Source: Aquimarina mycalae (lineage in GTDB: Bacteria; Bacteroidota; Bacteroidia; Flavobacteriales; Flavobacteriaceae). From it: DNA of 64,000 bases. Position numbers and translations under genes: made by a program. Positions 1-64,000 of this stretch are shown here, in pieces (the stretch's first letter is position 1; each line of letters opens with the position of its first letter). The stretch is from NCBI RefSeq assembly GCF_029906345.1, contig NZ_JARYGY010000007.1:1-64000 (forward strand), read 5' to 3'. The notes under the pieces are model-generated. The model worked only from the letters and a program-made list of their open reading frames with translations, did no database searches and had not been told where the DNA came from.

Positions 1-27
1 TTATTTAATACACGCTCTTTTTAGGGG

Positions 28-121
28 TGGGTCAATTTAAACAGGAATACCCAGGTCACTTTAAATAGGATTCAATGGGTCACTTTCGCAGGATTAAGTG
101 GGTCAGTTTGGCAAGAATTTC
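28..121. mobile_element. IS end with four tandem GGGTCA repeats (IS21-like), fragment
   Basis: Four imperfect direct repeats with the core GGGTCA-nTTT follow each other at 29, 53 (AGGTCA), 77 and 100, spaced 24, 24 and 23 bp. They end just before recognisable RHS coding sequence. Multiple terminal repeats of this kind are the transposase-binding ends of IS21-family elements, and this wording is common in Bacteroidota members as I remember them. Only the end is visible; the transposase genes would lie left of the window. The family call is inference; the repeats are seen directly. Confidence 0.5.
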
Positions 122-1143
122 CATACAATGATCTAATTATATCGGAACATAAGTATGGTTTCGGAGGTAAAGAAGAAAATGATGAACTTGGGTTAGAATG
201 GTTGGATTTTGGGGCACGAAATTATAATTCTGCAATTGGAAGATGGATGAATATCGATAATATGAGTGAAGATTATGCTGAATGGAGTCCATATAATTAT
301 GCTCTCAATAATCCTATTTATTTTATTGATCCTGATGGGAATAGTGCAACCGATGTGTGGTTGTATGATATTGATACAGATCAGTTAACCTGGGTTAGTG
401 ATGTAGGAGGAAGTGAAGTGCAGTTTGTAGGTATTACTAATAGTAATAATGATGATTTGGGGATGGCTTCCGTTTATGGAAGTCAAGTTTATGTAGCTGA
501 ACTTGAAAATAGTGTTTTTGTTTCCAGTTATGATGCAACTTCGGATATTCCAGCAGGATATAATTCAAATACAGGATATAATTACACAGGATTAGACTTG
601 AAAAAACGAAATGAATTAAAGGAGTTAGGAGGTGTATTTTGGGGATTAATAAGAGAAAGGGAAACCTCAGGAGTTGCTGAACCGATTCACAGTAAAACGG
701 GAGTCGATGCTTATATAAGAAAATGGGGGACTAATTCTGCATTTTGGCATGGTGCTGAACATTATTTTTCGGCAGATGGAGGAACTAGAGGAGTTGCTCA
801 AAGAGGTTACAATGCTCTTAAAAGGCAAGGTTCATCCTTTAGAGATGCTTTAGATGGATCTAAGTCATCCGCTAGAAAAGTTTTAAGAAACTCAGCCAAA
901 TCTTCACTACGAAATGCACCAGCTTTTAGGTCAATTTCGGGAAATACTACTGCTAAATCAGGTTCTATAAGTAAATCTGTAAGTACATCTGTTTCTGGAG
1001 CAAGTAGTCAGACGCAAGCTAAAGTGATTAAAAATTCTTGGAATAGCTTTTTAAACCTTACGAAAGGCACATATTCTGGCAAAAACTGGTTAAAAAAAGC
1101 TTCTAGTGATTATAAGAAACTTCAAAGTAGTACCAAAAACTAG
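121..1143 (+). CDS. RHS repeat-associated core domain protein, 5'-truncated C-terminal fragment
   Basis: The frame is open from about position 25, but homologous sequence starts near 121, right after the IS-end repeats. The first usable start is a TTG at 202. The signature RHS core is intact: DELGLEW, FGARNYNSAIGRW, SPYNYALNNPIYFIDPDG. In RHS/YD-repeat proteins this core marks the point after which a variable, often toxic, C-terminal domain begins. Here about 265 residues follow. I do not recognise them; the last 100 are Ser/Lys-rich and of low complexity. The large N-terminal YD-repeat shell is missing, so the gene is probably a remnant broken by the IS. A perfect hairpin follows the stop. 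No obvious cognate immunity gene can be named. Confidence 0.75.
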   Translation, partial: PYNDLIISEHKYGFGGKEENDELGLEWLDFGARNYNSAIGRWMNIDNMSEDYAEWSPYNYALNNPIYFIDPDGNSATDVWLYDIDTDQLTWVSDVGGSEVQFVGITNSNNDDLGMASVYGSQVYVAELENSVFVSSYDATSDIPAGYNSNTGYNYTGLDLKKRNELKELGGVFWGLIRERETSGVAEPIHSKTGVDAYIRKWGTNSAFWHGAEHYFSADGGTRGVAQRGYNALKRQGSSFRDALDGSKSSARKVLRNSAKSSLRNAPAFRSISGNTTAKSGSISKSVSTSVSGASSQTQAKVIKNSWNSFLNLTKGTYSGKNWLKKASSDYKKLQSSTKN

Positions 1144-1158
1144 TAATTAAAAATATTA

Positions 1159-1202
1159 AATCTTGAAGTATCCGTATTCAAAAAAACAGATACTTCAAGA
1201 TT
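1159..1202 (+). terminator. 14-bp perfect hairpin after the RHS fragment
   Basis: The arms at 1159-1172 and 1189-1202 (AATCTTGAAGTATC and its exact complement) enclose a 16-nt A-rich loop 15 bp after the RHS stop. There is no strong T-run, so this could be a weak terminator or an RNA-stabilising hairpin. Confidence 0.5.
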
Positions 1203-1218
1203 GATTGGAAGCTTTAAG

Positions 1219-1252
1219 TTTGGACAATTTGTCAAATATTTATATAGTTTTG
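1219..1252 (+). promoter_or_regulatory. Bacteroidota-type promoter upstream of the zinc-ribbon membrane gene
   Basis: TTTG at 1219-1222 and TAGTTTTG at 1245-1252 are separated by 22 bp. They fit the -33 TTTG / -7 TAnnTTTG consensus of Bacteroidota. The gene beginning at 1301 or 1376 follows. Confidence 0.45.
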
Positions 1253-1375
1253 TGAAAATATTATAGTTTATTGAACACGATGATAAATCAATAATAATTG
1301 ATGAGGCAAAAAAAACATAAATATTTAGATTTTTATGATGGCATAGTATGTTTTAAAAAATTAAATTTATTACCA

Positions 1376-1747
1376 ATGATTTTAAGAGTTTATTGTAAGG
1401 ATTGTTTAAAACCGAATAGAATTAGCAGCAATGCTTCGGATAGAGTTCAGTTGTCTAAAGAAAAGGGAGATCTGATTGAATTAAAATGTAAACATTGTTC
1501 TAAAAATCAAAAATACTCTCCTAATGATGTAATAGGTGAAAATGGTGTGTTAAATTTAATTCTATTGATTGGTATGATTCTTGGTACTATTACATTAGGC
1601 ATCTTTCTTTTAAAATATGTTAATAAAGGTGGGGTTTATTCTTTGTATATTATACCAGTAGGAATTGTAATTCCTAGTTTAATTTATTTTGTTTGGTTGC
1701 TTGAAGAAAAGAAAAAAATTAGATTGTTTAACAAGTTTAGAAGATAG
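1376..1747 (+). CDS. Small zinc-ribbon protein with two membrane segments, unknown function
   Basis: From the ATG at 1376 the product is 123 residues: MILRVYCKDCLKPN, a second CxxC pair (LKCKHCSKN), then two hydrophobic helices (about residues 59-84 and 88-110) and a basic tail. The four cysteines probably bind zinc on the cytoplasmic side of a membrane hairpin. The frame is open further upstream with an ATG at 1301. I prefer 1376 because the zinc ribbon then starts at residue 6, as I recall for similar Bacteroidota proteins. It ends 6 bp before the next gene, so the two are probably cotranscribed. The function is not recognised. Confidence 0.6.
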   Translation: MILRVYCKDCLKPNRISSNASDRVQLSKEKGDLIELKCKHCSKNQKYSPNDVIGENGVLNLILLIGMILGTITLGIFLLKYVNKGGVYSLYIIPVGIVIPSLIYFVWLLEEKKKIRLFNKFRR

Positions 1748-1753
1748 TTTTTA

Positions 1754-2173
1754 ATGAAACGTATATTTTTAATTATTGTTTTTATTTTTTGTTCTATATC
1801 AGCAAATTGCCAAGTAAATAATGAGCAAGAAATATTTTTAAAAAAACCATCGGAGAGTGAAAAAATATATAATAATTATGTTGTAGATCAAAAAGCAACA
1901 TTTAAAGGTGGAGAATCCGAATTATTCAAATTTTATAAAAAAAATTCGAAGTTTAAAGTAAAGAATTTCGAAGTTCCTAGTAAGTCTGTATATTTCAATT
2001 TGTATATAAATGAAAAAGGCAAGGTTTATGACTATAAAATAATTAAATCTATTGGTGCGGATTATGAAGAAGAAGTGACAAGGCTAATAAGTCTAATGCC
2101 TAATTGGGAACCAGCTATTAACAAGAAGGAACGAATTAAGGTTGTAGTATTTGATTTCATCACTTTTGAGTAA
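1754..2173 (+). CDS. Secreted TonB C-terminal-like protein
   Basis: 139 residues with a clear signal peptide (about residues 1-19, ending ISANCQ). The rest resembles the TonB C-terminal fold found in many Bacteroidota periplasmic proteins: ATFKGGESELFKF, then YINEKGKVYDYKIIKS and a closing MPNWEPA. The usual TonB N-terminal membrane anchor and proline-rich linker are absent, so it is probably not an energy transducer itself but a stand-alone periplasmic TonB-like domain. It follows the zinc-ribbon gene by 6 bp. A small hairpin lies about 100 bp downstream. Confidence 0.6.
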   Translation: MKRIFLIIVFIFCSISANCQVNNEQEIFLKKPSESEKIYNNYVVDQKATFKGGESELFKFYKKNSKFKVKNFEVPSKSVYFNLYINEKGKVYDYKIIKSIGADYEEEVTRLISLMPNWEPAINKKERIKVVVFDFITFE

Positions 2174-2274
2174 GGTATATACAACATTAATTAACGTGAA
2201 TTCGAGATAATCTTATCCAATTCTATATAGATTATCAATATTAATATTGGGCTTTGTTGGGTATTAAGGAATAG

Positions 2275-2308
2275 ACGATTACCAGATATTAAATTGATAA
2301 TCGTTTTA
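2275..2308 (+). terminator. Hairpin with short T-run, convergent gene end
   Basis: ACGATTA (2275-2281) pairs with TAATCGT (2298-2304), followed by TTTT, between convergent genes. Its right arm runs into the last copy of the array motif (2302-2316). Confidence 0.35.
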
Positions 2309-2316
2309 TTGAACTT
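2302..2316 (-). repeat. Array boundary motif, exact copy, distal end (no gene follows)
   Basis: Exact CGTTTTATTGAACTT on the plus strand. It overlaps the stop of the last array gene. On the coding strand it is followed by ATT instead of ATG, and no gene starts here. This marks the far end of the array. Confidence 0.8.
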
Positions 2317-2755
2317 AAGCGTTAAGTTTATATTTGAAAAAACTCTCCGAATTCATAATTCTTTGATGTAATTCAATTTCATTGAATATTATCTTAGGAG
2401 GTAATCTTTCTATAGATTCTAATATTTCTATTAAACCTTCTCTATCACTTGTGTCATATAAAGTTTCTCCATTTGGTTTTTCTCCAATAATCCAACAGTT
2501 TGCTCCTCTGCCAACTTCAGCACTAAATTCAACAGGAAGGTTACATTTTGCAACGCACTTTATGTAGATATCTTCATTATATTCCAAACCAAAGCCTTCA
2601 GATATAACACCTAAAATTTGATTTGGTCTGTTTAATATCTCATCTATACATTTATCAGAGTTTTCAATTTTAATGCTTTTTAATAATTTCTTTAGCTTAG
2701 GAATATTATTAAAAACCTTTGACTCATTCGATTTTTTATATGTATTCAATTTCAT
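2315..2755 (-). CDS. Unknown array protein, 146 aa, last in array
   Basis: A soluble 146-residue protein with no recognised domain. It has a Lys-rich N-terminus and a middle segment FSAEVGRGANCWIIGEKP, then acidic helices. There is no signal peptide or membrane segment. Its ATG at 2755 directly follows the boundary motif at 2756-2770, and its TAA overlaps the terminal motif copy at 2302-2316. The size and context would suit an immunity or anti-phage accessory protein, but that is inference from position only. Confidence 0.6.
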   Translation of the reverse strand: MKLNTYKKSNESKVFNNIPKLKKLLKSIKIENSDKCIDEILNRPNQILGVISEGFGLEYNEDIYIKCVAKCNLPVEFSAEVGRGANCWIIGEKPNGETLYDTSDREGLIEILESIERLPPKIIFNEIELHQRIMNSESFFKYKLNA

Positions 2756-2770
2756 CGGTTTATTGAACTT
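2756..2770 (-). repeat. Array boundary motif, 14/15 copy
   Basis: CGGTTTATTGAACTT on the plus strand, one base off the consensus. It fills the entire 15-bp gap between the stop of the 132-aa gene and the ATG at 2755. Confidence 0.85.
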
Positions 2771-3169
2771 TTATTTTATCTCTATTCTTAAATCAGAAGG
2801 AGCATTTTCACAACTTATTTTCACATCATGATTTTTATAAGTATTCACTCCGCAATTAATATACTCTTCCATTACATCTCCTAAAATCTCTATAACTTCA
2901 ACTTTAGGATTCTTTTTCTTATGTTCTTTAAATGGAATTATAATTTGAGGGTATTTATTAATTTCCCATATGTCCTGACTTATCATTTTGATATAAGGCT
3001 TTCTAGTATAATATGCTAAAACAGCACCTAATCCTAGAAGCAATATTCCTATATAAATAAGAATATTGGTAAGTATATTGTTTTCAATTACATTCCTTAA
3101 TACCTGACCTCCAAGAGATAATACAAAACCTAGTAATTGTAAGAATAAGTTACGTCTTTCTTTATTCAT
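2771..3169 (-). CDS. Membrane-anchored unknown array protein, 132 aa
   Basis: 132 residues: a short basic N-terminus, two hydrophobic segments (about residues 9-20 and 32-54), then a 75-residue soluble tail with alternating charged and hydrophobic residues, probably cytoplasmic. The first segment is shorter and weaker than a standard helix, so topology is uncertain. No family is recognised. ATG 3169 immediately follows an exact motif copy, and the stop abuts the next motif. Such small membrane proteins are frequent among immunity proteins against membrane-acting toxins, but nothing in the sequence proves that role. Confidence 0.6.
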   Translation of the reverse strand: MNKERRNLFLQLLGFVLSLGGQVLRNVIENNILTNILIYIGILLLGLGAVLAYYTRKPYIKMISQDIWEINKYPQIIIPFKEHKKKNPKVEVIEILGDVMEEYINCGVNTYKNHDVKISCENAPSDLRIEIK

Positions 3170-3184
3170 CGTTTTATTGAACTT
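3170..3184 (-). repeat. Array boundary motif, exact copy
   Basis: Exact CGTTTTATTGAACTT. Its internal TTA (3174-3176) is the stop codon of the upstream 86-aa gene, and ATG 3169 directly follows it. Confidence 0.9.
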
Positions 3185-3434
3185 TTGATTTATTGAAAAC
3201 GAAAAAATATATCCCTATTCCAAGGGTAATCAAAAAGAATAATAGAAAATAGGGATATGGTATATTTATCCCAATAAAATGAACATCATATTCAGTTAAA
3301 GGAATAATATTTCTTAAACTTCTTCTTTTAGAAATACCACCGTAAAAATCTTTTGTTTGTATTCCATAAAATAACATTAGTATTGAAAACAAAATTATTA
3401 TGAATGGTACTTTTTTATTTGATTTTATTTGCAT
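3174..3434 (-). CDS. Small two-helix membrane protein, array gene
   Basis: 86 residues with two hydrophobic helices (about 10-24 and 61-80) separated by a hydrophilic loop containing KRRSLRN. No known domain. The C-terminus K-V-Q and the stop codon are encoded by the boundary motif itself, an arrangement shared with two other genes of the array. The last five residues may therefore be scar sequence, not protein design. Its own start is preceded by a motif copy differing at two bases, 2 bp away from the ATG. Confidence 0.55.
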   Translation of the reverse strand: MQIKSNKKVPFIIILFSILMLFYGIQTKDFYGGISKRRSLRNIIPLTEYDVHFIGINIPYPYFLLFFLITLGIGIYFFVFNKSKVQ

Positions 3435-3436
3435 TT

Positions 3437-3451
3437 CTATTTATTGAACTT
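3437..3451 (-). repeat. Array boundary motif, 13/15 copy
   Basis: CTATTTATTGAACTT. The 11-bp core TTATTGAACTT is intact. The ATG of the 86-aa gene lies 2 bp beyond the motif. Confidence 0.75.
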
Positions 3452-3461
3452 TAAAATATGT

Positions 3462-4400
3462 TTACATGTTATTTAAGTTTAATACATCTAATAGACCTTT
3501 CCCAAAATCAGTTAAAACATAAGCGTATTCTGTATCTCGAATTTGATAATAAGAATAATTACTTTCTTTATTTCCGATCTCTCCTTTCTGAAACAGTCCC
3601 TTTTGTATCCTTGGTAATACTACTTCATTTTTATCTAATAATTCATGTGTTTTAACCACTTCCGAATAAATTAAAGAGTATTGATCTTCAAAAGCATCTA
3701 ACCAATCATTTCTATCAAATGTTTCCCAAACATCAAATTTTGCTAATAACGGATTCCTATTTTGCCTAGTCTGTTTAATAATACCTAGCATTTCCAAGTT
3801 TTCAATAGATAACTTTACGGTCTTAGAATTAATTAACTGCTCATTGACTTCTTTTGGAAAATTAAATAACTCTCTTCGCGTCTCCTTAAATTCATGAGAA
3901 TTGTGAGCCAGAAAAAGGGATTTTATGTAACCGTGGTTTCCAAGATGTTTTAGAATTATTGATTCATCATAAGACATCTCTTTAAGAACATTAACATATC
4001 GCGGATGTACTTTATTAATAGTATTTATATGCGCTGCTTTAGTAAATAGGGTAATAAATAAATCTGCCAAATCTTCATTAGTAACAACAGTTAAGTGATC
4101 AATAATATTTGCAGCAATTTCTCTTGGTGGAGTTATTAATTTTCCATCAGGAATTTTAATTAGCTTCTCTTTAAGTGCTTTGAGATTTCTTTCAAATAAA
4201 AGTTTGGCACCTTCACTCCCCAATTTTAAAAAAAGTAAAGGCGTTAATGAAAATTCAATAATTGTTTTAACACCTGAACCAATCTCTTTTAAACCAGGTT
4301 GGAATAGATCGGGATATGTTAATTTGACTAATTCCATTGAATTTTCACTTAAGGAACCAATTCCAAATATATCTAAACCATTTTTTCGTTCTTTACTCAT
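3462..4400 (-). CDS. DUF4393 / Abi-alpha family protein
   Basis: 312 residues. The central part matches the DUF4393 (Abi-alpha) pattern: the PP of LITPPREIAANIIDHL (about 88-103), NEDLADLFITLFTKA (108-122), then VHPRYVNVLKEMSYDESIILK (131-151). It continues with a winged-helix-like C-terminal half (about 190-310) that ends in YVLTDFGKGLLDVL. Abi-alpha proteins are linked by name and genomic context to abortive phage infection; the mechanism is unknown. It starts directly after an exact boundary motif (ATG 4400). This is the clearest defence-type cargo of the array. Confidence 0.75.
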   Translation of the reverse strand: MSKERKNGLDIFGIGSLSENSMELVKLTYPDLFQPGLKEIGSGVKTIIEFSLTPLLFLKLGSEGAKLLFERNLKALKEKLIKIPDGKLITPPREIAANIIDHLTVVTNEDLADLFITLFTKAAHINTINKVHPRYVNVLKEMSYDESIILKHLGNHGYIKSLFLAHNSHEFKETRRELFNFPKEVNEQLINSKTVKLSIENLEMLGIIKQTRQNRNPLLAKFDVWETFDRNDWLDAFEDQYSLIYSEVVKTHELLDKNEVVLPRIQKGLFQKGEIGNKESNYSYYQIRDTEYAYVLTDFGKGLLDVLNLNNM

Positions 4401-4415
4401 CGTTTTATTGAACTT
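4401..4415 (-). repeat. Array boundary motif, exact copy
   Basis: Exact CGTTTTATTGAACTT. The upstream 122-aa gene stops at its last base, and ATG 4400 follows directly. Confidence 0.9.
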
Positions 4416-4783
4416 TAAAATTTTTTACTTTTTGCCACGACTTGAAATTCATCCTCATACAATATCATATCAGGTTTATCAGTCTTTAATACTCTAGTAT
4501 TCACATCATTTTCCTCAAGAATCGTGACTAAATCCCACATTTTATTTATGAATTCCTGAGCTGTGTCTTTAAACCATGCCACAGCCTCTTTGGGAATATT
4601 TTTTCTAGAGTATGGGGGTACAGGCAAATTATCATTAAAATATATAAATGTGTCCTCTAGAAAACCTATCTGGTAATCGAATAGTTGATTCTTGTCTTTT
4701 AGTATCTGTAATTCAGTAAAAAGCCCGTTCTGATTTCTGGCTTCTTCTGAATCTACACTTGCTACAAACCTCAAATACGTCAT
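4415..4783 (-). CDS. Conserved hypothetical protein, 122 aa
   Basis: A soluble 122-residue protein, MTYLRFVASVDSEEARN at the N-terminus, then VPPYSRKNIP, AVAWFKDTAQEFINKMW, KTDKPDMILYEDEFQVVA. I recall this pattern (start with xYxRFV, end with YEDExQVVA) in hypothetical proteins spread over distant bacterial phyla, so it is probably a mobile family; I cannot name it. ATG 4783 follows an exact motif copy, and its TAA (4415-4417) overlaps the next copy. It sits between an Abi-alpha protein and a candidate nuclease. Confidence 0.6.
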   Translation of the reverse strand: MTYLRFVASVDSEEARNQNGLFTELQILKDKNQLFDYQIGFLEDTFIYFNDNLPVPPYSRKNIPKEAVAWFKDTAQEFINKMWDLVTILEENDVNTRVLKTDKPDMILYEDEFQVVAKSKKF

Positions 4784-4798
4784 CGTTTTATTGAACTT
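4784..4798 (-). repeat. Array boundary motif, exact copy
   Basis: Exact CGTTTTATTGAACTT, directly before ATG 4783 on the coding strand. Confidence 0.9.
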
Positions 4799-4804
4799 TT
4801 TTTG

Positions 4805-6046
4805 TTATTTCGGAAAATGAAAAGCCATTATTTCAGTATATACCAATTTCCCTTTATCTTCTGGGAAATGCAATAAATAAGAAAAAGATGTTTCATCATT
4901 TGCTCCCACATATCGTATATAGTAGTCATGTTTTGGAATAGTAGTTTTGATTGTTTCGATAACAGTAGAAAAATCTTTGTTTTCGACAAACAGTATTATA
5001 GCAACCTTGCTATCCCTCCATGTTAAATACCTGTCAAATAATTGATTGACAGCATCTTTTAAGGCAATGGCTCCTTTCCATTTTTTACATTCGGCAATAA
5101 ACAAATTAGTGCCATCAATATGTTTAACTAAGATATCTGTACGTCCCTCCTTGTTGAATGTCTCACCTGTTACTGTAGCATTGTCAAACTTAAATTCAAG
5201 AAATGGTAAAATATAATCTCTAAGACCTTCCTCGTCTAGACCTCGATATATCTTCTTCTTTTTCTCTACAGATTTATAGATTAAATTTATAGTATTCAGG
5301 ATTTTATTATAAGTTTTATTTTTTAATTGTGGAATTTTGGAATATGAATTTTCTTTGGAATTCAAAACTTGATCTTGTTCTGGTAATATAGAAACTACAG
5401 GGGCATATATTACTTTGTCAATCGAAGAGTCTTCTTGCAAGTCCAAAGATTCAATAAAAGATTTTTCATTTTGTGCACTCATTAATCTTTGATTAAAAAT
5501 ATTCTCAAATTTGGATTCCAGCCCGCCCAAATACTCAGACAAATCTTTATTGATCTTTTGATAATTCTCTTCAATAAATTTTATGATACCTTTCTTCGCC
5601 AATTCAAACTTTGCTTTTGATTTTCCAGCAATTTTAAATTTTCCCTTGATAATACCCTTCTTCAAAGATTCTGAATCAACTTTGTACAAATTATCATTAT
5701 TATTGACACTTAGGGCAAAATTACTAGGCTTATAAGACAATAACTTATAATATCCTTCGAAAGGAATTGAATAAGTAAAGGAATAAACATCCATTTTATT
5801 TCTTACTCCGGTTCTAATTTCAAAATTTTTTCCCTCTTTGTTTTCTAAAGTAACTTGTAACTTATCAAATTTTATGCTTAATGGCTCAAAGGAATATTTA
5901 TCAATATAATATTCCTTAAGCTTCAGGTAATTAACACCCAAAATATACTCGTCAGTATGTCTATCTATTTCTGTTTTTATTTGATGTACATATTCAGGAA
6001 AAATTGTTATTGCCGTTCTTGAGCTGAAAAGATTGATAAATTTCAT
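4805..6046 (-). CDS. Two-domain protein with C-terminal PD-(D/E)XK nuclease-like domain
   Basis: 413 residues from ATG 6046. An in-frame ATG lies 14 codons upstream (6088) inside the previous gene. I chose 6046 because it sits exactly at the boundary motif like its neighbours. The first 260 residues match nothing I know. The C-terminal 150 look like a restriction-endonuclease fold: EEGLRDYILPFL (E about 273), GRTDIL (D304), then FIAECKKW with E319-C-K321, the D...ExK set. This predicts a Mg-dependent nuclease, either defence or toxin. The specificity is unknown. Confidence 0.6.
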   Translation of the reverse strand: MKFINLFSSRTAITIFPEYVHQIKTEIDRHTDEYILGVNYLKLKEYYIDKYSFEPLSIKFDKLQVTLENKEGKNFEIRTGVRNKMDVYSFTYSIPFEGYYKLLSYKPSNFALSVNNNDNLYKVDSESLKKGIIKGKFKIAGKSKAKFELAKKGIIKFIEENYQKINKDLSEYLGGLESKFENIFNQRLMSAQNEKSFIESLDLQEDSSIDKVIYAPVVSILPEQDQVLNSKENSYSKIPQLKNKTYNKILNTINLIYKSVEKKKKIYRGLDEEGLRDYILPFLEFKFDNATVTGETFNKEGRTDILVKHIDGTNLFIAECKKWKGAIALKDAVNQLFDRYLTWRDSKVAIILFVENKDFSTVIETIKTTIPKHDYYIRYVGANDETSFSYLLHFPEDKGKLVYTEIMAFHFPK

Positions 6047-6061
6047 CGTTTTATTGAACTT
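6047..6061 (-). repeat. Array boundary motif, exact copy
   Basis: Exact CGTTTTATTGAACTT. It supplies the stop codon (6051-6053) of the 158-aa gene, and ATG 6046 follows. Confidence 0.9.
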
Positions 6062-6527
6062 TATTTTCTTGTAACATTGTTGAATCAATCATATGTAGAG
6101 CGAACCTTCTTTTATGTTCTAAATCATTAAATTTTTTTCCTTGTGATAATTCTAATAATTTTTCCAAGACCTTTTTACTATTATCTGATTGTTCAATAAA
6201 CATTACTCTTTCTGGTTTATGTAAAAACAAATGAAATAAAGATACATAGTGTTGATTTTGAATCAAATTGATTAAAGATATTGTTTCCTTATTATTCTTT
6301 TGAACAGTTCTTATATGTTTAAGAGTTTCTAAAACATAAAGAGCATAGTTTAATTTATGGGTTTCGTTTTTGAATATTTTGTCATTGTTAGACTTTTCTA
6401 AAACTTCATAAATCTCAGATAAAAAAGAGGTGGACTCTAATTTTTTTAAAATCCCTCTATTCTCAAGAACTTCCTCAGTAATGTGAAAATTAACCTCAAT
6501 AAATCCTTTTAATTTTTCTATATCCAT
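6051..6527 (-). CDS. Unknown helical array protein, 158 aa
   Basis: 158 residues, strongly alpha-helical in appearance, with many Leu/Lys/Glu heptad-like spacings and no signal peptide. Two similar-looking phrases recur: HKLNYALYVLETL near residue 57 and EHKRRFALHMIDST near residue 137, suggesting an internal repeat. Its last residues, K-V-Q, and its stop lie inside the boundary motif. No function is recognised. Confidence 0.55.
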   Translation of the reverse strand: MDIEKLKGFIEVNFHITEEVLENRGILKKLESTSFLSEIYEVLEKSNNDKIFKNETHKLNYALYVLETLKHIRTVQKNNKETISLINLIQNQHYVSLFHLFLHKPERVMFIEQSDNSKKVLEKLLELSQGKKFNDLEHKRRFALHMIDSTMLQENKVQ

Positions 6528-6542
6528 CGTTTACTTAGACTT
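6528..6542 (-). repeat. Array boundary motif, diverged 11/15 copy
   Basis: CGTTTACTTAGACTT fills the 14-bp gap between the 110-aa gene and ATG 6527. The position and spacing are those of an array boundary, but four bases differ. Confidence 0.55.
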
Positions 6543-6874
6543 TAAGCAGTTGTAATTAAAAGCTTTTTAGTTTCCTCACAATGCATTTCTATAACATCAA
6601 ATTCTATAAGTTTTCCTATATAATTTTTCCTTATTATTTGATACCAACCATCAGACCATTTCTTAAGTAATTCAGGTGTAAGATTTATAATATAAGGATA
6701 ATCTTCTATTGATAGATCTTCATCGTTCATCCAAATAGTGTCTCCTAGTCTAAGTTCTTTCGCGAAACTTAATTCTAATTGTAAGTTACATTCTGTTAAA
6801 TCGTTGAATCTGATATTATCAGGAATCAAATAGTCTGATGTAACATCTTTTAATATTACTTTTTCTATATGCAT
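6542..6874 (-). CDS. Unknown array protein, 110 aa
   Basis: A small acidic soluble protein, probably beta-rich. It carries FAKELRLGDTIWMNDEDLS in the middle and ends in ITTA. No domain is recognised. Its size, acidity and position in the array resemble immunity proteins, but only by analogy. The region upstream of its start holds a poor copy of the motif followed by a 114-bp gap, the longest inside the array. Confidence 0.5.
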   Translation of the reverse strand: MHIEKVILKDVTSDYLIPDNIRFNDLTECNLQLELSFAKELRLGDTIWMNDEDLSIEDYPYIINLTPELLKKWSDGWYQIIRKNYIGKLIEFDVIEMHCEETKKLLITTA

Positions 6875-6878
6875 TAAT

Positions 6879-6893
6879 CAATTATTTGAATTT
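6879..6893 (-). repeat. Possible strongly diverged boundary motif
   Basis: CAATTATTTGAATTT matches the consensus at 10 of 15 positions and the 8277 copy at 12 of 15. It lies 4 bp before ATG 6874. Accepted only because of its position. Confidence 0.3.
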
Positions 6894-6988
6894 TATTCTA
6901 ATAGTTACTGTCATTTTTCCATATTATTACAGGAAATCATATGTATAATATGGCTATCTTTAAATCAATGCAACTGCAATTGATAGTA

Positions 6989-7711
6989 TTATTTTCTTCT
7001 TACAATTACAGTCATATTCTCTTCCTTATTTGAATTTTCTAAATATTCTTGTTGCATTTTGTCAATTTCGGCGTTATCAAAAATGTTATTCTTATTAGCA
7101 ACTTGTTTAATCCATTCTTTCATTAATAAAATCTCCTTACTACTATATAACGCACTTTTAATGTCAATATATAAGTAATCATATGTTTTTTTAGGAAGAA
7201 GTTCATAGAAATCTTCTTCTTTAAAAAAATGTTTGAAATAACTGAAATCTCCATTCAAACTATGCTTCCAAGAATGATTGGTAAAAAGTAGAATGCTACC
7301 TGATCCAATATTTTTTTCGATCTCGGTAATAAACTCTTTAGCTTCTTTTAGATCCAAGAAATGAAGCAAATTTGAAACAATTACTCCGGTAAAAATTAGT
7401 TTAGATAATTCTAATTCTGAATTCGGAAATCTTTCAGTGTAAAAAGTAATTTCATTCTTTGACTTTATCTTTTCAATTCTTCTTTTTAATGCATCTATTT
7501 GTATTGGTTCATCATCAATTGCAAAGAGCTGGTGATTGGAATTTTTACAAAAGTCTATTAGATATGGGCTCTGTCCACATCCAATATCAACTATCTTTCC
7601 TTTTTTTTGTGGATGGTAAACATCCATTAAATTCCTGAAGTTTTTAAGAAGATCATCATTTGTATAATACTTCTCATAAAGTTCCCAGTATATCTTTAGT
7701 TGTTCATTCAT
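6989..7711 (-). CDS. Class I SAM-dependent methyltransferase
   Basis: 240 residues. Motif I is VDIGCGQSPYL (41-51), followed by an acidic residue after the second strand (FAIDDEP, about 77-83) and a NLLHFLDLKEA segment. It belongs to the Rossmann-like class I methyltransferases. The substrate cannot be told; there is no NPPY-type DNA amino-methyltransferase motif, so a DNA modification role is not supported. The motif copy upstream is exact, but ATA replaces ATG after it, and the gene starts 12 bp further in. The gap downstream (6875-6988) holds nothing I can identify. Confidence 0.7.
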   Translation of the reverse strand: MNEQLKIYWELYEKYYTNDDLLKNFRNLMDVYHPQKKGKIVDIGCGQSPYLIDFCKNSNHQLFAIDDEPIQIDALKRRIEKIKSKNEITFYTERFPNSELELSKLIFTGVIVSNLLHFLDLKEAKEFITEIEKNIGSGSILLFTNHSWKHSLNGDFSYFKHFFKEEDFYELLPKKTYDYLYIDIKSALYSSKEILLMKEWIKQVANKNNIFDNAEIDKMQQEYLENSNKEENMTVIVRRK

Positions 7712-7723
7712 TTGAATTCCTAT

Positions 7724-7738
7724 CGTTTTATTGAACTT
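7724..7738 (-). repeat. Array boundary motif, exact copy
   Basis: Exact CGTTTTATTGAACTT. It provides the stop codon (7728-7730) of the 81-aa gene. It is followed by ATA, so the next ATG is displaced to 7711. Confidence 0.9.
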
Positions 7739-7973
7739 TTAAATTTGTACACCTTACGCCATGTACAAGTATGCCATTAAGTTTTATATCGAATTTGTAT
7801 GCATTAAGATTTTCGCCTTGATACATTCTTTTTTCTGATTTATTACAAATGATGACTTCAACATTTTTAGCTATAACATCCCCAGATAAATTTCTTTGCT
7901 CTGTTATCAAAATAGCTTTTACACCTGACCAATTACTCGAGCTTATTTCTTCATATTTATCTTCTGTTATCAT
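7728..7973 (-). CDS. Unknown small array protein, 81 aa
   Basis: 81 residues, soluble and probably beta-rich, no recognised domain. It begins MITEDKYEEISSSNWSG. The tail L-K-V-Q and the stop codon are encoded by the boundary motif, and ATG 7973 follows an exact copy directly. It is therefore framed by two perfect motif copies, forming a neat unit of about 250 bp. Confidence 0.55.
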   Translation of the reverse strand: MITEDKYEEISSSNWSGVKAILITEQRNLSGDVIAKNVEVIICNKSEKRMYQGENLNAYKFDIKLNGILVHGVRCTNLKVQ

Positions 7974-7988
7974 CGTTTTATTGAACTT
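7974..7988 (-). repeat. Array boundary motif, exact copy
   Basis: Exact CGTTTTATTGAACTT between the 89-aa gene and ATG 7973. Confidence 0.9.
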
Positions 7989-7991
7989 TAT

Positions 7992-8261
7992 TTATCTTGA
8001 ATCTTTAATAACTATAAAGTTATTTAGAACTCCAATGCATTTGAAAACTGTTGGATCGTTATAATTCCTATTTTTATTAATCTCGAATATTGAGAAAATG
8101 AAAAAATCTACTGTTTTCCCACCATGAGTTTCAACATAAGATTTCCTACTACCTTTGGCTATAAGATATTCCTTGAAATCAGAGTTACTTGGATTTGTAA
8201 AAACTAAGATTATTAATACCGAAATAGATATGATTAACAACTTGTTTTTGAACAACTTCAT
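7992..8261 (-). CDS. Short membrane-anchored or secreted protein, DUF4359-like
   Basis: 89 residues with one N-terminal hydrophobic helix (about 8-22) and then a short extracytoplasmic domain. FTNPSNSDFKEYL after the helix and a closing IGVLNNFIVI resemble the pattern I associate with DUF4359 proteins, a family of unknown function; this is a tentative match. ATG 8261 lies 15 bp past a motif copy with a TA/AT swap. An overlapping short frame (8185-8370) runs through its start. Confidence 0.5.
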   Translation of the reverse strand: MKLFKNKLLIISISVLIILVFTNPSNSDFKEYLIAKGSRKSYVETHGGKTVDFFIFSIFEINKNRNYNDPTVFKCIGVLNNFIVIKDSR

Positions 8262-8370
8262 TTCTATTTTGCTTATCGTTTATTTGAACTTTTAGGTTCT
8301 CTTTTTTAATTTCTTGATTACTCATTTTTTCTACTTTGATAACATCCCCATCAATTAATACTAGCACCAT
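8185..8370 (-). CDS. Possible short array gene reading through a mutated boundary motif
   Basis: The ATG at 8370 abuts the stop of the 347-aa gene. The frame encodes 61 residues. After residue 26 it reads L-K-V-Q, as the other array genes do, but the motif here is mutated (AAGTTCAAATAAACG on the coding strand), so the stop is lost and translation would continue into the next gene for about 30 residues. It may be a 29-residue peptide gene whose end was spoiled, or noise. Confidence 0.25.
   Translation of the reverse strand: MVLVLIDGDVIKVEKMSNQEIKKENLKVQINDKQNRNEVVQKQVVNHIYFGINNLSFYKSK
8277..8291 (-). repeat. Array boundary motif, 13/15 copy lacking the stop codon
   Basis: CGTTTATTTGAACTT; a TA to AT change removes the in-frame TAA found in other copies. 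Confidence 0.7.
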
Positions 8371-9414
8371 TTATACTATTTCGATAGAGGTTGTTATCGA
8401 ATGAAATACATAGTTTTTCATCATAATACCATCAAATTTTCCGTCCTCATTTATCCAAATTTGACGAACGTTGTGAAAAACATTCCTGTCGAGTGGAAAT
8501 TTAGCGTTTGGATTATGATAAATTGTTAAACTTTCATTCCAATCTTCAATCGATTTCCCTTTTTCTACTTGATAAGTAAAATCCTTTGCCGGTGCATTTG
8601 GCTTACTATCATCAAATTTAGAACCTATGCGGAAGATCATAAGTTCTTTTTCTGACAATTTATGTTCATACCCCATTCTGTTGAATTTGTGTAAATCACA
8701 ATTATTTGAAAAAATTATAGCACTAACATTTTCGGTATCTGGCTGAGAAAAAAAATGTGATGGAATTTTTTTATCGTCATTTGTATGCTCCTTTACTATT
8801 TCTGTTTTTAAATTTTCTAAACCCTTTTCCGTCTGTTTTGTTATTACTTTTCTGCCATATAAATACTCCATTAACTTTGCATCAGGTAAAAATTTAGCCA
8901 AATAATTGTGTGATGGTGTAATTGCAAAAACTAAAGGTTTATCCTTAACCCAATCTAACTCCCAGTATTTTTTGTTCAGCTTCGAGAATAAAACGCTGCC
9001 CAATCTTATAGTATAGTAATCTAATATATCTTTTTGTACATCTAAATCCATCTTTTTAATGGATTCTTTTATAAATTCTTCTGAATACTTTTCGTCTATT
9101 TTTTCCGCAGACAGACTAGCTTCAATAAAGAAATCATATTCTTTTTTTTTAACGTGAAAATCAGGTCTATTTTGATCTTCAAGGAATTGGAATTGATTTT
9201 CAAATAAGAATATAAATAAGTAAATTTCCCAAAGTCTAGAATCAAAACCTGTACTTTGAAAATCTTTCACAAAATTACCGTCTTGGTCATTCATAAGCAA
9301 ACAAATATTTTTAATAATGTTTTTAGCTGGGTCGAAAAGAGAACTTTCAGTAAGAAGCTTAAAATTTTTATTCAGTTTGTCTTCCTTGACAATTTTTTTA
9401 TAAATGTCCTCCAT
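8371..9414 (-). CDS. Unknown 347-aa protein with possible PD-(D/E)XK core
   Basis: A soluble 347-residue protein. Residues 57-100 read GFDSRLWEIYLF, then RPDFHV (D85) and FFIEAS (E98), spaced like the E...PD...ExK core of restriction-endonuclease-fold enzymes, but the final Lys is replaced by Ser. The rest is not recognised. It could be a diverged nuclease or an inactive relative. It is the second largest array gene. The boundary sequence upstream is only a partial match, and its stop touches the ATG of a short frame downstream. Confidence 0.55.
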   Translation of the reverse strand: MEDIYKKIVKEDKLNKNFKLLTESSLFDPAKNIIKNICLLMNDQDGNFVKDFQSTGFDSRLWEIYLFIFLFENQFQFLEDQNRPDFHVKKKEYDFFIEASLSAEKIDEKYSEEFIKESIKKMDLDVQKDILDYYTIRLGSVLFSKLNKKYWELDWVKDKPLVFAITPSHNYLAKFLPDAKLMEYLYGRKVITKQTEKGLENLKTEIVKEHTNDDKKIPSHFFSQPDTENVSAIIFSNNCDLHKFNRMGYEHKLSEKELMIFRIGSKFDDSKPNAPAKDFTYQVEKGKSIEDWNESLTIYHNPNAKFPLDRNVFHNVRQIWINEDGKFDGIMMKNYVFHSITTSIEIV

Positions 9415-9420
9415 TTAGAT

Positions 9421-9435
9421 CATTTTATTGTGCCT
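9421..9435 (-). repeat. Array boundary motif, diverged 11/15 copy
   Basis: CATTTTATTGTGCCT lies 6 bp before ATG 9414. The left half of the motif is kept, the right half has changed. Confidence 0.45.
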
Positions 9436-9437
9436 TA

Positions 9438-9959
9438 TTATAGCTTTATTCCTAACTTTCTCAATACTTTTTTGGCTAACTTATCAGGTCTAGTGATAGC
9501 CATTCTTATATCGTTATTTTTACCCATTCCAGCTAAGCCAAAAATATCATCTTGGAGTTTGTTCAGTAAACTATTTTTACCACCCAAAATATTGCCTTTT
9601 AATATTTCTCTTACATCTATATGAGTGAAATGTTTTGGTAAAACCTCAGATAATCCACCTGTTATAATTGCTACGGATTTATCAACTGAAACTTGTATGG
9701 CCGCTTCATGTTCCTCATAACACTCATTCTCTATGTAGTTTTTGAATTCTTCAATTGCTTTTTTCCTTTGTCTATTTAATTCGAACAAAAAGACTTCCCA
9801 GTCTATCTCTATGTCTTTCGAGGGATCATAAAATTTCTTAGGATTTAAACCCTTTTTATTGAGATTATCTATCACTAATGCTGTTTCTTGGATTAATGGT
9901 TTATAGTTTTCATCTATTTTGTTCAATCCCTCTTCTAGTGCTTTTTTACAATTTGACAT
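9438..9959 (-). CDS. Unknown 173-aa protein, first gene of the array
   Basis: 173 residues, soluble, with a helical N-terminal two-thirds and a more hydrophobic stretch SVDKSVAIITGGLSEVLP (about 91-108) that is too polar for a membrane helix. No domain is recognised. This gene has no motif copy before its start; instead a truncated DUF3606 reading frame ends 23 bp upstream. It may be the first cassette next to the recombinase region or part of the flank. Confidence 0.55.
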   Translation of the reverse strand: MSNCKKALEEGLNKIDENYKPLIQETALVIDNLNKKGLNPKKFYDPSKDIEIDWEVFLFELNRQRKKAIEEFKNYIENECYEEHEAAIQVSVDKSVAIITGGLSEVLPKHFTHIDVREILKGNILGGKNSLLNKLQDDIFGLAGMGKNNDIRMAITRPDKLAKKVLRKLGIKL

Positions 9960-9982
9960 ACTAATTATGATTAAAATGATTA

Positions 9983-10036
9983 TTAATTTATCCTTTTGTC
10001 GTCCCTGTGGCCTTTCTTTTTGGGATTATCTGCCAT
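9983..10036 (-). pseudogene. DUF3606 gene cut off after 17 codons
   Basis: Reads MADNPKKKGHRDDKRIN then stop. This is the typical start of Bacteroidota DUF3606 proteins (MADN..., R-D-x-x-R-I-N), which normally run on for about 40 more residues with a conserved YW region. The conserved remainder is gone exactly where the array begins, so the gene was probably truncated by acquisition or rearrangement there. It is too short to be found as an ordinary gene. Confidence 0.6.
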
Positions 10037-10060
10037 TGTTTGTTTCGATTTTTTGTTAAA

Positions 10061-10189
10061 CTATTTTTTAGTTGATTTAGAAGGTTTTAAGCTTGGTGTA
10101 TTTCCCGGTGTATTTTTATTATCTCTCTGTCTTCTATCTGGTTTTCCTGTAGATTTTGCTTTTCTTTTAGGTCCTGGTTTAAGTACCAT
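10061..10189 (-). CDS. Small very basic protein, 42 aa
   Basis: 42 residues, beginning MVLKPGPKRKAKSTGKPD, rich in Lys, Arg, Pro, Asn and Gln, without hydrophobic stretches, so probably disordered. The bases before the ATG (10189) are purine-rich (GAGTAAG). It lies 24 bp upstream of the DUF3606 remnant in the same orientation, possibly one operon. The opposite strand also has a long open frame (9996-10373), which I regard as the shadow. The function is unknown; charge and size suggest nucleic-acid binding. Confidence 0.5.
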   Translation of the reverse strand: MVLKPGPKRKAKSTGKPDRRQRDNKNTPGNTPSLKPSKSTKK

Positions 10190-10326
10190 AATCTTACTCT
10201 TTTTTATTTGTATAATATTTTATCGAATTTTTTCAATCTACAATATCTATAAACTATTAATACAATTATTACGGTTTTCCACAGTAATGCTTTTTATCAT
10301 CGCTTGTGATTATTATAAACTCTCTC

Positions 10327-10369
10327 AAAAAACAAAAAATCCCTTACCCGGAGCTAATCCAGATAAGGG
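10327..10369 (-). terminator. Rho-independent terminator behind the serine recombinase
   Basis: CCCTTA (10341-10346) pairs with TAAGGG (10364-10369). On the minus strand the stem is followed by ATTTTTTGTTTTTT. It lies 54 bp after the recombinase stop and separates it from the small basic gene. Confidence 0.7.
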
Positions 10370-10422
10370 GTAATTTGCACGTTTACGTTGATTCTAAAAT
10401 AAGGATTTTTATTTAACTCTGG

Positions 10423-11103
10423 TTATTTTTTCCCTCTTTTATTTGTGTGCTTTTTGCAATATGCATTCTCTATTTGCTTGTCTTTATCCCAAAACATAGC
10501 TTTACAAACAACACAATTTCTGCGACCACGATGAGCTAGATATTTGTATAAAGTGGCTTTGGAATTAATATCCACTAGTTTCATAATTTCTAAAATAGAA
10601 AGCTGATTTTTCTCATCTCGGTAATAATTCTCAGCAAGAATAGCCTTTGATTCAGCTATTTTGCTTAAACCTTTTCTCCTACCAATCATAGTACCTCTTC
10701 TTCTTGCACTTTCCTGTCCGGCTAATGTTCGTTCTACAATGATATTTCTTTCCATTTCTGCAACAGCGCTAAAAATGGTGAGCACAAATTTTCCATGAGC
10801 AGATGTTGTATCTATGAAAGGCTCCTGTAAACTCCTAAAGCCGACTTCCAATTGTTCAAATTCATCAACCAGCTTTAACATATTAGAAACACTCCTAGCG
10901 ATTCGATCCATCTTCCAAACGATAACTATATCTTCTTCTCTCAATTTACTTAAAAGTAAATCCAGACTTTTCCGATTGGCTTTTGCTCCAGAAGAAACAT
11001 CTTTATAAATATTCTTTTCTTTTACTCCTGCTTTTAACAAAGCATCTATTTGTAAATCAAATTTCTGAGAGGGGGTACTTATACGTGCATATCCAAATAA
11101 CAT
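10423..11103 (-). CDS. Serine recombinase (resolvase/invertase family) with C-terminal Cys motif
   Basis: 226 residues. The resolvase catalytic domain is complete: Y5-A-R7-I-S9-T with nucleophile S9, KMDRIARS with R67 and R70, and the AEMERN helix (115-120). A helix-turn-helix region follows (about 166-190, ILEIMKLVDINSKATLYKYL). The last 30 residues hold C197-x2-C200 ... C216-x2-H219, a possible zinc knuckle not usual in short resolvases. Directly upstream are a perfect 14-bp inverted repeat and an array motif copy, so it likely acts on DNA next to its own gene and may move array units. It is followed by a good terminator. Confidence 0.9.
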   Translation of the reverse strand: MLFGYARISTPSQKFDLQIDALLKAGVKEKNIYKDVSSGAKANRKSLDLLLSKLREEDIVIVWKMDRIARSVSNMLKLVDEFEQLEVGFRSLQEPFIDTTSAHGKFVLTIFSAVAEMERNIIVERTLAGQESARRRGTMIGRRKGLSKIAESKAILAENYYRDEKNQLSILEIMKLVDINSKATLYKYLAHRGRRNCVVCKAMFWDKDKQIENAYCKKHTNKRGKK

Positions 11104-11150
11104 ATCGGTTCATTTAAGTGTTAAATCATAAACTTATTAAATGAACCGAT
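11104..11150. repeat. Perfect 14-bp inverted repeat upstream of the recombinase
   Basis: ATCGGTTCATTTAA (11104-11117) and its exact complement (11137-11150) flank 19 bp and begin at the base next to the recombinase ATG. The right arm shares its last four bases with an array motif copy (11147-11161). It is probably a recombinase binding site, serving as operator, res-like site or both. The recognition is by symmetry and position only. Confidence 0.7.
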
Positions 11151-11161
11151 TTATTGAACTT
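11147..11161 (-). repeat. Array boundary motif, 14/15 copy at the recombinase end
   Basis: CGATTTATTGAACTT, one base off consensus, fused to the inverted repeat upstream of the recombinase. It is the outermost copy, 1.7 kb from the next one, and could be the primary insertion site of the array. Confidence 0.75.
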
Positions 11162-11597
11162 GATGGACTTCGAGGTAGGATTTCTGAGATCCCGCCTCTA
11201 GGGCGGGATTAGTTCAACTATCTATTTTGATGTAGCGCTACGCGACTTTTCAACATAGAAGTTTCACTAAAACCACTGGTTAAATATACTCCTATTCAGG
11301 TAGTATTCATTCACATAAATTTATGCCATATCATTTCTTACGCTCCAAAACTACTGTAAACAAACTATCGGATTGGGGTTCATCGTTATGAAACTTGATT
11401 TCAGCTACTGTCCTTTTTCTTTTAAAATGATTCTGGGGGCGACTTTCCTGTTTTTTTATAATAGCATTAAACTTCAATATTGTGAATAATTTATATATAA
11501 CTTATGTTTTTATGTTTATCATAAATTGGGGAATAATCTCCTAATAATATTATATTTAGGAAAAATCAAAAACAATAATTCCATAATTTAAAAATGT
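11162..11597. other. Gene-free stretch between recombinase and Roco gene
   Basis: No gene of any size is convincing here. It holds a GC-rich hairpin, ATCCCGCC/GGCGGGAT (11189-11209, 5-nt loop), which stands out in AT-rich surroundings. A possible promoter for the Roco gene is TTG at 11526-11528 with TATATTTA at 11551-11558, 22 bp apart. The rest shows nothing I can name. Confidence 0.4.
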
Positions 11598-14500
11598 ATG
11601 TCTGATTCAAAAATTATTAAAGAAATTGAACAACGACTATCTAAGATTCCTGTTTTCAGACTTTATGATAATGATGATGATCTATTCTTGCCAAATGGAT
11701 ATTCAATGGATAATAATAATAAGGTGAATAAACTTTCTATTCAACTTGAAAGAGGCATAGAAGGACCTGAAAATATAGGTTTAAGCAAAGAAACATTGCT
11801 GCTAATTTGTGAATTAGTAAACCTTGAAGTATTAGATTTAGCACATAATTATATACCTTATTTACCAAAGGAAATAGGCAATCTAAAAAACTTAAAAGAA
11901 TTATTTCTAGGAGGGAATTCTTTGACTAGTCTCCCATCAGAAATAAGAAAATTAACTCGCCTTAAGAAATTATCCTTAAATTCAAATCAATTTGAGGTTT
12001 TACCATTAGAAATAACCAGCTTAATAAATTTAGAACAGTTAAGTATAAATTCAAATGGAATTAAGTATTTGCCAGTAGAAATAGGAAATTTGACAAAACT
12101 TAATAAGTTAGAGATTAATAAAAACCGGCTTCAAGATCTATCTTCAGAAGTAGGTAACCTTCAAAAAATTCATACATTAGATTTAAGTGCAAATTATCTT
12201 CGCACTCTACCAAGGACAATTAATAAACTAAATAGAATAATTGATTTATCTATTGGAGCCAATTTATTAGAAAATTTCCCTTTAGAAATTGGTAGTATGC
12301 AAAAGTTAAAGGTTTTGAATTTAAGCAATAATAAATTAAAAAATATACCGAAGGAAATAGAAGGTTTAACACACCTTGAAATATTGCACATAAATAATAA
12401 TCACTTAGAAAAGATATCACCAAAAATTAAATATTTAAAAGCTCTTCAGAAGTTGTTTATTAATTCAAATCAATTAGAATATCTGCCTAGTGAAATAGGT
12501 GAGTTATCAAATCTAAAGTTCTTATTATTGAATTCTAATCAATTAACCAATTTACCTTCGGAAATTGGAATGTTGTCAAACCTTCTAAAATTAGATTTAG
12601 ATTTTAATCAAATAGATCAACTACCGCCAGAGATTGGTCAATTACTATCTTTAAAAGAATTGTCTCTAAATTCGAATAAATTAAGTAATATACCTTCGGA
12701 GATTGGAGATCTAAAAGGGCTGATGAAATTAGAGTTAAAATTGAACCCCAATATAGTGTCTCCTCCTCTTTCTGTATTAGAAAAAGGTTTAACAAACATT
12801 CAAAAATATTTAAGTACATCACAAGTAAAGGTTTGGAAAGGAAAAGTGGTTATAATAGGAGAAGGTGGTGTAGGAAAATCTTGCCTATTAGATGCTATAG
12901 AGGAAAAGCCTTTTAATTCTAATAATCCTACCACTCATGGTATAAATATCAGAAAAATAGAAGCCTCACTAAATGTTGAAAACAAAATGGAACTTAATTT
13001 TTGGGACTTTGGGGGACAAGATATTTATCACGCTACGCATCAATTTTATTTAAGTAATCATTCTCTTTTTATTTTAGTATGGAATGCTCGACAAGGGTTC
13101 GAAGCAGGAAAGGTAGAAAAATGGCTAGAAACTATTGAAGCTTTAGCTCCTGAATCTCCCATACTTGTGGTAGCGACTAATACTAAAGAAAGAGGTGCAG
13201 ATCTCCCTAAAGATGAATTTAAGCAAAGGTTTATAAATATTAAGAGTTTTATCAATATTGATAATGAAAATAATTATGGAATTTCTTTATTAAAAGAAAA
13301 AATTAAAAACGAAGCTCTTCAAATACCCTATATGGGTGTTGATAGACCACAAACTTGGATAAAGTCTATGGAAAGCCTTTCGTTGATGGAAGAGAAATAT
13401 ATAACCAAGCGAGAACTTTTTAGCATATTTAAGAGAAATGAAGTTTATAAAGAAAATTACGAGAGTTTTGCTAATTATTTACACGCCTTGGGAGAAATTT
13501 TATATTATCCGGAAGATGAAGAATTATGTAATACCATTATTTTAAAGCCTAAATGGGTTAGTGAACACATAGCACGAGTATTAGATAACGAAACCATTAC
13601 GAAAAATGCAGGCTTTTTAAATAAGACTTTAATGCAGAATCTATGGCATGATTTAGATTCCGATACACAAGTAAAATTTCTCAGTCTAATGGAAAAATTT
13701 GATCTCTCATATCGTACTGATGAAAGAGGAGTTTGTTTAGTGGTAGAAAAACTCAAGCACGAGGAGGATTTAAGATATGTAGAACCTTGGGAAAATAAAA
13801 AGGAAACAAAAGAGATTCATTTTATTTATCAACTTAGTGTAATTCCTGCTGGAGTTCCGACTTGGTTTATTGCTCGAACACATCGTTATTCCAAATTCAT
13901 TCATTGGAAAAATGGAGCGTTTTTAGAAGATAATCAAAGTGATTCGCTATGTTTAATTATTGCTTCTGAATTCAATAGAGAAATCCATTTGAAAGTAAGA
14001 GGGTCTAACCCTTATTCATTCTTTTACAAACTAAGGGATATATTTGAACATACTTTGTCAAGGTTTAAAGGATTGAGTGTGAAAATTTATGTTCCATGTA
14101 GAGGCAATGGAGTTGATTTGTGTGAACATAATTTCAGGTTGGAATTATTGAAGAAAAGATTAGAAAAAAAACCACCGATAACGAATATTGAATGTCCGGT
14201 GGAGATAGAAATAAAGAGTGTCACAGAATTACTTTTTGGAATAAGCGACACCAGTGTTCCTGACGTTTTAGCTAAAATTAAAGAAAATACTGAATCTATT
14301 CTTCAAAATTCAAATCAAAAAAACGAAAATCTTAAAAATGAATTATTGGACTTGAAAGAATATATTCAATTACAATTTATTCATCAAAACCAATCAATAC
14401 AGAAATTATTAGATATATCCTGTCCTAATATATTTACTTTTAAACCAAAGAATATTCTAGATTGGGGTAATGTCGATATTAGTCAACATGTTTTTGAACT

Positions 14501-14930
14501 TACTCTCTATTGTCAAATGCCAGGAAAAATGCATCCAGTAGTCACGTATGAGATCACGGAAAATAGAGATTGGGTAAATTCAATATTACCATATTATAAT
14601 AAAATGCTTAGACTTGTTAGAATTGCCGTTCCTTTTGTTTTTGAAGGAGCATCGGGATTATTAACAATTAAACACGATGGAGTTTTAAAAAAATTAACGA
14701 CTATTACTAAGCCTCTTAAACCTATACCTATTGAAGATAATATAGTTGAACCAGATCTGATTTATACAAGTAAAACATTTAGTAATCATAATGATGGTAA
14801 TACAATTAGACTTTTAAAAGAAACTTTGAAAAAAGCTGACCCAAGTTGTAATTGGGGTGGGTTAAGTAGAAAAGTTACATCAGAAGGTAAAGTATTATGG
14901 CTTTGCAAGGAACATTATAATGAAATTTAG
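11598..14930 (+). CDS. Roco protein: leucine-rich repeats, Roc GTPase, COR domain
   Basis: 1110 residues. Residues about 75-395 are 13-14 leucine-rich repeats of 23 residues (L..LxLxxNxLxxLPxEIGxL). The Roc GTPase follows: P-loop GEGGVGKS (421-428), switch region DFGGQ (470-474), TNTKE (527-531). Then comes a COR domain (about 590-860) and a 200-residue C-terminal extension with a coiled-coil-like stretch (890-945). Unlike LRRK2 there is no kinase. Bacterial Roco proteins dimerise through COR and cycle between GDP and GTP forms; their cellular roles are mostly unknown. It lies inside the island, read away from the recombinase, as a single-gene unit, and could be accessory cargo. Confidence 0.9.
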   Translation: MSDSKIIKEIEQRLSKIPVFRLYDNDDDLFLPNGYSMDNNNKVNKLSIQLERGIEGPENIGLSKETLLLICELVNLEVLDLAHNYIPYLPKEIGNLKNLKELFLGGNSLTSLPSEIRKLTRLKKLSLNSNQFEVLPLEITSLINLEQLSINSNGIKYLPVEIGNLTKLNKLEINKNRLQDLSSEVGNLQKIHTLDLSANYLRTLPRTINKLNRIIDLSIGANLLENFPLEIGSMQKLKVLNLSNNKLKNIPKEIEGLTHLEILHINNNHLEKISPKIKYLKALQKLFINSNQLEYLPSEIGELSNLKFLLLNSNQLTNLPSEIGMLSNLLKLDLDFNQIDQLPPEIGQLLSLKELSLNSNKLSNIPSEIGDLKGLMKLELKLNPNIVSPPLSVLEKGLTNIQKYLSTSQVKVWKGKVVIIGEGGVGKSCLLDAIEEKPFNSNNPTTHGINIRKIEASLNVENKMELNFWDFGGQDIYHATHQFYLSNHSLFILVWNARQGFEAGKVEKWLETIEALAPESPILVVATNTKERGADLPKDEFKQRFINIKSFINIDNENNYGISLLKEKIKNEALQIPYMGVDRPQTWIKSMESLSLMEEKYITKRELFSIFKRNEVYKENYESFANYLHALGEILYYPEDEELCNTIILKPKWVSEHIARVLDNETITKNAGFLNKTLMQNLWHDLDSDTQVKFLSLMEKFDLSYRTDERGVCLVVEKLKHEEDLRYVEPWENKKETKEIHFIYQLSVIPAGVPTWFIARTHRYSKFIHWKNGAFLEDNQSDSLCLIIASEFNREIHLKVRGSNPYSFFYKLRDIFEHTLSRFKGLSVKIYVPCRGNGVDLCEHNFRLELLKKRLEKKPPITNIECPVEIEIKSVTELLFGISDTSVPDVLAKIKENTESILQNSNQKNENLKNELLDLKEYIQLQFIHQNQSIQKLLDISCPNIFTFKPKNILDWGNVDISQHVFELTLYCQMPGKMHPVVTYEITENRDWVNSILPYYNKMLRLVRIAVPFVFEGASGLLTIKHDGVLKKLTTITKPLKPIPIEDNIVEPDLIYTSKTFSNHNDGNTIRLLKETLKKADPSCNWGGLSRKVTSEGKVLWLCKEHYNEI

Positions 14931-14977
14931 TACAATAAAAACAAGAAAGTTAGTTTTCCGTTTCAGTGGACTAAGTT

Positions 14978-15427
14978 TCATTCATTATAAAAACACACAA
15001 CAGAATTAGCTTTCAGGTATGTACATACCTTTTCCATCATACCGAAAGAAACTTTTATTTTTAACTCTATTCTCTTTATAGTATTTCTACTGACCCCAAT
15101 TAATGTTCCGCATTCTATTGCGGTAAGTTGGTTTTCAATACGATATAACAGAAGCTTATTTGATAAGGAATTAGTTCCATCATCCCAAAAATTGAATTTT
15201 AAAAATTCATTAATTTTCTTCCTTTTTTGGATATCAGGTAAATGCACGTTCCATTCAAATCTTGAATAGTTGGGAAGTAAAAGCCCCAAATAGTTGCCTG
15301 TTTGTTCCTGTGTCCAGCCTCTGCTCAGTCGCTCACGTTTTAAGGCAGCACCGAGACTCGTGTCGCTGTTTAAAGGGTATTCGCGGATAGGTTTAGATGC
15401 ATGTATAGCTATATCCCAAATGGGCAA
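14978..15427 (-). CDS. XRE-type helix-turn-helix regulator at the island edge
   Basis: 149 residues from a TTG at 15427. The segment SLGAALKRERLSRGWTQEQT then YLGLLLPNYSRFE (about 24-58) is a Cro/CI-like helix-turn-helix preceded by the YPxxxxTLG phrase common in Bacteroidota regulators. A second HTH-like part, LTAIECGTLIGVSRNTIKRIE, lies at about 103-123. There is no ATG in the frame, which stays open to 15472 across the dprA junction, so the true 5' end may have been lost or replaced. It faces the Roco gene tail to tail. Targets are unknown. Confidence 0.65.
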   Translation of the reverse strand: MPIWDIAIHASKPIREYPLNSDTSLGAALKRERLSRGWTQEQTGNYLGLLLPNYSRFEWNVHLPDIQKRKKINEFLKFNFWDDGTNSLSNKLLLYRIENQLTAIECGTLIGVSRNTIKRIELKIKVSFGMMEKVCTYLKANSVVCFYNE

Positions 15428-15428
15428 C

Positions 15429-15444
15429 GCAACCAGTAGGTTGC
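15429..15444. repeat. Short palindrome at the island/dprA junction
   Basis: GCAACC-AGTA-GGTTGC, a perfect 6-bp stem with a 4-bp centre, lies exactly where recognisable DprA sequence begins. It may be chance, or the symmetric target or scar of the event that split dprA. Confidence 0.35.
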
Positions 15445-16029
15445 TTGGTACATGGCTTAAATCAAGTATACCCTAAAGTGCATAAAAAGTATATGTCACA
15501 AATTGAAGAAAATGGTGGTTTCTTTACTGATTTTTGGAGCACAGATACTTTTGACAGAAAGAATTTTTTAGGACGTAATCGCATTATTGCAGGTTTAAGC
15601 GAAGCTACTGTTGTTATTGAGAGTGCAGAGAAAGGAGGTTCACTGGTTACTGCAGAAATTGCAAACTCTTATAATAGAGAAGTTTTTGCTGTACCAGGAA
15701 GAGTAGGAGATCCGCTAAGTTCGGGTTGTAATACACTTATTAAAACGCAAAGAGCACACATGATCACTAGTGCAGCGGATCTAATCTATATGCTTAATTG
15801 GGAGTTGGATGAAAAAGAACAACCGACGGTACAAAAACAACTTTTTGTAGAATTAGAAGGAAATGAAAAGAAGATCTACAGTTTTCTTACTAAAAATGGA
15901 AAGGAGTTACTGGATGTCATTGCATTACAATGTGAAATTCCAACATTTAAAGTGGCATCGATGCTATTAAACATGGAATTAAAAGGTGTTATCAGACCGT
16001 TGCCAGGCAAAATGTTTGAGGTTGTTTGA
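15430..16029 (+). pseudogene. dprA: dprA 3' fragment (DNA processing protein)
   Basis: The frame gives GCLVHGLNQVYP, then FWSTDTFDRKNFLGRNRIIAGLSEAT, ESAEKGGSLVTAEIA and NREVFAVPGRVGDPLSSGCN, diagnostic of the DprA Rossmann domain, followed by the C-terminal winged-helix domain (about residues 130-194 from TTG 15445). About 190 N-terminal residues, including the nucleotide-binding start of the fold, are absent. The frame meets stops at 15406 and further upstream. DprA loads RecA on incoming single-stranded DNA in transformation; this copy should be inactive. The 5' part may lie beyond the left end of the island, outside the window. Confidence 0.85.
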
Positions 16030-16090
16030 TAATTAGGTGTAACATTTTATTTGATTGTGACACATATTTAAAATCATATAAATAATTTAA

Positions 16091-17071
16091 ATGAAAAATA
16101 AATTGAAAATTAACAAATCTGTTTTATTTTATATTTTAAGACTAATATGTCGATACTTTATTGCTTTAATGATGTTTTCCTATGCTTCTGCAAAAATATT
16201 AGGAACTCAATTTTCTTCAGATCTTAGTATTGGAGAGAGAGCTATTAGTAGTATGAATGGTTTTGAATTAACCTGGTATTTTTACGGATATTCACCTACT
16301 TATGGTATGCTCATAGCTGGTTCACAAATTGTTGCTGCTCTACTGTTATTATTTAGGAAAACCGTAAGAATGGGAGCTGTGCTACTATTATCTTTTATGG
16401 TTAATATTGTTTTATTGGATGTTTTTTATGAAATAAATGGAGCAACACCAATGGCAGTTTTACTTACATTAATGGGTTTTTTCCTTCTATTAAGTGATTG
16501 GAATGCATTCAAAGGCTATTTTTTAAAGCAAGAAAAAGAGATGCATTTTTATAAAGAAGAATTGCCACTAAAATTTAAAAAAATACATTGGTTTAAGTAT
16601 ATATTGATACCAGTGATGTTTATTGGAATGTTTTTTTCGATTTATAAATTGCGAGAAGTATATATGTATAAGAATGAATTTTATGGAGCTTGGAAAGTAA
16701 TGGATACTAAGTATGATTCTAAGATTGATAAAGTATATTTTGAACTTAGAGATAGGATAGTACTATTAGATACAACAGGAAAGCTTTATAAAGGAAATCT
16801 AAAAAATCAAGATGAGGTAAAAAGCACTTTCGATATTGAAGCAAAACATTACTCAAAATCATTAAGAAGTTTTGTTCAGAAAAAAATTGACACATCCAAA
16901 ATAAAAGGGGAGAATAACATAAAAAATGAAAGGTTAAGATTAAGTAAATTGTATCATAAAATAAACAACTCTGAACCAGTTAACATTAATGCGGTTTATA
17001 AACTAAATATGGATACATTATATTTAACAGAAGGGAACAATATAGATCTAAAATTGATTAGAATTGAGTAG
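16091..17071 (+). CDS. DoxX-like membrane protein with extracytoplasmic tail
   Basis: 326 residues. The N-terminal half has four or five hydrophobic helices (about 10-30, 70-88, 92-112, 116-135, 168-186) with the FSYASAKILG phrase of DoxX-like proteins near the end of helix 1. The C-terminal 140 residues are hydrophilic, Lys-rich and probably exported. It lies 61 bp after the dprA remnant in the same direction. DoxX-like proteins are poorly understood and often linked to redox balance; no specific role can be assigned. Confidence 0.6.
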   Translation: MKNKLKINKSVLFYILRLICRYFIALMMFSYASAKILGTQFSSDLSIGERAISSMNGFELTWYFYGYSPTYGMLIAGSQIVAALLLLFRKTVRMGAVLLLSFMVNIVLLDVFYEINGATPMAVLLTLMGFFLLLSDWNAFKGYFLKQEKEMHFYKEELPLKFKKIHWFKYILIPVMFIGMFFSIYKLREVYMYKNEFYGAWKVMDTKYDSKIDKVYFELRDRIVLLDTTGKLYKGNLKNQDEVKSTFDIEAKHYSKSLRSFVQKKIDTSKIKGENNIKNERLRLSKLYHKINNSEPVNINAVYKLNMDTLYLTEGNNIDLKLIRIE

Positions 17072-17281
17072 TTTTTATACAGTGCTATTTTATACAAGTG
17101 TTGTAAGAGTATGTTTATAAGGGGATTATCTCATTATTATTAAGTCCAAAAGCTGGCATAGGATTTTGCAGTAAAAAGTATCTGTGGCCAATTTATTTCT
17201 TATTAGTTTTAAAGAATAGTATACGATACTTTGGTAACAATAAAGGAATCAAAAAAACAATAGGAAGTAATTTAAGCTCAT

Positions 17282-17719
17282 CTATGCTTCTTCATATATA
17301 TCAAATTCGGCAGCAATGGATTTCATTAATTCAGTATCTTCAAAATCATCGTCAGACATTTTAGATAGTTTTTCCAAGTATAGATCAAACTGACCATTCT
17401 TAAATATGGTTAGCATTTTTCCTCCATTTTTACAGCTTGCAGCATGCCAAACATTAGGAGGAACAGTAACTGTATCACCAGGTTTAGCAATTACAGTTTC
17501 ATTATCAAAAATTAATTCTACTTCGCCTTCTAAAATGTAAAAGATTTCTGTCATTATTTTGTGGTGATGCCTTTTCAAGTAAAACCCAGGTTTTAAGGTG
17601 TCTTCAACAAAAGACAGCTCACCATTAGTATCATTTGAAGAAAGCTTGATGAAACAATGATCTTGAGAATAATTATAGTTTTCACCTTCACCTTGCCGTA
17701 TAACTTCTTTTTCTTTCAT
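17282..17719 (-). CDS. Single-domain cupin protein
   Basis: 145 residues. The two cupin motifs are present: GFYLKRHHHKIMTEIFYILEG with candidate metal ligands H51, H53 and E58, and PGDTVTVPPNVWH with H92. It predicts a small metal-dependent beta-barrel, either an enzyme or a sensor of a small molecule. The last 40 residues are acidic and helical. It is transcribed alone; about 270 bp upstream and 210 bp downstream carry nothing recognised. The substrate cannot be told. Confidence 0.75.
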   Translation of the reverse strand: MKEKEVIRQGEGENYNYSQDHCFIKLSSNDTNGELSFVEDTLKPGFYLKRHHHKIMTEIFYILEGEVELIFDNETVIAKPGDTVTVPPNVWHAASCKNGGKMLTIFKNGQFDLYLEKLSKMSDDDFEDTELMKSIAAEFDIYEEA

Positions 17720-17992
17720 TTTTATTTGTTTAATTAGATGCTTCTATTCTTTGCTGTTATCGTTTTGATATTAATGATTTGATTTCCCTAAAAACATTAC
17801 CATCCATACATCAAAAGAATTCTCCAAGCATTTATAGATAACCATTCTTTGTAAAAAGAACATTTCTCTTAAAGAATACCAATGCAATGTAAATCACATT
17901 GGTATTTTAAAATATTAAGTTATAGTTCTAAGGGGTTTATGTATTAAAATTAATCTACTTTTTTAGTTGATTAGGTTATCGACTTACCTTGT

Positions 17993-18520
17993 TTACTTAT
18001 GGTAATTTTGGGAAACTTCAAAACTATCTTCAAACCAATTCCAAAGTATAATTTTTCCGTCTTTCACTTTTACACGTAATGACCATGGGAATTCTTTGGT
18101 TTTCTGATTTGATTTGGTAAGCAAACCAACCATTGTGCCAAAGAAAGCCGCTGTATCTCCGCTAGCGAAAGCATCCTCGGTATTCCATTTAACGGTTTTA
18201 AAATTTTCCCCAAAAAGAGGCATAAATTGTTCTAAGATTGCTTTTTTTCCTTTCCACGGACCTATCCATGGCAGACTTTTATCACCACTATTTTGCCATA
18301 TCATGTCTTCGTGCATAAGCTTTTTAATGGTTTCCATATCTCCCTTACCCATTGCTTCCATATAAGCCATTGCAATTTCCATAGTTTCCTTAGATTGCCT
18401 GTCAATACTTGGTTTAACTATTTTTTCTGATTTTAATTCCTTAGTATCATTCGTTTTGATCCAGCCTATAAACACTATAGAGGCTATAAGAAATGATGCT
18501 AGCATCAAATATTTCTTCAT
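17993..18520 (-). CDS. NTF2/SnoaL-like protein with N-terminal export signal
   Basis: 175 residues: a hydrophobic N-terminus (about 4-21) that is a signal peptide or anchor, then an NTF2-like fold typical of SnoaL/ketosteroid-isomerase-type proteins: AMAYMEAMGKGDMETIKKLMHEDMIW (49-74), the aromatic-rich WIGPWKGKKAILEQF (85-99) and VKDGKIILWNWFEDSFEV near the end. Such domains bind small hydrophobic ligands; the function here is open. It is a neighbour of an AraC regulator on the same strand, 102 bp apart, which might control it. Confidence 0.65.
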   Translation of the reverse strand: MKKYLMLASFLIASIVFIGWIKTNDTKELKSEKIVKPSIDRQSKETMEIAMAYMEAMGKGDMETIKKLMHEDMIWQNSGDKSLPWIGPWKGKKAILEQFMPLFGENFKTVKWNTEDAFASGDTAAFFGTMVGLLTKSNQKTKEFPWSLRVKVKDGKIILWNWFEDSFEVSQNYHK

Positions 18521-18622
18521 GATTATTGATTTAAATATAATTGAACAACAACAAAGTTAAATCAGCACCGAAAAGTTATTAGGTTAAAAAAAGCTTTTTT
18601 AGGGTAGAAATGAGAAAAACAC

Positions 18623-19486
18623 TTACTGGCTATTTTCTTTAAATTGTTTTGGCGAAAGTCCAGTTTTTTTTCTAAAATATTTAAAAAAATTGGTTGGAGT
18701 ACTAAACCCTGCTTGATAAGCAATTTCGGTGAAGGAAAGTGATGAATTGATTAAAAGCCTTTTGATTTGAAGAATTACAATTTCATCAATACAGGATTTA
18801 GCAGATTTGCCAATAACGGCTTGGGTTATATTATTAAGTGTTTTGGATGTAACACCCATTTTATTTGCATAATAGGACACCTTTTTACTTTCAAAACATT
18901 CCCGTTCAATTAGTTCCTGTAGGTACATAAATTTTAAATGGTATTTCTTTATTCCTAAGTAGTGAACACTCTTTGATTTTATCCGAAATAGTTTAAGTAT
19001 TAAGACTTGCATTAAATATCTTATTATTTCTATTGAATAAGTGTTTTTGAGATCAGAATATTCTTGCGCTATTTGACCAATCAAATTTTCTATTTCAGCA
19101 AAATCATTGCTATTTAATTGTAGCTTGGGAGAGCTTAGCATTTCATTAAATAGTTGAAATAGCTTTATAGTTTCACTTTTATCCGAATAGTGAATAACAA
19201 AATCTTCGGTAAAAACAAGAAATTTTCCTTTAGCATCGGTTTTGTAGAACTTGTGAATATTATTCTTACGTAACGTAAAAACTGTCCCCTTTTTAAAGGA
19301 ATAATCATTATAATTTATACTGTGTTTTCCATTTTTATGAGTAATGAGCGCTATAACATAAAAGGAAATCTTATGATGATCAAATTGACTGTGATCTTTA
19401 GGTTTTTTTTTAAGAATATCCTCTAAATCGACTAGATCAAACCTATAGTTACTATTCCGCTTATTTTTAAAAAGTATTTCTTTCAT
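18623..19486 (-). CDS. AraC family transcriptional regulator
   Basis: 287 residues. The C-terminal 100 residues hold the two-helix-turn-helix AraC domain, ending in the signature SLSFTEIAYQAGFSTPTNFFKYFRKKTGLSPKQFK. The N-terminal half is a cupin-like sensing domain (FTLRKNNIHKFYKTDAKG region). It starts 6 bp after the DUF3667 gene stop, so both may be cotranscribed, and it precedes the NTF2-like gene. The ligand is unknown. Confidence 0.85.
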   Translation of the reverse strand: MKEILFKNKRNSNYRFDLVDLEDILKKKPKDHSQFDHHKISFYVIALITHKNGKHSINYNDYSFKKGTVFTLRKNNIHKFYKTDAKGKFLVFTEDFVIHYSDKSETIKLFQLFNEMLSSPKLQLNSNDFAEIENLIGQIAQEYSDLKNTYSIEIIRYLMQVLILKLFRIKSKSVHYLGIKKYHLKFMYLQELIERECFESKKVSYYANKMGVTSKTLNNITQAVIGKSAKSCIDEIVILQIKRLLINSSLSFTEIAYQAGFSTPTNFFKYFRKKTGLSPKQFKENSQ

Positions 19487-19492
19487 TATATT

Positions 19493-20293
19493 TTAGAATA
19501 GTTCAATAAGCCATATGACTATAAGAGGGATAATGTAAAAAAGCAAGTAAGAAAAGAATACCGAAAAGATAGAGGCTACAATGATTTCGAATCTATTTCC
19601 TTTAGTGTAGAAAACCATGTATAATAGAAACAATATATAGAAGAAAATTATAGGATTAAATATAGGCGGTACGCTTTTAAAAACATAAAACATGATACCA
19701 AATAAGGTAGAATGACCTACGATTAATGAATTAATCGCTAAGTGTTCAAAAAAGTTAAAACGCTTAAAAAACAATCTAGTAAATAAGCTTAGAAATAAGA
19801 TATTCAAAAGCCAGAAGAATTTTGAATACTGGGCTATGATTTGACCCGTTTTATAGCTAAGACTGTATAACTCAGGATTACTCCTTTCGATTTGATCGGA
19901 TGAGGAGATATTAGAAATCCCAAGTTGAGATTGAATAATCAAATATATAGTAATCGTTATAATCGCATAGCTTATGGGATTAAAGAGACGTTTTCTTTTT
20001 CCTTGGATGTAATTGAGAATGGTTTTTTTTGGTGCAATGATCAAGTATTTTAAATTGAACAAAAAACCTTTATCCATATCAGTAAAACCAGATATAAAAT
20101 CCGTTGCTAAGGATTGATATGTAATTTGTTTTGTTGTACTCTTTTGTCCGCATTCAGGACAAAAATTCCCATGAAATGATGTTTTGCAGTTGAGACAGTG
20201 TATTAATTCCAATAGTAATTTATGTATATATATTATTTGGTATAAATATAGGTAATAATACGATTCAGGTACAGAATCTATAGGAACAACCAC
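19493..20293 (-). CDS. DUF3667 membrane protein with N-terminal zinc ribbon
   Basis: Up to 266 residues from GTG 20293. A TTG at 20212 would start right before the zinc ribbon CLNCKTSFHGNFCPECGQ, as I expect for DUF3667 proteins, so the first 27 residues are doubtful. After the ribbon comes the family segment FTDMDKGFLFNLKYLIIAPKKT and GKRKRLFNPISYAIITITIYL, followed by four or five membrane helices. It is a widespread Bacteroidota family of unknown function, probably at the inner membrane with the ribbon in the cytoplasm. Confidence 0.8.
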   Translation of the reverse strand: MVVPIDSVPESYYYLYLYQIIYIHKLLLELIHCLNCKTSFHGNFCPECGQKSTTKQITYQSLATDFISGFTDMDKGFLFNLKYLIIAPKKTILNYIQGKRKRLFNPISYAIITITIYLIIQSQLGISNISSSDQIERSNPELYSLSYKTGQIIAQYSKFFWLLNILFLSLFTRLFFKRFNFFEHLAINSLIVGHSTLFGIMFYVFKSVPPIFNPIIFFYILFLLYMVFYTKGNRFEIIVASIFSVFFSYLLFYIIPLIVIWLIELF

Positions 20294-20377
20294 GATTTTT
20301 GTAACGATGATTAAGACGTCTTATTCAAAATAATTCAATTATTTTTTGTATCATTGTGATATCAAAATGATATTATT

Positions 20378-21229
20378 ATGAAAAACGAAAAAAATATTAA
20401 AGCACAAAATGGTTATTTAGTACTGGGAATTTTAGTGATTGTTGGCTTGGTATTGATCGCGATAACGATTAAAACAGAACTGCCGCAACTTTTGTTACTA
20501 TTTCCAATAGTATTAATTGTTTTGCGAGGATTTTTTATAGTTAATCCTAATAGTTCTAAAGTAATGGTACTTTTTGGGGCATATAAGGGAACGGTCAGAG
20601 AAAACGGGTTCTTTTGGGCTAATCCATTTTATACCAGGCAAAAAATATCTTTAAGAGCTAGAAATTTTGATAGTGAACGAGTTAAGGTAAATGATAAGAT
20701 TGGAAACCCTATTATGATTAATGTAATTTTGGTTTGGAAAGTCAATGATACCTATAAAGCAGCATTCGATGTAAATCATTATGAAGAATTTGTAAGAGTA
20801 CAAACCGATGCCGCTGTAAGAAAATTGGCAGGATCGTATCCATATGATAATTTTGATGATGAACAGGCAGAATTGACATTGCGTTCTGGTATGGATGAAG
20901 TAAATGAAGCTTTGGAAAATGAGATTACAGAACGTTTATCTATGGCAGGTATTGAAGTGATGGAGGCAAGAATAGGATATCTGGCATATGCACCCGAAAT
21001 AGCAAGTTCAATGCTAAAAAGACAGCAAGCAGTCGCAATTGTAGCTGCACGTAAAAAAATTGTAGAAGGAGCTGTTGGAATGGTAGAGGATGCATTACAA
21101 AAATTATCGGCAGATGGAATTATAGATTTTGATGATGATAAAAAAGCATCTATGGTTAGTAATTTAATGGTAGTTTTGTGCGGTGATAAAGAAGCTACAC
21201 CAGTAATTAATACTGGGACTTTAAATTAA
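20378..21229 (+). CDS. SPFH/band-7 domain protein
   Basis: 283 residues: two adjacent hydrophobic segments near the N-terminus (about 12-29 and 33-50), then the SPFH fold (IVNPNSSKVMVLFGAYKGTVRENGFFW; about 51-215) with the TDAAVRKLAG helix, and a helical tail with the RQQAVAIVAARKKIVEGA segment that promotes ring assembly in stomatins. It is predicted to form membrane-associated oligomeric rings. It is paired with an RHH protein 6 bp downstream, a linkage I recall from other Bacteroidota. Confidence 0.85.
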   Translation: MKNEKNIKAQNGYLVLGILVIVGLVLIAITIKTELPQLLLLFPIVLIVLRGFFIVNPNSSKVMVLFGAYKGTVRENGFFWANPFYTRQKISLRARNFDSERVKVNDKIGNPIMINVILVWKVNDTYKAAFDVNHYEEFVRVQTDAAVRKLAGSYPYDNFDDEQAELTLRSGMDEVNEALENEITERLSMAGIEVMEARIGYLAYAPEIASSMLKRQQAVAIVAARKKIVEGAVGMVEDALQKLSADGIIDFDDDKKASMVSNLMVVLCGDKEATPVINTGTLN

Positions 21230-21235
21230 AATTAC

Positions 21236-21418
21236 ATGAGTAAGAAAAAGTCATTTGCACTACGAATTGATCCTGAAGTTTTTAAAGCCATTGAAAAATG
21301 GGCTGATGATGAATTCCGTAGTGTAAATGGCCAATTAGAATGGATGATTCAGAAATCTCTAAAAGATGCAAAACGTCTTAAAAATAAGAACAAGCCAGAT
21401 ACTAAAGATGAAAGCTAA
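21236..21418 (+). CDS. Arc-like ribbon-helix-helix protein
   Basis: 60 residues: SFALRIDPEVFKAIEKWADDEFRSVNGQLEWMIQKSL is a ribbon-helix-helix with the strand FALRI and two helices, followed by a Lys-rich tail. In other genomes such proteins bind DNA as dimers. It lies 6 bp after the SPFH gene, surely cotranscribed. It may be a repressor of the operon or a SPFH-associated partner. Confidence 0.8.
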   Translation: MSKKKSFALRIDPEVFKAIEKWADDEFRSVNGQLEWMIQKSLKDAKRLKNKNKPDTKDES

Positions 21419-21460
21419 AATAGATCTTGCCTTATACCGATGCTCCTTAGAATATGATAA

Positions 21461-22561
21461 CTAAATCACTCCACTACAAACTTTCAATCGTAGTATTTTT
21501 TTAACAGATTGAACTACCTGTTTTTTGTAATTAGGATCCTTTTTCATCGCTGCTATAATTGCATTGATTGTTTTTTCTTCGTTTTGTGGCATCAGAATGA
21601 GATCACAACCAGCTTTAGAGGCTAATAAAGGTGCATTATCAAGAATCGTTACAGCTTTCATGATATTTAATGCATCAGAGATAATAATTCCTTTAAATCC
21701 CATTTCTTCTTTAAGCAGACCAGTAATTATTTTTCGAGAACAACTAGAAGGTAAACCATCTGTACCATACTTTTCGTTATTTTGGATGGTGATATGTGCG
21801 ATCATAATGGATAATACACCATCTGCTATGATTGTTTTATAGTTGTCTACTTCTTGTAAAGGACCATCGATATATACACTTTGTTTATGAGTATCGCCTT
21901 TTACCAGTCCATGACCTGGAAAATGCTTTGCCGTAGCTATAATACCACCTTCTTGCGTGCATTTTATAAATTGATTCGCAAGACTGATTACTTCATCTTT
22001 ATCGCTTCCATAACTTCTGGATTTAATAGCTTCATTGCTTGCGCTAATATCCAGTACAGGTGCGTAATTATGGTGAACACCTATTTCTCTTAGTTCGGTA
22101 TTAATGGTATTTACGACGGCATCAGATTGTGCTTCTGTTTTGATATCAATGGTTTTTCCAACATCTTTAGCACCTTTGATTCGGCTACTAAATAAACTAG
22201 GTTCTGCATCCATACTAAAGAGTAATGGAAGTGTCTTATTTTTAGAAGAAATTGCGTTTAAGGCCTGAATACTTTCGGTATGTGTTTTTTTACTGCCTTT
22301 TAAGAAAACAACGCCACCGATAGCATCTTTTTCTGTCAGGTTTTTTACGGTAGCCATGGGTTTTCCTAGTTCACCTGCAGATGATATGATCATTTGTGCT
22401 ACTTGTTGTCTTTCTGAAAGCGTATGATAAATAGAATCTACTGTATATTCAAGTTCTGAATTATAAGTATAAAAATCTTGTAAACCGAACTTGGTAGATT
22501 GAGCGTTTGTTTGCAAAGTGCAACATACACAAATTAGTAGAAATAGAGGAAAATAGCGCAT
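21461..22561 (-). CDS. Secreted glycoside hydrolase family 3 protein (NagZ-like)
   Basis: 366 residues with a signal peptide (1-21; two Cys make a lipoprotein less certain). It has a GH3 TIM-barrel with KHFPGHG (212-218), the GDTH dyad (H225) and IISDALNI with D296 as nucleophile. The KHFPGHG and D-x-H features are those of beta-N-acetylglucosaminidases of the NagZ subgroup, which cleave GlcNAc from muropeptides. The length fits a single catalytic domain without the C-terminal GH3 domain. Export suggests periplasmic peptidoglycan turnover or chitin-derived sugars. Confidence 0.85.
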   Translation of the reverse strand: MRYFPLFLLICVCCTLQTNAQSTKFGLQDFYTYNSELEYTVDSIYHTLSERQQVAQMIISSAGELGKPMATVKNLTEKDAIGGVVFLKGSKKTHTESIQALNAISSKNKTLPLLFSMDAEPSLFSSRIKGAKDVGKTIDIKTEAQSDAVVNTINTELREIGVHHNYAPVLDISASNEAIKSRSYGSDKDEVISLANQFIKCTQEGGIIATAKHFPGHGLVKGDTHKQSVYIDGPLQEVDNYKTIIADGVLSIMIAHITIQNNEKYGTDGLPSSCSRKIITGLLKEEMGFKGIIISDALNIMKAVTILDNAPLLASKAGCDLILMPQNEEKTINAIIAAMKKDPNYKKQVVQSVKKILRLKVCSGVI

Positions 22562-22583
22562 AAGTAAGAATTAGTTTTAAATA

Positions 22584-23429
22584 TTAACATTGGATTGGAA
22601 CACCTTTTAATTGTCCCCATTCGGTCCAAGATCCATCATAGACCCAAAGATTGGAATAACCCGAAAGCTGAGCAGCTAATAAAATAATACAAGCCGTTAT
22701 ACCAGAACCACAACTAAAGATTAGTTTTTTATTTTCAAGATCAAAATTTGCAAACAGCGTACGAAGTTCTTGTACTGGAAGCATTTTTCCATCTTCTAGT
22801 ACTTCGGTATATGGTAAACTGAGAGCGTTGGGTATATGTCCTCCTTTTAGATCAGATCTGGGTTCGGGATCAATACCCTTATATCGCCCATAGGAGCGTG
22901 CATCAAGGATCATAGAATTTGTACTGTTCATTTCAAATAAAACTTCTTCTGCGTTTACAACGCATTTGGAACGATCGTTTACTTTGAAATTTCCTTTGGG
23001 GTAATTAGTAATAGTACTTTTGTTTTCTGTTGAAAACCCTTTACGTATCCACTCAGGAAGACCACCATCCAGTACTGCAATATTTTTATGCCCCATTATG
23101 GATAACATCCACCAAGCTCTTGGACTTGAATAGATCCCAATCGTATCATAAATTACGATTTTAGAATTAGTATTAATTCCAAGTTTTCTACAACTCTTTT
23201 CAAAATTGTTTGCAGAAGGAAGCATATTAGGTAAATCAGTATCTTGATCAGAAAATGATTTCTTGATATCAAAGAAACGAGCTCCTATGATTTGAATATC
23301 AGAAGATGTTGATGTATTTGTAGTGACTTTTTTAATACTTGCATCCAGGATAATCAAATCAGGATGATCAAGATGTTCTGATAACCAATCTACAGATACT
23401 AATGGAGTAGGAAGTTGTAATGTTGTCAT
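22584..23429 (-). CDS. sseA: Two-domain sulfurtransferase (mercaptopyruvate/thiosulfate)
   Basis: 281 residues: tandem rhodanese domains. The first is inactive (about 11-130) and the second holds the persulfide cysteine C240 in the loop CGSGITA, which resembles the CGSGVTA loop of 3-mercaptopyruvate sulfurtransferases more than the thiosulfate type. The reaction moves sulfur from mercaptopyruvate to cyanide or thiols in the cytoplasm. It follows an NTF2-like gene by 3 bp, so the two form an operon. The exact donor cannot be settled from sequence. Confidence 0.8.
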   Translation of the reverse strand: MTTLQLPTPLVSVDWLSEHLDHPDLIILDASIKKVTTNTSTSSDIQIIGARFFDIKKSFSDQDTDLPNMLPSANNFEKSCRKLGINTNSKIVIYDTIGIYSSPRAWWMLSIMGHKNIAVLDGGLPEWIRKGFSTENKSTITNYPKGNFKVNDRSKCVVNAEEVLFEMNSTNSMILDARSYGRYKGIDPEPRSDLKGGHIPNALSLPYTEVLEDGKMLPVQELRTLFANFDLENKKLIFSCGSGITACIILLAAQLSGYSNLWVYDGSWTEWGQLKGVPIQC

Positions 23430-23432
23430 TGC

Positions 23433-23888
23433 CTAAGATGCTTGAAACTTATCGAGCAATCTATTGGTTTGCTGATGAAGTTTTTTCTTAAAGAAACCTG
23501 TTCCTCCAAGTAATTTACCTTTCCAGCCAATTGCCTGAGAAGCCCATCGATGTAGATTAAAGTGATCTGTATGCTTTATAATTTTACCATCTTTAAACTC
23601 AAATTGAGCATCAATGCTATTATGTACTTTTCTTCCAGTTTGGCTAAAGGTATACCACGCTTCCCAATGTGCAGATCCGTTTTGCTCATTAGTTTCAATT
23701 TTAGAGAACTCGACTCTAAGATCTTTACCATTTTTGCATAGCATTTGCCACATTTTTTTTGCTCGTTCTCCCTTTAGTTTTCCAAAACCAGGGTCTTCAA
23801 AAACAATGTCATCATGATAACAAGATATCATTTTGTCCGCATCTTGTTCGTTTAGACCAGTATAAAATCTTTCGATGAGCTCTTTCAT
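23433..23888 (-). CDS. NTF2/ketosteroid-isomerase-like protein
   Basis: 151 residues, cytoplasmic, with the one-domain NTF2-like fold: IERFYTGLNEQDADKMISCYHDDIVFEDPGFG at the start and FEFKDGKIIKHTDHFNLHRWASQAIGW at the end. The first half is typical of SnoaL-like ligand-binding or isomerase-like proteins. It is cotranscribed with the sulfurtransferase (3-bp gap). The substrate is unknown. Confidence 0.75.
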   Translation of the reverse strand: MKELIERFYTGLNEQDADKMISCYHDDIVFEDPGFGKLKGERAKKMWQMLCKNGKDLRVEFSKIETNEQNGSAHWEAWYTFSQTGRKVHNSIDAQFEFKDGKIIKHTDHFNLHRWASQAIGWKGKLLGGTGFFKKKLHQQTNRLLDKFQAS

Positions 23889-23955
23889 AATTACCTAGTT
23901 TTATGTTTAATTCTGTTGCTTCTCATGCTATCAAAAGAAACATTTTAATTGCAAT

Positions 23956-24951
23956 TTAGTCCAGTTTATCAGCTAGTTTGCTAAATACTTTTTTTGGATT
24001 TTTGTTTTCATATAGTACATCATGTACGGCATCAATAATGGGTGTTCGTGTACTTTTGGTAGCGTCCAACTCATAGGCCGTTTTAGCTGCATAATATCCT
24101 TCTGCGACCATGTTCATTTCCATTTGCGCACTTTTTACAGTATATCCTTTACCGATCATATTACCAAACATTCGGTTACGTGAGAAAATAGAATATCCAG
24201 TTACTAATAAATCTCCGAGATATGCAGAATTATTGATATTACGTTTCATCTTATGAATCTTTTTGATAAAACGCTTCATTTCACGAATAGCGTTACTCAT
24301 TAAAACACTCTGAAAATTATCTCCATATCCTAATCCGTGTGCAATTCCAGCAGCAACCGAGTAAATGTTCTTTAATACCGCAGCATATTCAGTACCAATA
24401 ATATCATCACTTACCTTACATTTGATATATTCACTGCTTAATTTTTCTGCCATAACCTTTGCTTTAGCTTCATCATTAGAAGCAATGGTTAAATATGAGA
24501 GGCGCTCTAAAGCAACTTCTTCTGCATGACAAGGACCAGTAATTACACCAATATTATTAAAAGGAATATTGTATTCATCATGGAAATGTTCTCCTACAAT
24601 TAGTCCAGTTTCTGGAACAATCCCTTTGATTGCAGAAAAAATGATTTTATGTTCTAGTGAAGCAGAAAGATTACCTAATTCGGTATGTAAGAACGCAGAA
24701 GGAATCGCGAAAATTAAATAATCCGCATATGTAATAGCTTCATTAATATCATTGGTAAGTCTAAGTTGTTCAAGTTTAAATTCTACCGAGCTTAGATAAT
24801 TAGGATTATGTTGCTGTCTTTTTAAATGTTCAATAGCATACACACTTCTCATATACCAACCTACTTCATGTAGGTTCTCGGTAAGCATTTTTACAATTGC
24901 AGTTGCCCAGCTACCACCACCGATCACGGCGAATTTTAATTCTTTATCCAT
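23956..24951 (-). CDS. gpsA: NAD(P)H-dependent glycerol-3-phosphate dehydrogenase
   Basis: 331 residues from the ATG at 24951; an in-frame ATG at 24972 would add seven residues, but MDKELKFAVIGGGSWATA is the usual start with the nucleotide fold at once. Seen: GGGSWATA, FAIPSAFL, the SAIKGIVPETG segment, GPCHAEEVA and the lysine-containing VLKNIYSVAAGIAHGLGYGDN active-site region. It reduces dihydroxyacetone phosphate to sn-glycerol-3-phosphate for phospholipids. It is a separate transcription unit on the minus strand. Confidence 0.9.
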   Translation of the reverse strand: MDKELKFAVIGGGSWATAIVKMLTENLHEVGWYMRSVYAIEHLKRQQHNPNYLSSVEFKLEQLRLTNDINEAITYADYLIFAIPSAFLHTELGNLSASLEHKIIFSAIKGIVPETGLIVGEHFHDEYNIPFNNIGVITGPCHAEEVALERLSYLTIASNDEAKAKVMAEKLSSEYIKCKVSDDIIGTEYAAVLKNIYSVAAGIAHGLGYGDNFQSVLMSNAIREMKRFIKKIHKMKRNINNSAYLGDLLVTGYSIFSRNRMFGNMIGKGYTVKSAQMEMNMVAEGYYAAKTAYELDATKSTRTPIIDAVHDVLYENKNPKKVFSKLADKLD

Positions 24952-25076
24952 GTAAAATGATTGTGAGTTCAAAAATACGCAAAATAGAATTCAAAATAAA
25001 AGACTGATAATCAATTGAATATATTTTTGGCACAGGTTTTGGTTTCTTCTATATGAAATTGAAAAACACTTAGCTT

Positions 25077-26000
25077 ATGAAGACTTTAAAATTACTTTCG
25101 GCTTTATTATTAGGTTCAATACTTTTTACTTCTTGTGTTGCAGAAGTAGTAGTAGAAGAAGATGTTTTTATTGAAGAACCTGTAATTACATTAAATGAAT
25201 TATTAAATACGTATGAAATCTGGTATGTGGATATAGAACGTACACAAGGAAACGGTGAGATTCCTTTTCTTCAGAAAGCATTTACAGTTTCTTTTAAAAA
25301 CGGAACATTTTATGCCAATAATAATCTAGTAGGTATTGGAAGTAATGGTAATGGGTTTGGGTTAGACGTTGGATTCTATGATACTTTTAGTATGGAGGTT
25401 GATATCAATCATGATATTGATGGGATTTATAGCCTTGATGTAACGCAATATGGAAATAATGAAATAAGGCTGTATGATCGCATTACTAACACGAGTTATT
25501 ATCTTATTGGATATCAGAGAAATACTTTTGATTATGATAGGGTGTTCTATGATAATATTCATTACTTCTTGCATGAGTATACTACCTGGGAAAAAGTATA
25601 TACAAGTGAGTTCGGAGCATTAAATGAGTTTGATAATGAGAATTACTTACAGTTTCTTTATTATGGATCTGGAGATAATTTTAATAGTTCTGAAGATGCT
25701 AATGTTAACAATATCAATGATATATACTACGATTATACTGGGTATTATGCGGTAGAAGATGTAGCTAATAATTTCTATATGAAAAATTTAACACTTGATT
25801 ACGATTATTTGGGCAATGAATATTTCGAGTTGACCGTTATAAATGATAGTAAGATAGAATTGCTTCATCCTGCTTCGGGAACTATTTACGAATTTGTTGG
25901 TAGAGGATATCTTCAATTTAAGAATTCTAAAGATGGAAAACCATCCCAGAATGATAAGAAAAGAATTAAAAAAGCAGATTTTATGAAGCTTACAAAATAG
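25077..26000 (+). CDS. Lipoprotein of unknown function
   Basis: 307 residues with a type II signal (LLGSILFTSC, lipid-bearing Cys20) followed by an acidic Val/Glu-rich stretch. The mature part is rich in Tyr, Asn and Asp and seems beta-structured. I recall close relatives in flavobacteria carrying the database name nicotinic acid mononucleotide adenyltransferase; no such enzyme motif is present, so that name would be wrong. A TATTTTTG box (25022-25029) lies upstream and a strong terminator follows. Confidence 0.7.
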   Translation: MKTLKLLSALLLGSILFTSCVAEVVVEEDVFIEEPVITLNELLNTYEIWYVDIERTQGNGEIPFLQKAFTVSFKNGTFYANNNLVGIGSNGNGFGLDVGFYDTFSMEVDINHDIDGIYSLDVTQYGNNEIRLYDRITNTSYYLIGYQRNTFDYDRVFYDNIHYFLHEYTTWEKVYTSEFGALNEFDNENYLQFLYYGSGDNFNSSEDANVNNINDIYYDYTGYYAVEDVANNFYMKNLTLDYDYLGNEYFELTVINDSKIELLHPASGTIYEFVGRGYLQFKNSKDGKPSQNDKKRIKKADFMKLTK

Positions 26001-26047
26001 AAAGTCGTACTAGACAATATAAATTTTTTTGGTTGGTTATTTAGTTG

Positions 26048-26093
26048 GAAATCGTTCTACAAGAGAAATCTTGTCTGAGCGATTTCTTTTTTT
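26048..26093 (+). terminator. Rho-independent terminator after the lipoprotein gene
   Basis: GAAATCG (26048-26054) pairs with CGATTTC (26080-26086), with an inner ACAAG/CTTGT pairing, followed by seven Ts. Confidence 0.75.
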
Positions 26094-26206
26094 ATGTTAA
26101 TAAGTGTTGATTAAGTATCTGATATTGAGAATATAATTTAAAAATTACAGGGAATTAACCTCTTGTTTTTTTATCTTTAATACCTTAACAAATCAACTTT
26201 AATATT

Positions 26207-26419
26207 ATGCTCAAAAAAATTTTAAACATCGACAACAGTAAAAAACTAAGTAAAATCGCGCAGAAATCTATTCAAGGAGGCGGTTTCCCATTTTTTAATG
26301 AATGCTGTGCTTGCGTTTTTAGACCAGGAAATAGCCCTTATCAAATCATAATTACACAATCCTGTTCGGATCCTTGCCCAACAGATGGAAGTTTAGAATA
26401 TGAAGATACAGGTTGTTAA
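26207..26419 (+). CDS. Double-glycine leader, Cys-rich peptide (putative RiPP/bacteriocin precursor)
   Basis: 70 residues. The first 26, MLKKILNIDNSKKLSKIAQK then SIQGG, follow the flavobacterial leader pattern (LKKILNL..., hydrophobic and basic, ending in GG) used for export and maturation of small peptides. The 45-residue core is Cys- and Pro-rich, with C33, C34, C36, C53, C57 and C70. No modification enzyme or peptidase-ABC exporter is within reach, so it would depend on genes elsewhere. A perfect UUCG-type terminator follows. The leader is seen; the class is inference. Confidence 0.6.
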   Translation: MLKKILNIDNSKKLSKIAQKSIQGGGFPFFNECCACVFRPGNSPYQIIITQSCSDPCPTDGSLEYEDTGC

Positions 26420-26429
26420 GTATTAAAAT

Positions 26430-26460
26430 AAGCGAACTTCGGTTCGCTTTTGTTTTTTTT
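26430..26460 (+). terminator. Strong terminator with TTCG tetraloop
   Basis: AAGCGAAC (26430-26437), loop TTCG, GTTCGCTT (26442-26449), then TTGTTTTTTTT. A textbook intrinsic terminator for the small peptide gene. Confidence 0.9.
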
Positions 26461-26479
26461 AATTAAGATTGCTTTTGTT

Positions 26480-26512
26480 TTTGGAAAGATCTCACGCATT
26501 TCCGTAATTTTA
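26480..26512 (+). promoter_or_regulatory. Bacteroidota promoter for the dioxygenase gene
   Basis: TTTG (26480-26483) and TAATTTTA (26505-26512) are 21 bp apart, starting 20 bp after the preceding terminator; the ATG is 22 bp downstream at 26534. Confidence 0.45.
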
Positions 26513-26533
26513 TATTTCAAAACATAAATAGTT

Positions 26534-27073
26534 ATGCCGATTCAGCAACCGTTCAATCTTACTACATGGATTGAAGAAAATAGAGATATACTAAAACCTC
26601 CAGTTGGTAATAAAAACTTATACAAAGATGCAGGAGATTACATTGTAATGATTGTTGCTGGTCCCAATGCAAGAAAAGATTACCACTATAATGAAACAGA
26701 AGAACTATTCTATCAATTAGAAGGGGAGATCGAAGTACATATTCAGGAAGATGGTAAGAAAAGAACCATGAAGTTAGGACCAGGAGATATGTACTTGCAT
26801 CCTGCAAAAATTCCGCATTCTCCAGTACGTCACCCTAACTCTATTGGATTAGTGATCGAAAGAAAACGGGTAGATCTCGATGCCGAAGATGGATTATTAT
26901 GGTTTTGTGACAATTGTAATACCAAATTGCATGAAGTATATTTTAAATTGAACGATATCGAAAAGGATTTTCTAAAACATTTTAAAGATTTTTATAGTAA
27001 CACATCTTTAAGAACTTGTAATAATTGCCAAACCGAAATGCCCATGGATGAGCGATTTATTGCTGAAGAATAA
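26534..27073 (+). CDS. nbaC: 3-hydroxyanthranilate 3,4-dioxygenase
   Basis: 179 residues. It has cupin metal ligands H51, E57 and H95 and substrate-binding arginines R47 and R99, plus the bacterial C-terminal rubredoxin-like site with C125-x2-C128 and C162-x2-C165. The reaction opens 3-hydroxyanthranilate with O2 to 2-amino-3-carboxymuconate semialdehyde in the kynurenine pathway. The other kynurenine genes are not next to it here; an ALDH gene follows after 160 bp. The length and all ligands match the family. Confidence 0.9.
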   Translation: MPIQQPFNLTTWIEENRDILKPPVGNKNLYKDAGDYIVMIVAGPNARKDYHYNETEELFYQLEGEIEVHIQEDGKKRTMKLGPGDMYLHPAKIPHSPVRHPNSIGLVIERKRVDLDAEDGLLWFCDNCNTKLHEVYFKLNDIEKDFLKHFKDFYSNTSLRTCNNCQTEMPMDERFIAEE

Positions 27074-27199
27074 AGAGTCAATTTAATTCAGGTAGTTGTG
27101 TTTTAGTAGAAGATTGATTTTTTTTATAGTGTTTTTTTGAAAATTCATTCAAAATCAACTTTATAAACGATCAAAATTTAATATATCTTTAAAACACAG

Positions 27200-27207
27200 T
27201 ATCTTTA
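27200..27207 (+). promoter_or_regulatory. Likely -7 element of the ALDH gene
   Basis: TATCTTTA followed by C, close to the frequent TATCTTTGC form of the Bacteroidota -7 box, 29 bp before the ATG at 27236. The -33 element is unclear. Confidence 0.35.
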
Positions 27208-27235
27208 CAACCTCAAAAAAAACAATTCAAAAAAC

Positions 27236-28789
27236 ATGGCAGCTATAGCAACAGATTTTGGAATAGATGAAGCACTAAAACAATTAGGTGTTTCTGATCT
27301 TAATAATGGAACTTCTACAGGTTCTGATTGGTTTTCTTCTGGAGAAGAGATTTCTTCTATTTCACCAGTAGATGGTAATTTAATAGGAAAAGTAACTACA
27401 ACTACTGCCGCTGATTATGAGCAAGTAATAGAAAAAGCACAGTCAGCATTTAAATCCTGGAAATTAAAACCAGCACCTATAAGAGGAGAAGTTGTAAGAC
27501 AGTTTGGAGAAGAGTTAAGAAGACTAAAAGAACCACTTGGAAAACTTGTTTCGTATGAAATGGGGAAATCATATCAAGAAGGATTAGGAGAGGTTCAGGA
27601 AATGATAGATATCTGTGATTTTGCTGTTGGATTATCCAGACAATTACATGGATTAACGATGCATTCTGAGCGACCTGGACATAGAATGTATGAACAATAT
27701 CACCCAATGGGAATTGTTGGAATTATTTCAGCGTTTAACTTTCCAGTAGCGGTTTGGGCTTGGAATACTGCTTTAGCATGGATCTGTGGAGATGTATGTG
27801 TATGGAAACCAAGTGAGAAAACACCACTTTGTGGAGTAGCTTGTCAAAACATCATTGCTAAAGTTTTAAAGGATAATGATCTTCCTGAAGGAATCTCTTG
27901 TTTGATCAATGGAGATTATAAAGTAGGTGAGATGATGACTACAGATAAGCGTGTTCCATTAATTTCTGCTACAGGATCTACAAGAATGGGTAAAATTGTG
28001 GCAGCCACTGTTGGACAACGCCTTGGTAAATCTTTATTAGAATTAGGAGGAAACAACGCTATCATTGTTACTCCAGATGCTGATATTAAAATGACCGTGA
28101 TTGGTGGAGTATTTGGAGCAGTAGGTACAGCAGGACAACGTTGTACATCTACTAGAAGATTAATTATTCACGAATCTATTTATGATAAAGTAAAGAATGC
28201 TGTAGTTGATGCATATAAGCAATTACGTATTGGAAATCCATTAGATGAAAACAATCATGTTGGACCTTTAATTGATACCGATGCCGTAAAAGGATATCAA
28301 AATGCTTTAGAAAAAGTGGTAGCCGAAGGAGGAAACATTGTTGTAGAAGGTGGTGTGCTTTCTGGAGAAGGGTATGAAAGTGGATGTTATGTAAAGCCAG
28401 CAATTGCTGAAGCGGATAATTCTTTTGAAATTGTACAGCACGAAACGTTTGCTCCTGTTTTATACTTATTAAAATATAGCGGTGATGTAGAAAACGCTAT
28501 CGATCTTCAGAACGGTGTAGCGCAAGGATTATCTTCTGCTATTATGACCAACAATCTTCGTGAAGCAGAAAGATTTTTATCGCACGCAGGATCTGATTGC
28601 GGAATTGCCAATGTGAATATTGGAACATCTGGTGCTGAAATCGGAGGTGCTTTTGGAGGAGAAAAGGAAACTGGAGGAGGACGTGAGTCTGGATCTGATG
28701 CCTGGAAAGTATATATGCGTAGACAAACAAATACAATTAATTACACAACAGAACTTCCTTTAGCTCAAGGGATTAAGTTTGATTTGTAA
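27236..28789 (+). CDS. amaB: ALDH7-type aldehyde dehydrogenase (aminoadipate-semialdehyde dehydrogenase)
   Basis: 517 residues. The NAD fold starts with FNFPVAVWAWN (168-178), the general base is E269 in LELGGNN, and the nucleophile is C303 in GQRCTST. The overall pattern (HPMGIVGIISAFNFPVAVW, AAPxR-like start, GGxFGGEKETGGGRESGSD) is that of ALDH7/antiquitin, which oxidises alpha-aminoadipate semialdehyde (piperideine-6-carboxylate) in lysine breakdown. It has its own terminator. The gene symbol follows the bacterial lysine pathway and is less certain than the family. Confidence 0.85.
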   Translation: MAAIATDFGIDEALKQLGVSDLNNGTSTGSDWFSSGEEISSISPVDGNLIGKVTTTTAADYEQVIEKAQSAFKSWKLKPAPIRGEVVRQFGEELRRLKEPLGKLVSYEMGKSYQEGLGEVQEMIDICDFAVGLSRQLHGLTMHSERPGHRMYEQYHPMGIVGIISAFNFPVAVWAWNTALAWICGDVCVWKPSEKTPLCGVACQNIIAKVLKDNDLPEGISCLINGDYKVGEMMTTDKRVPLISATGSTRMGKIVAATVGQRLGKSLLELGGNNAIIVTPDADIKMTVIGGVFGAVGTAGQRCTSTRRLIIHESIYDKVKNAVVDAYKQLRIGNPLDENNHVGPLIDTDAVKGYQNALEKVVAEGGNIVVEGGVLSGEGYESGCYVKPAIAEADNSFEIVQHETFAPVLYLLKYSGDVENAIDLQNGVAQGLSSAIMTNNLREAERFLSHAGSDCGIANVNIGTSGAEIGGAFGGEKETGGGRESGSDAWKVYMRRQTNTINYTTELPLAQGIKFDL

Positions 28790-28816
28790 GGTATAATATC
28801 ATTTTAAAAATAGAAG

Positions 28817-28846
28817 CACCCTTTTCAATAAAAAGGGTGTTTTTTT
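28817..28846 (+). terminator. Rho-independent terminator after the ALDH gene
   Basis: CACCCTTTT (28817-28825) and AAAAGGGTG (28831-28839) form a 9-bp stem with a 5-nt loop, then TTTTTTT. Confidence 0.9.
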
Positions 28847-29053
28847 GTTATATATCATGCGTTAGCAAATTATACTTAAATATAATATATGCTTAGACCA
28901 AACTCAATAATAGTATGCTTTTTTAGGAAAAATAAGAAGTAGTGCCAATATGTTAAAAAAACAGAGTTTTGTTGGTAATATTTATCTTAGCAAAAATAAA
29001 GACGCAACCACCTCGACAGAAATGCATCTTTATTATAAATATGTAAAAGAGAT

Positions 29054-29431
29054 ATGAAGAAATTAATTTTAATCGCATTATTAATTTGTACAGCTTGTAA
29101 CCTGGATGAACAAGAAACCACTGATCCTGTTTTTTGTACGGAAGAGGCAAGACCAGGACTAGAAATTAGTGTGAAAGATGGAATAAACAGTGATGTGTTT
29201 CTAGTTACAGGGATTACAGTAGTAGCTACAGATAATGATTATACTGAAACACTTGAAAACATTACAAATTCTAATACTTTTGTTGGAGCTTTTGAGCGAA
29301 CAGGAACATATATTATAACAATTAGCGGTGATGGATATGAAACATTTACTTCCACAATCCCTATTATTGTAGATAAGGATATATGTCACGTAATCACTGA
29401 AAGTAGAGAATATATTTTACAGTCTAATTAA
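29054..29431 (+). CDS. Small lipoprotein with carboxypeptidase-regulatory-like fold
   Basis: 125 residues with a lipobox (LLICTAC, Cys16). After an acidic linker the mature part, VFLVTGITVVATDNDYTETL ... YIITISGDGYETFTST, resembles the small beta-sandwich seen in carboxypeptidase-regulatory-like domains. It is convergent with the zinc-ribbon gene, 4 bp apart. It is probably an outer-membrane lipoprotein of unknown role. Confidence 0.6.
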   Translation: MKKLILIALLICTACNLDEQETTDPVFCTEEARPGLEISVKDGINSDVFLVTGITVVATDNDYTETLENITNSNTFVGAFERTGTYIITISGDGYETFTSTIPIIVDKDICHVITESREYILQSN

Positions 29432-29435
29432 GAAG

Positions 29436-30560
29436 TTATCCTTGAGGTTGGTTTCCATACATATCTACCAACCAAACAATAGTTAGAATTATAACAATGA
29501 TCATTAGAGAAAAGAAAAATATTTTCCAAAAGGAATATGGTCGTTTTCCAGATATTTTTCCTGTTTGACCATTGACAAAGAAATTGTATTTCTTTGCATT
29601 GTATTGATATGCACTGATGTATACAGGTAGTAATATATGTTTAAATGTTTCTTCAGATAAACTCATATTTACCGAATGTACTCGCTGCGTGTCACCACCA
29701 ATATCATGGCGTGCCCAGGAATGTGCGATTCTTTCTGCCTCTTGCGTAGAAGACAAATGACCATCTTTTAATGGGATTGTATATTTTTCTGTAACAAAAC
29801 CAGCTAAAAAACTAGTGTTAAAAGGTTCTAAAGCGTCAAGGTTCCAGTGAGCAATTTTAGTAGGTATTGGATTTTTACGCTGATGAGAAGCTTTTATAAG
29901 AGTATCATCCACAAAACCGTTTACATTACCACTAGCAGGAGTCCATCTGGTTCTTCGTTCTTGTCGAGTTCCACTAACTGTTTTACCATTAACTGTTTTG
30001 GTATATGGAACACTTACATAATAATAATCTCCTCGTTGTCCAGTATAGGTTGCATATAATTGCGCGTCAAAAGTCCAATAGGGAAGATATAAACCTTTAG
30101 TATGTTCAGGATCTAAGGCCGCTTTTTTAAGATTATTTGGCGCAAACCACAATCCTTTTACCCATTTAGAAAATATTTGATGTGATTTTTTTTGATCAAG
30201 CTGAAAAGGCAATACAGCTCCAGGAAGAATCCAATCTTCTTTATAAGCATCTTCTATGATCAAAGGCATCGTACAATACACACAATGAAGAGATTTGTAA
30301 TTTTCTTCAATGTGCTGATTTGCACCACAGTTTTTGCAATGTAGCATCAAAATCTCTTCAGAATGAGAAAGAGATCCCATTTCATCGAGATAAGGTTTTA
30401 GCTCTAATTCCTTAAAACCATTTTCATCTTGAACAATAGCTTCTTCATGTCCACAATAATCACAGGTAATCTGAGTGGTACCTGGCTTATATGTCAACTC
30501 AGCACCACAATTGGTACAGGATTTTTTTTGTTCAGAAAATGCTTTTTTTTCTTCTTCCAT
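29436..30560 (-). CDS. Zinc-ribbon protein with C-terminal membrane helix
   Basis: 374 residues with two TFIIB-like ribbons: CTNCGAELTYKPG...CDYCG (about 15-37) and CKNCGANQH...CVYC (about 75-96). A large middle domain with YLPYWTFDAQLYATYTGQRG follows, then a single membrane helix (about 345-366) close to the C-terminus. It is usually described only as a zinc-ribbon or replication-factor-Y-like hypothetical protein. It lies 93 bp downstream of an SPFH/GYF gene on the same strand; this pairing suggests a joint membrane function. Confidence 0.7.
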   Translation of the reverse strand: MEEEKKAFSEQKKSCTNCGAELTYKPGTTQITCDYCGHEEAIVQDENGFKELELKPYLDEMGSLSHSEEILMLHCKNCGANQHIEENYKSLHCVYCTMPLIIEDAYKEDWILPGAVLPFQLDQKKSHQIFSKWVKGLWFAPNNLKKAALDPEHTKGLYLPYWTFDAQLYATYTGQRGDYYYVSVPYTKTVNGKTVSGTRQERRTRWTPASGNVNGFVDDTLIKASHQRKNPIPTKIAHWNLDALEPFNTSFLAGFVTEKYTIPLKDGHLSSTQEAERIAHSWARHDIGGDTQRVHSVNMSLSEETFKHILLPVYISAYQYNAKKYNFFVNGQTGKISGKRPYSFWKIFFFSLMIIVIILTIVWLVDMYGNQPQG

Positions 30561-30598
30561 GTTAGGAACTACGATACTAAAGGTTTTACAAAATAATT

Positions 30599-30620
30599 CC
30601 TTCTCCTTTGAGGGAGAAGG
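30599..30620. repeat. Hairpin between the SPFH and zinc-ribbon genes
   Basis: CCTTCTCC (30599-30606) pairs with GGAGAAGG (30613-30620) in the 93-bp gap. No long T-run follows on the minus strand; it may be an mRNA processing or attenuation hairpin, or a small dispersed repeat. Confidence 0.4.
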
Positions 30621-30653
30621 TTATGATAAGGTGTTTAATTAATATTAGAAGAC

Positions 30654-31790
30654 TTATGCTCCAGGTAATGGAGGAGGAGTGCTACCACCTAAAAATGATT
30701 TTAGCTCTTCTACATCTTTAATCGCAGCCCAATTAGCCATTCCTTGTTTCCATACTAATGAATCTTTGTTTACAGTTCTATTAGCAAAGAGTGCTTTTAA
30801 TTGATCAATAGATACAGGTCCTGCTTGTTGACCATTAGAGGCGTAGAAGTATTGAACCTGTACAGGCATTGGTGGTGGAGCAACTGGAGAACTTTGCTGA
30901 GGTTGTACTTGTTGTTGTGTAGCCATTGGATTCATCATACCACCCATTTGTTGTGCAAGTACAAAACCCATTCCCATTCCCATTCCAGCGCCAGCAGTAC
31001 CACCTTCATTAGCTGCGGCAGCCTCAATAGCTTTTGCTGTTTTGAATTTGGTTAATTTATCTAGATCCAGTTTGTCGATTCTACTATACTCAAAGATCTC
31101 TTTCTTTAAATCTTCTGGCATCGATACATTCTCGATAAAGAATTTTTCTAAAGAAATCCCAACAGATTTAAATTCAGGTTGCATTACCTCTTTACAAGTT
31201 TCAGACAACTCAGTAGTATTTGCAGCATATAATTCAATTGGGAAATTAGCTTCACCAACGGTATCCGTAAAACGTGTTGAAATTAGACTTTTAAGATGTT
31301 CGTTAATTTCAAAATTGGTAAAATTAGCATCCGTACCAACAATATCAACGATAAATTTTCCTGGGTCACTAATTTTAAAAGCATAGGTTCCGAAGGCTCT
31401 GATTTCTACCAGACCAAAACGATCGTCATTTAATGTTATTGGGTTTTTTGTTCCCCATTTTTCATTCGTAAATAAATGTGTGTTTACAAAATACACTTCT
31501 GCTTTAAACGGACTGTTAAATCCATATTTCCAACCTTTTAGAGTAGTTAAAATAGGCAGGTTTTGAGTGTTTAAAGTATAGGTTCCTGGTTCAAACACGT
31601 CTGCTAATTGACCTTCATTAATGAATACAGCAGTTTGCCCTTCTCTTACAATCAATTGGGCACCATTTTTTATTTCGTTTTGGTAACGTTCGAATCGATG
31701 TACAATGGTATCCTGTGTATTGTCTAACCATTCTATAATATCTATAAATTCGTTGCTAAGCTTCTTTTTTATTTCGTCAAAAATTCCCAT
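30654..31790 (-). CDS. SPFH (virion-core-like) protein with C-terminal GYF_2 domain
   Basis: 378 residues. The N-terminal 270 residues are the SPFH-type domain often named virion core protein-like or YdjI-like (REGQTAVFINEGQLADVFEPGTYTL, 49-73). A Gly/Met/Gln-rich linker (about 262-300) follows, then a GYF_2 domain: YFYASNGQQAGPVSIDQL ... LVWKQGMANWAAIKDVEEL. GYF_2 domains bind proline-rich peptides. There is no N-terminal membrane helix. It is upstream of the zinc-ribbon gene, presumably one operon. Confidence 0.85.
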   Translation of the reverse strand: MGIFDEIKKKLSNEFIDIIEWLDNTQDTIVHRFERYQNEIKNGAQLIVREGQTAVFINEGQLADVFEPGTYTLNTQNLPILTTLKGWKYGFNSPFKAEVYFVNTHLFTNEKWGTKNPITLNDDRFGLVEIRAFGTYAFKISDPGKFIVDIVGTDANFTNFEINEHLKSLISTRFTDTVGEANFPIELYAANTTELSETCKEVMQPEFKSVGISLEKFFIENVSMPEDLKKEIFEYSRIDKLDLDKLTKFKTAKAIEAAAANEGGTAGAGMGMGMGFVLAQQMGGMMNPMATQQQVQPQQSSPVAPPPMPVQVQYFYASNGQQAGPVSIDQLKALFANRTVNKDSLVWKQGMANWAAIKDVEELKSFLGGSTPPPLPGA

Positions 31791-32017
31791 TGGTGAGTTG
31801 ATTTATAATTCGTGTTCTAAAACTACAAAATAGAATGCTTCATTAAAAATTATTTGAGGTTAAAATCTATGAGATTTAGATGAAATGCAGATTGTTTTAT
31901 AAGTCTTGCGTATCATCGATTATTTAAAGGGATCAAGCAGTTTATTTTTGGTTAAAGAACAAAAATAGAATCTAAATATCTTTTAAGTTCAAATACTATC
32001 AGAATTGAGTAAATATA

Positions 32018-32052
32018 AAACTCCCTGCTCAAAAAGATTGAACAAGGAGTTT
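32018..32052 (-). terminator. Terminator of the collagen-like lipoprotein gene
   Basis: AAACTCC (32018-32024) pairs with GGAGTTT (32046-32052), with a partly paired inner stem; T-rich flanks lie on both sides, so it may work both ways. Confidence 0.55.
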
Positions 32053-32074
32053 TATACTTGATTAGGTATGGTTA

Positions 32075-32542
32075 TTAGTCTAATCCGTAATGCATTTGTA
32101 CTTCATCATAATTACTAAAGTCGACACTGCTAGCATCAGTACCTTCTACTAATACAAATCGTAGTCTAAGATTTGATTGAGTAAAAGTGGCTCTCAATGT
32201 GATTTTACCAACTTCTATTTTGTCGATTTCTAGAATAATCTGTTGTCCGAGACTTAGTGGCAATACTTCCCAATAATCATTTCCAGTTACTGTAACATAT
32301 GCATATACGATTCCTGTGTCATAAATTTCCTGAGTTAATTGAGGGACATCAAAAACGGTATCACCATTATTTATAGTTTGATTTTCTAATAAAACCGAAA
32401 CTACATTAGCATTACCATCTTCACCTTGAGAGCCAATTGCACCATCAAGTCCGTTGGCACCATCTTCACCATCACAAGAAGTTAATACTAAGGCAAAAGC
32501 CATCATACAATACGTTAAAAATTTCATTGTCGTTTTCATCAT
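32075..32542 (-). CDS. Lipoprotein with short collagen-like stretch
   Basis: 155 residues with a lipobox (FALVLTSC, Cys23). A short run of Gly-x-y triplets (GEDGANGLDGAIGSQGEDG, about 25-43) resembles collagen repeats found in Bacteroidota surface lipoproteins. The remaining 110 residues are beta-rich (YVTVTGNDYWEVLPLSLGQQ) and unknown. It is probably surface-exposed and stands next to another lipoprotein gene with its own terminator. Confidence 0.7.
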   Translation of the reverse strand: MMKTTMKFLTYCMMAFALVLTSCDGEDGANGLDGAIGSQGEDGNANVVSVLLENQTINNGDTVFDVPQLTQEIYDTGIVYAYVTVTGNDYWEVLPLSLGQQIILEIDKIEVGKITLRATFTQSNLRLRFVLVEGTDASSVDFSNYDEVQMHYGLD

Positions 32543-32600
32543 TTAATGTTTTATAGTTTATGTTTAGTGTGAGTTTTTATAAAGAGGTAAACATTAGAAC

Positions 32601-32636
32601 TAAAAAAAACCTATTCAAATTCATGAAATAGGTTTT
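32601..32636 (-). terminator. Rho-independent terminator, minus strand
   Basis: AAAACCTATT (32606-32615) and AATAGGTTTT (32627-32636) form a 10-bp stem; on the minus strand it continues as a T-run of eight. It ends the 182-aa lipoprotein gene. Confidence 0.85.
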
Positions 32637-32660
32637 AAAAGGGAAGTATTTTCTTTGTAA

Positions 32661-33209
32661 TTAGAGGTCAATCACTTCTGTAGTATGATTTCCTATATAT
32701 ATGTTTAATGATTCTGTTGTTGTGTTTGATGTTCCATCAGATCCTCCAAAATCTTTAACTAAAAAAGAGAATGAGATGCTTATGATATCTCCATTGGTTA
32801 TTAATTTTCCAGTTAAGATATTTCCAGTAGTCGGATTTGCCTGATCCCCGTTCCAATAAATTAAGCTAGAAATAAATGTCTGAGAAGTGTTTTCCCAAGG
32901 AGCTGGTATTTCTGTAATAAACTCAATATAATCGTGCGGGTATTGCCAAGATATTCTTTCTACACCTCCAGAATCCGATCCAGTGAAAATAAAATCATAT
33001 TCAGTGTCTGCATTTAAATTAAGTTGAAGCCCAGAAAAATCATCATCTTGAGTAAATGTTCGATTAAAACCATCTCCAGAAATATTAAATGAAAATTCGG
33101 GTACTGTTGTGTCGATTTCTGGGATGTCGGTATCACAGGATATTAATAGTAATATGGACATTACATATATTATCCTAATTAATTTTGTAACGATTAGTGT
33201 TTTCATCAT
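32661..33209 (-). CDS. Lipoprotein of unknown function
   Basis: 182 residues. A type II signal ends in MSILLLISC (Cys25), followed by an acidic stretch (DTDIPEIDTTVPEF). The rest looks like a beta-sandwich with FNISGDGFNRTFTQDDDFSGLQLNLNADTEYDFIFTGSDSGG, similar in tone to small immunoglobulin-like surface modules. No enzyme motif. It has its own terminator and is transcribed towards the collagen-like lipoprotein. Confidence 0.65.
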   Translation of the reverse strand: MMKTLIVTKLIRIIYVMSILLLISCDTDIPEIDTTVPEFSFNISGDGFNRTFTQDDDFSGLQLNLNADTEYDFIFTGSDSGGVERISWQYPHDYIEFITEIPAPWENTSQTFISSLIYWNGDQANPTTGNILTGKLITNGDIISISFSFLVKDFGGSDGTSNTTTESLNIYIGNHTTEVIDL

Positions 33210-33299
33210 TGTAAGTTTTATAATTTAAAACTTAGTGTTGATAAAAGATTTCAGGTAAACATGAAAAATAACAAATTTGGAATTTAAAAGAGGAAGTGC

Positions 33300-34988
33300 T
33301 TAAATTCCTTTAGGTATAGCATTTATAAGTTTTTTTGTGTACTCCATTTTTGGATCTTCATAGATCAAATCAGCATCACCTCGCTCTTCGATTTTACCGT
33401 TATTCATAACCAAAAGTTGATCCGACATATACTTTACTACCGCTAAATCATGAGATATAAAAATATAGGTAAACCCAAATTTTTCCTTTAGTTCATTTAG
33501 TAAATTTAGTACTTGCGCTTGCACAGATATATCTAGCGCACTTACCGATTCATCACATATTATTAATTTAGGCTGTAATGCGATGGTTCTTGCAATACCA
33601 ATTCGTTGTCGTTGTCCTCCGCTAAATTCGTGAGGATATCTATTAAAATATGCTCGATCGAGCCCTACACGTTCTAAAAGATGAATGGTTTTTTCTTTTC
33701 GTTCTTTATTATTAGCATATAGGTTATGAGCTTTCATCGGTTCCATAATTGCATTACCTATTGTTAATCTAGGATTAAGTGATGCAAATGGATCCTGAAA
33801 TATTAATTGGATCTCTTTTCTTAGATTTCTTATTTCAGAAGAAGAGATTTTTGTAATATCCTGACCTTTATATAAAATCTCACCGCTATTAGCTTTGTCT
33901 AATTGTAAAATTGTATTTCCTAATGTAGACTTACCACATCCAGATTCTCCAACAAGTCCTAGGGTTTCGCCTTCGTATAATTTGAAGCTTACATTGTCGA
34001 CAGCTTTAAACTCTTTTTTACCAAACAAACCAGCTTTAGAAAAAAAACTCTTTTCTACATTCTTTACTTCCAGTAATGGTGGATTACTATATAATTCTTT
34101 ATGATGTTCTTCTCGTTGTATTTTTGTAACAACTTCTCGATCCTTTTTTTGATCATTGAGATAATCTTGTATGGTTGGTAGGTTTTTAAATCTAACGTCT
34201 AGTGATGGTCTGGCATAAATTAATGCTTTTGTGTACTCTTTTTGAGGGTCATTAAAAATTTGACTTGTAACTCCATATTCAACCATTTTTCCTTGATAAA
34301 CGACTAGTACCTTATCTGCAATTTCGGAAACCAACGATAGATCATGTGAGATAAAAAGAATACTCATTTTATATTCTTTCTGAAGCTCTTTAAGGAGGCT
34401 AATAATTTCTTTTTGTACTGTTACATCTAGTGCCGTTGTAGGTTCGTCTGCAATAAGTAATTTTGGTTTACAGGCAATTGCCATAGCAATCATGATACGT
34501 TGTTTCTGTCCACCACTCAATTGATGTGGATAAGAATCATAGGCACGAGCGGTATCAGGAAGTTTTACTTTTTCGAATAAAAAGAGTGTTTCTTTTTTTG
34601 CTTCGGATTTAGATAGGTTTGTATGCTGAAGCAAAATTTCTATGACCTGTTTACCACATTTCATAGATGGATTTAAGGAGCTCATAGGTTCTTGAAAAAT
34701 CATTGCAATTTCGTTTCCACGAATGGATTGCAAGGTTTTATCATCTACATCAAGAAGTGAATTATGATCATATAGAATTTCACCAGTCGAATTCGATATG
34801 TTTGTGGGAAGTAATCCCATAATAGCTAGTGATGTTACTGATTTTCCGCTTCCTGATTCTCCAACTACTCCTAAGATTTCATTAGGATTGATGTCAAACG
34901 AGATATTATGTAATACCTGAGTTGATGTTCCCTCAGAAGAAAAATAAACAGATAGATTTTTAACAGAAAGCAATGCAGTAGTATCCAT
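33300..34988 (-). CDS. Fused dipeptide/oligopeptide ABC transporter ATPase (DppD-DppF type)
   Basis: 562 residues with two complete ABC domains. The first has Walker A GESGSGKS (about 43-50) and signature LSGGQKQR. The second has GESGCGKS (about 345-352) and FSGGQRQR. Each domain carries the C-terminal oligopeptide-transporter region between or after the folds. Such fusions replace separate DppD and DppF and power uptake of peptides or nickel. The matching permeases and binding protein are not adjacent in this window. Confidence 0.9.
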   Translation of the reverse strand: MDTTALLSVKNLSVYFSSEGTSTQVLHNISFDINPNEILGVVGESGSGKSVTSLAIMGLLPTNISNSTGEILYDHNSLLDVDDKTLQSIRGNEIAMIFQEPMSSLNPSMKCGKQVIEILLQHTNLSKSEAKKETLFLFEKVKLPDTARAYDSYPHQLSGGQKQRIMIAMAIACKPKLLIADEPTTALDVTVQKEIISLLKELQKEYKMSILFISHDLSLVSEIADKVLVVYQGKMVEYGVTSQIFNDPQKEYTKALIYARPSLDVRFKNLPTIQDYLNDQKKDREVVTKIQREEHHKELYSNPPLLEVKNVEKSFFSKAGLFGKKEFKAVDNVSFKLYEGETLGLVGESGCGKSTLGNTILQLDKANSGEILYKGQDITKISSSEIRNLRKEIQLIFQDPFASLNPRLTIGNAIMEPMKAHNLYANNKERKEKTIHLLERVGLDRAYFNRYPHEFSGGQRQRIGIARTIALQPKLIICDESVSALDISVQAQVLNLLNELKEKFGFTYIFISHDLAVVKYMSDQLLVMNNGKIEERGDADLIYEDPKMEYTKKLINAIPKGI

Positions 34989-35116
34989 AGTATCAAAACT
35001 AAGTAAATTTAATCAATTCGTCTTAATGAATTGATGGATAGACCAGCTTATCGGAAGTGTTTATCGTGTAACTATTTTGGTGTGATATTTGTTATATTTA
35101 CGTTTCAAAGAACACT

Positions 35117-36580
35117 ATGAAGCTTACCAAATTATCACTACGAACACGGATTTTTATCTTGATGACTTTATTAGTACTTATAGCTTCGATTATGATTGCT
35201 GTTATTGCTATATTTCAATATAAGGAAGAAGCTGAGGAATATCATAGTGAACGACTTGATAGAAAAGAGGTGGCGATACGAGAGAATATTGATTTTATCA
35301 TTAGAAATACTACCTATAAAGAATCAACAGAAAATATTCCTTTAATATTTAAAGCACCCAGAAAATTTGGTATTAACGAATTATCAACGGTACATAATTT
35401 ACCAGTGAATATTTATGATTTAGATGGTAAATTATTAATAAAATCTCCAGAGACATTTGTCATAGACACTTTGGATAGGCAAATAGATAAAAAGATCATA
35501 GATGATTTGGGTAATGATTTTGAAAAAAAGACCATTATAAAATTTGAAAAAAAGGGCATTAATTATCAATCATCTTATACTTTTATTTCGGACTCTAAGG
35601 GTAAACCCATAGGAATTTTGAATCTAACTTATCTTGAAGATGATGATTTGATTACCCGAGAACTGAAGGAATTTTTGAAAAGAATAGGAGAAGGATATCT
35701 TATTATATTACTGATTGCAATTACATTAGCGTATTTCTTATCTAAATATATTACTCGTTCCTTAAAAACGATTTCAGAAACCATAGATCAAACACGTTTA
35801 GATAAACGAAACAAAAGAATTCAAATAGGGGATACAAGTGAGGAAATTTACTCATTGGTTAATGCATATAATAGTATGATCGATGAACTAGAAGAAAGTG
35901 CTGCTATGTTGGCTAAAAGTGAGCGTGAAGCGGCTTGGAGAGAAATGGCCAAACAAGTAGCTCATGAGATCAAAAATCCATTAACACCAATGCGATTGAC
36001 CGTTCAGAGTTTTGAGCGTAAATTTGATCCAAATGATCCAAATATTGATCAAAAGGTAAAAGAATATAGTGATACGTTGATACAACAGATCGATACCATG
36101 AGTTCTATTGCATCTGCATTTTCTAATTTTGCGCAGATGCCAGCTCAGAAAAGTGAAACATTAGACGTAGTGAAGATTGTGGGACTGGCGTTGGATATTT
36201 TTAACGAAGATTATATCGTCTTTCCTTCAGAAAAAGAAAAAATTATTGCCACATTCGATAGAACTCAGCTAATACGTGTGGTTACTAATTTGGTGAAGAA
36301 TGGTATTCAAGCAATTCCTGAAGATCAAATACCTAAAATCATGGTTAATGTCTTTACAGAAAAAGAGGATATTGTGATTACTGTAGCCGATAATGGAGTT
36401 GGTATTACAGAAGAAAATAAAAAAAAGATTTTTGAACCAAAATTTACAACCAAAACCAGTGGAATGGGGCTCGGATTAGGTATGGTGAAAAATATTGTGG
36501 AAACCTATAAAGGAAGTATTACCTTTACCTCTCAAGAAGGAAAAGGAACTGTATTTAAAGTAAAATTTCCAAAAGAATAA
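35117..36580 (+). CDS. NtrY-like membrane sensor histidine kinase
   Basis: 487 residues: membrane helices at about 11-33 and 194-210 flank a 160-residue periplasmic sensor. A HAMP linker follows, then the H-box AWREMAKQVAHEIKNPLTP with phospho-acceptor H283, the N-box VVTNLVKNGIQAI, the G1 DNGVGI and the G2 GMGLGLGM. The H-box wording is of the NtrY subgroup. No response regulator is adjacent; the next genes are a small DUF4177-like protein and an enoyl-CoA hydratase. The signal is unknown. Confidence 0.9.
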   Translation: MKLTKLSLRTRIFILMTLLVLIASIMIAVIAIFQYKEEAEEYHSERLDRKEVAIRENIDFIIRNTTYKESTENIPLIFKAPRKFGINELSTVHNLPVNIYDLDGKLLIKSPETFVIDTLDRQIDKKIIDDLGNDFEKKTIIKFEKKGINYQSSYTFISDSKGKPIGILNLTYLEDDDLITRELKEFLKRIGEGYLIILLIAITLAYFLSKYITRSLKTISETIDQTRLDKRNKRIQIGDTSEEIYSLVNAYNSMIDELEESAAMLAKSEREAAWREMAKQVAHEIKNPLTPMRLTVQSFERKFDPNDPNIDQKVKEYSDTLIQQIDTMSSIASAFSNFAQMPAQKSETLDVVKIVGLALDIFNEDYIVFPSEKEKIIATFDRTQLIRVVTNLVKNGIQAIPEDQIPKIMVNVFTEKEDIVITVADNGVGITEENKKKIFEPKFTTKTSGMGLGLGMVKNIVETYKGSITFTSQEGKGTVFKVKFPKE

Positions 36581-36598
36581 CCTGATATTTAAAATATT

Positions 36599-36802
36599 AT
36601 GAAAGAGTATAAATTAGAATCCTTAATTTATTATTCAAAATTAACATTGGATAAAGAGCATATTCTAAAATCTTCTTCTAAAGACATTCAAGAAAAACTG
36701 GATATATATGCTAAAGATCGATGGAGATTGGTCTCTACAGATGTTGAAGATTTCGGAATGGGCATGTATTTCTATTTGTATTTCGAAAGAGACGTAAAAT
36801 AA
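36599..36802 (+). CDS. DUF4177-like small protein
   Basis: 67 residues without membrane segments. The overall plan, an N-terminal strand (YKLESLIYY), a helix with IQEKLDIYAKDRWRLVSTD and a closing strand MYFYLYFERD, is that of DUF4177, whose hallmark is a helix ending in GW/RW-xLVS before a final aromatic strand. It lies 18 bp after the kinase and 17 bp before the hydratase, so the three genes probably share one transcript. Confidence 0.65.
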   Translation: MKEYKLESLIYYSKLTLDKEHILKSSSKDIQEKLDIYAKDRWRLVSTDVEDFGMGMYFYLYFERDVK

Positions 36803-36819
36803 TAAACAAACAATATATA

Positions 36820-37599
36820 ATGTATAATAATATTCTCACAGCTCATAATAGTGGAATCACTACGATTACGATCAATCGTCCTTCAAAATTAAATGCACTT
36901 AATAAAGAAACTATTCAGGAACTACATAAGGCTTTTGATACAGCTAATAAGGATGCTGCAACAAAAGTAATTATAGTGACTGGAAGTGGAGAAAAAGCCT
37001 TTGTAGCAGGAGCAGATATTAGTGAATTTGCTAATTTCTCTGTAGATCAAGGTGGTCAGTTGGCCGCAAAAGGACAGGAATTGCTTTTTGATTTTGTAGC
37101 AAACTTATCTACACCAGTAATAGCTGCTGTTAATGGATTTGCACTTGGTGGTGGATTAGAGTTGGCGATGTCGGCTCATTTTAGAGTTGCTAGCGATAAT
37201 GCCAAAATGGGATTACCAGAAGTTTCTTTAGGTGTCATACCAGGATATGGAGGAACCCAACGTTTACCTCAATTGGTAGGAAAAGGCAGAGCGATGGAAA
37301 TGATAATGACAGCAGGAATGATCGATGCTAATCAAGCGTTAAATTATGGATTGGTAAACCATGTAGTTACTCTAGAAGAGTTATTACCGTTAGCAGAAAA
37401 ATTAGCAAGCAAGATTAGTCGAAATTCTTCTGTAGCTATAGGTGCAGCAATTCAGGCTGTTAATGCTGCATACGAAGATGGTGTAAATGGTTTTAAAACT
37501 GAAATAACAGAATTCGGGAATTGTTTTGGAACTGAAGATTTTAAAGAAGGAACTACTGCATTTTTAGAAAAAAGAAAGGCAAATTTTCCTGGAAAGTAA
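36820..37599 (+). CDS. Enoyl-CoA hydratase/isomerase family (crotonase)
   Basis: 259 residues of usual length. Oxyanion-hole segments KAFVAGADISEFA (about 55-67) and NGFALGGGLELAMSAHFRVAS (about 107-127) are present, together with GLPEVSLGVIPGYGGTQRLPQLVG, whose Glu and the following region supply catalytic acid-base residues of hydratases. It hydrates enoyl-CoA in beta-oxidation; the chain-length preference is unknown. It is followed by a bidirectional terminator. Confidence 0.9.
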   Translation: MYNNILTAHNSGITTITINRPSKLNALNKETIQELHKAFDTANKDAATKVIIVTGSGEKAFVAGADISEFANFSVDQGGQLAAKGQELLFDFVANLSTPVIAAVNGFALGGGLELAMSAHFRVASDNAKMGLPEVSLGVIPGYGGTQRLPQLVGKGRAMEMIMTAGMIDANQALNYGLVNHVVTLEELLPLAEKLASKISRNSSVAIGAAIQAVNAAYEDGVNGFKTEITEFGNCFGTEDFKEGTTAFLEKRKANFPGK

Positions 37600-37615
37600 T
37601 AAAAGTACAGATGAG

Positions 37616-37671
37616 GCTTTCTAAAAAGTAATATTTGGTTGTTAAACCCGATTCATTATTTTTTAGAAAGC
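37616..37671. terminator. Bidirectional terminator between convergent genes
   Basis: GCTTTCTAAAAA (37616-37627) and its exact complement (37660-37671) form a 12-bp stem that carries A-runs and T-runs on both sides. It separates the hydratase gene from nadD. Confidence 0.65.
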
Positions 37672-37675
37672 TACC

Positions 37676-38263
37676 CTATTTTTGTCGATAAAAATTCATT
37701 TCATCTATATATTCCCATACTTCTTTTGTAAGTAATGGCCTGATATTTTTCCCTTCTGGTATTGCGTTTCTTATAAAAGTTGAAGATATTTCCATAATCG
37801 GAGCGTCAACTCGATGAATTTTTGGATGAGTTAAGAGTTCATTTACAACTTTTCCTCCTGCAATTCGTGGATACACATAGATGTCATGATTTTCTAAAAT
37901 CACATCATAGTTTTTCCATTTATGGAAGCTTTTTAAATTGTCTTCACCCATGATCAAACTAAATTGATCATTGGGATATTTTTCTTGTAGATGTGCGAGT
38001 GTATGGATAGTATAATTGGGTTGAGGTAGTTTAAACTCAATATCGCTAGGATTTAGTTTGGGGTATGATTCTGTAGCGCGGTATACCATCTCCAATCGAT
38101 GATTGTTGTCAAGCAACGAACTTTTCTTTTTAAATGGATTATGGGGTGTTACTACCATCCATATTTCATCAAGGTCAGAGTATTCTGCCATATGATTAGC
38201 AATCGCTAAATGACCTATGTGAATGGGATTAAATGTTCCAAAATATAGACCTGTTTTTTTCAT
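37676..38263 (-). CDS. nadD: Nicotinate-nucleotide adenylyltransferase
   Basis: 195 residues. It has the nucleotidyltransferase signature GTFNPIHIGHLAIA (9-22) and the late SSTFIRNAI motif (about 161-169). It joins nicotinate mononucleotide and ATP to deamido-NAD in NAD synthesis. It is the third gene of the minus-strand run yicC-gmk-nadD, which is conserved in Flavobacteria as I know it. The start and length match the family. Confidence 0.93.
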   Translation of the reverse strand: MKKTGLYFGTFNPIHIGHLAIANHMAEYSDLDEIWMVVTPHNPFKKKSSLLDNNHRLEMVYRATESYPKLNPSDIEFKLPQPNYTIHTLAHLQEKYPNDQFSLIMGEDNLKSFHKWKNYDVILENHDIYVYPRIAGGKVVNELLTHPKIHRVDAPIMEISSTFIRNAIPEGKNIRPLLTKEVWEYIDEMNFYRQK

Positions 38264-38305
38264 AAGAAGTCCTTTCTTTCTTAGAAAAGGGAGATTAGAT
38301 TCTTG

Positions 38306-38878
38306 TTATCCTAAAATAAATTTTTTTACTAATTGTAATACCTCAGCTTTTGCTTTTTCAAGATCATCATTGGTTACAATAGCATCAAATTGTGGAGCAG
38401 TTGCTAACTCAGTAGAAGCTTTGGCTACTCGCATATTGATTTTATCTTCTGATTCGGTTTTACGTTTTTTAAGTCGAATTTTTAATTCTTCGATACTTGG
38501 TGGTTTTACAAAAATAGCAAGGGTACGATCAGGATAGATTCTTTTGATATCTAATCCACCAACAACATCAATATCAAAAATAACATGTTTGCCTTTATCC
38601 CAGATACGTTGCACTTCGGTTTTTAGCGTTCCATAAAAATTATCACGATATACTTCTTCCCATTCCAGAAATTCATCTGCTTTGATTTTATCTTTAAACT
38701 CTCTCAATGAAAGAAAGTAATAATCTTTTCCATGAACTTCTCCTCCACGAGGTTCTCTGGAAGCAGCAGATATTGAGAAATCTAGGTTCAATTCCTCATT
38801 GTGTAATAAGTATTTAACTAAAGTAGTTTTTCCACTGCCTGATGGTGCAGACAGTACTATGAGTTTTCCTTGTTTCAT
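38306..38878 (-). CDS. gmk: Guanylate kinase
   Basis: 190 residues. Walker A APSGSGKTT (about 11-19) is followed by SREPRGGEVHGKDYYF, the GMP-binding region, and later DIDVVGGLDIKRIYP and FVKPPSIEELKIRL (lid and base recognition). It phosphorylates GMP to GDP. It lies between yicC and nadD on the same strand. Confidence 0.95.
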   Translation of the reverse strand: MKQGKLIVLSAPSGSGKTTLVKYLLHNEELNLDFSISAASREPRGGEVHGKDYYFLSLREFKDKIKADEFLEWEEVYRDNFYGTLKTEVQRIWDKGKHVIFDIDVVGGLDIKRIYPDRTLAIFVKPPSIEELKIRLKKRKTESEDKINMRVAKASTELATAPQFDAIVTNDDLEKAKAEVLQLVKKFILG

Positions 38879-38941
38879 CTATATAAATTTTACCAACAAA
38901 AAAGGTAAAGGACTATGTATATCAGCTTTTAATTTAGACTA

Positions 38942-39802
38942 CTATAAAATATTCAGTAGCTGTTCTTTGATTTTTTCTAATTCATCTTTCATCTGCACAA
39001 CTAATTGCTGCATGGGCGCATAATTAGATTTGCTTCCTATAGTATTGATCTCGCGACCAATTTCTTGTGTTATGAAACCTAACTTTTTACCATTAGAATC
39101 TTTAGAATTCAGTGTGGTTGTAAAATATTCCAAATGGTTGGCAAGTCTTACTTTTTCTTCAGTAATGTCAAATTTTTCAAGATAATATACTAGTTCCTGT
39201 TCAAAACGATTTTCATCCACTTGTTCTTTTAATTCAGAAACGGCTTTATGTAATCTTTCTTTTACTACTTCAATACGTTCTGGATCAATCTCAATAACTT
39301 TTTCAAGCAAATCTCCAATGTTTTTGATACGAGTAACAAAATCTTTCTCTAGTGCTATACCTTCATCAAGTCTGTAACTTTCTATTGCATTAAGAGCATC
39401 AGACAATCCTTTTTTTATAGCTTCAAATTCTTTTTGATCAACCTCTGCACGCTCTGTTTTTAAAGCATCTGGCATACGAACAGCCATTTTTAAGGTTTCC
39501 AGTCGATTTCCAGGATTATGGATTGATTCTAATTGTTTGATGTAATCATTTACAATATCTCTATTGATTTTAGTTGAATTTTCCTCTCCAGTCACTTCTA
39601 CATATAAACCAAAGTCTACTTTTCCTCTTTCCAGAGTTTTTGCAATGGTTTTACGCATTTCTAACTCCTTTTCGCGGTATTGAGAAGGAATCCTTGCATT
39701 AAGATCTAGATTTTTGCTATTAAGGGATTTTACCTCAATAGTGATTTTTTTGGTAGGAAGCTGAAGGATGCACTTCCCAAAACCTGTCATGGATTTGATC
39801 AT
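38942..39802 (-). CDS. YicC family endoribonuclease-like protein
   Basis: 286 residues. The start MIKSMTGFGK and the C-terminal GFITQEIGREINTIGSKSNYA region are diagnostic of YicC; relatives in E. coli are reported to act in RNA turnover. Its place just upstream of gmk is common across bacteria. There is 63 bp between the two genes and no terminator. Confidence 0.92.
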   Translation of the reverse strand: MIKSMTGFGKCILQLPTKKITIEVKSLNSKNLDLNARIPSQYREKELEMRKTIAKTLERGKVDFGLYVEVTGEENSTKINRDIVNDYIKQLESIHNPGNRLETLKMAVRMPDALKTERAEVDQKEFEAIKKGLSDALNAIESYRLDEGIALEKDFVTRIKNIGDLLEKVIEIDPERIEVVKERLHKAVSELKEQVDENRFEQELVYYLEKFDITEEKVRLANHLEYFTTTLNSKDSNGKKLGFITQEIGREINTIGSKSNYAPMQQLVVQMKDELEKIKEQLLNIL

Positions 39803-39910
39803 AAACTTATATCAGTACTCGTTTAAAAAATTACACGAAGATACATAAAAGTAGTGAGGTGAAGGTATCCAGTACGGTTTTAGAAACTATAACAGCAAAT
39901 TATTAACAAA

Positions 39911-40456
39911 TTAGACCTCTCTAGACATAATAATTTTATCAATATAGTTCTCTTTTTCCAGAAAAAAATTAGGGATAATACCGCGTTTTTGAAACTTCAT
40001 TTTCTGATACAATGCAATTCCTGAAGGATTGGAAGCGTATACTTCTAGCCAGATTGTTTTTAGTATTTCGTTTTCTTTTGCCCAATCCACCACATTTTGA
40101 AGCAATAAAGTACCAATACCTTGATTTTGCCACTGCGTATGAATACCCATACCAATCATACCTGTGTGTTTCATTTTTTTTCTTACACTATTTGATAGGT
40201 CAATATTTCCAATAATTTTTTCTTCAGAAATTGCTACCAGAATAATACTATTAGTATCTAATTGATATTTTTCAATCATATCTCTTTCCTGATCAATATC
40301 ATTCGGATATTCATCTTCGAAGAGAGGCAAGGTTGCTGTGTTTTTTAAATATTCTAATTTGAGATTTAATAATTGAGAAGCATCATCGGATATAGCTTGT
40401 CGAATCAAGATATCTTGACGGTTTTTAGCGGTATATGTTTTTGGAAAGAAACTCAA
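39911..40456 (-). CDS. GNAT family N-acetyltransferase
   Basis: 181 residues with the GNAT fold: the acetyl-CoA-binding loop region GMGIHTQWQNQGIGTLLLQNVVDWAKE (about 106-132, Q/R-x-x-G-x-G/A type) and LEVYASNPSGIALYQKMKFQKRG near the C-terminus, typical of amino-group acetyltransferases such as the RimI/PhnO-like types. The substrate is unknown. It follows hemJ by 20 bp on the same strand. Confidence 0.85.
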   Translation of the reverse strand: MSFFPKTYTAKNRQDILIRQAISDDASQLLNLKLEYLKNTATLPLFEDEYPNDIDQERDMIEKYQLDTNSIILVAISEEKIIGNIDLSNSVRKKMKHTGMIGMGIHTQWQNQGIGTLLLQNVVDWAKENEILKTIWLEVYASNPSGIALYQKMKFQKRGIIPNFFLEKENYIDKIIMSREV

Positions 40457-40476
40457 CTATAAATAGGGAATTTAGA

Positions 40477-41028
40477 CTAAGCATCTGGGTTTTTATCTCT
40501 AATTCTTTTATAAAGTCGTATCCCCAGCATTAATAATACAGCAAGTAAAAGAATACCTATTACTCCATAGATCCAATTTACTGCATCTCGCACAATCACT
40601 AGAAATATAACAGAAAAAAGAATAATTGTAGATCCTTCATTCCATATTCTCATTTGGTTCGAAGACCAAGTTACAATATCGTTCTGAAGCTGTTTATATA
40701 TGTGATGGCTTTTAAGATGGTATATAAAAAGTAGGACTACAAAGCCTAATTTTATATGCATCCAGGAATCATGTAAAATCCCAGGCCTTAAAATTAATAG
40801 GCAAATTGCAAAAGTAGTTGCCAGGATTCCAGAAGGCCATGTGATGATAAACCAAAGCCGTTTGGCCATTAGTTTTAATTGCTTTCCTAATATTTCTTTA
40901 TCTGGAGAAGGCTTTTGCGAAGCCTCAATCTGATATACAAATAATCTAGGCATATAAAATAACCCTGCAAACCAAGTTATTACAAAAATAAGGTGCAGGG
41001 CTTTTATGTAGTTATAGTATTCTTGCAT
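40477..41028 (-). CDS. hemJ: Protoporphyrinogen IX oxidase, HemJ type
   Basis: 183 residues, four membrane helices (about 5-27, 59-79, 88-105, 131-163). The N-terminal IKALHLIFVITWFAGLFYMPRLFVY with its conserved His is the HemJ signature. It oxidises protoporphyrinogen IX to protoporphyrin IX in the membrane, the step before ferrochelatase; hemH lies 4.6 kb away in the same window. It begins 1 bp after the stop of the large BNR protein gene. Confidence 0.88.
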   Translation of the reverse strand: MQEYYNYIKALHLIFVITWFAGLFYMPRLFVYQIEASQKPSPDKEILGKQLKLMAKRLWFIITWPSGILATTFAICLLILRPGILHDSWMHIKLGFVVLLFIYHLKSHHIYKQLQNDIVTWSSNQMRIWNEGSTIILFSVIFLVIVRDAVNWIYGVIGILLLAVLLMLGIRLYKRIRDKNPDA

Positions 41029-44000
41029 TTATTCTTCTACAAAAAGATAATTAAGTTGCAAGGTATTGAATTCTGTATTAAAGCTTTTGATTTCTTCAGA
41101 AATTAATTTGTCAAAAGCTTTTAGTTGTTTGTCAATCTGTTTCGTCAATTCGTTTTTAACTTCTATATCTTGAGATGTAGGACCAAAATCTCCCATTCCT
41201 ACAAGAGAATTTAAGTGACCTAGTTTATTTGTTAATCTAATTGGGAAATTTAAAGGATCCTGACCACTTTTATTTTTGGTTTGATATAATGCTTTCTCAA
41301 TTTCTCCAAACTGTTTTTGCAAATCTTTTGCTTTTTGGACTAAATCTTTAGTGTTCTCATCATCCTTGTATTGTGTGGAGAACGCTTTTAGTTGCGCATT
41401 GATCTTTCTAATTTTTTTAATGGATTGGTGTGCTTGATCGACCGTTTTATTTACGCTAGTAATAAAATCAAATTGTGATTGCATTTCTTGAGGAGTTGCC
41501 TCGGCTCTTGGATCAGCAAGAATTGTAAAAGATTGAGAAGTTTCATTTCCATTTACATTTAAACTCACTTTATAAGTGCCTGGAACCGCTTTAGGACCAT
41601 TGAGATTTGCCCACCATAGAATCATTCCTTTTAGTTTTTCTGCACCATCACCACGCATGTTCCAACTAAACTGATTGGCTCCTTTTTTTAACTCTAACAG
41701 TTTGTCTTTTTTCTCCTTAGCTCCAGAACTAAATGATTTTATAGTATCTCCCTTTGTATTAAAATAGGTAAGCGAAACAGTGTCTTTTTTTGTATCAAAG
41801 TTTTTTAGGTTAAAGTATGTGATTACTCCACTAGGATGATTGGTGCCTTCTGTTTTAGATTCTTTGCGACTTCCACCAGCCATTCTATAGGTGTCTTTTG
41901 GTTTAAACAAGACGTTCTCTTGATTTTTTAGAGTGTTGCTTAGTTGGTGTATCACGGTAAGATCATCAATAATCCACAAACTTCTTCCTTGTGTAGCAAC
42001 GATCAAATTATTGTCTTTGATCGTTAAATCCGTAATAGGAACAATAGGAAGATTTAATTGAAATGAATTCCAGTTTGTACCATTATTGAACGAAATATAC
42101 ATTCCTGTTTCAGTACCAGCATACAGCAACCCTTTACGCTTAGGATCTTCGCGAAGTACACGTGTGAAATGCTCATTATTTATTCCAGAAGTAATTTTTG
42201 TCCACGACTTTCCATAATCGGTTGTTCTATATAAATAAGGTGCAAAATCACCAGATTTATAGCGGGTTCCTGCGACATAGCAAGTACCTTCGTCAAAAGA
42301 GCTTGGCTCAATGCTATTAATCATCATCCATTCTGGCATTCCCTTAGGAGTTACGTTGCTCCAGTTTTCCCCTCCATCCTGACTTATATGAATTAATCCA
42401 TCATCACTACCAGTCCATAAAAGACCTTCTTTTAGAGGGCTTTCAGCAGCTGCAAAAATGGTACAATAGTATTCTACAGAAGTGTTATCCTGAGTAATAG
42501 GCCCTCCAGAAGATTTTAGTTTGCTTGGATCGTTTCTGGTAAGATCAGGACTGATTACATTCCAGTTTTGACCTTCGTTTTCAGTTACATGTACGTGGTT
42601 AGAAAATGTATATAGCTTATTTGGATTATGTTTAGAAAACATAATAGGGAAATTCCATTGAAAACGATATTTCATATCCTCGGCGCCATGTCCCATTGGA
42701 TTATCAGGCCATACGCTTATAGATCTAATTGTTTCGGTTTTATGATTTACTCTGGTTAAGAAACCATCATAACTACCTCCATATACGATATCATTGTTTT
42801 TAGGATCTACAGCTATATGAGCGGATTCTCCACCAGCTGTGCGTTCCCAATCATCCTCAGAGATAGAAGATCCTGTACTTCTATGATTAATTCTAATGGT
42901 AGAATTGTCCTGTTGCGCTGCATAAATTCTATATGGGAAACTATTATCTGTAGTTACGCGATAAAATTGAGAAGTAGGTTGATTGTGATAAGTACTCCAG
43001 GTTTCTCCACCATCGTAGGTAATTTGCGCACCTCCATCATCGCCCATTATCATCCGTTTTGGGTTTTCTGGAGCGATCCAGAGATCGTGGTGATCTCCAT
43101 GAGGAGCTCTGAAACTACTAAAGTTTTTTCCACCATCTTTACTCTTATGATAGGATACGTTTACAACATAAACAACATCTTGATCCTTAGAGTCTGCATA
43201 GATACGGGTATAATACCAGGCACGCTGACGAAGACTGCGATCACTATTTAATTGATTCCAAGTATCTCCTCCATCATCACTACGATATACTCCTCCTTTT
43301 TCTTTATTTTCTACTATTGCCCATACTCTTTCACTATTTACAGGAGAAACCGTTACTCCTATAATTCCAAGAGTATCTTTAGCAAAACCTTTATTTGTTG
43401 AGATTTCTTTCCAGGTTTTTCCGCTATCTGTGCTTTTCCATAGTGCAGAACCATCTCCTCCAGAGCTTAAGCTATATGGCGTTCTTCTTGCATTCCAAGT
43501 TGAAGCATATAGAATTCTCGGATTGTTAGGATCTAAGGTAAGATCAACAGCTCCTGCATCTTGATTAGCGAATAATACTTTACTCCAGTTTTTTCCACCG
43601 TCGATACTTTTGTATACACCTCGATCTTGTGTAGGCTTATAAATATTTCCTAAAACTCCAGCATAAACAATATCTGGATTTGTTGGATGAATAGCTATTC
43701 TAGGGATATGTCTGCTTTTTGGTAATCCTGACTGAATCCATGTTTTTCCTGCATCAACACTTTTCCATACGCCATATCCAGAAGATACGTTTCCACGTAA
43801 TGTTTTTTCTCCACCACCTACATAAATAACGTTGGGATCACTTTTAGATACCGAAATAGAACCAACAGATCCGCCAAAGAAACCATCAGATATGTTTTCC
43901 CAGGTACGACCTCCATCGGTAGTTTTCCAGACTCCGCCACCTGTTGCTCCAAAATAAAACAGGTTTGGTTTGTTAGGAACACCCGTTACTGCGGCACTAC

Positions 44001-44139
44001 GACCACCTCTAAACGGACCAATTAATCGATACTCTAATGCATCGTATAATTCTTGTTCAAAGGTTTGGGCATTCAGGAAGGAAAAATTACCTAAAACAAA
44101 AAAGGCAATAATAGTTACTTTAATAAATTGTGAGTACAT
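41029..44139 (-). CDS. Large secreted BNR/VPS10-like repeat protein (sortilin/photosystem-type propeller)
   Basis: 1036 residues with a signal peptide (1-24). It has two beta-propellers built from sialidase-type Asp boxes (S/T-x-D-x-G-x-T-W), for example TTDGGRTW, SVDAGKTW, SIDGGKNW, STDSGKTW, SDDGGDTW and DGGENW. The C-terminal third (about 780-1036) contains a Ig-like part and a coiled-coil end. Such glycosyl-hydrolase-like BNR proteins are abundant in Bacteroidota; enzymatic activity is not evident. It stands immediately upstream of hemJ and may share its transcript. Confidence 0.85.
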   Translation of the reverse strand: MYSQFIKVTIIAFFVLGNFSFLNAQTFEQELYDALEYRLIGPFRGGRSAAVTGVPNKPNLFYFGATGGGVWKTTDGGRTWENISDGFFGGSVGSISVSKSDPNVIYVGGGEKTLRGNVSSGYGVWKSVDAGKTWIQSGLPKSRHIPRIAIHPTNPDIVYAGVLGNIYKPTQDRGVYKSIDGGKNWSKVLFANQDAGAVDLTLDPNNPRILYASTWNARRTPYSLSSGGDGSALWKSTDSGKTWKEISTNKGFAKDTLGIIGVTVSPVNSERVWAIVENKEKGGVYRSDDGGDTWNQLNSDRSLRQRAWYYTRIYADSKDQDVVYVVNVSYHKSKDGGKNFSSFRAPHGDHHDLWIAPENPKRMIMGDDGGAQITYDGGETWSTYHNQPTSQFYRVTTDNSFPYRIYAAQQDNSTIRINHRSTGSSISEDDWERTAGGESAHIAVDPKNNDIVYGGSYDGFLTRVNHKTETIRSISVWPDNPMGHGAEDMKYRFQWNFPIMFSKHNPNKLYTFSNHVHVTENEGQNWNVISPDLTRNDPSKLKSSGGPITQDNTSVEYYCTIFAAAESPLKEGLLWTGSDDGLIHISQDGGENWSNVTPKGMPEWMMINSIEPSSFDEGTCYVAGTRYKSGDFAPYLYRTTDYGKSWTKITSGINNEHFTRVLREDPKRKGLLYAGTETGMYISFNNGTNWNSFQLNLPIVPITDLTIKDNNLIVATQGRSLWIIDDLTVIHQLSNTLKNQENVLFKPKDTYRMAGGSRKESKTEGTNHPSGVITYFNLKNFDTKKDTVSLTYFNTKGDTIKSFSSGAKEKKDKLLELKKGANQFSWNMRGDGAEKLKGMILWWANLNGPKAVPGTYKVSLNVNGNETSQSFTILADPRAEATPQEMQSQFDFITSVNKTVDQAHQSIKKIRKINAQLKAFSTQYKDDENTKDLVQKAKDLQKQFGEIEKALYQTKNKSGQDPLNFPIRLTNKLGHLNSLVGMGDFGPTSQDIEVKNELTKQIDKQLKAFDKLISEEIKSFNTEFNTLQLNYLFVEE

Positions 44140-44278
44140 GTTGGTTGAGTTTTAAAGTTTTGCCAAGAATAACTAAAACATAAAGTGGAGTAGATTTGAT
44201 GGCCCACTAAAATCTGGAATAAAAAATTATTCAGAAAGATTTTCACGTAAATTTAACCTTAGTTGATTAAATCGATAA

Positions 44279-45667
44279 TTAAGTTGTCTTAGGGATCACT
44301 AAAGTTTTCCTAACTTCTCTGTTTAGAAAATAACCTGTAAGAATAGTCGATAGTACATCTGCAATTGGGAACGCAATCCAAACTCCTAAAACACCTAAAA
44401 ATGGTGGAAGAATTAAGATGAGAGGAATTAAAAAGAAACCCTGTTTGGTAAGACTCAATAATAGCGCAGGTATAGCTTTTCCTATAGATTGGAAATAGGC
44501 AGACCCTATAAGTTGAACAATGATTACTGGCGTGGCTAAGAACACAAACCGCAACGCCGATGGAGTTCTTTTCAAGATCTCTGCATTATTAGCAAGTGTT
44601 TCAGGATCTAAAGATTCTTTACTACTCACAAAAAGCGAAACAAAACTTTCAGGGAATAGCATGATAATTGTGAATATACAAATTGCCAACATACCTCCAT
44701 ATTTAATTGAAGTATTAATTGTACGTCTCACTCGTTGGTATTTTTTAGCACCATAATTATATCCAGCAATGGGCATAAATCCTTGATTTACTCCAATTAC
44801 AGGAAATAAAGCAAACATCAACATTCTACTTATAATACCATAAGATGCAACATCCAGTGCATCTCCATATGTAATTAAAACATTATTCAATAATACCGTA
44901 AGTACGGCGATAGTTCCTTGTCTGGCTAAGGTAACAAAACTTAATCCACTAATCTCTTTTACTACTGTGGGTTTAAGTTTGAAATATTCAAAGGTTAGTC
45001 TTAATTCACTTTTGACGATAAAAAACCAGGCAATAAAACCGAAGCAAATTCCGTAACTAATAAAGGTTGCCCAGGCAGCTCCTTCCATTCCATACCCCAT
45101 AACGTTAATCAGAAGATAATCCATAAAAATATTACCGATTGCAGGTAATATCATAGCGATCATGGCAAATTTTGGTTGACCTTCTGCTCGGATTACGTTA
45201 TTACCCATCATACACATGGATAACATAACGATTCCATAAAGGACAATTCTATAATAAGTGAGTGCGTAGTCCTTAAATGAGTCATCTGCTCCAAAAAATC
45301 CGATAAGATAATCTTGGAATAATAAACCCATTACTGCAAGAAATCCTGAAATCAAAAAAGTAAGCGTGGTCTGATTTCCGAATACACGCAAAGCCTTGTC
45401 ATGATTTCCTGAGCCCAATGCTCTGGATAACACAGAGCTACCTCCGATTCCAATAGCTAACCCAATCGCCCCAATAAAAAAAGTTACAGGAATCACAACT
45501 GTAATTGCCGAAATAGCCAATGGACCAATCCAACGTCCTAAGAAAATCGTATCAACGATCATGTTTAATGACATGACAAGGATTCCAATAGAAGCAGGTA
45601 CGGCTTGTTGTACAAGAAGTTTTCCTATGGGTTGGGTGCCTAATGCATCAGAGTTAACTTTTGCCAT
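44279..45667 (-). CDS. MATE family multidrug/sodium antiporter
   Basis: 462 residues with twelve hydrophobic segments and two similar halves, as in the MATE transporters. The N-terminal QAVPASIGILVMSLNMIVDTIFLGRWIGPLAI is the family start. It probably exports drugs or metabolites by sodium or proton exchange. Its ATG overlaps the stop of hemH by one base (TAATG), implying translational coupling. Confidence 0.9.
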   Translation of the reverse strand: MAKVNSDALGTQPIGKLLVQQAVPASIGILVMSLNMIVDTIFLGRWIGPLAISAITVVIPVTFFIGAIGLAIGIGGSSVLSRALGSGNHDKALRVFGNQTTLTFLISGFLAVMGLLFQDYLIGFFGADDSFKDYALTYYRIVLYGIVMLSMCMMGNNVIRAEGQPKFAMIAMILPAIGNIFMDYLLINVMGYGMEGAAWATFISYGICFGFIAWFFIVKSELRLTFEYFKLKPTVVKEISGLSFVTLARQGTIAVLTVLLNNVLITYGDALDVASYGIISRMLMFALFPVIGVNQGFMPIAGYNYGAKKYQRVRRTINTSIKYGGMLAICIFTIIMLFPESFVSLFVSSKESLDPETLANNAEILKRTPSALRFVFLATPVIIVQLIGSAYFQSIGKAIPALLLSLTKQGFFLIPLILILPPFLGVLGVWIAFPIADVLSTILTGYFLNREVRKTLVIPKTT

Positions 45668-46704
45668 TATATGACAGTTGTTTTAACATTGGCCCATTCA
45701 TTCACCCAATTTCCTATGATGTCTGCCCAATCATCACGATCATTCAAACAAGGAATCGTAGTAAATTCTTTTCCACCAACCTCATGAAAGATTTCTTCTC
45801 CTTCCATAGCAATTTCTTCTAAAGTTTCCAGGCAATCAGAAACAAATGCGGGCGTAACAATAGCCATTTTTTTAATACCTTCTTTACCCATTCTTTCAAT
45901 AGTTCTATCGGTATAAGGTTGTAACCATGGATCAAAACCTAATCTAGATTGGAATGAGGTAGAGTATGTACCGTTTTTAAGACCTAATTTTTTCGCTACT
46001 TGTACAGTGGTTAACTCACATTGATGGCGATAACAGAACTCGTGTTGTACAGATCCTTTTTTAAAACAACACTTTCCGTCCATTTTACAGTTTCCGTTAC
46101 TAATATCACTTTTTCTAATGTGTCTCTCTGGCACACCATGATAGCTAAATAAAAGATGTTCATAATCCAGATCTTTAATTTTTTCAGCTATGCTATTAGA
46201 TAGTACCTCAATATAGTCTGGTTTATTATAAAAAGCAGGAATATCTGTTAATTTCATATGAGGGAAATGTGCTTTCCGTAGTTCTTCGGCAAGCACTAAA
46301 ATAGTTTCAGTAGTCGCCATGGCGAATTGTGGATATAAAGGGACTATTAATACTTCGTCAACCCCTTTTTCGTGTAATTCTTGCAAACCACTTTTTAAAC
46401 TCATAGAACCATATCGCATGGCTAATCCAACAGGTATTGAAGTTCGTTCTGCGACTTTTTTCTGTAATCTTTCTGAAAGTACAATTAATGGAGAACCTTC
46501 ATCCCACCATATCTTTTTGTATGCTGCGGCAGATTTTTTTGGTCTGGTATTAAGGATAATACCTTTAACCAATAATGTTCTTGCCCAAAGCGGCACATCA
46601 ATAACTCTAGGGTCCATTAAGAATTCACCGAGATATTTCTTTACATCCTTTGGATCTGTGCTATCTGGAGATCCTAAGTTGACAAGAAGTACACCTTTAC
46701 TCAT
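45667..46704 (-). CDS. hemH: Ferrochelatase
   Basis: 345 residues. Active-site motif LFSYHGVPERHIRKSD (about 184-199) with the catalytic His and later FVSDCLETLEEIAMEGEE with the conserved Glu. A cluster of cysteines (NCKMDGKCCFKKGS, EFCYRHQC) follows the His motif; similar Cys-rich inserts occur in other Bacteroidota ferrochelatases and may bind a cofactor. It inserts Fe2+ into protoporphyrin IX. It is coupled to a MATE transporter downstream. Confidence 0.92.
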   Translation of the reverse strand: MSKGVLLVNLGSPDSTDPKDVKKYLGEFLMDPRVIDVPLWARTLLVKGIILNTRPKKSAAAYKKIWWDEGSPLIVLSERLQKKVAERTSIPVGLAMRYGSMSLKSGLQELHEKGVDEVLIVPLYPQFAMATTETILVLAEELRKAHFPHMKLTDIPAFYNKPDYIEVLSNSIAEKIKDLDYEHLLFSYHGVPERHIRKSDISNGNCKMDGKCCFKKGSVQHEFCYRHQCELTTVQVAKKLGLKNGTYSTSFQSRLGFDPWLQPYTDRTIERMGKEGIKKMAIVTPAFVSDCLETLEEIAMEGEEIFHEVGGKEFTTIPCLNDRDDWADIIGNWVNEWANVKTTVI

Positions 46705-46940
46705 AATTTTTCTTTTTCGGGAAGTAAAAATACAAACTATTATATGGATAGTTATTAAAAAAACAATAAGACTTGCTTATGGTAAGATTAGAAAACAGCG
46801 AGTAAAACAGCATGGTTAAACGCATAACTCAGAATTGCTTAATAAAAAGTAAACAAATTATAGCCCTAAGTTAAAATCTTATAAACTAAGAGTTACCAAC
46901 TATTATTTTAGTATTTTTATAAGATCAAAAAAGCATTGAA

Positions 46941-47114
46941 ATGAAACGTATTATTGTAGATGTCGAAAACGATAAACTGCCCTTTGTCTTAGAGTTATTG
47001 GAGCATTTCGAGTTCGTATCAGTTTTAAGTGACACTGGAGAAGATAATAGAGGAATGTATGATTCTATAGTCTCTCTACAAAAAGGAGAAGGGATTCCAG
47101 TAAAGGAATCTTAG
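46941..47114 (+). CDS. Short protein, 57 aa, antitoxin-like
   Basis: 57 residues: MKRIIVDVENDKLPFVLELL then HFEFVSVLSDTGEDNR and a polar tail. A strand-helix-strand start of this kind (xxIIVDVENDxxPFVLELL) recalls the N-terminal part of small Bacteroidota antitoxin-type proteins. There is no toxin gene beside it; the next frame is the convergent AraC regulator. It may be a relic of a toxin-antitoxin pair or an unrelated small protein. Confidence 0.5.
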   Translation: MKRIIVDVENDKLPFVLELLEHFEFVSVLSDTGEDNRGMYDSIVSLQKGEGIPVKES

Positions 47115-47123
47115 GATAAGTTA

Positions 47124-48014
47124 TCAACTTAGATTCATCACATATTTTTTTGGTGTAGTGCCAAATTTTTTCTTGAACGCAGCTATAAAATGGCTCGCTG
47201 TACTATATCCTACTTTTAACCCTACTTCATTTACATTATGACTTCCCGAAGCCAATAATTGTCGGGCTACTTCCATTTTATAGTCAAACAAAAACGCATA
47301 TACAGGTTCGCCATAAATTTGTTTAAACCCATCTTTAAGCTTACTTAACGGCAATCCTATTTCCTTGGACAATTCAGAAAGAGTAGGAGGCTCTGCCATT
47401 CTGGAAATAATAATTTCTTTAGCTTCCTTTATTTTAAGAACATTCTCTTCATCTACTAAAAAAGGACACTGCTCAATGTCCGCATCTTCTGGTTTATTAA
47501 AGTATAAACTTAACAATTCATAAGATTTACCTTTAAAATATAGAAGCTTAATAGACTTATGGAGATTATAATTTAAAACTTGATTTAAAACGACTGTCAT
47601 GGATGGAGAAATGTCAGCATCTGTATAATATTTTTTATCTCGATTACCTTCTCCTAGAAACGGAATATAATCTGCTTCTTTAGAAAATAACGAATGAAAT
47701 TTTTTTATTGAAATTAAAAGAGAAACCAACCAAGAATCTTTTTCCATCTCCAGATTCATAGGTAGATCTCTTTGAGGATTATACAATAGCAGGGACTTTT
47801 TCTGTGGCAATGGTAAAGCGTAGCTTCCGTTATTAAAATTAAATTTCATATTGCCCTTTAAACAAAAATGAAATTGAATATAACTGCTGTCTATATCACG
47901 GATAATTCTTTGAGTATCACTGGTTTCGTTTTGAAATTTTAGAATGTAAAACCCATCTTCTATAAAGGTTTCTTCTAAAATTCCTTGAGCGTTATTTTTT
48001 AGTTGTATTTCCAT
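47124..48014 (-). CDS. AraC family regulator, divergent from hemA
   Basis: 296 residues. A cupin-like sensing domain fills the N-terminal half (IQFHFCLKGNMKFNFN, about 46-61). The last 100 residues are an AraC double helix-turn-helix: PPTLSELSKEIGLPLSKLKDGFKQIYG and HNVNEVGLKVGYSTASHFIAAFKKKFGTTPKKY. It is transcribed away from hemA with 199 bp in between, so it may control heme synthesis, iron uptake or itself. In Bacteroidota such regulators often react to iron chelates; this is inference. Confidence 0.85.
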   Translation of the reverse strand: MEIQLKNNAQGILEETFIEDGFYILKFQNETSDTQRIIRDIDSSYIQFHFCLKGNMKFNFNNGSYALPLPQKKSLLLYNPQRDLPMNLEMEKDSWLVSLLISIKKFHSLFSKEADYIPFLGEGNRDKKYYTDADISPSMTVVLNQVLNYNLHKSIKLLYFKGKSYELLSLYFNKPEDADIEQCPFLVDEENVLKIKEAKEIIISRMAEPPTLSELSKEIGLPLSKLKDGFKQIYGEPVYAFLFDYKMEVARQLLASGSHNVNEVGLKVGYSTASHFIAAFKKKFGTTPKKYVMNLS

Positions 48015-48181
48015 CAGGACAAAAATATTTATTTAGAATTAATCTAAACTACTTAGATTGGAATCTATGGTACTTATACAAAAATAGGTGTTTTTACCCG
48101 TTTTAGCATATTTGAAGGAATAAACAACGCTTTTCGATATTAAAAAAACTGCTAGCGTTATTTTTTAAACTAGATGTAGGA

Positions 48182-48189
48182 TATTTTTG
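48182..48189 (+). promoter_or_regulatory. -7 box of the hem operon promoter
   Basis: TATTTTTG followed by CTACC fits the Bacteroidota -7 pattern TAnnTTTG well. It lies 25 bp before ATG 48214. A -33 TTG is not clear, as expected if an activator is needed. Confidence 0.5.
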
Positions 48190-48213
48190 CTACCGAAAAA
48201 TTAAGAGAACTTA

Positions 48214-49464
48214 ATGGAGCCTCACCTACGGAACAAAGGAACTAATTTTTATACTATCGGCTTGAGCTATAAAAAAGCTGATGCAGAGATAAGAGGTCAT
48301 TTTAGTATAAATGAAGAGGCAAAGACTGCTATACTTAATCAGGCTAAAGAAGAAGGGATAGAAGGCCTTTTAGTGATGTCTACCTGTAATCGTACTGAGT
48401 TATATGGTTTTGCTCAACACCCATTTCAACTTATTAAACTTTTATGTGAACATACGCATGGAACTGTCGAAGAGTTTGAAAAAGTTGCCTATGTACATAA
48501 AAATAGTAAAGCGGTTTCACATTTGTTTCGAGTAGGAACAGGACTAGATAGCCAGATTCTGGGAGATTTTGAAATCATTGGTCAAATAAAATCAGGATTT
48601 AGAGCGTCAAAAAAAATACAGATGATCAATCCATTTTTAGAACGATTGATCAATGCCGTAATTCAGGCAAGTAAAAGAATCAAAAACGAAACTGAAATTT
48701 CTACTGGAGCCACCTCTGTTAGTTTTGCTGCGGTACAATATATTTTGGCAAGAGTACCCTATGTGTCCGATAAAAATATCTTACTTTTTGGTACAGGAAA
48801 AATAGGACGTAATACCTGCGAAAATTTAATAAAACATACCAAAAACGATCATATTGTTTTAATAAACAGAACAAGAAATAAGGCAGAGAAAGTAGCTGGA
48901 AAGTTTAATCTTGTAGTTAAAGATTTTAATAACCTTAAAGAAGAGGTTAATAAAGCCGATGTGCTGATAGTAGCTACTGGAGCACAGATACCAACAATTA
49001 ACAAGTATATTGTTGATACAGATAAACCGCTATTGATCTTAGATCTATCTGTACCTAAAAACGTAGATACTAACGTTACTGAATTACCAAATGTTACTTT
49101 AGTACATATGGATCATTTATCAAGAATAACGGATGATACTTTGCAACGCAGACGTGTACAGATACCTAAAGCTGAAGGGATTATAGAAGAAGTAAAAACA
49201 GAATTTGATAGCTGGTTAGAAACTAGAAAATTTGCTCCTACCATAAAAGCTTTAAAAAACAAACTTAGCACGTTTAAAGAAGCAGAGATTAATTTGCAAC
49301 GAAAAAAGATGTCTGATTTTAATGAAGAACAAGCTACGATAATAAGTGATCGTATTATTCAAAAAATCACCAATCATTTTGCAAATCATCTTAAGGATGA
49401 AAATACTTCATCTGATGAAAGCATTGAATTAATTCAGAAAGTATTCCAAATACAGAATAAATAG
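48214..49464 (+). CDS. hemA: Glutamyl-tRNA reductase
   Basis: 416 residues. STCNRTELYGF carries the active-site cysteine C58. The NADPH-binding domain shows LFGTGKIGRNTCENL, and the C-terminal dimerisation helices are complete. It reduces glutamyl-tRNA to glutamate-1-semialdehyde, the first step of the C5 tetrapyrrole pathway. It opens the cluster hemA-hemC-hemD-hemE. hemC begins at the last base of its stop codon. An AraC-type regulator is divergently oriented upstream. Confidence 0.95.
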   Translation: MEPHLRNKGTNFYTIGLSYKKADAEIRGHFSINEEAKTAILNQAKEEGIEGLLVMSTCNRTELYGFAQHPFQLIKLLCEHTHGTVEEFEKVAYVHKNSKAVSHLFRVGTGLDSQILGDFEIIGQIKSGFRASKKIQMINPFLERLINAVIQASKRIKNETEISTGATSVSFAAVQYILARVPYVSDKNILLFGTGKIGRNTCENLIKHTKNDHIVLINRTRNKAEKVAGKFNLVVKDFNNLKEEVNKADVLIVATGAQIPTINKYIVDTDKPLLILDLSVPKNVDTNVTELPNVTLVHMDHLSRITDDTLQRRRVQIPKAEGIIEEVKTEFDSWLETRKFAPTIKALKNKLSTFKEAEINLQRKKMSDFNEEQATIISDRIIQKITNHFANHLKDENTSSDESIELIQKVFQIQNK

Positions 49465-50384
49465 TGGCGAATAAAACAATCCGTATTGGGACCAGAGATA
49501 GTGAATTAGCACTTTGGCAGGCACATACAGTACAGAATATATTAGAAAGTTTAGGGTACACTACCTCATTAGTTCCTGTAAAATCCACAGGAGATATCAT
49601 TTTAGATAAACCGTTGTATGAATTAGGGATTACTGGTATTTTTACAAAAACCTTGGATGTTGCTATGATCAATAACGATATTGATATTGCAGTACATTCT
49701 ATGAAAGATGTTCCGACTGCTTTACCTAAAGGCATTGTCGAAGCTGCTGTGTTAGAACGCGCAAATGTAAATGATATTCTTTTACATAAAGGATTAGATT
49801 TTTTGGACAAGGAAGAACAAGCAACAATAGCTACTGGAAGTCTAAGACGACAAGCACAATGGCTACATAAATACCCTAATCATAATATTGTTGATTTGCG
49901 AGGTAACGTAAATACCCGTATGCAGAAATTACAAGATAACGATTGGAACGGAGCTATTTTTGCAGCTGCTGGATTAGAGCGAATTAATCTAAAGCCAAAA
50001 GATTATTTGAATCTTGATTGGATGACACCTGCACCAGCTCAAGGAGCTATGTTGGTTGTTGCCAAAGAAGAAGATGCTTACTGTTTAGAAGCGCTTTCTC
50101 ATTTGAATCATGCGGATTCTAAAATATGTGTACATATAGAACGAGAATTTCTTAGAAAACTAGAAGGTGGATGTACAGCACCAATAGGAGCTTTGGCCAA
50201 AATTAAAGAAGGATATATCCATTTTACGGGAGTCTTGTTTAGTTTGGATGGAAAAGATAAGATCGAGGTTGTAAAGACAATTCGTATCGAGGATCGTGAA
50301 GGTTTTGGAATTACTTGTGCCGAAGAAATATTACATAATGGTGGAAAAGAATTGATGAAGAAGATTAAAGCAGATTTAAAATAA
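49464..50384 (+). CDS. hemC: Hydroxymethylbilane synthase (porphobilinogen deaminase)
   Basis: 306 residues from a GTG overlapping the hemA stop. Signature parts: RIGTRDSELALWQA, VHSMKDVPT, GSLRRQAQ, DLRGNVNTR and the cofactor-binding cysteine C237 in KLEGGCTAPIG. It links four porphobilinogens through a dipyrromethane cofactor into hydroxymethylbilane. It is translationally coupled to hemA and followed directly by hemD. Confidence 0.95.
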   Translation: MANKTIRIGTRDSELALWQAHTVQNILESLGYTTSLVPVKSTGDIILDKPLYELGITGIFTKTLDVAMINNDIDIAVHSMKDVPTALPKGIVEAAVLERANVNDILLHKGLDFLDKEEQATIATGSLRRQAQWLHKYPNHNIVDLRGNVNTRMQKLQDNDWNGAIFAAAGLERINLKPKDYLNLDWMTPAPAQGAMLVVAKEEDAYCLEALSHLNHADSKICVHIEREFLRKLEGGCTAPIGALAKIKEGYIHFTGVLFSLDGKDKIEVVKTIRIEDREGFGITCAEEILHNGGKELMKKIKADLK

Positions 50385-51053
50385 TTGAGTGCAAATGCTA
50401 CCATATTATCCACAAAAAAACTATCAGTAGCTCAGAAAGAGTTGTTACTAAATGCGGGAATCGGAGTTGTAGCATATAGTGCAATTGAGATTGAAATATT
50501 AGATATTTCAGGAACATATACCTCTCCAATAGCAAATGCAATATTTACAAGTAAGAATGCGGTAAAAGCAATTCAAAATACAGATATAATTATTGATGTA
50601 TGTTTTTGTGTAGGAGAGAATACAAAAAAACTGCTGGAAGAAAATGGTCAAAAAGTTGTTGAAACAGCTAAAAATGCTTCAGATTTAGGCAAAATTATAG
50701 CAAAAAAACACAAAACAGAGCAGTTTTCTTTTTTTTGCGGAAACATAAGAAGGGATGAATTGCCAGCCATTTTAAAAGAAAATGATATTCATCTAGAGGA
50801 AAAAGTAGTATATAAAACTCATATAAAAACAAGGAAACTGAATCGTAATTTTGATGGCGTATTCTTTTTTAGTCCATCAGGAGTACAGAGTTATTTTTCT
50901 AATAATGTAATAGGTACTGGTACAGCTTTTTGTATAGGAAATACTACAGCATCCGAGATTAAAAAATACACCAACAATATTATTGTTGCTAACAAACCAA
51001 CTGTAGAGAATGTTATCGTTCAGGCAGTTAAATACTTTGATAAAAGGATATGA
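50385..51053 (+). CDS. hemD: Uroporphyrinogen-III synthase
   Basis: 222 residues from a TTG right after the hemC stop. The family is poorly conserved, but the two-domain pattern and elements such as [12 protein letters not shown] (about 50-61), [15 protein letters not shown] (about 71-85) and [11 protein letters not shown] (about 150-160) plus a closing [11 protein letters not shown] fit HemD. It closes and inverts ring D. Its stop overlaps hemE by four bases (ATGA). Gene order supports the call. Confidence 0.88.
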
Positions 51054-52075
51054 TAAAAAACGATTTATTTTTAAGAGCTTTAAAAGGAGAAACAGTAGAT
51101 AGACCGCCAGTATGGATGATGCGACAAGCAGGAAGATATCTACCAGAATTTATGGCCTTAAAACAGAAATACGATTTCTTTACAAGATGCAGAACACCAG
51201 AGTTGGCTTCAGATATTACAGTACAACCTATTGATATTATTGGTCCAGATGCAGCAATATTGTTTAGTGATATTTTGGTTATTCCTCAGGCGATGAATAT
51301 CGAAGTAGAGATGAAAGATGGTATTGGTCCTTGGTTGCCAAAACCAATTCGTTCACAATCAGATGTTGATCAGGTGGTTATTCCAGATATTGATGAAGAG
51401 TTAGGATATGTCATGGATGCAATCAAAATGACAAAAGAAAAGTTAGATAATAGAGTTCCATTAATTGGTTTTGCTGGATCACCATGGACAATACTGTGTT
51501 ATGCGGTACAAGGGCAAGGTTCTAAGAACTTTGACAAAGCTAAAGGCTTCTGTTTTACACAGCCAGAAGCTGCACACCAATTATTGCAGAAAATTACAGA
51601 TACTACAATTGCCTATCTGAAGAAAAAAGTAGCGAATGGGGTCAATGCGGTTCAGGTGTTTGATAGTTGGGGAGGAATGCTTTCTCCCGTTGATTATCAA
51701 GAGTTCTCTTGGAAATATATTCAGCAGATCGTAGATGCACTGAAAGATGAAACTCAAGTTATTGTATTTGGTAAAGGATGTTGGTTTGCATTACAAGAAA
51801 TGGCTGCGTCTGGAGCTGCGGCATTAGGCGTTGATTGGACCTGTTCTGCGAGAAACGCAAGATACCTTACTGGTGGAAATATTACACTACAAGGTAATTT
51901 TGATCCATCCAGATTATTATCTCCACCATCAGATATCAAAAAAATGGTAAAGCAAATGATTGATGAATTCGGTAAGGATAGATATATAGCAAATTTGGGA
52001 CATGGGATTTTACCTAATATTCCTGTGGATAATGCAAAAGCTTTTGTAGATGCTGTAAAAGAATACAAAGTGTAG
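51050..52075 (+). CDS. hemE: Uroporphyrinogen decarboxylase
   Basis: 341 residues. [16 protein letters not shown] (19-34) with the catalytic arginines, [13 protein letters not shown] with the key Asp, GFAGSPWTI, and the closing [25 protein letters not shown] are all present. It removes four carboxyl groups to give coproporphyrinogen III. It overlaps hemD by 4 bp, so the unit hemA-C-D-E is tightly coupled. Confidence 0.96.
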
Positions 52076-52077
52076 TC

Positions 52078-52566
52078 ATGAAAATCCGAAGTCTGATTAG
52101 GCGATTTAGTTTTTGGCAATTATTCCGATTATCGGGATTAATGTTTCAGAAACCATTATTGATTTTTCCGACGGCGAAGGCCACGAAACAAACCATGATT
52201 ATTTGCAATACTTTATATGGAGCAACGCATCATAACAATGGTAAACCTAATGCATTTAGGCATGCATTGTGGAATGTTTTGATTTGCCAAAAAACCTTTA
52301 GAAGTACTAGAAATGCAAATAAATCAATGATTTGGGCTCAAAAAGTGACTGATTTACATGAAAAATTAGCTCCAAACAAACCTTTAGAAGAGGCAATGGA
52401 TTTGCATAATAATGCTTTAGGAAGAGATTATTTTATGAAGTTAAAAAATGCTTCAGAAGAAGAAATTATCACTTTTTTGGAGCAAAGACTTTGTGAAGCT
52501 AAAGTAGTGGAAACTGTTAAATCCGTGCAGGAGAACACTAGTTATTTGGTGTACCTTTCAGAATAA
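52078..52566 (+). CDS. DUF6973-like protein inside the heme cluster
   Basis: 162 residues beginning 2 bp after hemE. The central HHNNGKPNAFRHALWNVLICQ (about 58-78) and DLHNNALGRDY (about 114-124) resemble the DUF6973 domain, with conserved His and Asn that could form a metal or catalytic site. The first 40 residues are basic and hydrophobic. The family function is unknown to me. Its position suggests cotranscription with the hem genes, not a proven link to heme. Confidence 0.65.
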   Translation: MKIRSLIRRFSFWQLFRLSGLMFQKPLLIFPTAKATKQTMIICNTLYGATHHNNGKPNAFRHALWNVLICQKTFRSTRNANKSMIWAQKVTDLHEKLAPNKPLEEAMDLHNNALGRDYFMKLKNASEEEIITFLEQRLCEAKVVETVKSVQENTSYLVYLSE

Positions 52567-52647
52567 AATAAGTAAAAGAATAGTACATAAATTGAAACAA
52601 AAATCATAAAAACACTACCTATAAAGCGTTAACCAATTCATTACATC

Positions 52648-53433
52648 ATGATTAAGAACATCATTAGCGGTATCAAGGCATATTTTGGAGGTTTTGCTTT
52701 AATCTCAAAACTTGGATTGTGGAAATACTTTGCAATTCCAATTCTGATTAGCTTTTTAACTGGAGTCATCTTTATGGTTTTAGCTTGGTTTTTGTCTGAT
52801 CCATTAGGTGGATTTATTGCCAAAGCATGGGTTTGGGAATGGGGATCAGAAACCTTTGCAGTGATTAGTAAATATTTAAGTATCCTCCTAATCCTGGCAG
52901 TTGGATTAGTGCTATATAAGCATATTGTGATGGCGTTGTCTGCTCCATTTATGAGCCCCGTTTCAGAAAAAGTAGAAGCACACATTTTAGGCGATCATAC
53001 CCATATACATCGTAATACTTCCTTTAGAGAACAATTAATGAGAGGTGTTCGAATCAATGTTAGAAACTTATTTAGAGAATTATTGTTTATACTTCCTTTA
53101 TTGGTTCTTAGTCTTATCCCTGTTGTAAATATTGTGACAACAATTTTAATTTTTGTGATACAGGCATATTATGTAGGTTTTGGTAATATGGATTATACGA
53201 TGGAACGGCATTTTAAGTACAAAGAAAGTATTGAGTTTGTGCGAAAGCATAGAGGAACTGCGATCGGTAATGGATTGGTGTTTATGTTGATGTTATTTAT
53301 TCCAATTGTTGGATTTATAGTAACGCTTCCGATTTCGGTTGTAGCAGCTTCTGCAGAGACTGTAAAGATTTTAGATAGAGAAGGATTAATGATAACAGAA
53401 ACTTCTGAAGAGGTTTCTAAGATTGAAGCATAA
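52648..53433 (+). CDS. EI24/CysZ-like membrane protein
   Basis: 261 residues with four strongly hydrophobic helices (about 21-51, 72-93, 130-160, 209-232). The family match is to the EI24 domain, to which CysZ sulfate permeases belong: YFGGFALISKLGLWKYFAIPILIS and VIQAYYVGFGNMDYTMERH. It might transport sulfate or another anion; in Flavobacteria it is regularly placed between hemE and hemF as far as I recall. The stop is 5 bp before hemF. Confidence 0.8.
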   Translation: MIKNIISGIKAYFGGFALISKLGLWKYFAIPILISFLTGVIFMVLAWFLSDPLGGFIAKAWVWEWGSETFAVISKYLSILLILAVGLVLYKHIVMALSAPFMSPVSEKVEAHILGDHTHIHRNTSFREQLMRGVRINVRNLFRELLFILPLLVLSLIPVVNIVTTILIFVIQAYYVGFGNMDYTMERHFKYKESIEFVRKHRGTAIGNGLVFMLMLFIPIVGFIVTLPISVVAASAETVKILDREGLMITETSEEVSKIEA

Positions 53434-53438
53434 TTACA

Positions 53439-54341
53439 ATGAAAGAAAAGTTTTATCAATACATACAGAATCTTCAGGACGCCATCACTTCTGGATTAGA
53501 AGCAATTGATGGTCAAGCAACATTTAAAGAAGATATCTGGAAACGACCAGAAGGTGGAGGAGGTCGTACGCGTGTGATCGAGAATGGAGCAGTATTCGAA
53601 AAAGGAGGCGTAAATATTTCGGGAGTTCATGGCAAATTGCCTAAAGCCATGCAGAGTTATTTTAATGTAGGAGATGTTGATTTCTTTGCCTGTGGATTGT
53701 CGTTGGTTTTACATCCTAAAAATCCTATGGTGCCAACAGTACATGCCAATTGGCGATATTTTGAAATGTATGATGCTGATGGAAACATTGTAGATAGCTG
53801 GTTTGGTGGAGGACAGGATTTAACACCTTATTATTTGTTTGATGAAGATGCGAAACACTTTCATAAGATATGCAAAACCTCTTGCGACAATCATAATGCA
53901 GATTTTTATCCTGTATATAAAAAGAAATGTGATGAATATTTCTATAATGCGCATAGAGGTGAAGGTCGTGGAGTAGGAGGTTTGTTTTTTGATTATTGCA
54001 AGGCAACAGATGATATGTCGATGCAGGATTGGTATAATTTTGTGACTGAGATTGGTGATAGTTTTTTAGAAGCGTATGTACCCATCGTAGAACGCAGAAA
54101 AAACGCAACATATACTAAGGATCAAAAAGACTGGCAGGAGATTCGACGAGGGCGATATGTTGAGTTTAACCTGGTTCATGACAAAGGAACCTTGTTTGGT
54201 TTAAAAACAAACGGAAGAATAGAAAGTATATTAATGAGTTTGCCTCCACAAGTACAATGGAGATATGATCATCATCCAGCTTCTGGAAGTGAAGAAGAAA
54301 GGTTGATTACGGTATTAAAGAATCCAGTAGATTGGATATGA
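53439..54341 (+). CDS. hemF: Oxygen-dependent coproporphyrinogen III oxidase
   Basis: 300 residues. RPEGGGGRTRVIENGAVFEKGGVN (residues 33-56), HANWRYFEMYD, WFGGGQDLTPYYLFDED, GVGGLFFDY and RGRYVEFNLVHDKGTLFGL are characteristic. It uses O2 to oxidise two propionates to vinyl groups, forming protoporphyrinogen IX, the substrate of HemJ. It is the last gene of the cluster; the expected hemB does not follow. Confidence 0.95.
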   Translation: MKEKFYQYIQNLQDAITSGLEAIDGQATFKEDIWKRPEGGGGRTRVIENGAVFEKGGVNISGVHGKLPKAMQSYFNVGDVDFFACGLSLVLHPKNPMVPTVHANWRYFEMYDADGNIVDSWFGGGQDLTPYYLFDEDAKHFHKICKTSCDNHNADFYPVYKKKCDEYFYNAHRGEGRGVGGLFFDYCKATDDMSMQDWYNFVTEIGDSFLEAYVPIVERRKNATYTKDQKDWQEIRRGRYVEFNLVHDKGTLFGLKTNGRIESILMSLPPQVQWRYDHHPASGSEEERLITVLKNPVDWI

Positions 54342-54843
54342 TAAGGTCGTATAATTAGAAGTAAGAAAAATAACTACCTAAATCTATACCCTAATAATTT
54401 ACAGATTGTTAAAGTAATTCCTGTAATTTATCTGCTCCTAATTGTTTTGTCTTTTTTTATAAATGTCTTTCGTGTTTCTTGGAACCGCTTATAATTTTAA
54501 CAAATATGATTTAGGTTTAGTGCCTGTGATTCAGTACCACTATATACTTTTTCAACCTTGCATAAAATACCTTTGATCTTCTTAGTTGTATCGTTTACAC
54601 GAATAAAATGATATAGATTTACTATTTTTTTACGATAAAAAGCGCAAAAAAACGGCTAAAATGCAATATTTAGTGAGTCTTATCTTACCATTAATCCTAG
54701 TAAAAACGGGGTATAACCAAAATAAATCGGTTTAAGTGCTTAAAAAACAGGATAAAAGGTTGTTGTTGTGATTTTTTTTATTAACTTGCGCTAACTTGTG
54801 GGGCTTAATATTTTAAAGAAAACCAATTAACACCCAGAACCCT
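54342..54843. other. Gene-free stretch after hemF
   Basis: About 500 bp with stops in all frames and no recognisable protein or RNA. An A-rich part with ACGATAAAAAGCGCAAAAAA lies near 54632, and the last 100 bp should hold the promoter of the following lipoprotein, but I cannot point to a convincing box. No trace of hemB is visible. Confidence 0.4.
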
Positions 54844-55455
54844 ATGAAAAAAATTTTACTATTGTTAACTGTAATCCTTCTGACAGGATGTCAATATTTC
54901 ACAGACGGAAAACAGAAACCTAAATTTGCAAGTTTCAAGAAAAACACAATCGAATTTCGTAAGAATACTATTATGCTTACGGCTGGATACGAAAAAACAT
55001 CTCCAGAGCAATTTAAAGTAAGATTAGATTCACTAAGTGAAAAATCTAAGTTTAAAGATATTGCATTAGAAGAATTAAAAAAGATCGAAAACAAAAAGGT
55101 TGATTTTCAATTATTTGTAGACGAGAAAAATGTAGAGAACTACGTATTTATATATGCTTGTGATTATTATCAGTTAGATGAGCATAGAGCAGCAACTGTA
55201 GTGGAGGCTTTAAGTAGAGAACTAAAAGACGAAGCAAATGTTCAGGAAGTAAGATACAAAAGGATTCACGGAAGATTTTTCTTTACGCCAACTTCAAAGA
55301 TTGTTAAGTTAAAATACTTAAAAGGATACAAGATGGAGAAGAAATATCAGGCAGAGTATATTGTAGCATCTAAGTTAGGTGGTATCGGTCTACTGATAAG
55401 CAATCTTGAAAATGTAGATTTCGAAAGTTCTATTAAAAGATTAGCTTTAAAATAA
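54844..55455 (+). CDS. Lipoprotein of unknown function, 203 aa
   Basis: 203 residues with a lipobox (VILLTGC, Cys16). The mature part is Lys-rich, without low-complexity repeats; it contains a predicted helical segment (DSLSEKSKFKDIALEELKKIE, about 59-79) and a beta-rich end. No family is recognised. It is followed by a perfect 14-bp terminator. It is probably anchored in the outer membrane. Confidence 0.65.
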   Translation: MKKILLLLTVILLTGCQYFTDGKQKPKFASFKKNTIEFRKNTIMLTAGYEKTSPEQFKVRLDSLSEKSKFKDIALEELKKIENKKVDFQLFVDEKNVENYVFIYACDYYQLDEHRAATVVEALSRELKDEANVQEVRYKRIHGRFFFTPTSKIVKLKYLKGYKMEKKYQAEYIVASKLGGIGLLISNLENVDFESSIKRLALK

Positions 55456-55493
55456 AGAATATAACCAATTTTTATTGGGTTTTCAATACAATT

Positions 55494-55530
55494 AAAAAGG
55501 GTATTAGTGTTGTAGCTAATACCCTTTTTT
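55494..55530 (+). terminator. Strong 14-bp terminator
   Basis: AAAAAGGGTATTAG (55494-55507) pairs perfectly with CTAATACCCTTTTT (55516-55529), and the stem ends in Ts. The A-run on the left also allows use from the other strand. Confidence 0.9.
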
Positions 55531-55571
55531 ATATAACTTTATCATAATAAGAAATTTCATATTACAGTAGG

Positions 55572-55970
55572 ATGCAGAGAGTTTTAATGTTATTGGTGGT
55601 TATGGGTATAGTAGGATGTGCACGCAGTGTAGAACCGACTGTAGAAAATATTAATACCATCTTTGCTTCTCAGGATTTTACTTTTGAATTTCATAAGGTA
55701 CACGAAGCAAAAAAATCTATCAGTTTTAGAAATGATTATTTAGTATATAAAAGTGATCAGCCTACATTAAGACGAGAGATTACCTATGATGAGGTATTAC
55801 TGATTAATGATTTTATACAGAATATAGTGAATCTTCATGATCCAGATTTAAACCAGGAATCTTCATCATATTATATTATAAAGAATACGGCTTACAAGGC
55901 TGTTATTATCCCTAAACAGGAAGATTTTTATTTTGAAGCTCTGATAAAGACCTTGCAATTACAAAAATAG
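55572..55970 (+). CDS. Small lipoprotein, 132 aa
   Basis: 132 residues. A lipobox (MGIVGC, Cys16) follows a short hydrophobic start. The mature part has FEFHKVHEAKKSISFRNDYLVYKSDQPTL and a helical C-terminus, unknown. It is convergent with the first of two paralogous carboxypeptidase-like genes, 7 bp apart. Confidence 0.6.
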   Translation: MQRVLMLLVVMGIVGCARSVEPTVENINTIFASQDFTFEFHKVHEAKKSISFRNDYLVYKSDQPTLRREITYDEVLLINDFIQNIVNLHDPDLNQESSSYYIIKNTAYKAVIIPKQEDFYFEALIKTLQLQK

Positions 55971-55977
55971 CTATTGG

Positions 55978-57483
55978 TTACTCTTCAATCTGTTCCTCAA
56001 TAACCTTAAATTGTTTTATAGCAGTGTTGGGTTCTATGATATTATAACCTTTCCAGAAATCAGGATCATATTTTGATAAATATGCTGAATCCACATTTTT
56101 ATTTTCTTTACTACTTGCATATTCTGACTCAGTAATATTGGTTGCATTAAAAACAATAACTTCATATTTGTTTTTAGCATAGCTAATAACATCAAGATTA
56201 AGTGATAATTGATTTTGTTTGTTTCTTCCTTTTACGTTTTTGTTTTTCTCAATAATACTTAGAGGTCGATCTACTCCAAACTTGTTTTCGGTTACTTTTT
56301 CAATAAACTTAACTCCATATTTTCCATCAGGTCCTTTTGCAAAAATAGTAGTTCCGCTATATCCGTTTTCTTCAAAACTAAGGCCCAATAGATTAAAACT
56401 ACGCAGTCGCTTTACGTTTTGATAATCAATTCTCATGATCGCAAAATCTTCTGTGTTTACATATATAGTTCCTTTAAAATCACCTCTTCTTTTGGGAGTA
56501 AAATTAATCACATACACACCTATATCATCTAATATGGTATAATCTACACGTTCAAAATTGTATCGTCCAGAGTTTTTGATCACATTTAGTTTGGTATCTG
56601 ATTGATAAAATGTCTCATTAAAAAGATTTTTAAGATTCATTTTTCTGGACTTAAAGAAGAAATTTTCCTTTGGGTTTTCAATTCCATCTGCAATCGCTGC
56701 AGCATCCTCATTAGCATTTAAGATAGAGTCTACTTGTACTTTTTGACTAAATAGACCTGATCTTATTTTGATATAAGAATCGGGCTTTACATTGTCTCTA
56801 AATATCTTTTCCATCTTTTTGAAAATGGCTTCAAAGGATCCTCCATTATTTTTGTCATATAAACGAGCACCTTTGATTACATTTAGCTTTTGTTTTTCTG
56901 TATTGCCATAAAAATCACACAAGGCTTCTGCATAAAAAACAGAATTTCTGGGTACAACTCTAGAAATACTATCTACAAGATTTTTATCAATCTCTGCGAT
57001 ACTAGATTTCTTAAATTTAATATCCATTTTTTTGATAAAACTAGTATTGGTTTCTCTAAAAAACAACCTACTTTTTGCCAGAGCATCTCTATAATTTTCC
57101 TCCATATTATCATCTACATTATCAATGATTTCATCAATAGTTAGATTTTTGTTAGAGATAAATACGCTTTTTAGCTCTATCGCTTTGGGTTCTATATAGA
57201 TGATGCTATCTGTAATATTTTGCACCGCAACACCTACAGTAGCATATCCCATAGAAGAGATATAGATCGAATCTATTTTTGATTGAATTTCATCTAGTGT
57301 AATACTAAAACGTCCTTCTTCATTTGTTACGATTCCTTGGTTTTCGCCAATTTGTATGGTTGCATACGGAATTACTTCATTGGTTTTTTTATCGACAACT
57401 TTGGAACTAATCGTTTGGCCAGTAACTGAAAAAAAATTTAGGCACACACAAAGGATTAGTAATAAGATTTTATAAATTTTCAT
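55978..57483 (-). CDS. Carboxypeptidase-regulatory-like domain protein, copy A
   Basis: 501 residues with a signal peptide (1-22) followed by a carboxypeptidase-regulatory-like domain: SSKVVDKKTNEVIPYATIQIGENQGIVTNEEGRFSI (26-61), as at the N-terminus of Bacteroidota surface proteins. The remaining 400 residues are a family of their own with an acidic, beta-rich body (GTIYVNTEDFAIMRIDYQNVK) and no TonB-receptor plug. It is a clear paralog of the next gene (57755-59257) along its whole length. Probably periplasmic or outer-membrane-associated. Confidence 0.8.
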   Translation of the reverse strand: MKIYKILLLILCVCLNFFSVTGQTISSKVVDKKTNEVIPYATIQIGENQGIVTNEEGRFSITLDEIQSKIDSIYISSMGYATVGVAVQNITDSIIYIEPKAIELKSVFISNKNLTIDEIIDNVDDNMEENYRDALAKSRLFFRETNTSFIKKMDIKFKKSSIAEIDKNLVDSISRVVPRNSVFYAEALCDFYGNTEKQKLNVIKGARLYDKNNGGSFEAIFKKMEKIFRDNVKPDSYIKIRSGLFSQKVQVDSILNANEDAAAIADGIENPKENFFFKSRKMNLKNLFNETFYQSDTKLNVIKNSGRYNFERVDYTILDDIGVYVINFTPKRRGDFKGTIYVNTEDFAIMRIDYQNVKRLRSFNLLGLSFEENGYSGTTIFAKGPDGKYGVKFIEKVTENKFGVDRPLSIIEKNKNVKGRNKQNQLSLNLDVISYAKNKYEVIVFNATNITESEYASSKENKNVDSAYLSKYDPDFWKGYNIIEPNTAIKQFKVIEEQIEE

Positions 57484-57754
57484 AGCTTCAGTAGATTCAT
57501 AAAATTACCATATAAAAATATAGATTCTCAATGTATCTAGGGCATAGTTACCACACAAAAGAATATCATTATGATTATATGTCTTATAATAAGACGAGTC
57601 ACCTACTGATTTATAACAGAGAATATCTTAAATATTATGGATTTTATAAAAACATGTATTGAACCTATGGCTTTCTTTTAGTCAGTGCCTTGTATCAAAT
57701 GTTATGTCAAAAAGAGGATATCTAGGTACGATCATACAATGATCCTCAATATAT

Positions 57755-59257
57755 TTAAGACTCACCTTCAAGCACTGTAAACTGCTTGATGGCTGTATTA
57801 GGCTCTATGATATTATATCCTTTCCAGAATTCTGGATCGTATTTAGATAAATATTGTGGTTTGATACTTTTGTTTTCTGTACTACTTTCATATTCACCTT
57901 CGGTTATTGGTTTAGAATCAAAAATAACTACTTCGTATTTGCTGATTTCGCCTGCACCGATATCCAGACCTAAGGATAATTCGTTTTGTTTACGTCTTCC
58001 TTTTACGAATTTGTTTTTCTCGATAATTTTAAGTGGGCGATCAATACCATATTGATTCCCTCTTGTTTTTTCGATATAGCGTACACTATACTTACCATCT
58101 GCACCTTTAGAAAAAATGGTTTTCCCAGCATATAGATTATCCCTAAAACTGACTCCTAATAAACTAATACTTTTTAGGTTTTTTACATTCTTATAATCTA
58201 CTCGCATAATCGCAAAATCCTCGGTGTTTACATACATAGTTCCTTTAAAATCAGCACTTCTTTTAGGTTCAAAATTGATGATATATACGCTACTGTCGTC
58301 AATGGTTGTGTAATCCATAAGTTCGAACTTGTATCGACCTGATTTTTCAATAAAATTTAATTTAGAATCTTCTTGAAAAAACATACTGGCCAATATGTTT
58401 TGTAATGATGATTTTCTATAGTTAAGAAAATAGTTTTCTTCGTTTTTATTTGGTTTTTCTACTTCTTTTTTTACCTCTGCAGCTTCTTCATTGTTATCAA
58501 AAATAGAATCCATCTGTACTTTGGTTCCCAGAATCCAACCTGATTTTATTTTTAAATAAGAATTTGGTTTTACGTTCTTTTTTAGGATATCCTCCAGTTT
58601 TTCTGATAGTGCCTCCATGGATCCATCATTGCTCTTATCATAGAGTTCGGCACCTTTGATAATATTAAGTTTTTGTTTGTTAAAATCTCCATATAGATCA
58701 CATAACGCTTCGGTATAGTACGATGATTTTCTGGGGATGATAGAGACCACACTATCGATAAACTTTTCGTTAAACTCTGCAATCGTAGATTTTTTAAACT
58801 CGATATCGATCTTATTGATATCGCTAAAATTAGATTGTCTGAAAAAAAGCTTTTTATGAGACATATCCTTGCTATAGTTCTGATCTACATTTTCTTTTAC
58901 ATTGTCGATAATCTCATCAATGGTTAATTTTTTATTAGACACAAAAACCCCACTTAACTCGATCGCTTTGGGTTCTATATATATAATACTATCAGTAATA
59001 CTATTGAGTGCAATCCCTACGGTAGCATATCCCATAGAAGAGATATAGATAGAATCAATGGCTGTTTGTTTTTTATCCAGAGTAAAACTAAAGGTTCCTT
59101 CTTCGTTAGTGATTACGCCACCATTGTCTGCATATTGAATTGTAGCATATGGGATAGGTTCGTTTGTTTTTTTGTCTACCACTTTAGAGCTGATGGTTTG
59201 TGCTTGAAGCAAAGATGTAGAACATACAAAGAACAAAATGTAGTTATAGAATTTCAT
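57755..59257 (-). CDS. Carboxypeptidase-regulatory-like domain protein, copy B
   Basis: 500 residues, same layout as copy A: signal peptide, SSKVVDKKTNEPIPYATIQYADNGGVITNEEGTFSF, then a long body ending in KYDPEFWKGYNIIEPNTAIKQFTVLEGES, where copy A has KYDPDFWKGYNIIEPNTAIKQFKVIEEQIEE. The near identity of start and end points to tandem duplication; the middle (about 200-290) is more diverged. The 271-bp gap between the copies shows no gene. Confidence 0.8.
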   Translation of the reverse strand: MKFYNYILFFVCSTSLLQAQTISSKVVDKKTNEPIPYATIQYADNGGVITNEEGTFSFTLDKKQTAIDSIYISSMGYATVGIALNSITDSIIYIEPKAIELSGVFVSNKKLTIDEIIDNVKENVDQNYSKDMSHKKLFFRQSNFSDINKIDIEFKKSTIAEFNEKFIDSVVSIIPRKSSYYTEALCDLYGDFNKQKLNIIKGAELYDKSNDGSMEALSEKLEDILKKNVKPNSYLKIKSGWILGTKVQMDSIFDNNEEAAEVKKEVEKPNKNEENYFLNYRKSSLQNILASMFFQEDSKLNFIEKSGRYKFELMDYTTIDDSSVYIINFEPKRSADFKGTMYVNTEDFAIMRVDYKNVKNLKSISLLGVSFRDNLYAGKTIFSKGADGKYSVRYIEKTRGNQYGIDRPLKIIEKNKFVKGRRKQNELSLGLDIGAGEISKYEVVIFDSKPITEGEYESSTENKSIKPQYLSKYDPEFWKGYNIIEPNTAIKQFTVLEGES

Positions 59258-59451
59258 GAGTTGTTATTTAGATTGATGTATTAGTATAGACATCATTTTT
59301 AGTAAAAAGGTTGCCTGCACATTGTATATGAAGACTGATACGAGAAAACTTTGTTACAAGAATTGCACCAAAAAAAGAAGAAAGCCCAGAAAAACGAATT
59401 TCCTGAGCTTCTTTGTGATTTTTTAGAAAACGGAATATTTGGCTAATTCCA

Positions 59452-59491
59452 ATTAAACAAAAAATCCCTTACATAGGTAGTCGTAAGGGAT
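59452..59491 (-). terminator. Second terminator behind the ABC/M1 gene
   Basis: ATCCCTTAC (59464-59472) pairs with GTAAGGGAT (59483-59491); on the minus strand a TTTTTTG run follows. The stem resembles the terminator at 10341-10369. Confidence 0.7.
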
Positions 59492-59579
59492 TGTGCTTTA
59501 TTACATTAAATTTTGTTTGAAGGTATATGATGATAAAAACAGTAAGATTGTTTTGTTATTAATTAGTGAGCAATACTTA

Positions 59580-59631
59580 TTTTTTTAAAAAGAAAATCAC
59601 GATAGTAACAGCGCGTCCATATCGTGATTTT
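59580..59631 (-). terminator. First terminator behind the ABC/M1 gene
   Basis: AAAATCACGAT (59593-59603) and its exact complement (59621-59631) form an 11-bp stem with a 17-nt loop; on the minus strand CTTTTT follows. It lies about 80 bp after the gene stop. Confidence 0.65.
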
Positions 59632-59712
59632 CAGAATTCAACTAACTAACTAAATTTTTATTGCTACCACATTTATAGTATGGCAGGCAAACAACTAGGT
59701 TTTAGAAACCTT

Positions 59713-62700
59713 TTATTCCTCATCTACTCTTCTTAAATTATCATTAGAGTTTCTGTCTATTAATTTATTATAAGGATCAATACCTGCTTTTTCTGGTTTT
59801 TTATCAGTCACAATCGTGAATGTATTTTCGCCAGGTTGTAACCACTTTCGTTCCAGGTAATATGGGTTCTTAAGAGGTACTTCTTGATCATCTACAATAT
59901 CCTCACCAAACAAACCAATTTCTATATAGTTGGTCGTATCATCGGTACGCTCTTCTTTTCCTTTATCATCATAATAAATCTTCTTAGAATCTACTGTAAA
60001 GGTAGTTTCATAAGAACCATTATCCAGTTTTTTGGTCTTGGCTTCTTTGGTTATGTTTTCGTATAATACTATTTCTTTAAAACCATCATCTACCGAGTAT
60101 TTTAGAGAATCTGGTGCTACCTTATATAGCGCTTCATATAAATTCTCTGAGGTAGGATATACTCCTTTTTCAAAATGTTTATACTCATCAAGAAAACCTT
60201 TTAAGGCAGTATTGATTTTTTCTTCACCAATAATATCCTGCAGTTCATACATCACCATAGATCCTTTTCGGTACCAAACATATCCTCCTGTTTCTACATT
60301 CATTAAAGAACGTTCTGGTTTAAAACTAAAGGATCGACTTCTTAGGTATGCATCCAGAGAATACTTAAGGAAATTTTTAATTCCATTTTCTCCATATTCT
60401 TTTTTCATAGTCATCAAGGATGAGTATTCTGCTAAGGTTTCAGAGATGATATTAGCTCCAGATGTTTTACTAGGAGTTACAATATGTCCCCACCATTGAT
60501 GTGCAACTTCGTGCGCAGTTACCCTAAAAGCATAATTAAAATCTTCTGCTTTATCAAAATCAGCAGCAAATCCAAAATCCTCAGAATACGGGATCGTAGT
60601 TACAAAAGATTGTGCAAATGTCGAATGAGCGGGGAACTCTACAATTCTGATCACAGAATTAGGATACTCATAGAAATTCTTAGAGCAATAGTCTAATGCT
60701 ACCTTCGTCCCTTCAATAAAATACTGCAAGTTTCTTTTATGCTTAGGAGAGTGATAGATCTCTATAGCTACTTTTTTACCGCTAGGTGCCGTCCAACTTG
60801 ATTTTTCTACATCATATCTGGCTGAAACTACATTAAAGAATAAGTCGGTCTGAGACTCTAGTTTATAATGGTAATACGCTCTGTTATCTTCCTTCCATTC
60901 TTTAACTAATTTACCTGGTGCAATAGCAATTTGATCTGATGCTGTACTCACTACTGCTTCAAAATTGATATAATTAGCATCCTCATTAAATAGATTCTTT
61001 TTTAAAGCAGTAGAATCTGTTCTGGGAGGAAATAAATAATCTAATTTTTCTAATCCATATTTTCTTCTGGTACCATTGTCACTAAGAGACCTGTCGTAAT
61101 GAAAACTTGGAAATATAGAATTATTTATAAAGGTACCGTTGTTTAGTACCTGTGTTTCTATGCTATTTGCAAACCCTTTGGTTTCGGCAGACATAGAAAT
61201 TGACAATTCAGCAGTATCTTTTGGTTGTAATGTATTAGGTAATTTATAGAAATACATCCTGTTAACCGTATCAGAAACTACAGGTTTTATAGGACTACCA
61301 TTATAGATGATTTCTCCTAATTGTGTATGTTCTACTGGATATTGAACATTTAATAACAAGGTATCAATAGGAGTGGCGTAATTATTAACCAACTTAAATT
61401 CTCCTGTAGCTTTTAAGGCTCTTTTTTCTGGAAATACATCAATATAAGCTTTTAAATCAGTAACCTGTGGATGTGCCTGATTGATCAATCGTGAATATTT
61501 TTTTTCAGCCTCAGCAGCGATTTCATTAAAGTAATCTCCACTTTCAATAGTATTCAATACTTTTAAATTATAATAACCATAACCTGCTACAGAAGCAAAA
61601 GCAATGATCACCATGGTTAAGGCTCCGATCATTTTGAAATTCAACCTTCTTTTGGCTAAGGTTAATCGTTCTTTTGCTGTAGAAAAGAATCCACGATTCC
61701 AGAATATGGTTCCAACTACTAATAGTATAGCCATCATTAAGGCCCAATACAAGTTTAATGTAAAAGTACCGTGCATATAATGACCAAACCCATTCAGGTC
61801 ACTTAAGAAAAATGGTGTAGAACCTGTGAAAATAAGTAATGGATTATTACTTTTAAATGCTAACGTAACTAATAGTGGAAGTCCAATATATATTAATATA
61901 ATTATAAAATGGCCTAAGAACTTATTATTCACCAAAACATGAATGAAAAAACACAGAAATATAGTTGCAATAAAACTAGGAAGAATGAGTGCAAAATTAT
62001 AAACTGCGTACATCCCTAGTTCATATCCAAAATAACCATTAAACGTTTGAAACAACGCACCAATTAGAATATTTACAAATGCTAGTACACCTGCAATACC
62101 TAATAGCGAAATAACTTTAGAAAAGTATAAACTTGTATTGTTAATCGGTAATGCATCATAAAACACAAAAGTTTTGTTCTTACGAGTTCTATGCACTGCT
62201 TCACCAGAATAAATAATTAAAATAATAATGGATAAGAGAGAGATTCCTCCAGAAATATAAGTCGTTACAAATCTCGTAAGCGGTAAATTAGGAGTTCCAT
62301 AAATCTCATTAGCATTATAAATTGTAATTAAAGAAAGTAAGATTCCAATAACAATCAAAATTATAAAAACAGGATCTTTAATGATAGAAAGAAATTCAAT
62401 TTTACTTAATGACAGTAAGTTGTTTCTTTCTGTTTTTTTATTGAATATCTGAGATATAACACCTGTAAATGATGGCGCATGCGTATCTCCTTTAGTTTTC
62501 TTTTCCTTTTTACCAGAAATTAAGAATTTCTTATAGTCGAATTTAAATAAAGTTAGTAAGAAAAATAACAATCCTAATCCCAACCAAAGCATTCGATTTA
62601 ATAAAAATTTCCCATAGATTGGAAGTTGATTAATATTTAATTCATTAACCGACCAATACTTTTTGACAAAACTAAAAGCTCTTCCACCAAAAGGATCCAA

Positions 62701-63315
62701 ATATATGGTTAGCCATTGATTATCTAGACTGGCGAGTAAGTTTCCTGAAATACTATATAATAAGAATAAAAATATTCCTCCAAGATATATAATAGGCATT
62801 TTCTTAAAAAAGGCCATCAAACAAAAGAAGAGAGAACCTATTAGAAATGCATTGATCTGTAAGATAAATATGAACGGAAGGAGATATGAAGATAAATTAA
62901 AAGCATCATAATCCCCATAATCTGGTCTATCTAAATACATTCCTGTAGTAAAACCTATAATTGCACCTAGTACAATAAATAGGTTTAATAATGTAACAAT
63001 AGTAAAGCTTCCAAAAAACCTTCCTAATACATACGATTTTTGCGTAATCGGAAATGTAAAATAAGTCTGTGCAGTTTTATGATCCTGATCTCTAAAAATG
63101 GGAACTCCCATAATAGCAGCATAAAAGAAAATAGAAATCACAGAAATTGGAGCTATAACATCTATAATATTATTAGGACTATTGACAAATTGTGCAGTAA
63201 CAGATTTTTGAAAAACTGCTATTAACAATGCCATAGCAAGCCCTAATCCAGCATAAATCCAAGTAGCAGGTCGACGAAGACGATATTGTATTTCGAATAA
63301 GAATATTTCTTTCAT
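59713..63315 (-). CDS. ABC transporter permease fused to M1 family aminopeptidase
   Basis: 1200 residues. Residues 1-590 hold about twelve membrane helices in two ABC-2-type permease halves. The C-terminal 600 residues, presumably periplasmic, contain an M1 metallopeptidase domain with the zinc site H935-E936-V-A-H939 and E959 (HEVAHQWWGH ... SETLAEY). The spacing between the His pair and the Glu fits the Bacteroidota subgroup. The upstream ATPase gene ends 2 bp before its start, so they form one exporter. The likely role is peptide processing coupled to export; the substrate is unknown. Confidence 0.9.
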   Translation of the reverse strand: MKEIFLFEIQYRLRRPATWIYAGLGLAMALLIAVFQKSVTAQFVNSPNNIIDVIAPISVISIFFYAAIMGVPIFRDQDHKTAQTYFTFPITQKSYVLGRFFGSFTIVTLLNLFIVLGAIIGFTTGMYLDRPDYGDYDAFNLSSYLLPFIFILQINAFLIGSLFFCLMAFFKKMPIIYLGGIFLFLLYSISGNLLASLDNQWLTIYLDPFGGRAFSFVKKYWSVNELNINQLPIYGKFLLNRMLWLGLGLLFFLLTLFKFDYKKFLISGKKEKKTKGDTHAPSFTGVISQIFNKKTERNNLLSLSKIEFLSIIKDPVFIILIVIGILLSLITIYNANEIYGTPNLPLTRFVTTYISGGISLLSIIILIIYSGEAVHRTRKNKTFVFYDALPINNTSLYFSKVISLLGIAGVLAFVNILIGALFQTFNGYFGYELGMYAVYNFALILPSFIATIFLCFFIHVLVNNKFLGHFIIILIYIGLPLLVTLAFKSNNPLLIFTGSTPFFLSDLNGFGHYMHGTFTLNLYWALMMAILLVVGTIFWNRGFFSTAKERLTLAKRRLNFKMIGALTMVIIAFASVAGYGYYNLKVLNTIESGDYFNEIAAEAEKKYSRLINQAHPQVTDLKAYIDVFPEKRALKATGEFKLVNNYATPIDTLLLNVQYPVEHTQLGEIIYNGSPIKPVVSDTVNRMYFYKLPNTLQPKDTAELSISMSAETKGFANSIETQVLNNGTFINNSIFPSFHYDRSLSDNGTRRKYGLEKLDYLFPPRTDSTALKKNLFNEDANYINFEAVVSTASDQIAIAPGKLVKEWKEDNRAYYHYKLESQTDLFFNVVSARYDVEKSSWTAPSGKKVAIEIYHSPKHKRNLQYFIEGTKVALDYCSKNFYEYPNSVIRIVEFPAHSTFAQSFVTTIPYSEDFGFAADFDKAEDFNYAFRVTAHEVAHQWWGHIVTPSKTSGANIISETLAEYSSLMTMKKEYGENGIKNFLKYSLDAYLRSRSFSFKPERSLMNVETGGYVWYRKGSMVMYELQDIIGEEKINTALKGFLDEYKHFEKGVYPTSENLYEALYKVAPDSLKYSVDDGFKEIVLYENITKEAKTKKLDNGSYETTFTVDSKKIYYDDKGKEERTDDTTNYIEIGLFGEDIVDDQEVPLKNPYYLERKWLQPGENTFTIVTDKKPEKAGIDPYNKLIDRNSNDNLRRVDEE

Positions 63316-63317
63316 AA

Positions 63318-64000
63318 TTATGCCTCCTGTTCTTGCTTTTGATTAATACTATAGAAATAGAATTCTTCTAAACCATTGTTCATTTGCTCAAAACCATTTC
63401 CTGGAGCACTCTCACTGTATATATTCACAAAGAACTGGCCTCCTCTTAAATAATTAGAAAGCACAGTAAATTCATTTTGATAACGTTCCAATTCAGTTTT
63501 TTCAATCTGTTTTTTGAATATTTTTCCATCCAATGTACGTGATAACTCTTGCGGATTTCCTTGAGCAAGAATTCTTCCTTCATTAAAAACCGCCATATGC
63601 TCACATAAATTAGTTACATCATCCACAATATGAGTAGATAATATTACGACAGCATTTTCACCTAATTCACTTAGTAAGTTATGAAAACGATTACGTTCTA
63701 ATGGGTCCAAACCTGCTGTTGGTTCATCTACAATAATTAGTTTTGGATTTCCCAATAAGGCTTGCGCAATTCCAAAACGTTGTCGCATCCCACCAGAAAA
63801 ATCTCCCAGGTTTCGATTTCTAAATTTATATAAGTTCACCTTGTTTAATAAATCGGCAACATATCCTTTACGTTCGCTGGTATTGGTAATGCCTTTAACC
63901 TTGGCAATATGATTAAGCATCATTTCTGCAGAAACCTTTGGGTATACTCCAAAATCCTGAGGTAAATAGCCTAATGTTTTTCTAAGCTCTTCTGGTTGTT
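63318..64000 (-). CDS. ABC transporter ATP-binding protein, partial (cut by window edge)
   Basis: The frame is open to the last base of the window; the N-terminus with Walker A lies outside. Visible: Q-loop part LGYLPQDFGVYPKVSA, the signature LGDFSGGMRQRFGIAQAL, Walker B LIIVDEPTAGLDP, the H-loop VVILSTHIVDDV, and a C-terminal extension. It belongs with the downstream permease/peptidase fusion (2-bp gap). The ATG at 63923 is not the true start. Confidence 0.9.
   Translation of the reverse strand, partial: QPEELRKTLGYLPQDFGVYPKVSAEMMLNHIAKVKGITNTSERKGYVADLLNKVNLYKFRNRNLGDFSGGMRQRFGIAQALLGNPKLIIVDEPTAGLDPLERNRFHNLLSELGENAVVILSTHIVDDVTNLCEHMAVFNEGRILAQGNPQELSRTLDGKIFKKQIEKTELERYQNEFTVLSNYLRGGQFFVNIYSESAPGNGFEQMNNGLEEFYFYSINQKQEQEA

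Follow-up and report, generated by a model that had tools for sequence, protein, structure and literature searches.

The recombinase gene and its surroundings

The window, i.e., the whole stretch of 64,000 nucleotides of Aquimarina mycalae DNA analysed here, carries on its minus strand a gene for a small serine recombinase of 226 aa (10426-11103, stop codon at 10423-10425). Aquimarina is a member of the Flavobacteriaceae. The protein matches the Pfam Resolvase family (PF00239, E 6.8e-39) and is composed of a resolvase domain with YARIS and DRIARS segments, a three-helix HTH and a C-terminal CxxC...CxxH tail. Residues Y5, R7, S9, D66, R67, R70 and S71 are invariant in an alignment of 17 orthologous sequences; S9, R7, R67 and R70 are presumably the catalytic residues, and the N-terminal domain is that of a resolvase with its catalytic Ser and Arg. 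In the AlphaFold2 model (mean pLDDT 75.6, pTM 0.40), a long helix at residues 102-135 is followed by helices at 148-162, 170-177 and 182-191, which is the long E helix and C-terminal helix-turn-helix arrangement of small serine recombinases, and the best Foldseek match is the gamma-delta resolvase-DNA structure 1gdt (E 3.6e-14, 188 columns). The NCBIfam model of the Mpi family scores 59.7 bits against a cut-off of 272. The CxxC...CxxH tail is present in the closer orthologues and may have a role involving zinc. A terminator-like hairpin lies 3′ of the gene on the same strand (10341-10369; one found, 0.6 expected in shuffles).

Relatives of the recombinase occur in phages, at less than 60% identity, and, according to annotation, on plasmids of Aureispira and Runella, where they are 51-54% identical. 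No motif array of the Aquimarina type was seen near the distant relatives from many taxa (loci L069-L095 except L077), among which L078 and L083 have a single motif copy each, with two mismatches.

Downstream of the gene lies an array of ORFs punctuated by a short motif, CGTTTTATTGAACTT, all on the minus strand. Exact copies of the motif are found at 2302-2316, 3170-3184, 4401-4415, 4784-4798, 6047-6061, 7724-7738 and 7974-7988, a copy with one mismatch at 2756-2770 and one with two mismatches at 3437-3451; the variant at 8275-8291, AAGTTCAAATAAACGAT, is the form used in other genera. The cassette ORFs at 2318-2755 and 4418-4783 have no Pfam family, those at 2774-3169 and 4808-6046 have none above the cut-off (Pfam for the former), and further cassette ORFs lie at 3177-3434 and 7995-8261. 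The ORF at 3465-4400 matches Abi_alpha (abortive infection; Pfam, E 1.6e-23), the one at 6992-7711 is methyltransferase-like, below the NCBIfam cut-offs, and the one at 7731-7973 is shared with genome G014. A gene for a large LRR-Roc-COR (Roco) protein (11598-14930) lies just upstream of the head of the array. At the contig start (202-1143), the strand opposite to the array encodes the C-terminal part of a protein of Rhs type, matched by the Rhs core model; this gene, near the distal end of the array, is possibly a toxin gene beside it.

An inverted repeat abutting the start codon

The start codon of the recombinase gene (ATG, complement of 11101-11103) is directly abutted by a perfect inverted repeat with 14-bp arms at 11104-11117 (ATCGGTTCATTTAA) and 11137-11150 (TTAAATGAACCGAT), separated by a spacer of 19 nt. 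The outer arm merges with CGATTTATTGAACTT at 11147-11161, which is a copy of the array motif with one mismatch (14/15). The arrangement is exactly as the original prediction described it. Dinucleotide shuffles of the 64 kb contain on average 0.09 perfect 14-bp inverted repeats with spacers of 3-60, and at least one occurs in 8 of 100 shuffles; the window itself contains three. Judged by chance alone, the repeat is no more than moderately unusual, uncommon rather than extraordinary; the decisive evidence is its conservation.

Conservation is strong among close relatives. The 8-bp cores of the arms, GTTCATTT and AAATGAAC, are invariant at all 12 Aquimarina loci whose recombinase is at least 86% identical; these loci were found by protein search, not by the repeat, and represent 11 distinct 62-bp upstream sequences, that of L058 and L037 being identical. 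Mean pairwise difference is 0.00 in the arms and 0.14 in the spacer, compared with 0.26 at codon third positions over the first 40 codons (computed without L057). A check beside orthologous genes for an absent repeat thus found it present in 12 of 12 close cases, and a related but altered site in other genera; the relatives L039 (72%) and L044 (68%) have different arms. A scan of the genus allowing spacers of 10-24 returned 40 places, spread over 26 of the 66 genomes, and one for the reversed control; removal of three places with unrelated spacers and four second-strand readings left 33 sites in 24 genomes, every one 40 bp long. The conserved part of the arm, about 8-9 bp, is shorter than the full 14 bp.

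Layout of the head

Read on the recombinase strand from 11159 down to 11108, the head takes the form a>b>c><d with a spacing of 13 bp, i.e., GTTCAATAAATCG, GTTCATTTAATAA and the 26-bp GTTTATGATTTAACACTTAAATGAAC. Putative half-site a (11147-11161, minus strand) is the array-motif copy with 14/15 matches; GGTTCATTT comes after it in place of GAT. Half-site b (11134-11146, minus strand; GTTCATTTAATAA) is a direct repeat 13 bp upstream of c, and c and d form a converging 26-bp pair (11108-11133, minus strand; GTTTATGATTTAACACTTAAATGAAC) whose spacing is kept in other genera. The inner arm of the inverted repeat contains half-site d (GTTCATTT), and the outer arm overlaps b and a. The inverted repeat would therefore represent two members, b and d, of a region with four half-sites. 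Part of the original prediction holds: repeat and motif copy do form one conserved region at the head of arrays; its two arms, by contrast, appear to belong to two of four half-sites and not to one site.

Comparison across loci is consistent with this layout. The c box is present at 22 of the 26 loci considered, and GT starts both the b position (12-14 upstream of c) and the a position (25-27 upstream) in 20 of these 22, for a chance of about 0.16 per position with three allowed offsets; the c-box pattern was chosen post hoc, and 11 of the 26 loci are close Aquimarina relatives. In other genera, whose orthologues are 50-67% identical, a similar 13-bp tiling precedes the gene with changed letters. 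The outer 8 bp of c and d are fully palindromic (8/8) in L233 and L244, from other genera, but complementary at just 4-5 of 8 positions at 11 Aquimarina loci, where b and d pair perfectly, which leaves the pair that would hold a dimer uncertain. Upstream of 15 more distant orthologues, the dyads that score best are 26-30 bp long and not 39. This shift, which fits several protein half-sites rather than one fixed stem, led to the rejection of one fixed inverted repeat as the binding site. Simple covariation of the head half-site with the array motif was also considered and rejected, since the half-sites of heads in other genera are altered (GTATA, GTTTA) while their array motif remains GTTCAA.

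Recombinases of 45-47% identity (L047, L048, L049, L051) have GTCTC half-sites in a similar upstream layout. When an array of the GTCTC type was sought, AAGTCTCATAAAACG, with one mismatch allowed, was rarer than its reversed control, and no repeated 12-mers were found around four recombinase genes of this type (L134-L137); these are possibly a related solitary system.

Farther upstream, comparison of the sequences preceding orthologous genes delineates L′, a diverged inverted copy of the motif (AAGTTTCACTAAAACCAC, 11259-11276, plus strand; AAAGTTCAATAAAACCAC in other loci) near the left limit of the conserved head. L′ generally lies some 30-100 bp further upstream of a-d; in the window it is found beyond a GC-rich hairpin, ATCCCGCC-TCTA-GGGCGGGAT (11189-11209), which belongs to a leader of about 110 bp that we call type B. 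A similar element lies upstream of the recombinase in L035, L059, L068 and others, with a loop that varies between loci. The hairpin in the window has no Rfam match at the gathering threshold. At the right end of the conserved head, similarity stops, by eye, at a terminator-like hairpin.

The array motif and its cassettes

In the genome from which the window comes, all seven exact copies of the array motif in 5.2 Mb fall within the array described above. Isolated copies with one mismatch occur outside it (L096, G000:C1 ~635517; L097, G000:C26 ~187364). Throughout the genus, AAGTTCAATAAAACG has 136 exact copies in 33 of 66 genomes, against one for the reversed control. Conservation extends over about 18 bp, AAAGTTCAATAAAACGAT, and fades in the flanks; only one half-site of the motif is conserved.

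It had been supposed that units are exchanged at the motif, and block comparisons bear this out. The homologous blocks shared between regions were limited to lengths of 150-3000 bp and identities under 99.9%, and where fetched regions overlap, matches exceeding 99.5% were dropped. Of 500 such blocks, 36 begin and end no more than 6 bp from a motif, compared with 0 of 500 in each of eight shifted controls. Single block ends fall within 6 bp of a motif in 237 of 1000 cases, against 12-68 per 1000 for controls shifted by 100-400 bases; the pairs and loci compared are not phylogenetically independent. The window provides its own example: the block 7715-7989, which contains the ORF at 7731-7973, is 93.5% identical to positions 11832-12106 of L155 in G014, and there the same cassette has a different upstream neighbour across the motif at 7974-7988 and a different downstream neighbour across that at 7724-7738. 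As far as sequence comparison can tell, the array is a genuine cassette system whose units are exchanged between genomes at the motif.

Variation inside the motif locates the exchange. Positions 9-10 track the upstream cassette, with mismatch frequencies of 0.05/0.05 when that cassette is shared (61 pairs) and 0.32/0.27 when only the downstream one is (22 pairs), for a background of 0.23/0.18. Position 15 tracks the downstream cassette, with a mismatch frequency of 0 when it is shared, 0.21 otherwise and 0.14 in the background. Positions 16-17 agree with position 15 but hardly vary, and position 13 is mixed; positions 14, 16 and 17 are too invariant to carry weight alone. The pairs overlap in membership, and greedy independent sets of 26 and 16 pairs give the same trend. 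This split between positions 9-10 and position 15 places the exchange inside the motif near AAC|GAT, i.e., in its 3′ part, with the motif at the 3′ end of the unit. A unit then reads roughly GAT-ORF-AAAGTTCAATAAAAC.

The 168 scored units encode proteins with a median length of 113 aa, and in 62 of them the start codon immediately follows the motif. For 96 motif copies, heads and L′ included, the next 70 bases contain no start of an ORF of 50 aa. Units are compact, yet they are not uniform and not always one clean ORF. From 148 non-redundant units, 139 proteins were scanned, the nine omitted being the recombinase, ORFs at L′ and some that were short. They match 41 Pfam families, three of which have two members and all others a single one, and at least 95 proteins have no match. 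The families include Abi_alpha, Imm7, SUKH types, and DpnII-type and HNH nucleases; immunity-type matches amount to one Imm7 and one for each of two SUKH-type models. PADLOC hits are scattered among the array units.

Association of the recombinase with heads and arrays

Nineteen Aquimarina heads were picked by hand among those whose surroundings had been fetched, which gave 219 kb of sequence on the downstream and 69 kb on the upstream side. With a and L′ excluded as lying less than 150 bp from the head, 108 of 109 motif copies around these heads are downstream and co-oriented, the sole exception being a copy with two mismatches in L156. Arrays of other genera use AAAGTTCAAATAAA(C/G)GAT. Here, 63 of 64 motif copies, at 13 of 15 loci, are on the recombinase strand, the exception being the L′ of that very head, and the other two loci have no motif copy; as these regions are mainly downstream sequence, the figure says little about the upstream side. 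The p-value of this strand bias, 1.4e-17, was computed on 62 of 63 copies, compared with the 63 of 64 listed. Among 397 genomes of the family, as grouped by the genome search, the recombinase (E up to 1e-40) is present in 20, the exact motif in 34 and both in 15. The motif thus occurs in 15 of 20 recombinase genomes, five having no exact copy, against 19 of 377 others (p=4e-14, uncorrected for kinship). Recombinase, head and co-oriented array therefore go together in several genera. By sequence comparison, the site and its layout are conserved at the head of a shuffling cassette array in several related marine genera.

Several observations concern the genomic context of heads. In G061:C31 (L317/L162), the head module adjoins, by eye, an apparent tRNA region and a tyrosine-integrase gene, which suggests that it is part of a small genomic island. 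In L144, L218 and L220, an ORF of about 174-194 aa recurs upstream of the head; its C-terminal segment is HTH-like (SKTTYYRV/SKTTFYRV), and in one case it is fused to a motif copy. In L138, L139, L177 and L225, heads follow a pair of ORFs, one beginning MGHYKGYS and the other with NRYGITGIKYNIF or similar near its end; the pair may be either a shared mobile context or an insertion hotspot.

Function of the head site

The repeat is most likely a binding and synapsis site of the serine recombinase that also serves in autoregulation, and not an attI-like insertion point. More precisely, it would represent two of four tandem half-sites bound by the small serine recombinase at the head of a cassette array, a reading to which we assign a probability of roughly two in three. 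The a-d layout fits multi-half-site binding of the res type beside the gene, at least as judged from the arrangement of the letters. The recombinase would bind half-sites a-d, cut at the motif (left half-site GTTCAATAAAACG), and release and re-join units, and the a-d cluster would assemble a synaptic complex that confines recombination to array sites. Because the cluster abuts the start codon, it may also repress the recombinase gene, as in the res sites of resolvases. L′ would mark the outer limit of a portable head module. This reading is weakened by the single-sided conservation of the motif half-site, by head and motif letters that do not simply covary, by the many heads without the gene and by the RNA fold of b and d.

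The position of the repeat against the start codon, together with a conserved TAAGTTTA in the spacer that could be a promoter -7 box by the Bacteroidetes consensus, would also suit a repressor or autoregulatory operator with no role in recombination. However, the half-sites resemble the array motif and L′, and the site outlives the gene. Of 34 heads identified with a relaxed pattern and compared by tblastn, 10 match at least 200 recombinase residues, 2 match 45-49 and 22 match fewer than 40; a-d is thus retained in 24 heads despite the loss of most of the gene, and an operator of that gene would have nothing left to control. We regard an operator alone as unlikely. By eye, the gene-deleted heads (L145, L155, L159, L161, L164, L172, L175 and others) apparently have one common internal deletion, by which some 18 codons of the N terminus are fused to the C-terminal end; they are MITE-like derivatives, with several copies in some genomes. 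Several of them precede arrays, as in L155, which has 14 motif copies.

The original prediction likened the site to the attI next to an integrase, where new cassettes would be inserted at the motif copy beside the repeat (half-site a). The head does carry a motif copy, two leader types are joined at this copy to the same downstream site, and in L196, and again in L218, the end of a foreign gene is joined at a (by eye, one among 33 head sites). However, insertion at a would place cassettes upstream of the recombinase gene, and 108 of the 109 copies around the 19 heads lie downstream; the attI comparison is left without support because the cassettes lie beyond the gene and not at the repeat. The expectation that new units would appear at the head end fares no better in the only close pair compared. 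Over the 37-39 kb compared, G044 and G061 have a single common block of at least 100 bp, 2,692 bp long and 99.48% identical, with unrelated flanks. From a point 36 bp outside L′ it extends over head, recombinase and proximal units to a position just beyond a motif; proximal units are common to the two genomes and distal units differ. In this one case, the block limits point to a portable module and argue against growth at the head-proximal end. An attI-like master site is accordingly quite unlikely.

Translational control of the recombinase by an RNA hairpin at its start codon is kept as a rival since the b-d stem folds well in six of six Aquimarina leaders (z -5.1 in the window; -1.9, -2.9, -3.0, -3.0 and -4.4 in relatives), but folding is inconsistent elsewhere. 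Any DNA dyad at this place would fold as RNA, z reaches -2 or below in just two of seven more distant leaders (L233, L234, L236, L237, L240, L243 and L039), the pairing partners differ there, the site persists where the gene is lost, and there is no Rfam match; such a control element is very unlikely. The 62 of 168 start codons directly after the array motif might suggest that it serves unrelated genes as a conserved promoter or translation element and is not a recombination site, but this is hardly credible given that all seven exact copies in 5.2 Mb lie within the array, that homologous blocks end at the motif and that junction variants split inside it.

Comparison with known systems

In integrons, from which gene cassettes are chiefly known, cassettes are handled by tyrosine recombinases acting on folded DNA. 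The arrays described here resemble them in having exchangeable ORF units bounded by one type of site, which lies at the 3′ end with a crossover near its 3′ side, and in the existence of arrays with no intact recombinase gene, similar to CALINs. They differ in that the recombinase is a serine and not an IntI tyrosine recombinase, in that the cassettes are found beyond a recombinase gene of the same direction, and in the site itself: instead of a folded attC, there is an 18-bp motif with unconserved flanks, no flank conservation comparable to attC being found around the ~18 conserved bp (judged on conservation alone). Invertases of the Mpi/Hin type are relatives by their resolvase domain and have 26-bp sites; here, however, the 19-bp spacer is too short for an invertible segment and arrays have a single orientation.

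The role of Tn3-gamma-delta resolvases is the resolution of plasmids or cointegrates. Their res sites are likewise positioned beside the recombinase gene; they are not known to be associated with a cassette array. In the present system, half-sites are tiled every 13 bp with an inverted L′ upstream. Sin has the same role in plasmid or cointegrate resolution, and its site II consists of head-to-tail half-sites (PMC2428073). The likeness to Sin and to Tn3-gamma-delta res lies in a small serine recombinase of the same fold and in the combination of a converging pair with head-to-tail half-sites.

The nearest analogue of the array, going by the accessible portion of its description, is the recombinase-associated acquired interbacterial defence (rAID) system of Bacteroidales, for which a predicted tyrosine recombinase is defining (PMC12247911). 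In both systems, one recombinase gene heads co-oriented short genes with conserved intergenic motifs (PMC12247911); the corresponding figures here are 108/109 and 63/64 co-oriented copies and a median of 113 aa. The defining tyrosine recombinase is not found here, where the enzyme is a serine recombinase (PMC12247911). As to immunity proteins, which would be the products of rAID units, the 139 proteins scanned here gave single Imm7 and SUKH-type hits. That portion of the rAID description mentions neither multi-half-site heads nor exchange mapped inside the motif (PMC12247911), both of which are found here. Among the titles and abstract openings listed in searches of open-licence PMC papers, none describes a serine-recombinase cassette array.

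Altogether, we tentatively propose, at somewhat under even odds, that Flavobacteriaceae possess a serine-recombinase counterpart of the integron, i.e., a platform that captures and shuffles cassettes with an 18-bp 3′ site, a res-like multi-half-site head and a recombinase that often has a CxxC...CxxH tail, accompanied by non-autonomous gene-deleted heads that may be worked in trans. If true, this would offer a simple 18-bp site amenable to testing, and it would raise the question of what guides a small serine recombinase to sites of which only one half is conserved. It would mean that the stockpiling of genes in modules has also arisen through another chemistry, in several genera with a small serine recombinase, and it would point to a store of mobile genes in marine bacteria, most of them uncharacterised and a few resembling defence or immunity genes.
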